A DNA stretch of 33,774 nucleotides from NCBI GenBank assembly GCA_030754995.1, contig JASLZG010000008.1, positions 1 through 33,774 on the forward strand. Direction: 5' to 3'. Origin of the DNA: Lentisphaeria bacterium (lineage in GTDB: Bacteria > Verrucomicrobiota > Lentisphaeria > JABSQK01 > CAJWLW01). The notes under the pieces were generated by a model. That model made no database searches. It saw only the letters and a program-made list of their open reading frames with translations, and had not been told where the DNA came from. Shown in pieces: positions 1-33,774 of this stretch (position 1 is the stretch's first letter; the number at the start of each line of letters is the position of its first letter). The position numbers and the translations under genes are program-made.

Positions 1-2837
1 AGAAAACGATGCAGGACGAAAAGCGCCTGCGCTTCCCGGCGCCCGAGTTCTACGTCAAGAGCCCGGAGCAGATGCAGGACCTCTTCGGCGAATTGCCCGA
101 GGCGCTGCGCAACACCCTGGAAGTGGCCGAGAAATGCAATGTCACCTTCGACCTCAACGCCAATCATTATCCGGTCTACGAAACGCCGGACGGCAGCGAC
201 CGCCGCGATTACCTGCTCACGCAGTGCAAGAAAGGCCTCATCGTACGGTACGGCATCGACCTCGACGGTATCGGCTATGACAAGCTCGTTGCGGAACACC
301 GCAAGATCATCGACCGCATGACCTACGAGCTCGACATCATCGAGCGCATGGGCTTTACCAGCTATTTCCTGGTAGTCTGGGACTTCCTCTATTTCGCCCG
401 CCGCGAGAAAATCCCGATCGGCCCCGGCCGCGGCAGCGGCGCCGGCAGCATCGTCGCCTACCTGACGCACATCACCGACATCGAGCCGCTGCATTACAAC
501 TTACTGTTCGAGCGCTTCCTCAACCCGGAACGAGTCAGCCCGCCAGACTTTGACATCGACCTTTGCGAGCGCCGGCGGTACGAAGTGATCAACTATGTGC
601 GCGACAAATACGGTGCCGACTGCGTGGCGCAGATCGGCACTTTCGGCACGCTGAAAGCAAAGGCCGTGATTAAGGACGTGGCGCGCGTCATGGGCCGTAG
701 TTTCGAGGAAGGCAACCGGATCACCAAGCTCATTCCGGCCGACCCCAAGATGACGCTCAAGAAAGCCAACGCCGAGGTCCGCGAAATCCAGGAACTGCGC
801 AAATCCGAACCGTGGGTCAACGAGTTGTTTTCCTACTCCGAGGCATTGGAGGGACTCAGCCGCAACATGAGCATCCACGCCGCCGGCGTCATCATCGGCG
901 ACCAGCCGCTGGACAACCTGATGCCGCTCGCCAAGGGCCATGGCGACGAAGTGATCACCCAGTTCCAGGCCGGGCCGTGCGAAGAGCTCGGCCTGTTGAA
1001 GATGGACTTCCTGGGCCTGCGCACACTGACGATCATCCAGGACACCTGCGACCTGATCCAAAAGTCACAGAACGTCGAGATCGTCGCCGGCGAGATCCCG
1101 CTCGACGATCCGGAAACCTACAAACTGCTGCAGCTCGGCCAGACGGTCTGCGTCTTTCAGCTGGAATCCAGCGGCATGCAGGATCTGTGTCGCCGTTTCG
1201 GCATCGACCGGGTTGAACATGTGATTGCGCTGGTCGCCCTGTACCGCCCCGGCCCGATGCAATTTCTCGAAGAGTTCATAACCCGCAAGTCCGGCAAGGC
1301 CAGGGTCGAGTACGACTGCGAGGAGATGAAACCGATCCTCGAGGAGACCTACGGCATCATGCTGTATCAGGAGCAGGTGATGCAGGTGGTGCAGGAGGTG
1401 GCGGGTTTCAGCCTCGCCCAGGCCGACCTGTTGCGGCGCGCCATGGGCAAGAAGAAAGAAGAAGAGATGAAAGCCCAGTTCGAGCGCTTCGTTGACGGCT
1501 GCGTAGCCAACGGCCGGTCCAAGGGCGTTGCAACCGCGATCTGGGAAAAGATCTTGAAGTTCGCAGGATACGGCTTCAACAAATCGCACAGTGCCGCCTA
1601 CGCTTTCCTGGCCTGCCGCACGGCATATCTGAAAGCGAACTACCCGGTTGAGTTCATGGCGGCCAACCTGACCAGCGACATGAGTTCGGCGGAGCGCGTG
1701 GCGCTGCTGATCGGCGAATGCCGGGAGATGGGCATCAAGGTCCTGCCACCGGACGTCAATACCAGCGACATGGACTTCACCGTCGACAACGGTGCAATCC
1801 GTTTCGGGATGGCCGCGATCAAAGGTGTTGGCGAAGCAGCCGCGGTGGCGATCCTGAAGGCGCGCCAGGACGGGCCGTTCAAGTCGGTCCTCGAGTTTTG
1901 CGAACGCGTCGGCACAACACTGAACCGGCGGCTCATGGAAAGCCTGGCCCAGTGCGGCGCCTTTGATTTCTGCGGCCACAAGCGTTCACAGGTGTACGCC
2001 ATCATCGACGACGTTTTGGGACGGGCGCAGACATCGATCCGCGACCGCGATACCGGCCAGACCAACTTCTTCGACCTGCTGGCGGACGAGAACGACCGCG
2101 GCGGCGGCTTGGACGTCGCGCTCCCGGACATTCCGGAGTGGGAACCGAAGCAACTGCTGCAGAAGGAGAAGGAGCTGCTGGGTTTTTACGTGACCGGCCA
2201 TCCGCTCGACGAGTATTACGACACCATTCGAAACTACCAACTGGCGGGTACCCGGATGATCGGCGAGATGCCGAACAACCAGGGCGTGCGCATCGGCGGC
2301 CTGATATCGACGATGAACCTGAAATACTCGAAAAAGGACGGGCGCCCCTGGGCGTTCATCACGCTCGAGGATCTCGACAGCACAATCGAAGTGCTGATCT
2401 TCAGCGATGCATATGCCCAGTACACCGCCAACATCGTCGCTGACCAGGCGGTGGTGATTGAAGGCTTCGTGTCGAACCGTGAAGACGAGGATACGAAGAT
2501 CATCGCCGACAAGATCCTGCCGCTCACCAGTGTACCGGAGCGATTTACGCGTGAAGTGCATGTGCGACTGAACGGCAACGCCGGTCCGGAAGCACTGCAG
2601 GAGCTCAAGCGCCTGCTCGAGAGCAACCCCGGCAACTCGCGCGTCATCCTCTGTGTTGCCTGCAAGGACGGACAGTTCGCCTTCATCGAAACGCCCAAGG
2701 CATATCATGTTCAGTTCAGCAACGGCTTCGCCGACTCAGTGCGGAACCTGCTTGGCAGCAACGCCGTTCACGTCAAGCCCGATACGACCCTGCCGGTCCG
2801 CGAGAAGAAGCGTTGGCAGGCAGCGAATACGGCCTGA
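1..2837 (+). CDS. dnaE: DNA polymerase III subunit alpha, 5'-truncated by window edge
   Basis: Catalytic subunit of the replicative DNA polymerase (family C). The reading frame is open to the left edge, so the ORF-track ATG at 9 is internal. By alignment of motifs with E. coli DnaE, about 220 N-terminal residues (most of the PHP domain) are missing. Visible in order, numbered from the ATG at 9: PGRGSGAGS near residue 139, the two-Asp catalytic motif PDFDIDLCERRR (Asp182, Asp184), KMDFLGLRTLT carrying the probable third catalytic Asp (Asp333), RRAMGKKK near 475, NKSHSAAYA near 525, a QTNFFDLL segment near 683 placed like the internal beta-clamp-binding motif, and an OB fold at about 760-835. 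The 942 visible residues plus the missing part fit the usual ~1160. The next gene starts three bases after the stop, suggesting co-transcription with recD2. Confidence 0.97.
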   Translation, partial: KTMQDEKRLRFPAPEFYVKSPEQMQDLFGELPEALRNTLEVAEKCNVTFDLNANHYPVYETPDGSDRRDYLLTQCKKGLIVRYGIDLDGIGYDKLVAEHRKIIDRMTYELDIIERMGFTSYFLVVWDFLYFARREKIPIGPGRGSGAGSIVAYLTHITDIEPLHYNLLFERFLNPERVSPPDFDIDLCERRRYEVINYVRDKYGADCVAQIGTFGTLKAKAVIKDVARVMGRSFEEGNRITKLIPADPKMTLKKANAEVREIQELRKSEPWVNELFSYSEALEGLSRNMSIHAAGVIIGDQPLDNLMPLAKGHGDEVITQFQAGPCEELGLLKMDFLGLRTLTIIQDTCDLIQKSQNVEIVAGEIPLDDPETYKLLQLGQTVCVFQLESSGMQDLCRRFGIDRVEHVIALVALYRPGPMQFLEEFITRKSGKARVEYDCEEMKPILEETYGIMLYQEQVMQVVQEVAGFSLAQADLLRRAMGKKKEEEMKAQFERFVDGCVANGRSKGVATAIWEKILKFAGYGFNKSHSAAYAFLACRTAYLKANYPVEFMAANLTSDMSSAERVALLIGECREMGIKVLPPDVNTSDMDFTVDNGAIRFGMAAIKGVGEAAAVAILKARQDGPFKSVLEFCERVGTTLNRRLMESLAQCGAFDFCGHKRSQVYAIIDDVLGRAQTSIRDRDTGQTNFFDLLADENDRGGGLDVALPDIPEWEPKQLLQKEKELLGFYVTGHPLDEYYDTIRNYQLAGTRMIGEMPNNQGVRIGGLISTMNLKYSKKDGRPWAFITLEDLDSTIEVLIFSDAYAQYTANIVADQAVVIEGFVSNREDEDTKIIADKILPLTSVPERFTREVHVRLNGNAGPEALQELKRLLESNPGNSRVILCVACKDGQFAFIETPKAYHVQFSNGFADSVRNLLGSNAVHVKPDTTLPVREKKRWQAANTA

Positions 2838-2840
2838 TCC

Positions 2841-5069
2841 GTGAGTCGCCAGTCAGAACTCGCCTTCAACGGCGTTGCCGCGAGCGGCCCGGACCGCCCA
2901 CAGTGGGTCGAGACCTCGGTGAAGGGCACGGTTTCGAGCGTCGTGTTTGCCAGTGAGGACGGGGCCTATGCAGTCATCCGCCTGGAGGACGCGCAGCATC
3001 GTGAATCCGTGCTCGTCGGCGCCCTGGCAGCAGTGGCGGAGGGGCAGGACATCGAGGCCTGGGGCCAGTGGGAACGCCACAAGGAATACGGCCGCCAGTT
3101 CCGCGTCAAGCGTTTCGAGGCGCTGCTGCCGACGACTGAGGAGGGGGTGCGCCGATACCTCGCCAGCGGCATCATCCCCGGCATCGGCCCGAAGCTGGCC
3201 GATCGCGTTGTCGACCGTTTCGGGGTCGAGACACTCAGCATACTCGACCACTATTCCGCACGGCTGCTCGAGATCCCCGGCTTCGGCAAAGGCCGGCTCA
3301 AGCAGATCAAGGACGCCTGGAGTTCACAGTCCGAGCGTCGCGAGATATACATTTTTCTGCAGGGGCTCGGGCTGAGCGCGGCATACTGCGATCGAGTCTA
3401 TCGCAAGTACGCCTCCAACGCGGTCGAGATCGTCAAGGAAAACCCGTACCGGCTGGCGCGCGAAGTCAAGGGTATCGGCTTCCGGATGGCCGATACCATT
3501 GCGCGGCATCTGAACATCGCGCCGGACAATCCGTTTCGACTCGGCGCGGGCGCCGCTTATGTCCTGGCCACGATGGCAGATCAGCAGGGCCATACGTACG
3601 TGCCGCGGGATGTGTTGCTGGCCGAAGCGGCGCGGCTGCTGGCGGTCGGCGAAGATGTCGCCGCCACCGGTCTGCAGCGGGCGGTCGAGGACGGCACCGC
3701 GGTCATCGATTCCGCCGCGGAAGAACCGTTGGTCTACCCGGCGGATCTGTACCGGGACGAATGCGACGTCGCCCAAATCATTGCCGGCATGAGTTCGGGC
3801 AGCGGGTTGCCGACGCTGCCGCCGCAGGCGCTGGCGCGCAGCCGCAACTGGGCCATGCTCAACGAAGCCCAGCAGGCCGCCGTGCTCAATGTCTTTCAGC
3901 ACCCGATCAGCATCATCACCGGCGGTCCGGGTGTCGGCAAGACAACGGTGACCCGGGAGATCGTCGCTATTGCTCACAGCTTGAACTGGAACGTCGCGCT
4001 GGCAGCGCCGACCGGCCGGGCCGCCAAACGCCTGAGCGAGTCCAGCCAGGCCCCTGCCCAAACCATCCACCGGCTGCTTAAATGGGAGCCGGAGTTGTCC
4101 GGCTTCGCTCTCAACGGCGACAATCCGCTGAAGCACCACCTGGTCATCATCGATGAAGTTTCGATGCTTGACATCCGTTTGGCGGCGAGTCTGTTTCGGG
4201 CGTTTTCTGCCGAGACCCGGGTCGTACTGGTCGGCGATCGCGACCAGCTGCCGTCCGTCGGGCCGGGTTCGTTTCTCCGGGACCTGATCGAGTCGAAGTG
4301 CGTCCTGGCAACCCACCTGAGCGAGGTCTATCGACAGGCCGGCGGCAGCCAGATCATCGTCAGCGCGCACCGCGTCAATGCCGGACAACTCCCGGAAATG
4401 CGGCCGCCGCAATCCTCGGGGGAACTGTCGGACTTTTACTGGATCGAGCAGGAGAACCAGGAGAAGCTCGTTGATATTGTCTGTCGCATGGCGGCCGAAC
4501 GCATCCCGAAGCGTTTCAATTTTTCACCCCAGACCGACATCCAGATTCTGTCGCCGATGAATCGTGGCGTCTGCGGCGCCGACAACCTCAACAGGCGCAT
4601 GCAGGCCGCGCTCAATCCGCCACGCACCGAGGGATGGACCCCGGAAATGACCTGCGGCGACGTCGTCTACCGGGCCGGCGACCGGGTCATGCAGATCAGC
4701 AACAACTACGACTACCAGGTGTTCAACGGCGATCTCGGACGCCTGCTGCAAATCGACACGAAACAGAAAAAGTTCACCGTGCGATACGAGTCGAACACGG
4801 TAACTTACGCCTTCGACGAAATCGATCAGATTCGCCTGGCCTACGCCATCACCATTCACAAATCGCAGGGCAGCGAGTTTCCGGTAGTCATTGTGCCGGT
4901 GCTCAACCAGCACTACATCATGCTGCAGCGCAACCTGATCTATACTGCCATGACCCGGGCGGCGCAACTGCTGATAATGATCGGCGCGAAGAAAGCGCTG
5001 AGCATTGCAGTGCACAACGTCAACCAGGCGCCGCGCCACAGTCAACTGGCCGAGCGGTTGCAGATGTGA
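2841..5069 (+). CDS. recD2: RecD2-type ATP-dependent 5'-3' DNA helicase
   Basis: Superfamily 1B helicase of the RecD2 (RecD-like, RecBC-independent) family, 742 aa. The N-terminal part has a small beta domain (residues ~25-90) and tandem helix-hairpin-helix-like segments: GIIPGIGPKLAD near 110, IPGFGKGRLKQIK near 145 and VKGIGFRMADTIA near 208. The motor follows: Walker A GGPGVGKTT at ~361-369, Walker B IIDEVSMLD at ~436-444, GDRDQLPSVGPG, then ITIHKSQGSEFPVV and YTAMTRA near the C-terminus. HhH domains before a RecD motor define RecD2 rather than the RecBCD subunit, and no recB or recC is present nearby. The start is GTG, three bases after dnaE. The family is linked to repair and replication-fork maintenance; its role here is inferred from homology. 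The C-terminal ~30 residues form a short tail after the last helicase motif. Confidence 0.95.
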   Translation: MSRQSELAFNGVAASGPDRPQWVETSVKGTVSSVVFASEDGAYAVIRLEDAQHRESVLVGALAAVAEGQDIEAWGQWERHKEYGRQFRVKRFEALLPTTEEGVRRYLASGIIPGIGPKLADRVVDRFGVETLSILDHYSARLLEIPGFGKGRLKQIKDAWSSQSERREIYIFLQGLGLSAAYCDRVYRKYASNAVEIVKENPYRLAREVKGIGFRMADTIARHLNIAPDNPFRLGAGAAYVLATMADQQGHTYVPRDVLLAEAARLLAVGEDVAATGLQRAVEDGTAVIDSAAEEPLVYPADLYRDECDVAQIIAGMSSGSGLPTLPPQALARSRNWAMLNEAQQAAVLNVFQHPISIITGGPGVGKTTVTREIVAIAHSLNWNVALAAPTGRAAKRLSESSQAPAQTIHRLLKWEPELSGFALNGDNPLKHHLVIIDEVSMLDIRLAASLFRAFSAETRVVLVGDRDQLPSVGPGSFLRDLIESKCVLATHLSEVYRQAGGSQIIVSAHRVNAGQLPEMRPPQSSGELSDFYWIEQENQEKLVDIVCRMAAERIPKRFNFSPQTDIQILSPMNRGVCGADNLNRRMQAALNPPRTEGWTPEMTCGDVVYRAGDRVMQISNNYDYQVFNGDLGRLLQIDTKQKKFTVRYESNTVTYAFDEIDQIRLAYAITIHKSQGSEFPVVIVPVLNQHYIMLQRNLIYTAMTRAAQLLIMIGAKKALSIAVHNVNQAPRHSQLAERLQM

Positions 5070-5101
5070 ACTACAGACCGGGACCGTTACGGAGCCCGCC
5101 G

Positions 5102-6829
5102 ATGCCCGAAGAATCCCCAACCGACAACCAACCGGCCATGCCACTGGCAGACACGCCCGGATTCCAGAAGTGGGGATTGATCGGTCTGCTGATCTTCTTC
5201 ACCGTCTTCACATTTGATTTTATGCGTACGGATCTGTGGTTCGACGAGCTGCTGACACTCGGCGACTACGGTACGCAGCAACGCCTGGTCGGTGTGTTCA
5301 CCAGCTACGAGGTGGCGAACAATCACATCCTCTTCTCGGCGGCGCTGTGGACCTGGCTGCGTGTCATCCGCTTTGTCATGGCAGAGGAAGTGCTGCGCTT
5401 TCCATGCCTGTTGCTGGCGCTGATCACGATCTCCACGCTGTACATCCATGGCCGCCGGCTGTTCGGTAATGCCGCGGCATATCTACTTGCTACGCTATTG
5501 GCATTCAGCCCCGTTTTCCTGAGTTTCTTCTACCAGCTCCGTGGCTATGGTTTGACTATATTCCTGTCTTTGGTCGCAACGCTGGGGGCCTTCTACATCA
5601 TTGCCGGGCAGCGACGCAAGGGCACGGCGATGTACGTAATAGGCGCCGTGCTGCTGCCGGGTGTCGTCCCTTCGAATCTGCTGTTCAACGGCAGCCTGTT
5701 CCTGTTCCTGAGCTGGACGTTGGCGGCACGCGAGCGCAACCCCAGGCACCTGGCCTGGTCGTACGCCTCGGTGTTGGTGCTGGTGATATTGAGCCAAACA
5801 TTGCCGCTCCGGTTCGAATCGACATCGGCAATCGCCTTGATGGGTGTGGGCCTTGTTGTGTGCCTCCCTGTACTCGCCTGGTGCTGGTGGCCGGTGATGC
5901 GCCAGATCTGGATTCCGGCGGTCGCCACCGTAGCGGGCATGGCGATCTACGTTCCCATATGGGACGACTTCCACCGGGTGATTTCCGGCACCGGCGGCTG
6001 GACCTCCGGGCCGGCAGTCGCCGGACACTGGTTCATTGCGATCGCCGCACATCTCGGGTTGTTCGTCATCGGCTGCCTGTGTCTGCGCAAACAGCCGCAA
6101 CTGCGCAATCTCGTGGAGGATGCGAAGGACGGCAAGGTGGTGGATCTGCGCCGGTCGCTGTGGCCGCTGGCGCTGTGCTGCGTCGTGCCGATGCTGGCCA
6201 CGGCCCTGTGGCAGGCACCGTATCCACGGGCCTTTCTGGCGTACCTGGCACCACTGACGTTCTGCGCCTTGATACCGTTCCGCAACTGCTTCTGCCGCGT
6301 CGATCGGTTCTTCCTGCTGCTGATTTTCTTTATCCTGGCAAATGACGTCGTGTGGTTCCGGCTCAACGACCATTACACCCGCACCGCGCTGTACCGCGGT
6401 GAGTATCGACAGGACTTGATTCAACAGTTTTACACGCGCAACGAGGACATCTATTACACGACACACGCCCTTGCCCAAAGTCCGATCATGGGCAGCCGCA
6501 CGCGAATATTCGTGGATTTCCACGAATACATCGCCTTCGCGCAGTATTGGCAGTGGCGCGGCGGCCGGTTGGACCAGGTGGAATGTCTCAACGGCGGCGG
6601 CGGTCGTTTCGCACCGCGGCTCAAGCCACAGGTCTACCAGTTCTACCCGCAGCTCATCGTCGGCTACGATCCGGAGTTCGCCCGCAAGTCGTACGAGGAG
6701 ACCCTGGGCCTGACCGTGCAGTTGCAGGAAGTTTATCTGCCCTCGCCGATGCGGCTGTTCCGCGTCATACCGGTCAATCCGGAACCGATCAGACGTCCAC
6801 CCGACGTGCCGCGGGGGCCGGTGCTCTGA
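5102..6829 (+). CDS. Integral membrane GT-C-type glycosyltransferase-like protein (PMT/ArnT style)
   Basis: Predicted polytopic membrane protein, 575 aa. The ORF track extends it to 4634 inside recD2, but I place the start at ATG 5102 because GGAG lies 7 nt upstream and the sequence before it is a recD2 shadow. After ~23 soluble residues come TM1 (WGLIGLLIFFTVFTF, ~24-38) and a first loop with an acidic pair, WFDELLT (Asp48-Glu49), then NNH at 73-75. That is the arrangement of GT-C enzymes using lipid-phosphate sugar donors, where the loop Asp/Glu is catalytic. YQLRGYGL at 144-151 matches the '(A/R)xYxL' region of the same families. Many further TM helices follow to ~residue 415, then a soluble C-terminal part of ~150 aa. 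Donor and acceptor are unknown. It lies 32 nt after recD2, and its stop is 10 nt from the stop of the opposing kinase gene. The fold is fairly secure; the activity is inferred. Confidence 0.75.
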   Translation: MPEESPTDNQPAMPLADTPGFQKWGLIGLLIFFTVFTFDFMRTDLWFDELLTLGDYGTQQRLVGVFTSYEVANNHILFSAALWTWLRVIRFVMAEEVLRFPCLLLALITISTLYIHGRRLFGNAAAYLLATLLAFSPVFLSFFYQLRGYGLTIFLSLVATLGAFYIIAGQRRKGTAMYVIGAVLLPGVVPSNLLFNGSLFLFLSWTLAARERNPRHLAWSYASVLVLVILSQTLPLRFESTSAIALMGVGLVVCLPVLAWCWWPVMRQIWIPAVATVAGMAIYVPIWDDFHRVISGTGGWTSGPAVAGHWFIAIAAHLGLFVIGCLCLRKQPQLRNLVEDAKDGKVVDLRRSLWPLALCCVVPMLATALWQAPYPRAFLAYLAPLTFCALIPFRNCFCRVDRFFLLLIFFILANDVVWFRLNDHYTRTALYRGEYRQDLIQQFYTRNEDIYYTTHALAQSPIMGSRTRIFVDFHEYIAFAQYWQWRGGRLDQVECLNGGGGRFAPRLKPQVYQFYPQLIVGYDPEFARKSYEETLGLTVQLQEVYLPSPMRLFRVIPVNPEPIRRPPDVPRGPVL

Positions 6830-6839
6830 CCACCCGCAC

Positions 6840-8159
6840 CTAGGCCTGATCGATGATGTGGTGGGCAGGGTCGGCCGCAAAGGCCGCGAGGCGGTCCAGA
6901 ACGACGCCCATGTGCGCCGGGCGGCCGTGGGGTTCCTTGGCCAGGCACTGGTCGACCAGCAGCTCGTCCCACACCTCCGGCACCCCGGGGCGACGCTCGG
7001 ACGGGCGTTGAGCGATGTCGTGCAGATGCCGGTGCAGTACCGCCATGGCGTTGTCGCCGGTGAAGGGCGGTTCGCCAGCGAGCAGGTGATACATCGTGGC
7101 GCCGTACGAGTAGATATCGACAGCCAGCGTGATCTCCGTGCCAAGAAACTGTTCCGGGGCGATGTAGAACGGCGTACCCAGTGTCGTGTTGCTCCGGGTC
7201 AGCCGGGTGTCGCCGGAGGTCAGGGCGATGCCGAAATCACCCAGCTTCACGACGTTGTCAGGGCCGAGATAGACATTGTCAAGCTTGATATCGCGGTGCA
7301 CAACCGCGTTGTCGTGTACGTACTTGAGCACTTCCGCCAGACCCTTGGCGACGGCCAGGATGGTCGCGCCCGGCACCTGTCCTTCGTGGATCAGCCAGCG
7401 CAGGTCCTTGCCCGCCATATATTCCATGACATAAAACGGACAATCCCGATAGGTCCCGTGGTCGTAGATCTGAATGAGGTTCGGGTGATTGAGCTCCTTC
7501 ATGATGCGCATTTCGCGCTCGAACCGTTTGTGCGTCTCCTCGTCGGCCGCCGTGTGTTCGGCCAGCAGTTTGATGACGAAGCCGTCGCCGTTGTCGTGTT
7601 CGGCCCGGTAGATGAGCGAGGTGCCGCTCCAGCCAAGCAACTTGGTGATTGTGTACTCGCCCACGCGCTGCCCCGCGTAAGGCCGCGCCAGATGGGTCAT
7701 CGCCGCCGGATCCCCCGGAACGCCTGCCTGCTGTGACCGACTGAGCAGCAACGTGATCTTGGCCAGGAGCTGTTCGGGCTGGAAAGGCTTCGATATGAAA
7801 TCGTCCGCCCCCGCCTCGATCCCGGTAATATGATCTTCCACAGCATCGAGGCCGGTGAGCATGATGACCGGGAAAAACGGCGAGATGCGCTGCTTGATCT
7901 GGCGGCAGATCTCGAAACCGTCGATGTCCGGCAGCATGACGTCGAGTACGACCAGGGAAAAACTTGTGTCCGGGCCGTCGAGGTCAACCCGGGGCGGTGA
8001 CGCCGTATCGCTGAGCCCGAGCAGCGCCAGGGCTTCGCTACCGCGCCGCGTGTCATGGACGTTCCCGAAGCCGGCTGCTTCCAGCTCGTCCTTGACGAGG
8101 AAAACGTCGGCCTCGTCATCGTCGACGACCAGGATCGGCATTGTCTTGTAGTCAGTCAT
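6840..8159 (-). CDS. Receiver domain fused to Hanks-type Ser/Thr protein kinase
   Basis: A 439-aa hybrid joining two phosphorylation systems. Residues 8-140 are a CheY-like receiver: acidic pocket DDDE (13-16), phospho-acceptor Asp73 in VLDVMLPD, Thr102, and Lys124 in ISKP. A ~25-aa linker leads to a eukaryote-like kinase domain (166-430): VIK Lys197, alpha-C Glu216, HRDIKLDN (Asp290, Asn295), DFG (308-310), a Ser/Thr-rich activation loop (TRSNTTLGTP) and APE (334-336). The glycine loop is atypical, LLGWSGTSLIYRA, with two expected glycines replaced by Ser, but the catalytic residues are all present, so I expect activity. There is no transmembrane segment, unlike PknB-type kinases, so it should be cytosolic with the receiver as its input. 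It is the second gene of a pair, 35 nt after a stand-alone response regulator and divergent from a histidine kinase. Start is ATG 8159; Met7 is a weaker alternative. Confidence 0.93.
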   Translation of the reverse strand: MTDYKTMPILVVDDDEADVFLVKDELEAAGFGNVHDTRRGSEALALLGLSDTASPPRVDLDGPDTSFSLVVLDVMLPDIDGFEICRQIKQRISPFFPVIMLTGLDAVEDHITGIEAGADDFISKPFQPEQLLAKITLLLSRSQQAGVPGDPAAMTHLARPYAGQRVGEYTITKLLGWSGTSLIYRAEHDNGDGFVIKLLAEHTAADEETHKRFEREMRIMKELNHPNLIQIYDHGTYRDCPFYVMEYMAGKDLRWLIHEGQVPGATILAVAKGLAEVLKYVHDNAVVHRDIKLDNVYLGPDNVVKLGDFGIALTSGDTRLTRSNTTLGTPFYIAPEQFLGTEITLAVDIYSYGATMYHLLAGEPPFTGDNAMAVLHRHLHDIAQRPSERRPGVPEVWDELLVDQCLAKEPHGRPAHMGVVLDRLAAFAADPAHHIIDQA

Positions 8160-8194
8160 TTTGCTAAATCACACCGGGTGTGGCGCGCCGTGGC

Positions 8195-8644
8195 TCATCT
8201 TGATTGCGGCAGGCTCGCGGTTTGCATCCAGAACAGTTCAATGGCGTTGACGAGGCGTTCGAAATCGGCCATTGCCGCGGGCTTCGAGACATAACAGTTG
8301 GCGCCGAGCCGATAGGCCTGCTCGATTTCGTCCCTCTCCTGCGACGTGGTCAAGACGATCACCGGCAGGTGCTGCAACTGCTCGGTGGCGCGAATTTCCT
8401 GCAGCACTTCACGACCGTCTTTGCGGGGCATGTTCAGGTCGAGCAGGATCAGATCAGGCAGGCAGGCGACGGGCACGTGAGTGCAACTGCGCAGGTATTC
8501 CAGTGCATCGATGCCGTCGTGCACGACATGAATTTCAAGAGCGGTAGCGCATTCCTCCAGCAGCTCCTGGATGATCTCGGCATCGGCCGGGTCGTCGTCA
8601 ACGATCAGAATGCGAATCGTTCGTGCTGCCATCTCGTCTATCAT
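8195..8644 (-). CDS. Single-domain response regulator (Rcp1/CheY-like)
   Basis: A 149-aa stand-alone receiver without an output domain. It has the acidic triad DDD (16-18), phospho-acceptor Asp69 in LLDLNMPRKDG, Thr99-Thr100, and Lys121 in VSKP. The LLDLNMPRKDGREVL stretch and the length are typical of Rcp1-type regulators that partner phytochrome-like histidine kinases with an 'SHDLQEPLR' phosphorylation motif, exactly the kind encoded divergently at 8815. It likely accepts phosphate from that kinase and acts by protein contact or as a relay intermediate; the target is unknown, and the receiver-kinase fusion downstream is the obvious candidate. Two in-frame starts are possible (ATG 8644 or ATG 8632, giving 149 or 145 aa); neither has a strong ribosome site. 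The two minus-strand genes are 35 nt apart and probably co-transcribed. Confidence 0.94.
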   Translation of the reverse strand: MIDEMAARTIRILIVDDDPADAEIIQELLEECATALEIHVVHDGIDALEYLRSCTHVPVACLPDLILLDLNMPRKDGREVLQEIRATEQLQHLPVIVLTTSQERDEIEQAYRLGANCYVSKPAAMADFERLVNAIELFWMQTASLPQSR

Positions 8645-8711
8645 GGTCTGCTTGAATTGGTTCGGGGTACCGGTGAATGGCGCCGCCCAGCCACGACCGG
8701 CGCGCTATACA

Positions 8712-8726
8712 GGTAGAGTCGCTACC
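8712..8726. repeat. Perfect 5-5-5 inverted repeat in the divergent signalling promoter region
   Basis: GGTAG-AGTCG-CTACC is a perfect inverted repeat lying just upstream of the candidate -35 box of the histidine kinase and within the 170-bp region between divergent start codons. A dyad in this place could be an operator shared by both transcripts. The arms are short, so chance is a real alternative. CTACC recurs twice more (8785 and 8791). Confidence 0.25.
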
Positions 8727-8731
8727 ATTCG

Positions 8732-8759
8732 TTGCAATTCAGTAAAATTCCAGTAACAT
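8732..8759 (+). promoter_or_regulatory. Candidate sigma70-type promoter for the histidine kinase-hemH unit
   Basis: TTGCAA (8732-8737), a 16-nt spacer and TAACAT (8754-8759) lie about 55 nt before the kinase ATG in a locally AT-richer stretch. Each box matches the consensus at four of six positions. There is no clear Shine-Dalgarno sequence before the ATG. Confidence 0.3.
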
Positions 8760-8814
8760 TGCGCAGAAATCGGTCCCACTTCACCTACCCCTACCGTTCC
8801 CGGCCGCCTCTTTA

Positions 8815-11649
8815 ATGAATCGAGCCGCAGCAAATCATTGGTCACGGACACTCGCCGTGTGCGCCGGTGCCATCGTCGCCCTGGTCGGAGCCCTGGTCAT
8901 TGTCGGCTGGTACGTGGGCAATCATTTCCTGATCCAGGTGCAGCCCGGTTCCCCCCCGATGCAGTTTAACACGGCGCTGGCCCTGATTCTCGCCGGTGTG
9001 GGCATTCTCAATGCCGTCACGTGGGAGGTGCGGCCGGTCTCGCTGGGCACCGGTCTCCTTTGTACGGCACTTGGCGGCCTGACGATGGCGCAATACGCCG
9101 GCGGCGGCGATTTTGGCATCGACGAATTTTTCTTTGCCCACGACGTACTCGATCGCACCGGCCCCGCTGGCCGCATGGGGCCGAACACCGCGCTGTGCTG
9201 CATCCTTGCCGGCTTGGCGCTGTTGCTCACCTGCCTGCCGCGGACTTCGCAGCGAAAGATCAGCACCATCGGCCTGCTCGGGACCTTGCAGATCGCCATT
9301 TCCGGTGTCGGCTTGTTCGGCTATGTCTCCAACCCCGGGTCAGCCTACGGCTATGGCGACGCCAACCGCATGGGGGTCCACACCGCCATCGGTTTTATCG
9401 GTGTCGGGATCGGCACGCTGGCCTATGCCTGGAGCGTTACCGTTTCACGTGCCTGGGAGGTGCCTCGCTGGTTCTCGGCGCTGGCCGGCGTCTGCAGCCT
9501 CACCGTGACACTTTGTCTGTGGCTTTCCCTGGCGGCGCAGGAGAAACAACAGATCGACCGCCTGATCACGACCACGGCCAGGCAACTCGGTGACGAACTG
9601 TCGCTGGAACTGCGGTCGCTGGTGCTGCCGATGCGGCGCAACGCCTGGCAGTGGCAGGACGAGAGCGGCATCGATCGCAACGGCTGGGGGGCGAACTTGC
9701 GCGGCCAGCTCAAGGAGCTGCACGCCTACGTCGCCGGCGGCCGTGTCGACGAGGATATGCAGACGCGCTGGTCGGCCGCGTTCAACACCGACAACGTCCG
9801 CCTGCCCGACGACCTCGCCGCATACCCCGTTGCCCGCTCGGCACTCGGCGCGGCACAGCGCCACAGGGATGTGACGCTGTCCGGACGCCTGCAACTGCCC
9901 GGCCTGGAAAGCGGTGTCATGGTCATCGCGCCAACCTCATCCAACGATACACCCAACGGTTTCGTTGTCGGCCTGCTCGACATGAGCCCCTTTGCCAAAA
10001 TCCTCGATCAAGCCGATGAAGGGTTCGAATACTCTGTCTTCGACGCAAAAAACGGGCTGCTCTACAGCCGTGGCCGGACGTTGCCGCACCTCGACGCAAA
10101 ATGGGGCCGCAACGTTCAATTGACGCTGCTCGGCACCACCTTCCATATCCACGTGGCGCCGGCACAGTCGACCCTGCTCGCCGAACAGTCCCTGGTCACC
10201 GCATGGATATTGCTGGCAGGCATCGTCGTCAGCCTCCTGCTGACGATGACCATCCACTTTGCCCAGACGTCCATTGACCAGACCGAAGCGCTGACCGCCA
10301 GCAACGACAAGCTGACGCTGGAAATCAACGTCCGTCGGTCAGCCGAGCACCAGCTGCAGGAGGCGCACCGCGACCTGCAGATGCGCGGGCTGCAGCTGAT
10401 CAGCATGACCGAGACCGCCAAAGCCGTCAACAGCGCCGACTCGCTCGAGGACGCCGTCCACATCACCTCCATGCATACCCGGTCGATTATCGGCACCCAC
10501 CTGGCGTTTGTCTGCTGCCGAGAGGGCGACGACTGGGGCCATGCGATGCGCTCGCTCAATCTCTCCGAGAAATATGACGCCGCCACTTCCTACGACATGA
10601 TCCCGCATGCCCAGGGCCTCTACTCCCATACCTGCGAGCAAAACCAGCCGGTGCGGCTGTCGGCCGCCGAGCTCGGCGCGCATCCGCGCTGGCACGGTTG
10701 TGACGCCACCGCTGACCTGCCAAAAATGCGCGGCTGGCTGGCCGCACCACTGATCGCTCACGACGGGGGCAACCTCGGGTTCATTCAGGTTTCCGACAAG
10801 TACCAGGGTGAATTCACCGAGGAAGACGAGATCGTCCTCATGCAGTTGGCGCAACTCGCGTCCACCGCGATCGAAATGCAGATCGCCAGGCGCAACCTCG
10901 AACTTCAAGCGGAGGAGCTGACCCGCTCGAACACCGAGCTCGAGCAATTCGCCAACGTCGCGTCGCACGACCTGCAGGAACCCCTGCGCAAGATCATCGG
11001 ATTCACCGACCGCCTCGAGGAGAAATACAAGGACCAGTTCGACCAAAAGGCCAATCGATACCTTCACTACATCAACGACGGCGCCGGCCGCATGCAGCAG
11101 CTCATCAAGGATCTGCTCGCCTTGTCGCGCGTCGGACGCCTTGGCCGGAAATTCGAACTCACCGACTGCAGGGATGTCGTCGCCCAGGCGGTCGACAACC
11201 TGGAGGCCGCTATCGCCGAACACGACGGCAAAGTCATTTTTGATGAACTGCCGGTCGTCATGGGCGACGCCACCCAGCTCACCCAGTTGTTTCAGAATCT
11301 CATCGGCAACGCGATCAAATTCCACGGTGACGAACCGCCCGTCGTCAACGTCACCGCCGAGGACATCGGCACTGAATGGCAGATCAAGATTCGCGACAAC
11401 GGCATCGGAATCGACCCGAAGTATGCCGATCGCATTTTCGTCATCTTCCAGCGGCTCCACACGCGCACCGACTATCCCGGAACGGGTATCGGCCTGGCGA
11501 TCTGCAAGAAAATCGTCGAGCGCCACAGCGGCCGAATTCGAGTCGAGGCGGGAAGTGAAGGTGGCAGCGTCTTTTGTTTCACCCTGCCGAAAATGGATTT
11601 GCCGGACGAGGCCAGAAAGACACAATTATCGGTTACCGCTGTGCCATGA
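8815..11649 (+). CDS. Membrane sensor histidine kinase with GAF domain (phytochrome-type HisKA)
   Basis: A 944-aa sensor kinase. Residues ~10-210 are an N-terminal multi-helix membrane module in which an M-x2-(N/H)-T-A-(L/I) motif recurs three times (near 49, 121 and 186). A TM helix at ~218-236, a ~215-residue extracytoplasmic domain and a TM helix at ~461-480 (TAWILLAGIVVSLLL) follow. Then come a coiled-coil linker (~490-530), a GAF domain (~535-695), HisKA with phospho-acceptor His718 in ASHDLQEPLRK, and an HATPase_c domain with N-box Asn832, DNGIGI from Asp861 and GTGIGLAI (889-896). There is no C-terminal receiver; the receivers are encoded separately by the divergent pair at 6840-8644. 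The HisKA style is that of phytochrome-like kinases, but I see no convincing bilin-binding Cys in the GAF, so the ligand is unknown. The stop overlaps the hemH start (ATGA). Confidence 0.95.
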   Translation: MNRAAANHWSRTLAVCAGAIVALVGALVIVGWYVGNHFLIQVQPGSPPMQFNTALALILAGVGILNAVTWEVRPVSLGTGLLCTALGGLTMAQYAGGGDFGIDEFFFAHDVLDRTGPAGRMGPNTALCCILAGLALLLTCLPRTSQRKISTIGLLGTLQIAISGVGLFGYVSNPGSAYGYGDANRMGVHTAIGFIGVGIGTLAYAWSVTVSRAWEVPRWFSALAGVCSLTVTLCLWLSLAAQEKQQIDRLITTTARQLGDELSLELRSLVLPMRRNAWQWQDESGIDRNGWGANLRGQLKELHAYVAGGRVDEDMQTRWSAAFNTDNVRLPDDLAAYPVARSALGAAQRHRDVTLSGRLQLPGLESGVMVIAPTSSNDTPNGFVVGLLDMSPFAKILDQADEGFEYSVFDAKNGLLYSRGRTLPHLDAKWGRNVQLTLLGTTFHIHVAPAQSTLLAEQSLVTAWILLAGIVVSLLLTMTIHFAQTSIDQTEALTASNDKLTLEINVRRSAEHQLQEAHRDLQMRGLQLISMTETAKAVNSADSLEDAVHITSMHTRSIIGTHLAFVCCREGDDWGHAMRSLNLSEKYDAATSYDMIPHAQGLYSHTCEQNQPVRLSAAELGAHPRWHGCDATADLPKMRGWLAAPLIAHDGGNLGFIQVSDKYQGEFTEEDEIVLMQLAQLASTAIEMQIARRNLELQAEELTRSNTELEQFANVASHDLQEPLRKIIGFTDRLEEKYKDQFDQKANRYLHYINDGAGRMQQLIKDLLALSRVGRLGRKFELTDCRDVVAQAVDNLEAAIAEHDGKVIFDELPVVMGDATQLTQLFQNLIGNAIKFHGDEPPVVNVTAEDIGTEWQIKIRDNGIGIDPKYADRIFVIFQRLHTRTDYPGTGIGLAICKKIVERHSGRIRVEAGSEGGSVFCFTLPKMDLPDEARKTQLSVTAVP

Positions 11650-12605
11650 CTGCTGAAACAGCATACGACGCCGTCGTCCTGGTTTCCTTCGGCGGCCCGG
11701 AGAAGCGGGCCGACGTCCTGCCCTTCCTGGATAACGTGCTGCGGGGACGGCGTGTCCCCGAGGCACGCAGACTGGAAGTCGCCGAGTACTATTACCAGTT
11801 CAACGGTGTCAGCCCGATCAATCAGCGCAATCGCGAGATTATTGCGGCGCTGAGCCAACTCCTCGCCGACCGGGAGATTCGTTTGCCGATCTACTTCGGC
11901 AATCGCAACTGGCATCCGCTGCTGGCAGAGACGTTCGCCGGCATGCGTGACGACGGCGTCAAACGGGCCATGGCCGTAGTGACCTCTGCGTTTGGCTCTT
12001 ATTCAGGTTGCCGGCAGTATCGGGAGGACATCGACGACGCCTGTGCGGCCGTCGACGGTGCTCCCGCAGTCGACAAGCTGCCGCTTTTCTGGGATAGTGA
12101 CGGCTTCATCACTGCTGCTGCCGATCGTCTGCGGGAGGCGCTCGACGCAGTTGCTACGAACGACGTCCGGGTTGCATTCACGGCACACAGCATTCCACTC
12201 GAGATGGCGGCCGTATCGCCCTACGAGGCGCAGCTGAACGCGGCCTGCGAAGCCGTCGCCAGCCGTTGCGAACAACCTCCCTGGGACCTGGTTTACCAGA
12301 GTCGCAGCGGCCCGGCGTCGCAGCCCTGGCTCAAGCCCGACATCTGCGGTCATCTCGAGGCGATAGCTGGCAATTGCCGCACCGTGATCATCCACCCGAT
12401 CGGTTTCCTGTCCGATCATCTCGAGGTGCTTTATGATCTCGACACCAAGGCGCGCGCGGTCTGCGACCGGCTGAATCTGAACATGATCCGCGCCGGCACT
12501 GTCGGCGACCACCCGGCGCTGATCGGGGCCCTGGCCGATCTCGTCCAGAACCACCTCGATCCCGCCGTCCAAATCCCTTCCTGCCCGGTCGGCTGTTGCC
12601 GGTGA
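11646..12605 (+). CDS. hemH: Ferrochelatase (protoheme or coproheme type), possible [2Fe-2S] form
   Basis: Inserts ferrous iron into a porphyrin late in heme synthesis; 319 aa, normal for bacterial enzymes. The ORF track starts at 11574, but the 24 extra residues only read the kinase gene in another frame. ATG 11646 gives the expected start (YDAVVLVSFGGPEKR) and overlaps the upstream stop as ATGA. Catalytic His181 lies in FTAHSIP, and the conserved acidic helix SDHLEVLYDLD carries Glu260. FNGVSPIN (52-59) and GNRNWHP (85-91) are family signatures. Four cysteines, Cys122 in YSGCRQY plus Cys313, Cys317 and Cys318 at the extreme C-terminus, resemble the arrangement that binds a [2Fe-2S] cluster in actinobacterial ferrochelatases. 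Sequence alone does not tell me whether it uses protoporphyrin IX or coproporphyrin III. Coupling to a sensor kinase suggests co-regulation. Confidence 0.95.
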   Translation: MTAETAYDAVVLVSFGGPEKRADVLPFLDNVLRGRRVPEARRLEVAEYYYQFNGVSPINQRNREIIAALSQLLADREIRLPIYFGNRNWHPLLAETFAGMRDDGVKRAMAVVTSAFGSYSGCRQYREDIDDACAAVDGAPAVDKLPLFWDSDGFITAAADRLREALDAVATNDVRVAFTAHSIPLEMAAVSPYEAQLNAACEAVASRCEQPPWDLVYQSRSGPASQPWLKPDICGHLEAIAGNCRTVIIHPIGFLSDHLEVLYDLDTKARAVCDRLNLNMIRAGTVGDHPALIGALADLVQNHLDPAVQIPSCPVGCCR

Positions 12606-12714
12606 TCAACGCCGTCCGGTCAAGGCGGACACCCCTTTATTTGCGGATCAGGTCAACGAACCAGGTACTTCGATTGCCGAACTGAACGCCCTGCACACAA
12701 CGGCAAGATGATAT

Positions 12715-13743
12715 TTATGCCTGTTCGCTGAGGCGGCGCTCAAGGGCTTCAAGCCGCTTGAGGAGGTCGGGGAGCCGCTTGATGAGGGCGAGCTGACGCA
12801 GATACTCCATGCGGGGAGTGGCGGGGTCACCGATAACCTTGCCACCAGGCTCGACGTCCTCCCACACGGAGGCGGCGCCCATGACCACGGCATGGTCGCC
12901 GATGTTGACGTGGCCGACGACCCCGGCCTGGCCGGCCAGAATGGCGTCGTCGCCGACTACCACGCTGCCCGCCAGGCCGACCTGGGCAACGATGAAACAA
13001 CGCTCGCCGATGACGACGTTGTGGGCAATCTGCACCAGGTTGTCGATCTTGGTGCCGGCCTTGATCCAGGTGCGGCCAAACCGGGCACGGTCAACACTGA
13101 CGTTCGAGCCGATCTCGACGTCGTCGTCGATCTGGACAATGCCGACCTGGGGGATCTTCTGGTGCACGGTGCCAGGGATGAATCCGTAACCGTCGCTGCC
13201 AATCACCGTGCCGCTGTGGATGATGACCCGGTCGCCAACGACGCAACGCTCGAGCACCACGACATTGGGGTGCAGCCGGCAGGCGGCACCAATATTGACC
13301 TGCCAACCAACATAACAACCAGCACCAATGACGGCGCCGGCGCCGATAACAACGCCAGCTTCGACAACCGCGTTGGGGCCGATATGCACATCGTCGGGCA
13401 CCACTACATCGGGATCAACGACGGCGCCGCGATGAATACCGGGAGACGGTAAAAAGGCGGGGGGTGCGAACTCCGCAACGACCGTGCTGAAAGCCGCCGA
13501 GGCGTTTTCGACAACGACCCAACAACGGTTCCGGGGTGGCAGCTCATTGAAGTCGGACTCGACAATGACAACGCCGGCCTTCGACGGCAGGACCTGCGGC
13601 GTGTACTGGGAGTTGCCCAGAAACGACAGGTGATGGGACTCAGCCTCGGCAAGCGACGCGACGCCGGAAATGCGACACGATCCGTCACCGGCAATGGTAC
13701 CGTTGACGAGGGCTGCAACCTGGGTGGCGGAAAACTCTTTCAT
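12715..13743 (-). CDS. lpxD: UDP-3-O-acylglucosamine N-acyltransferase
   Basis: Third step of lipid A synthesis: transfers a 3-hydroxyacyl chain from acyl carrier protein to the 2-amino group of UDP-3-O-acylglucosamine, in the cytoplasm. The 342 aa show an N-terminal uridine-binding domain (1-~100, with LSFLGNSQYTP), then a long left-handed beta-helix of hexapeptide repeats (~105-305). The catalytic His is His241 in VQIAHNVVIG, and GSDGYGF (182-188) is a family signature. A C-terminal helix (~315-340) ends the protein, as in LpxD trimers. It follows skp by 28 nt on the same strand, the classic skp-lpxD order, but fabZ and lpxA do not follow; the next gene (hemH) is convergent. This gene is strong evidence for an LPS-bearing outer membrane. 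Confidence 0.97.
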   Translation of the reverse strand: MKEFSATQVAALVNGTIAGDGSCRISGVASLAEAESHHLSFLGNSQYTPQVLPSKAGVVIVESDFNELPPRNRCWVVVENASAAFSTVVAEFAPPAFLPSPGIHRGAVVDPDVVVPDDVHIGPNAVVEAGVVIGAGAVIGAGCYVGWQVNIGAACRLHPNVVVLERCVVGDRVIIHSGTVIGSDGYGFIPGTVHQKIPQVGIVQIDDDVEIGSNVSVDRARFGRTWIKAGTKIDNLVQIAHNVVIGERCFIVAQVGLAGSVVVGDDAILAGQAGVVGHVNIGDHAVVMGAASVWEDVEPGGKVIGDPATPRMEYLRQLALIKRLPDLLKRLEALERRLSEQA

Positions 13744-13771
13744 CCGAATGTGCCGTCAACAAACAACCGGA

Positions 13772-14404
13772 TTATTCTTCGGGTGCAGGGTCAACGGGTT
13801 CCACTTCGTCTTCGATTTCGGCGCGCAGCTCCCGCAGCTCGTCTTCGTGGCCCCGATTGAGCTCGGCGACAAGGCTGTCAGTGATAAGCTTGCTCTCGTC
13901 GTAATAGACGAACGGCGGGATGCCGTTGAGGGTCTTGCCGGAGATGTCAAAGACGACGTCGTAGCTTTCCTTCTTGGCAACGTTCTTGACGAGCAGTGCG
14001 ATCTCCTCAATGATGCTGTTGCGACGTTTTTCGTACTGCTTGCTGAGTTCTTCCTTGCGGTGCCGTTCGTAGTCCTGCAGCTGTCGTTTCTTGGATTCGT
14101 AGTCGCGAAGTGTCAACTGTGCCTCCTGGCGTTTCCCTTCGCGAACCTCCTCGGCGAGGACGATATTCTGCGACGCTTCGAGCAGGTCCTCGAACCGGTC
14201 CTTGAGTCCGTCGATCTGCGCTGCCAGCGTTTTGGCGTACTCCCGGTAGGTGTCGGTCTGTTCGCGCAGGTATTTGTCGGCGCGGGCTGTCTTGTAGTAT
14301 TCCTGGAACACCTTTTCCATGTCGACATAGGCGGGGTTGAAGGCTGACGCGGCAAAGGTGGTGGGCAGCATTGCAGCGATGGCTAAGATAAGGAATCTTT
14401 GCAT
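13772..14404 (-). CDS. skp: OmpH/Skp-family periplasmic chaperone
   Basis: A 210-aa secreted protein. A signal peptide (about 1-20, MQRFLILAIAAMLPTTFAASA) precedes a mature domain starting 'FNPAYVDMEKVFQEYYKT', the usual OmpH/Skp opening. Residues ~40-150 are highly charged helix with heptad character (two coiled-coil tentacles). The C-terminal ~60 aa return to a small beta body (YDVVFDISG...) and end in an acidic, Pro-rich tail. Skp trimers hold unfolded outer-membrane proteins in the periplasm. It is somewhat longer than the ~160-aa E. coli protein. GGAG lies 9 nt before the ATG, inside the 3' end of the STAS gene, with which it overlaps by 22 nt; lpxD follows by 28 nt. The operon order STAS-skp-lpxD indicates an envelope-biogenesis unit. 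Confidence 0.9.
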   Translation of the reverse strand: MQRFLILAIAAMLPTTFAASAFNPAYVDMEKVFQEYYKTARADKYLREQTDTYREYAKTLAAQIDGLKDRFEDLLEASQNIVLAEEVREGKRQEAQLTLRDYESKKRQLQDYERHRKEELSKQYEKRRNSIIEEIALLVKNVAKKESYDVVFDISGKTLNGIPPFVYYDESKLITDSLVAELNRGHEDELRELRAEIEDEVEPVDPAPEE

Positions 14405-14946
14405 CTTGGCGAGCTCCGGGCTGGTAGCGGGGTTGTTGGATCGATCGGTCGACTACTCATCTGGCACAGGTCTTGTTTGAGAAACTCAACGACCTCCTTG
14501 AACTTGGGCACATTGCCCTCGTCGGCATCCATGAGGGCTTCGTGCGCCTTGAGAATGGTCTGCTGCTGTTCGATACCATCGTCGGCGACGGTGTTGCATA
14601 GTGCGGTCCAATCTTCGGCCGCGGCCTCGGTGTGGGTGAAGGCGAAGAGCCTCGTGAGCCCCAGGGTATCGAGCAACATCTTGAGGTTGTCGTCGGCATT
14701 GACGATTTCGACACGTAATTCACTGTTGGCGGCACCACGCCGGGCGATCATCGCGAGAATCCCCATGAAAGTGCTGTCCATGCCCTCGCATTCACCGAGA
14801 TTGACGAGCATCCGGCTGACCTTGGCGGCGATCATTTCGAGGCCGAAATCGCGCAGGCTCTGGCTGGCCTGAAGCGTCGCCCGTCCAATGACGCGCACCT
14901 GGGCAATATCGTTTCCGAAGGCAACGAGAATTTTTGCATCTGACAT
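14383..14946 (-). CDS. STAS-domain protein (anti-sigma-factor-antagonist-like)
   Basis: 187 aa. Residues ~5-112 match a STAS fold: a beta strand VSRMLVNLGECEGMDSTFMG, with Asp57-Ser58-Thr59 where SpoIIAA-like proteins carry the phosphorylatable Ser, followed by an alternating alpha/beta pattern (ELRVEIVNADDNLKMLLDTLGL). The remaining ~75 aa are mostly helical and hydrophilic, unlike minimal SpoIIAA proteins, and end in a Pro/Ser-rich tail overlapping the skp start. Known STAS proteins switch anti-sigma kinases or phosphatase cascades; no such partner is encoded nearby except the Ser/Thr kinase fusion ~6 kb away. Leading an skp-lpxD operon suggests a role connected with envelope state, but this is inference. 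Confidence 0.8.
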   Translation of the reverse strand: MSDAKILVAFGNDIAQVRVIGRATLQASQSLRDFGLEMIAAKVSRMLVNLGECEGMDSTFMGILAMIARRGAANSELRVEIVNADDNLKMLLDTLGLTRLFAFTHTEAAAEDWTALCNTVADDGIEQQQTILKAHEALMDADEGNVPKFKEVVEFLKQDLCQMSSRPIDPTTPLPARSSPRCKDSLS

Positions 14947-14987
14947 GCTGTGTACTAGAACCCCATATGCGGTAAAGAGAAGCTGTT

Positions 14988-15016
14988 ATAATAAACCGTG
15001 TGGCCGGTTTTGCCAG
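14988..15016 (-). promoter_or_regulatory. Candidate promoter for the STAS-skp-lpxD operon
   Basis: On the minus strand, CTGGCA (15016-15011), a 17-nt spacer and TATTAT (14993-14988) would start transcription about 35 nt before the STAS ATG at 14946. The -10 box matches five of six consensus bases and sits in a short AT-rich island in GC-rich sequence, which is the main support. Confidence 0.35.
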
Positions 15017-15064
15017 TGGCTCGGGGCAGTCGACAGGCTGGGTCCACGGGCGGCCGTGAATTCG

Positions 15065-15436
15065 TCAATTCCGGGCGCCGCCGGCGACATCAAAATCGGC
15101 TGCACCGGTGATTTCGATCCGACGCCTGCCGGCAGTCGCAGTGATATGAACTTGGATAGGACTTTCGGGGCAAAGGTTCCCGAGTCGCTCGGCCCATTCG
15201 ATCACGGTGACCGCACCGCCATCGTCGAGGTATTCATCGATGCCGATGCCGATAACGTTCGCCGGCGAGTCGAGCCGGTACAGGTCGATGTGGCAGAATC
15301 TCAGACTTTCGCCCTGGTATTCCTGCACCAGGGCAAAGGTCGGGCTGGTAACCGGTTCGTCGATGCCAAGGCCACGGGCCAGGCCGCGGGCAAAAACGGT
15401 TTTGCCGGCACCCAGGTCACCGTACAGGGCAACCAC
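15065..15436 (-). CDS. tsaE: tRNA threonylcarbamoyladenosine biosynthesis ATPase TsaE (N-terminal start unclear)
   Basis: P-loop ATPase that works with TsaB and TsaD to make t6A37 on ANN-decoding tRNAs. The Walker A motif GDLGAGKT sits only six residues after the annotated GTG. VTSPTFALVQEY and HIDLYRLD are TsaE signatures, and IEWAERL completes the family pattern. Family members normally have 25-40 residues before Walker A. Upstream in this same frame the sequence still reads as TsaE (TETQGLGQRLAATLRGGDVVALYGD), so the real protein almost certainly begins further up, around 15490-15590. I find no ATG, GTG or TTG in that frame between the GTG and the first in-frame stop. Either a rare start codon, a frameshift or sequence error, or a truncated product is involved. 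I give only the GTG-initiated extent. It lies 118 nt before the STAS gene and diverges from the small gene at 15584. Confidence 0.88.
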   Translation of the reverse strand: MVALYGDLGAGKTVFARGLARGLGIDEPVTSPTFALVQEYQGESLRFCHIDLYRLDSPANVIGIGIDEYLDDGGAVTVIEWAERLGNLCPESPIQVHITATAGRRRIEITGAADFDVAGGARN

Positions 15437-15572
15437 GTCGCCGCCACGGAGAGTGGCCGCCAGGCGCTGGCCGAGCCCCTGGGTCTCGGTGACAGCAGGT
15501 GCCGCGGCACCGATCGCGATCGCGCCGCAGCAATTGTTGAAGAATTCGATTTCCGCCGCAGGATGAGTCGTG

Positions 15573-15578
15573 TATAAT
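15573..15578 (+). promoter_or_regulatory. Perfect -10 box immediately before a start codon (leaderless transcript)
   Basis: TATAAT lies five bases before the ATG at 15584, so transcription would begin at or within a base or two of the A of the start codon. No Shine-Dalgarno sequence is near the ATG. The -35 region is poor. The complementary strand reads TATTAT at the same place and could serve tsaE in the opposite direction. Confidence 0.5.
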
Positions 15579-15583
15579 ACGAC

Positions 15584-15868
15584 ATGAACCTGCCGGAATC
15601 ATTCGAAAACGAGAATGTCGTGGTCGACACCGACAGTCAATACACCTACATCGGGCGCCTGGCGGCGCAGCAGGAAGGCGTAATCTGCCTGGAGGAGGCG
15701 GCAATGTACAATGCCGCGGAAGGCCGGGTCACGCTCGATCAGTACCTCGACGAGTGTGCGGCGCACGGCCATGCAGTTTCGCGGCAGCGGGTGTGGGTCC
15801 AGACAAGGCGCATCGTCTCGTTGTCGATGCTCAGCGACATCGTCAAACCGGGACAGGCCTCAGAGTGA
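15584..15868 (+). CDS. Small conserved protein of unknown function
   Basis: 94 aa, not a named family to me. The pattern is distinctive: an N-terminal acidic stretch, then VVVDTDSQYTYIGRLAAQ (12-29), which looks like the start of a small beta-barrel, a central region with acidic and hydrophobic residues (GVICLEEAAMYNAAEG), 'LDQYLDECAAHGHAVSRQRV' and a final hydrophobic-basic strand pattern (VWVQTRRIVSLSMLSDIV). I recall similar short proteins with 'V(V/L)DT(D/R)S..(V/T)YIG' in planctomycetes and verrucomicrobia, without function. No signal peptide or membrane segment is visible. Its promoter TATAAT is so close that the mRNA should be leaderless. The last 9 bp overlap the 3' end of the opposing aldolase gene. 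It is convincing as a gene because of codon pattern, promoter and this family resemblance. Confidence 0.75.
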   Translation: MNLPESFENENVVVDTDSQYTYIGRLAAQQEGVICLEEAAMYNAAEGRVTLDQYLDECAAHGHAVSRQRVWVQTRRIVSLSMLSDIVKPGQASE

Positions 15869-16639
15869 CTCCTTGATGCCGTCGGCTACTGCGCCCGCCT
15901 GCTTCGCCAGGAACCCGACCGGCGACCCGGCGCTCACCAGGTGCATGCCGAGCTCACGGAACCGCCTGGCCGTGGCGACGTCGCCGCTCTGCGCGGCCGC
16001 CAGTTTGCCGCTTTTGCGACAGGCCTCGACGATGGCCGCGGCAGCTTCGAAGACACGCTCGTGCTCGGGCTGCCCGATCAACCCCAGGGCAACACTCATA
16101 TCGTTGGGGCCGAGCAGCAGTGCATCGACGCCGTCGACCGCGGCGAGGTCGTCGACGATCGCCAGGGCCTCCGCGGTTTCGACCTGCAGAATCGTCAGCA
16201 ACGAGTCGTTGCACTCCTGCGCGTACTGCTTGACATCGGCGGGTCGTGAAAAGGACGTGTGCGGCGATGTGGTATGCAGACCGCGGAGACCGAGTGGCGG
16301 GTATTTGGTGCACTCGACAACGAGACGGGCGTCGTCGAGCGTGCGGATCATCGGAATGACAACGCCCTGGGCGCCGGCATCGAGGGTACGGGACATGCCG
16401 GCGGGTTCGGACAGCGGCACACGGACGAGCGGGCACAGGCCGACGCGGGTGGCGCCAACGATCAGGCCGGCAGTGTCAGACACGGTGAAACGACCGTGCT
16501 CCTCGTCAATAATCACGTAGTCAAAACCGGCGTTGCCGAGGATGACCGGAACCCACGGTGAGCGCAGCTCATTGAGAAACGTGCCACAAACGGCTTCACC
16601 CGCGGCAACGTGTTGACGTAACTGCATAGCCAGATTCAT
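15860..16639 (-). CDS. HpcH/HpaI-family aldolase (2-keto-3-deoxy-sugar-acid type)
   Basis: Class II, metal-dependent aldolase of the HpcH/HpaI (citrate-lyase beta-like) superfamily; cleaves 2-keto-3-deoxy acids such as KDG-aldarate or HKHD to pyruvate or similar plus an aldehyde. 259 aa from ATG 16639, chosen because GGAAG lies 8 nt upstream; the track start (16684) overlaps the previous gene and ATG 16654 has no ribosome site. Motifs: IIDEEHG with catalytic His48, VRVP near 72-75, GAQGVVIPMI (89-98), LQVET with metal ligand Glu154, and LLGPNDMSVALG with ligand Asp180. The exact substrate cannot be read from the sequence. It is 31 nt downstream of the YihY-like gene on the same strand, and its 3' end overlaps the small plus-strand gene by 9 bp. 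Confidence 0.9.
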   Translation of the reverse strand: MNLAMQLRQHVAAGEAVCGTFLNELRSPWVPVILGNAGFDYVIIDEEHGRFTVSDTAGLIVGATRVGLCPLVRVPLSEPAGMSRTLDAGAQGVVIPMIRTLDDARLVVECTKYPPLGLRGLHTTSPHTSFSRPADVKQYAQECNDSLLTILQVETAEALAIVDDLAAVDGVDALLLGPNDMSVALGLIGQPEHERVFEAAAAIVEACRKSGKLAAAQSGDVATARRFRELGMHLVSAGSPVGFLAKQAGAVADGIKESL

Positions 16640-16670
16640 CGGATTGTCTTCCATGGTGATACGTGTTGAG

Positions 16671-18290
16671 TTATTCCGCGGCACCGGCAGCGGGCGGGTC
16701 GGAGGCAGGCAGAATACTGGCTAATTTGGCTTTTGCCAGCGATTCGAGAAACGCCTCTTCGGTCGCCTGCCGCATGTCGAGTGACGGCGCTTCGATGCGA
16801 TCGTTGAGGTTTTCGATATAGGCGCTGCAGACGCCGTGGAGCGCCTTTTCAACGTCGCGCAGGGACAGGGTGGCGGGGTCTCTGGCGGGCACCAGGCCGT
16901 CGCCTTCGACCTCGAGAAGGACATTGCCTTCGGTCAGATCATGGATCACGGCACGCAGCAGGCGGATCGGTACATTGTATTGCTGCTGGAACGCCAGGGC
17001 CTGCCACGGGCCAGCGTCGTCTCGATAGACGCGGCAGACTTCGTGGACGATGTAGTGGGCCAGGTGCAGGCGCGTGGAAAACGTCAGGTTCCGCAATTGA
17101 CTCTCGTGCACGTACGTCCGGATATTCTGGTAGGCGAAACTGATTTCGGCTCCGAGCAGGACAATGACCCAGTTGACCTGCAGCCAGAACAATGAAATGG
17201 GCAATCCGGCAAAGGCACCATAAATCGCGTTCATGTTGGTGATGCCGAGCTGGAAACGAATGCACATCCACTGCCAGCCCAGCCACAACAAGCCGCCGCA
17301 GGCGCCGCCGACGATGGCGGACATGATCCGCACCCGGGTGTTCGGCAGGCACAGGTACAACAGTGCAAAGGCCAGGATGATGACAAACGCCCCGGTCATG
17401 CCGAGCAAAAGCTGATAGAGCCCCAGGGCGATGTTGAGGCGCTCCTGGATGAAGCCGACAATCATCTCGCTGGACATCACGGCATTGATCATCGTCACCA
17501 CGACGATCAGCAGCGGCACGACGATCAGCACAAGCGAAAAATCGGCCAGGCGCCGGACCCAGGTGCGGCCGGTTTGAATCCCCCAGATGATGTTGAACGT
17601 CGATTCGATCTTGCTCAGCACGCGCACCACGGAATACAGGGTCAACAGCAGACCGACAATCCCCAGTGCCGTGAGATTCATCTCGGTCACCAGGTCGAGA
17701 ATCTCATTGACAAAGGTGCCGACCTCGCTCGGGATGGTCACCGTGGTGCCGGTGCGGTCGAGAAACTCTTCGAGCGCCTCGTCGAAGATTGTCGGCGCCG
17801 CCACCTCGGGAGGCGCGTCGGCACCCGGTTCGATGGCATCGGTCGAAATGGCCGGCGCCGCTGGCACCGTGTCCGGCGACTCCGGCGTTGTCGTGTCGAC
17901 GGTTGAATTCCCGGGCCTCGCGGCATCCGCATCACCGCCATCGGCAGCGGCTGGAGCGCCGGGGCGGGCGGCGGCGACATGGGCTGGCGGCGTGCCGCCG
18001 GTGTATTGCCGGATGGCATGTTTGAGGTGCTGCTCGAAGCCCATGCCCTTGGCGACAGCGAACAGCAGGGCGAGGGTCGGCACGGCCGCCATCAGTGTGA
18101 TGAACGTGAGGGCGGAGGCTTGCAGGGCGCATTTGTCGTCGATAAAACCGCGGCAGACGATGACCAACCCGCGCAGCAACGAGTACCACACCCGGCGGGA
18201 CACATCGACTTTGGCCAAATCAATTTGCCAGACACCCTCGACGAGGAATTGCCGCTGTTTGCCGATCTGTCGCTTAAGTCTCGAAATCAT
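16671..18290 (-). CDS. YihY/UPF0761 (BrkB-like) inner-membrane protein with a low-complexity insertion
   Basis: 539 aa; the YihY family is widespread, polytopic and without an established molecular function (the old 'ribonuclease BN' label belongs elsewhere). The family opening is clear: CRGFIDDKCALQASALTFITLMAAVPTLALLFAV (TM1, ~58-80). The rest of the core resumes at ~205 with about five further TM helices (LGIVGLLLTLYSVVRV, LVLIVVPLLIVVVTM, and others) and the conserved GAFAGLPISLFWLQVNW stretch. Between them, residues ~97-166 are an Ala/Pro/Gly/Asp-rich insert, probably extracytoplasmic. The C-terminal ~150 aa are a soluble winged-helix-like region found in long family members. It is the first gene of a two-gene unit with the aldolase, divergent from the oxidoreductase at 18455. 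Confidence 0.88.
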   Translation of the reverse strand: MISRLKRQIGKQRQFLVEGVWQIDLAKVDVSRRVWYSLLRGLVIVCRGFIDDKCALQASALTFITLMAAVPTLALLFAVAKGMGFEQHLKHAIRQYTGGTPPAHVAAARPGAPAAADGGDADAARPGNSTVDTTTPESPDTVPAAPAISTDAIEPGADAPPEVAAPTIFDEALEEFLDRTGTTVTIPSEVGTFVNEILDLVTEMNLTALGIVGLLLTLYSVVRVLSKIESTFNIIWGIQTGRTWVRRLADFSLVLIVVPLLIVVVTMINAVMSSEMIVGFIQERLNIALGLYQLLLGMTGAFVIILAFALLYLCLPNTRVRIMSAIVGGACGGLLWLGWQWMCIRFQLGITNMNAIYGAFAGLPISLFWLQVNWVIVLLGAEISFAYQNIRTYVHESQLRNLTFSTRLHLAHYIVHEVCRVYRDDAGPWQALAFQQQYNVPIRLLRAVIHDLTEGNVLLEVEGDGLVPARDPATLSLRDVEKALHGVCSAYIENLNDRIEAPSLDMRQATEEAFLESLAKAKLASILPASDPPAAGAAE

Positions 18291-18431
18291 AGTGAATTAG
18301 TTCCAATCATGGCGACTAATTTCTCGCTGCCGCGGCGACATTGCAAATAGTAACGGCCTTGCACAACCGGGAGGCTGGGCAAAGTTAGCCGATCGTTTTC
18401 AAATGTCGCGAATCACGAAGGAGGGGGCATC

Positions 18432-18458
18432 GTGGGATTTTTCGGCAGCACATCATGA
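18432..18458 (+). CDS. Possible eight-residue leader ORF coupled to the oxidoreductase
   Basis: GTG start seven nt after a perfect AAGGAGG (18418-18424), reading MGFFGSTS and stopping at TGA 18456-18458. Its stop overlaps the oxidoreductase ATG (ATGA). The downstream ATG has no ribosome site of its own at normal spacing, so ribosomes probably arrive by termination-reinitiation. Too short to have detectable coding bias. Confidence 0.4.
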   Translation: MGFFGSTS

Positions 18459-19558
18459 CACCGCTGCGGATCGGTATAGTCGGCGCCGGCGGCATGGGAA
18501 TGTCACATGCCGCCGCGATCAGCGAATTGGGCGAATTCGAGCTTGCCGGCCTGTGCGACGTAGACCGTGAAATGGTCGAAGCAACAGCCGGAAAGAGCGG
18601 GGTGCCGGCGTTCACTGACTACACGGAAATGGTTCGTGCCGACCGCCTGGACGCGGTCCTGGTCGCGACGCCGCACTACTTCCATCCGCCGGTGGTTGAG
18701 CATGCCTTGGCGAACGGTGTGCATGTCATGTGCGAAAAACCGATCGCCGTTCACGTGCGCGATGCGCAGCGGATGATCGATGCGCATGCCGGCAGCGGCG
18801 TGCGGTTTGGCGTCATGTTTCAGATGCGGACAAACCCGCTTTTCCGGGCCGTTCACGAGCTGGTCGCATCCGGCGCACTGGGTGAACTGCAGCGCACGAA
18901 CTGGATCATCACCAACTGGTACCGGCCGCAGGCATACTACGACATGGGCGGCTGGCGCGGTACCTGGAAAGGCGAAGGCGGCGGTGTGCTGATCAACCAG
19001 TGCCCGCACCAGCTCGACCTGATGCAATGGATCTGCGGCATGCCGGTGCGCCTCCGCGCCCACTGCCGGCTCGGCGCCCGGCATGAGATCGAGGTCGAGG
19101 ACGACGTCACGGCGGTCCTCGAATACGCCAACGGCGCTACCGGGATTTTCGTGACGTCTACGGGCGAAGCGCCGGGCGCCAACCGCTTCGAGATCGTCGG
19201 CGACCTGGGTACGGTCATTGTTGAAAACGACGAGGTGCGTTATTGCCGGACCGCGATGTCGGTGCGGCAGCACATTGCAACGGCCGACAAATCATTCGCC
19301 AAGGTGGACGTCGAGGAAGTGGATGTACCCATTCCGGCCGGCGGCGGCGCGCACATCGACATTCTGACGAACTTTGCCGCGGCAATCCTCGACCCGGAAC
19401 TGGCGGTTGTCGCACCGGGCTGCGAAGCGATCAACCAGGTGACGCTGCAGAATGCCATGCTGATGTCAGGCCTGCAGAAGCGGCCGGTAGAGCTGCCGCT
19501 CGACGGCGATGCGTACGTGGCTTTCCTGGATGACCTGATCGCCTCGGCGGCACAATGA
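18455..19558 (+). CDS. Gfo/Idh/MocA-family NAD(P)-dependent oxidoreductase
   Basis: 367 aa. N-terminal Rossmann domain with GAGGMG (10-15) and an acidic strand end CDVD (34-37), favouring NAD(H). The family signature CEKPIA carries the catalytic Lys95. The C-terminal alpha/beta domain has GGGVLINQCPHQLDLMQW with His185, the usual second catalytic residue. Members oxidise or reduce sugars, inositols and related polyols; the substrate here is not predictable. No signal peptide, so cytoplasmic. The start is ATG 18455; the good ribosome site AAGGAGG is ~30 nt upstream and serves a tiny leader ORF that overlaps this start. A strong terminator follows directly after the stop. Confidence 0.93.
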   Translation: MTPLRIGIVGAGGMGMSHAAAISELGEFELAGLCDVDREMVEATAGKSGVPAFTDYTEMVRADRLDAVLVATPHYFHPPVVEHALANGVHVMCEKPIAVHVRDAQRMIDAHAGSGVRFGVMFQMRTNPLFRAVHELVASGALGELQRTNWIITNWYRPQAYYDMGGWRGTWKGEGGGVLINQCPHQLDLMQWICGMPVRLRAHCRLGARHEIEVEDDVTAVLEYANGATGIFVTSTGEAPGANRFEIVGDLGTVIVENDEVRYCRTAMSVRQHIATADKSFAKVDVEEVDVPIPAGGGAHIDILTNFAAAILDPELAVVAPGCEAINQVTLQNAMLMSGLQKRPVELPLDGDAYVAFLDDLIASAAQ

Positions 19559-19592
19559 AAAAACGCCCCGGCGTTGCCACCGGGGCGCTTTT
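19558..19592. terminator. Bidirectional intrinsic terminator between convergent genes
   Basis: CGCCCCGG (19564-19571), an 8-nt loop and CCGGGGCG (19580-19587) form a perfect 8-bp GC stem. It is flanked by A6 on the left and by CTTTTC on the right, so it can end the oxidoreductase transcript on the plus strand and the groESL transcript on the minus strand. Confidence 0.9.
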
Positions 19593-19611
19593 CATTCGAT
19601 CTTCGTACGGC

Positions 19612-21273
<1,662 letters not shown>

Positions 21274-21334
21274 TCAGGTGTCCCGCCTTCGCCTTGCGGC
21301 CACGGCAGGGCAATGCGGGTTTCAGTAACGGGTG

Positions 21335-21622
21335 TCAGCCGACGATCGCCAGAATGTCGCTGGCGTTGAGAATCTTGTACTCGTTGTCGCCGCATTTGAC
21401 TTCGGTGCCGCCATACTTGGCGGTCAGTACGAGGTCGCCGACCTTGACATCGAACTTGATCTTTTTGCCGTTGTCATCGATACCGCCGGTGCCGATCGCC
21501 ACGATCTTGGCTTCCTGGGGCTTTTCCTTGGCACTGTCGGGAATGACAATGCCGCCTTTCATCTGCTCTGTTTCCTCGATGTCTTCGATGAGGACGCGGT
21601 CGCCGAGGGGTTTGATTTTCAT
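21335..21622 (-). CDS. groES: 10-kDa co-chaperonin GroES
   Basis: 95 aa, the usual length, forming the heptameric lid of GroEL. MKIKPLGDRVLIEDIE begins the family pattern, followed by the mobile loop (ETEQMKGGIVIPDSA, ~17-31), VAIGTGG, the roof loop and a closing VKCGDNEYKILNASDILAIVG. The ORF track adds 34 residues upstream, but they read a non-coding 35-bp tandem repeat in two different frames. ATG 21622 has GGAGG five nt upstream and is the right start. It is first in the groES-groEL operon and has a leader of roughly 150 nt. Confidence 0.98.
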   Translation of the reverse strand: MKIKPLGDRVLIEDIEETEQMKGGIVIPDSAKEKPQEAKIVAIGTGGIDDNGKKIKFDVKVGDLVLTAKYGGTEVKCGDNEYKILNASDILAIVG

Positions 21623-21644
21623 CTTGGCCTCCGTTGTGGTTTGG

Positions 21645-21714
21645 GAGTTGTTCGGTTGGTTGCGTTCGTAAAATGTAAAGAGTTGTTCGGTTGGTTGCGT
21701 TCGTAAAATGTAAA
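21645..21714. repeat. Two tandem 35-bp direct repeats in the groES leader
   Basis: Copies at 21645-21679 and 21680-21714 are identical; each contains TTCGGTTGGTTGCGTTCGTA. In the mRNA sense (minus strand) the unit is rich in A and C (CAACCAACCGAACAA) with no G-rich stretch, so the leader should be poorly structured. The period is not a multiple of three, so the repeat is not coding. Confidence 0.95.
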
Positions 21715-21755
21715 GAGATTGCAACTAAGCAAACTCCGAGCCAGCATCAGAAACA

Positions 21756-21781
21756 GACTGTTAACTTACTTGTTTACAGTC
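21756..21781. promoter_or_regulatory. CIRCE-shaped inverted repeat with non-CIRCE sequence, candidate groE operator
   Basis: GACTGTTAA and TTTACAGTC, separated by 8 bp, pair at 8 of 9 positions. The element begins one base after the candidate groES -10 box, at the expected transcription start, just where the HrcA operator CIRCE lies in other bacteria. The CIRCE arm TTAGCACTC is absent, so another repressor or an RNA hairpin is implied. Confidence 0.55.
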
Positions 21782-21782
21782 A

Positions 21783-21788
21783 ATTATA
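21783..21788 (-). promoter_or_regulatory. Candidate -10 box of the groES-groEL promoter
   Basis: TATAAT on the minus strand in the most AT-rich stretch of the window, ~160 nt before the groES ATG. The -35 position (around 21806-21811) is far from consensus, so a regulator or an alternative sigma factor may be needed. A TATACA eight bases further upstream is another possible -10. Confidence 0.45.
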
Positions 21789-21831
21789 ATTGTATATCTT
21801 GTTTTTCGACATCACCGATGTCCCACACCTG

Positions 21832-21877
21832 TGACACGGCGTGCCAACCCCGTGCGACAGCCTGTCTCACTGTGTCA
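21832..21877. repeat. Nested inverted repeats between divergent groES and dehydrogenase genes
   Basis: TGACAC (21832-21837) and GTGTCA (21872-21877) are complementary arms enclosing GACAG-C-CTGTC (21856-21866), all sharing a GACA core. This lies in the 426-nt region between the two start codons. Besides this, the groE leader and the two promoter candidates, I see nothing else in that region. Confidence 0.25.
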
Positions 21878-21983
21878 TGGGGGCCTTGGTAGCACCACTG
21901 CTTTCCGCGCCGGCGTTCCCGGCATCGCGGCCGAAGGCCCGCCGGAAAAGTTTGCGCCACCAACGGCTTCACGCTGCGGAACA

Positions 21984-22011
21984 TTGACAACTCACATCCC
22001 GCGAATAGGGT
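21984..22011 (+). promoter_or_regulatory. Candidate promoter for the beta-hydroxyacid dehydrogenase
   Basis: A perfect TTGACA (21984-21989), a 16-nt spacer and a weak TAGGGT (22006-22011) lie ~38 nt before the ATG at 22049, which has its own GAGGTGA ribosome site. Confidence 0.3.
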
Positions 22012-22048
22012 AGCAGCCGAACCCTGAACATTCCTGCGAGGTGATCTC

Positions 22049-22921
22049 ATGAAAATCGGATGGATCGGCACCGGCGTGATGGGTGCATCGATGGCCGGAC
22101 ACTTACAAGCAGCAGGCCACGAGCTTGCACTTTTCAACCGCACCAAGGCCAAGGCGGACGCCCTGCTCGCCGGCGGCGCTGCCTGGTGCGACACCCCGGC
22201 AGCGGTCGCTGCCAGCAGCGAAATCGTCTTCACGATTGTCGGGTTCCCGTACGACGTCGAGTCCACCTACCTGGGCGACAACGGTGTCCTGGCGGCGGAC
22301 GGCCCGTGCCGAATCGTCGTCGACATGACAACCAGCCAGCCGAGCCTGGCGGTGAAGATTGGCGAATCCGCGGCAGCGAAGAACATCGGCAGCCTGGACG
22401 CCCCGGTTTCCGGCGGCGACATCGGCGCCAGGAACGCCGCCCTGGCGATCATGGTGGGCGGCGAGCAGGCGGTTTTTGACGAGGTCCGGCCGCTGTTCGA
22501 ACTGATGGGCAAGAATATTGCCCTGATGGGCGGTCACGGGGCCGGACAGCATACGAAAATGTGCAACCAGATCCTCGTTTCCGGGACCATGATCGGGGTC
22601 TGCGAATCGTTGATGTACGGGAGCACGGTCGGGCTCGACCAGCAGGCGGTGATCGACGTCATCGGCAGCGGCGCCGCGAGCTCATGGGCAATCAACAATC
22701 TCGGCCCGCGCATTGTGCAGAAGGATTACGACCCTGGTTTCTATGTCGAGCATTTCATCAAGGACATGGGCATCGCGCTGGAGGAAGCGGCGGCGCTGGA
22801 CCTGGCTCTGCCGGGCCTGGCCTTGGTGCACCAGTTGTATACGGCGGTCAAGGCCCAGGGGCATGGGCGCGACGGCACGCAGGCGCTGATCCTGGCGCTG
22901 AAGGCGCTGAACGGCGGCTGA
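22049..22921 (+). CDS. Beta-hydroxyacid dehydrogenase (3-hydroxyisobutyrate / tartronate-semialdehyde reductase family)
   Basis: 290 aa, standard for this NAD(P)-dependent family. Rossmann motif GTGVMG (7-12), then FNRT (29-32), where Arg31 in place of an acidic residue suggests NADP(H). Substrate-site [11 protein letters not shown] (117-127) and catalytic Lys170 in [11 protein letters not shown] are intact, and the C-terminal all-helical dimer domain is complete. Family members act on 3-hydroxyisobutyrate, tartronate semialdehyde, glyoxylate or succinic semialdehyde; motif details do not settle which. The Arg in the cofactor loop favours the reductase (glyoxylate/tartronate semialdehyde) subgroup. 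Start is supported by GAGGTGA 4 nt before the ATG. It stands alone between groES (divergent) and gltB (244 nt downstream). Confidence 0.9.
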
Positions 22922-22937
22922 TTGACCGCGACAGCTG

Positions 22938-22965
22938 TTGTATCAGCCTGTTCCATCGCTATAGT
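22938..22965 (+). promoter_or_regulatory. Candidate promoter for gltB-gltD
   Basis: TTGTAT (22938-22943), a 16-nt spacer and TATAGT (22960-22965, five of six consensus bases). If used, the gltB mRNA has a ~195-nt leader containing several small hairpins (for example GCGT-TGTT..AACA-ACGC near 22993-23016 and GGCAA..TTGCC near 23042-23057) and the terminator at 23105. Confidence 0.35.
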
Positions 22966-23104
22966 ACCGCCCCGCCACAATCAAAGGGGTTGGCGTGTGT
23001 TTGCGAACAACGCGCAGTTGGTCCGCAGAACCGTCGACCTTGGCAAAAGGAATTGCCGCTCGAATCTGAATTGACCGCGTAAAAGCAGGATCTTGTTCGG
23101 AAAC

Positions 23105-23134
23105 ATGGAGTGACAACACTCTGTGTTTTTTTTT
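23105..23134 (+). terminator. Intrinsic-terminator-like hairpin in the gltB leader (possible attenuator)
   Basis: ATGGAGTG (23105-23112), loop ACAA and CACTCTGT (23117-23124) form an 8-bp stem with two G-U pairs, followed after one G by nine T residues (23126-23134). This is the layout of a Rho-independent terminator, only ~30 nt before the gltB start codon. Confidence 0.65.
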
Positions 23135-23165
23135 CTCCGGGAAAAATGGCAAGGACAAAAAGATC

Positions 23166-27713
<4,548 letters not shown>

Positions 27714-27754
27714 TCCTGTAATTGCGGTGAAAGACACCGCGAATGGAGACAGCG

Positions 27755-29218
27755 ATGGGAAAACCGACAGGGTTCATGGAGTTCTCACGGGAGATGCCGG
27801 CAAAGCGGCCCGTGGCGGAACGTGTGGGCGATTACAAGGAATATTACGAGCCGTATCCTGAGGAGAAGTTGAAGAACCAGGCCGGCCGCTGCATGAACTG
27901 CGGTGTGCCCTTCTGCCACAGCGGCTGCCCGCTCGGCAACATCATCCCCGACTGGAACGACCTGGTCTACCGCGGGCTCTGGCGTGAAGCCATCGATCGC
28001 CTCCACGCCACCAACAACTTCCCGGAATTCACCGGGCGCCTCTGCCCTGCCCCGTGTGAGGAAGCCTGCGTGCTCGGCATCACGGCCCCGCCGGTGACCA
28101 TCGAGAATATCGAGAAGACGATCGTCGAGTACGCCTGGGAACACGGCTTCATCAAGCCGAGCCCGCCGGCGCAGCGCACCGGCAAGACCGTCGCGGTTGT
28201 GGGTTCCGGGCCTGCCGGACTGGCCGCCGCCGTGCAACTCAACCGCGCCGGGCACACCGTGACCGTGCTGGAGCGCGCCGACCGCATCGGCGGTCTGCTG
28301 CGCTACGGCATCCCCCATTTCAAGATGGAGAAATGGGTCATCGACCGGCGCGTCGAACTGATGGAAGCCGAGGGTATCATCTTCGAGACCAACGCCGATG
28401 TCGGCTTCAGCTACCCGGTCGACAGGCTGGATGCGTTCGACGCCGTGATCCTTTCCGGCGGCGCCACCAAACCGCGTGACCTGCCGATTCCCGGCCGCGA
28501 GCTCGACGGTGTTCACTTCGCCATGGAATTCCTGGCCCAGCAGAACAAGCGGTGCGAGAGCGATCCGGAACCCGAAACGCAGATCTTGGCAACCGACAAA
28601 CACGTGGTCGTCATCGGCGGCGGCGACACCGGCAGCGACTGCGTCGGCACATCGAACCGGCACGGCGCCGCATCCGTTGCCAACTTCGAGATCTTCCCCC
28701 AGCCGCCGGCCGAACGGCCCGAAAGCCAGCCGTGGCCGTACTGGCCGATGCGCATGCGCACCAGCTCATCGCACGAGGAAGGCTGCAACCGCGAATACAG
28801 CATCATGACCAAAAAATTCATCGGCGTCGACGGCAAGGTCGATGAACTGATCACGGTGCGGGTCGAATTTGTGCCCAACCCCAACGGCGGCCGTCCCGAA
28901 ATGAAGGAGATCGAGGGCAGCGAGAAACACCACCCCGCCCAGCTGGTGCTGCTGGCCATGGGCTTTCTCGGCCCGGAACCCGATGGCGTCGTCGCCCAGC
29001 TCGGCATCGAGCTCGACCAGCGCGGCAACGTCAAGTCGGACGGGAACTACATGACCAGCCGCGCCGGCACCTTCTGCGCCGGCGACATGCGGCGCGGCCA
29101 GTCACTGGTCGTCTGGGCCATCTCCGAAGGCCGCGAAGCAGCCTGCAGCGTCGACCGCTATCTCACCGGCCACACTGAGCTGCCGACCAAGGGAAAAGGT
29201 GACCTGCCGCGCCGGTAG
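27755..29218 (+). CDS. gltD: Glutamate synthase small subunit
   Basis: 487 aa NADPH-oxidising flavoprotein that feeds electrons to GltB. The N-terminal region holds two 4Fe-4S cysteine clusters: [17 protein letters not shown] (~45-61) and CPAPCEEAC (~96-104). FAD-binding GSGPAG lies near 148-153, [11 protein letters not shown] near 188 is a GltD signature, [11 protein letters not shown] (near 288) is the NADPH site, and the final FAD contact [19 protein letters not shown] ends the family pattern. The track start (27743) lies too close to the GGAGA; ATG 27755 has GGAGA at 5-nt spacing and gives the conserved MGKPTGFME start. It is 41 nt after gltB and part of the same operon. Confidence 0.97.
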
Positions 29219-29240
29219 AAACGCCCCGGGATTGTTGTCC

Positions 29241-29281
29241 CCCCGTCGCTGGCTGTCGGCCGGCGGCGGCAGCGGACGGGG
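29241..29281. terminator. Strong GC stem-loop after gltD
   Basis: CCCCGTCGCTG (29241-29251) pairs with CAGCGGACGGGG (29270-29281) apart from one bulged G, with an 18-nt GC-rich loop. There is no T-run, so it would be a non-canonical terminator or a 3'-end-stabilising hairpin for the gltBD message. The 219-nt gap to the next gene otherwise holds only its promoter region. Confidence 0.35.
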
Positions 29282-29365
29282 TGACCAGTGGCCGGATCGA
29301 ATGGCCGGGCTCATTCGCCACGCCGAAGCGGGAATCTGAGTGGACAAGGCCCGGCACCGGCATGG

Positions 29366-29393
29366 TTGCGTCGGGTCGCGGTGATGCTATCGT
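29366..29393 (+). promoter_or_regulatory. Candidate promoter for the epimerase gene
   Basis: TTGCGT (29366-29371), a 16-nt spacer and TATCGT (29388-29393) in a local AT-rich patch ~45 nt before the start codon at 29438, which has GAGGAGA as ribosome site. Confidence 0.35.
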
Positions 29394-29437
29394 ATTAATT
29401 CGTTTTGCCACAGCTGCGGTGCAACCGAGGAGAACTC

Positions 29438-30391
29438 ATGAAAGTCTTGATCACCGGAGGTGCCGGCTTCATCGGCAGCCATCTGTGTGATGTCCTGCTT
29501 GGGCGCGGCCATTCGGTGATGATTCTCGACGACCTCTCGACCGGCAGCATGAGCAATGTCGAGCAGCATCTCGACACGCCGGATTTCACCTTGGCCATCG
29601 ACACGGTTCTCGACGAGATGGTCCTGGACCGCCTGGTCAGCGAGTGCGATGTCATCTATCACCTGGCCGCCGCTGTCGGCGTACAACTGATCGTCCAGAA
29701 ACCGTTGCACACGATCCGCACGAACGTCGAGGGCACCACCCACGTCCTCAATATGGCGCAGCGGTACGGCAAGAAAGTGGTGATCGCCTCGACCTCGGAA
29801 GTCTACGGCAAAAGTTCGAAAGTACCGTTCTCCGAAGGCGACGACACGGTGAGCGGCCCGACGACCAAGCACCGCTGGGCCTATGCGTGCTCGAAAGCGA
29901 TCGATGAATTCGCCGGCTTCGCCATGGCCAAGGAGTCGGGCATCCCGGTTTGCGTCCTGCGGCTGTTTAATACTGTCGGCCGGCGCCAGAGCGGGCAGTA
30001 CGGCATGGTCGTTCCGAACTTTGTGAAGCAGGCGCTCAACGGCGATCCGATCACCGTTTTCGGCAACGGCGAACAGACACGATGCTTTGCCAATGTCGCC
30101 GATGTCACCCGCGCCATGGCCGACCTGCTCTCCTGTCCGGCGGCGGAAGGCGAGGTGGTGAATCTCGGATCGAACAGCGAGATCTCGATCAACGACCTGG
30201 CGCACACCGTGAAAGCTACATTGCAGAGCAATTCCGAGATCACCCATATCTCGTATGACGAAGCCTACGAGGACGGCTTCGAGGATATGCTGCGTCGCGT
30301 GCCGGACTTGAGCAAGGCCGAACGGTTGTTGGGTTACGCGTCGACGATCGACCTCGAGCAGACCATCCTCGAGGTCGCCGGCCACGCCTGA
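29438..30391 (+). CDS. NAD-dependent nucleotide-sugar epimerase/dehydratase (extended SDR)
   Basis: 317 aa. Extended short-chain dehydrogenase: GGAGFIG (7-13) binds NAD, LDDLSTG (30-36) is the usual strand end, and STSEVYG (118-124) with Tyr149-x3-Lys153 (YACSK) form the active site. RLFNTVGRRQSGQYGMVVP and the C-terminal 'DEAYEDGFEDMLRRVPDLSKAERLLGY' resemble UDP-glucuronate decarboxylase and UDP-glucose 4-epimerase relatives and point to a UDP-sugar substrate, but the exact reaction is not decidable. The ORF track adds 11 residues upstream; ATG 29438 with GAGGAGA 4-5 nt ahead is correct (MKVLITGGAG). It is probably expressed with leuS, which follows 80 nt later. Confidence 0.88.
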   Translation: MKVLITGGAGFIGSHLCDVLLGRGHSVMILDDLSTGSMSNVEQHLDTPDFTLAIDTVLDEMVLDRLVSECDVIYHLAAAVGVQLIVQKPLHTIRTNVEGTTHVLNMAQRYGKKVVIASTSEVYGKSSKVPFSEGDDTVSGPTTKHRWAYACSKAIDEFAGFAMAKESGIPVCVLRLFNTVGRRQSGQYGMVVPNFVKQALNGDPITVFGNGEQTRCFANVADVTRAMADLLSCPAAEGEVVNLGSNSEISINDLAHTVKATLQSNSEITHISYDEAYEDGFEDMLRRVPDLSKAERLLGYASTIDLEQTILEVAGHA

Positions 30392-30471
30392 GGCACAACC
30401 TGGCAACAGACACCGTCTCTGACTTGTGACCTGCGGCAACCAACTGTTGCGCAACTTGTGGGAAACACATT

Positions 30472-33051
30472 ATGGCAACCGAAGAACATGCCAAATACCG
30501 CCCGGCCAGGATCGAGCCGAAGTGGCAGAAATTCTGGCACTCCAACGAAACCTTCAAGGCCGAGGACGAATCGGCCAAGCCGAAACTCTATGTCCTCGAC
30601 ATGTTCCCGTATCCCAGCGGTGCGGGACTGCACGTCGGACATCCGGAAGGGTACACGGCGACGGACATCTGGTGCCGCTACAAGCGCATGCGCGGCTACA
30701 ATGTGCTGCACCCGATGGGCTGGGACGCCTTCGGGCTGCCAGCCGAACAATACGCCGTCGAGACCGGCACGCGCCCAGCCGAGACCACCGCCGGAAACGT
30801 CGTCAACTTCAAGCGCCAGATCCAGTCGCTCGGTTTTTCGTATGACTGGTCGCGCGAGATAAACACGACCGACCCGAAATATTACCGCTGGACCCAGTGG
30901 ATCTTCCTGCAGTTGTACAAGAAGGACCTGGTCTATCTCGACGAGATCGCCGTCAACTGGTGCCCGGAGCTCGGCACCGTGCTGGCCAATGAGGAAGTGA
31001 TCGACGGCAGGAGCGAGCGCGGCAATCACCCGGTCGTGAGGCGGCCGATGAAGCAGTGGATACTGCGCATCACCGAGTACGCCGAGCGCCTGCTCAACGA
31101 TCTCGACGATCTCGACTGGCCGGAAGGCATCAAGGAAATGCAGCGCAACTGGATCGGCAAATCCACCGGCGCCGAAGTTGATTTCAAGGTGATCGGTCAC
31201 GGCGATGCCATCCGCGTCTACACGACGCGGCCCGATACGTTGTTCGGGGCGACCTACATGGTGCTCGCACCCGAGCATCCGCTGGTCGCGCCGATCACTG
31301 CCGACGAGCAGCGGGCGGCAGTAGAGGCATATGTCGAGGCGTCTTCCCACAAATCAGATCTCGACCGTACCGAACTGAATACCGAGAAGTCCGGTGTCTT
31401 TGTCGGGGCGTACGCGACCAATCCGGTCAACGGCGAGGCGATCCCGATCTGGATCAGTGACTACGTGCTGGTCACCTACGGCACCGGCGCCATCATGTCG
31501 GTGCCGGCGCACGATATGCGCGACTTCGAGTTTGCCGAAAAGTTCGGCATCGAGATCCGCTGCATCCTCGAACCGGAAGCCGCCGCCGATGTCGACGTTG
31601 CCGACGTGCTCGCCGGCAAAGCATGCTGGACCGGCGACGGCAAAGCCATCCGCTCGGCCAATGATCACGGCCTCGATATCAATGGGCTGGACGTCGTCAC
31701 CACGAAGCAGACGACGATCGACTGGCTCGAGGCTGAGGGGATCGGCAAGGCGGCGGTGAACTACAAGCTGCGCGACTGGCTGTTCAGCCGGCAGCGGTAC
31801 TGGGGTGAACCGTTTCCGCTGGTGCACATGGAGGACGGTGAAATCCGGCTGCTCGACGAGAGCGAACTGCCTCTCGAGCTGCCTGAAGTCGAGGACTTCA
31901 AGCCGAGCGGCGGCGGCGAATCACCATTGGCAAAGGCCGGGGACTGGCTCAACTATACCGACCCCGAGACCGGGCAGAAGGGCCGGCGCGAGACCCACAC
32001 CATGCCGCAATGGGCCGGCTCCTGCTGGTACTATCTGCGCTACATCGATCCGGGTAACGACACGGCGGCCTGGTCCCCGGAAAAGGAAAAGTACTGGATG
32101 CCGGTCGACCTCTACGTCGGCGGCGCCGAGCATGCCGTCCTGCACCTGCTCTATGCCCGCTTCTGGCACAAGGTCCTGTTTGACCTGGGCCATGTCAGCA
32201 GCAGGGAACCGTTCCAGCGGCTGATCAATCAGGGCATGATCCTCGGGCTCGGCTACCGCGACGCCCGCGGCGTGCTGGTGCCCAACGACAAGGTCGAGGA
32301 CAGGGACCACAACTATTTCCACAAGGACACCGGCGAGGAACTGGAGCAGTTCCCCGCCAAGATGTCGAAGGCGTTGAAAAATGTCGTCAACCCCGACGAT
32401 ATCGTCAAGACATACGGTGCCGACACGCTGCGGCTCTACGAAATGTTCATGGGCCCGCTGGAGGCGGTCAAGCCCTGGGACACCAGCAATGTCGAGGGCG
32501 TTCATCGCTTCCTGCACAAGGCTTGGCGCATGTTGATCGGACAGAACGGCGAGCTCACAGCGGAGATCAGCGACGAACCGCTGACACCGGAACTGCAGCG
32601 CACGCTGCATGCGACCATCAAGAAGGTCGGTGAGGATTACGAGACGCTCGACTTCAACACGGCGATTTCACAGCTGATGGTATTCGTCAACGAGTTCGGC
32701 AAGGCGCCGGCCCGCAATCGCGCCGCGATCGAGACGTTCGTCGTGATGCTGGCACCGCTGGCGCCGCATATTGCGGAGGAACTCTGGCAGCGGCTCGGCC
32801 ACGCCGACACGCTGGCTTACGAGCCGTGGCCGGAATACGACGAGAGTTGTCTCAAGGTCGACGAGATCGAAATCCTCGTCCAGCTCAAGGGCAAGCCCGT
32901 GACGCGCCTGATGATGACGCCGGACCTGGCACCGCCGGACATGGAGGCGACGGCATTGGCCGATGCCGACGTACAGAGTGCCATTGGTGCGCAGACGGTT
33001 GTCAAAGTCATCTGCGTACCGGGGCGCCTGGTTAATATCGTTGTGAAGTAG
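30472..33051 (+). CDS. leuS: Leucyl-tRNA synthetase
   Basis: 859 aa, typical for the bacterial LeuRS. Class I motif HVGH (54-57) in [18 protein letters not shown], the second signature KMSKA (630-634, Ala where most have Ser), and an intact CP1 editing domain between them: [20 protein letters not shown] (threonine-rich) and [15 protein letters not shown], whose Asp anchors the amino group of mischarged leucine analogues. The bacterial-type C-terminal and anticodon-binding domains are complete ([14 protein letters not shown] and beyond). ATG 30472 is preceded by GGGAAA ~8 nt upstream. It attaches leucine to tRNA-Leu in the cytoplasm. Its stop is followed by the repeat block before dcd. Confidence 0.98.
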
Positions 33052-33090
33052 GGCCAACGGCGGATGGGAAAAGAGAAAAGTGATTCGCCA

Positions 33091-33143
33091 CCCCCCCCCT
33101 GGCCCCTGAAACCTGAAACCTGAAACCTGAAACCTGCCCCCCC
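33091..33143. repeat. Heptamer tandem repeat flanked by C-tracts before dcd
   Basis: Four full copies of CCTGAAA (33105-33132) plus a partial fifth (CCTG, 33133-33136) lie between a C9 run (33091-33099) and a C7 run (33137-33143). The C7 run abuts the dcd ATG, leaving no room for a Shine-Dalgarno sequence. Such repeats are prone to slippage. Confidence 0.95.
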
Positions 33144-33692
33144 ATGATCCTCTCCGACCAGACTTTGAACGCAATGATCGAATCGGGCGAACTCGCTGTC
33201 GAGCCGCTCGATGCGGATTCCATCCAGCCGGCATCGATCGACTGCCGGCTGGGCGATCATTACCTGGTCGTTGAAGACCGGGAGATGGGGATCCTGACAC
33301 TGGACAGTGAGATCATCTATCGCGAAATCGAAGGTGACAGTATCACGCTGCCGCCGCATTCGTTTCTGTTGGCGACGACGGCAGAGTACATCCGGCTGCC
33401 AAACAACATCACGGCATTTGTCGAGGGCCGCAGCTCGATCGGGCGCATCGGGCTGTTCATTCAGAACGCCGGTTGGGTGGATCCCGGTTTCGAGGGTCGT
33501 ATTACACTCGAGCTATACAACGCCAATTCCCTGCCGATCCGCCTGCAGGCGGGCCGCCGAATCTGCCAACTGGTGTTCTGCCTCATGGACCAGCCGACCG
33601 CCAAGCCCTATGCCGGCAAGTATCAGGGGCAGCGGCAATCGGTCGGCAGCCGGGCGTTCCTGGACAGTGAAGTCACCGGCGGCCAGGAGTGA
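33144..33692 (+). CDS. dcd: dCTP deaminase (possibly bifunctional dCTP deaminase/dUTPase)
   Basis: 182 aa. Deaminates dCTP toward dUTP for thymidylate synthesis. Family opening MILSDQTLNAMIESGEL, IDCRLGDHYLV, FVEGRSSIGRIGLFIQNAGWVDPGFEGRITLELYN (with the catalytic Glu in 'GRITLELYN') and C-terminal KYQGQRQSVGS are all present. The C-terminal end resembles the dUMP-forming bifunctional enzymes (M. tuberculosis type) more than the monofunctional E. coli enzyme, so direct dUMP production is possible but not proven. It begins right after a C7 run with no Shine-Dalgarno sequence; ATG 33144 is still the right start by homology. Its stop overlaps a possible next start (GTGA). Confidence 0.96.
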   Translation: MILSDQTLNAMIESGELAVEPLDADSIQPASIDCRLGDHYLVVEDREMGILTLDSEIIYREIEGDSITLPPHSFLLATTAEYIRLPNNITAFVEGRSSIGRIGLFIQNAGWVDPGFEGRITLELYNANSLPIRLQAGRRICQLVFCLMDQPTAKPYAGKYQGQRQSVGSRAFLDSEVTGGQE

Positions 33693-33774
33693 GCGACGGC
33701 CTTTCCCCGGATGATGCCCTGATCATTTGCCCGCCGCGGCCAGAATCGGGCGCCGTGGCGGTGGGCACGATGAA
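33689..33774 (+). CDS. Possible start of the next gene, truncated by window edge
   Basis: GTG at 33689 overlaps the dcd stop (GTGA) and stays open to the end of the window (28 codons, MSDGLSPDDALIICPPRPE...). AGG lies just before. Coupled overlaps of this type occur elsewhere here (HK-hemH). Too little is visible to propose a function. Confidence 0.35.
   Translation, partial: MSDGLSPDDALIICPPRPESGAVAVGTM

Follow-up and report, generated by a model that had tools for sequence, protein, structure and literature searches.

A receiver-Ser/Thr kinase fusion beside a histidine kinase and an Rcp1-class receiver in a Lentisphaeria bacterium

Background

In yeast, a Ser/Thr kinase is controlled by a receiver in the Sln1-Ypd1-Ssk1 and Ssk2 system; unlike the fusion protein described here, however, the receiver of Ssk1 works in trans on a separate MAPKKK. 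Response regulators in which a receiver is followed by a Hanks kinase are reportedly already listed in the domain censuses of Galperin (2006 and 2010), and they share this domain order with the present protein.

The response regulator SypE of Vibrio fischeri, which has both a Ser kinase and a Ser phosphatase domain, is a genetic precedent for the control of a Ser kinase by a receiver; its receiver, once phosphorylated under the control of the sensor kinase RscS, presumably turns the kinase off (PMC3610818). SypE and the present protein are alike in combining a receiver and a protein Ser kinase in one chain; in SypE, however, the kinase is HPK-like and not of the Hanks type, the receiver is central, and an extra PP2C phosphatase is present. 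Cross-phosphorylation of response regulators by Ser/Thr kinases has also been reported and runs in the opposite direction to the gating proposed below (PMC6010298). No experimentally characterised receiver-Hanks-kinase protein was found in a literature search that covered few subscription papers, nor was the class-wide expansion of such proteins found described there, including in the main text of a survey of Planctomycetota Ser/Thr kinases (PMC11032199).

Results and discussion

Organization of the locus

The window, the whole analysed stretch of 33,774 nucleotides from a Lentisphaeria bacterium (GenBank assembly GCA_030754995.1, contig JASLZG010000008.1), contains the three intact open reading frames reported in the first-pass annotation: a histidine kinase (HK) lacking a receiver, a stand-alone Rcp1-like receiver, and a receiver fused to a Hanks-type Ser/Thr kinase (STK). 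All of their catalytic residues are intact, and the E-values of the domains exclude chance as a source of the assignments.

The receiver-STK fusion (6840..8159, minus strand; 439 aa) was delimited by Pfam domains, residue checks and an AF2 model. A Response_reg domain (PF00072, residues 9-135, E 3.9e-23) is followed by a Pkinase domain (169-416, E 3.6e-44), and a flexible linker at about 146-165 separates the two. The receiver has the receiver fold and the complete set of response-regulator residues, namely the acidic pair D13/D14, the beta3 acceptor Asp73, T102 and K124. The Hanks kinase is equally complete, with the VAIK Lys (K197), the alphaC Glu (E216), HRD at 288-290, N295, DFG at 308-310 and APE. 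No transmembrane segment was detected in the protein (maximum hydropathy 1.38). In the AF2 model, built from a 46-row alignment (mean pLDDT 89.1, pTM 0.79), receiver and kinase are both confident and the linker has low confidence (pLDDT below 50 at residues 147-156); the model supports no claim of an interface between the two domains.

PknB/PknA-type Hanks kinases are the closest described kinases. The kinase domain is most similar to PknB by phmmer (E 7e-42), and a Foldseek search with the fusion model returned kinases only, the nearest being PknB (5u94, TM 0.92 normalised by target). Unlike PknB and PknA, the predicted protein has neither PASTA repeats nor a transmembrane segment, and its regulatory input is a receiver; no PASTA match was obtained, and the score against the NF033483 equivalog (235.9) lies under the cut-off of 450.

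The stand-alone receiver (8195..8644, minus strand; 149 aa) is encoded on the same strand 35 bp upstream of the fusion, and was assigned from Pfam, PDB sequence matches and residues. Its acceptor is D69, and T100 and K121 are also present. The best solved relatives are RcpA (1k68, E 1.5e-34) and Rcp1 (1i3c, 9e-33), and the alignment to 1k68 runs over residues 11-146, including the C-terminal FW...LP extension of the Rcp1 class. The divergent intergenic region of 170 bp that separates this gene from the HK (8645..8814, defined by ORF spacing) is presumed to contain both promoters; a promoter and terminator scan was blank, with no sigma-70-like match in the region.

The membrane HK (8815..11649, plus strand; 944 aa) has transmembrane segments at its N-terminus, a further one at about 460-478, and a sub-threshold CHASE-like outer stretch at residues 333-412 (E 0.0025). 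Domains above the Pfam cut-offs are GAF (587-687), HisKA (709-773) and HATPase_c (817-926), with no receiver domain of its own. HisKA carries the SHDLQEPLR motif with His718, and HATPase_c carries the N, G1 and G2 boxes. As in the Rcp1/RcpA systems of cyanobacterial phytochromes, the lone receiver thus lies beside a kinase of the SHDLQEPLR type; unlike in those systems, the kinase combines transmembrane segments with a GAF domain, and the PAS_2-GAF-PHY photosensor is absent from it. A phytochrome identity was dropped, as the GAF domain is accompanied by no PHY or PAS_2 match in Pfam.

The receiver-STK family

A protein search for receiver-STK fusions covered 60 relatives. Fusions are present in the window genome and in every genome of the same order that was tested, with the exception of the small genome G002. 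Six were found in the window genome (the window protein, L031, L033, L034, L035 and L036), and the 4-Mb genome G004 contains at least 18 two-domain fusions (16, and 2 more from the control set described below) and one longer form, against 66 Pkinase matches. With a family profile and 241 sampled genomes of the phylum, full-length fusions were detected in 17 or more genomes belonging to the class and in at least one outside it; these counts are lower bounds, with seven candidates scored per genome. The receiver-STK fusions form a large family of paralogues, their domain combination is widespread in the class, and the window contains a genuine locus of this expanded, uncharacterised family. In named genomes, a scan with the window fusion returned kinases or receivers, none combining both domains; the fusion profile, run against six named genomes, gave nearly all kinase-only matches, with one Acaryochloris frame covering profile positions 6-343. 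Matches to PF07596 are a hint, though no proof, of an origin in the Planctomycetota or a neighbouring group. In a tree of the kinase domains, which is a quick tree with several open forks, the fusions occupy a small number of clades, with much stronger clustering than shuffled labels show; the neighbours of the window fusion include L131, L134, L142, L156 and L031.

Identity of the family members to the window fusion is just 25-42%. At this distance, the acceptor Asp is kept in 48/49 aligned fusions, T/S102 in 48/49 and K124 in 43/49, while the catalytic Lys, alphaC Glu, catalytic Asp, DFG Asp and APE Glu are present in all 49. Such near invariance suggests that both chemistries are maintained across the family, and the retention of the acceptor Asp is the main ground for thinking that phosphorylation of this residue is important to the kinases. 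The window fusion is likely to be an Asp-gated kinase. The receiver could otherwise be a docking or dimerisation module only, with the Asp site as a relic and the kinase under other regulation. Two paralogues in the window genome show that receiver chemistry can vanish while the kinase domain stays: in L031 (3387-4772, minus strand), the nearest paralogue, the acceptor Asp is replaced by His, and L032 (7332-8555, minus strand) has no recognisable receiver. These are, however, the sole decayed cases in the first set, and the other members keep Asp, T/S and Lys almost without change, which makes a purely structural receiver very improbable.

A longer architecture of about 730 aa was also observed, in which a receiver and a sigma-54-type AAA+ region are followed by a Hanks kinase in place of the NtrC DNA-binding domain. 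Five such REC-AAA-STK proteins were found (L241:5013-7214, L256:7236-9425, L256:5005-7212 and L260:5050-7206, all on the minus strand, and L264:3781-6003 on the plus strand), each with a hybrid HK nearby. Their AAA+ region, which by its sequence appears to be a degenerate sigma-54 ATPase, matched none of the Walker A, Walker B and GAFTGA patterns. Receiver-STK genes also adjoin each other, in divergent pairs at L144 (6650-9720) and L145 (7741-10859) and in a convergent pair at L166 (7605-10118).

Histidine kinases near receiver-STK genes

Neighbourhoods of the family loci were annotated with profiles made from the window's own domains. An HK lies within 3 kb of 14/53 two-domain fusions, compared with 3/62 STKs without a receiver (Fisher p 0.0012); in G004 and G005 alone the figures are 11/28 and 2/39 (p 0.0007), and both p values are optimistic, since neither paralogues nor paired loci count as independent observations. 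The receiver-less STKs come largely from the same genomes as the fusions, and they were preferred as a control because a background model of HK density ignores the length of HK genes. Tight operons were found in L140, in the order HK-REC-REC-(REC-STK), and with short overlaps in L166, in the order HK-RR-RR-(REC-STK); in L241 and L260 a hybrid HK is followed by a REC-AAA-STK gene. A lone receiver directly upstream of a receiver-STK recurs at L033 (1748-3504, minus strand; 8 bp) and L162 (7701-9341, minus strand; 15 bp), where the receivers are not of the Rcp1 class.

The near-universal acceptor Asp, the enrichment of adjacent HKs and the tight operons support the interpretation that receiver-STKs act as response regulators with a kinase output. 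The check that had been proposed for the locus, whether receiver-STK genes are found beside such an HK, gave a divided answer: the association holds for the fusions as a group, even if the majority of them lack a nearby HK, but neither an HK nor an Rcp1 gene adjoins the nearest relatives of the window fusion.

Conservation of the three-gene cluster

Orthologues of the window fusion (L131, L134, L142 and L156) have no HK or Rcp1 gene in the fetched flanks, which total 5-10 kb, and the nearest paralogue, L031, has no HK in its flank on a contig of 5 kb. The orthologues adjoin variable housekeeping genes, such as those for elongation factor P, SufB/D, YebC and DnaX; these neighbours differ from one another and indicate no common target from which a shared function might be read.

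The other two genes present a different arrangement. The nearest relatives of the window Rcp1 all adjoin a HisKA kinase, and most of the best relatives of the HK core in the order belong to HK-Rcp1 pairs; only the kinase core is matched in the genomes of the order, the sensor region being unmatched. In relatives of the class, an operon of HK, Rcp1-class receiver and receiver-headed hybrid HK recurs (L214, L215, L216, L217, L220, L221 and L223). The receiver-STK is absent from every HK/Rcp1 locus of relatives, so that HK, Rcp1 and receiver-STK were nowhere found together in them. As most such pairs in relatives are followed by a hybrid HK in third position, the window locus can be described as the recurrent HK-Rcp1 pair with a receiver-STK in that position in its place. 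Most likely, the pair is conserved and its operon gained the receiver-STK in the lineage of the window.

The trio is lineage-specific, it concerns one member of the family, and it is not a new system. The suggestion that it was new does not survive the lack of conservation of the trio, the genetic precedent of SypE (PMC3610818) and the wide distribution of the receiver-STK combination in the class.

This distribution of neighbours bears directly on whether the fusion belongs to the pathway of the local HK. It may be that HK and Rcp1 form a private pair. The receiver-STK would then be an orphan regulator that receives its phosphate from another HK or from acetyl phosphate and simply came to lie in the rcp1 operon. 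The orphaned position of its closest relatives is what this explanation predicts, as is the rule among relatives that HK-Rcp1 pairs occur without a receiver-STK, and for 35/49 fusions of the first set the 3 kb on either side are free of HK genes. The explanation accounts poorly for the spacing of only 35 bp to rcp1 on the same strand, for the recurrence of lone receivers paired with receiver-STKs (L033, L162), and for the third slot of most relatives' operons, which likewise holds a receiver-headed kinase. It is regarded as a serious but less probable alternative.

Proposed signalling pathway

The locus may best be read as a branched two-component system, to which a probability of about one half is assigned. 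The membrane HK would sense an extracellular signal, or a signal received via its GAF domain, and with its motifs intact it would autophosphorylate on His718. Its ancestral and main partner would be the neighbouring Rcp1-class receiver, with which it forms a recurrent gene pair and to which it is expected to transfer phosphate. The receiver-STK, in the slot downstream of rcp1 that a receiver-headed hybrid HK occupies in most relatives, would be phosphorylated directly by the HK on Asp73. Phospho-Asp73 may then alter the packing or dimerisation of the receiver, and thereby increase or decrease the trans-autophosphorylation of the attached Hanks kinase; that kinase would go on to phosphorylate Ser/Thr targets. 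Rcp1 could act as a competing acceptor or sink, or it could have an output of its own.

Favouring the branched reading are the complete catalytic residues of the three proteins, the family-wide retention of the Asp, the enrichment of HKs, the tight operons (L140, L166, L241 and L260), the loci with a lone receiver and a receiver-STK, and the HisKA kinases adjoining the Rcp1 relatives. It is weakened by the four orthologues and L031 without an HK, by the HK/Rcp1 loci of relatives without a receiver-STK, and by the unmatched sensor of the HK. The parts of the pathway differ in strength. That the local HK serves Rcp1 appears likely; that it serves the fusion as well is about evenly balanced, and no clear correspondence was found between the alpha1 face of the fusion receiver and that of Rcp1. 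Rcp1 would probably be served first and the fusion second.

Information might also flow in the opposite direction, with the STK tuning the His-Asp pair through Ser/Thr phosphorylation of Rcp1, of the HK or of the receiver to which it is fused, as has been reported for StkP and ComE in pneumococcus. Ser/Thr kinases acting on response regulators are documented (PMC6010298, PMC4601284), and the STK, active-looking by sequence, adjoins an HK-Rcp1 pair. Such a reverse flow, however, leaves unexplained why the fused Asp acceptor is intact and so widely kept in the family, and it is considered improbable.

If the branched, Asp-gated reading is correct, control of a Hanks kinase by phospho-Asp in its fused receiver would represent, after SypE, a second and structurally different conversion of His-Asp into Ser/Thr signalling within one protein, and the dozens of paralogues in this lineage would constitute a natural library for the study of receiver gating of a protein kinase. 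More tentatively, the Hanks kinase may be a standard two-component output domain in the class. The abundance of two-domain fusions in the single genome G004, together with the REC-AAA-STK form, would then mean that numerous His-Asp pathways in each genome have an Asp-gated Ser/Thr kinase as their end point and that conversion of His-Asp into Ser/Thr phosphorylation is routine, with the window locus as a branch where an Rcp1-class receiver competes for phosphate.

Downstream of the HK, on the plus strand, lies a ferrochelatase gene (hemH, 11646..12605), whose start codon shares bases with the stop codon of the HK gene (ATGA). hemH is presumably co-transcribed with the HK, and the overlap suggests translational coupling of the sensor kinase to haem synthesis.
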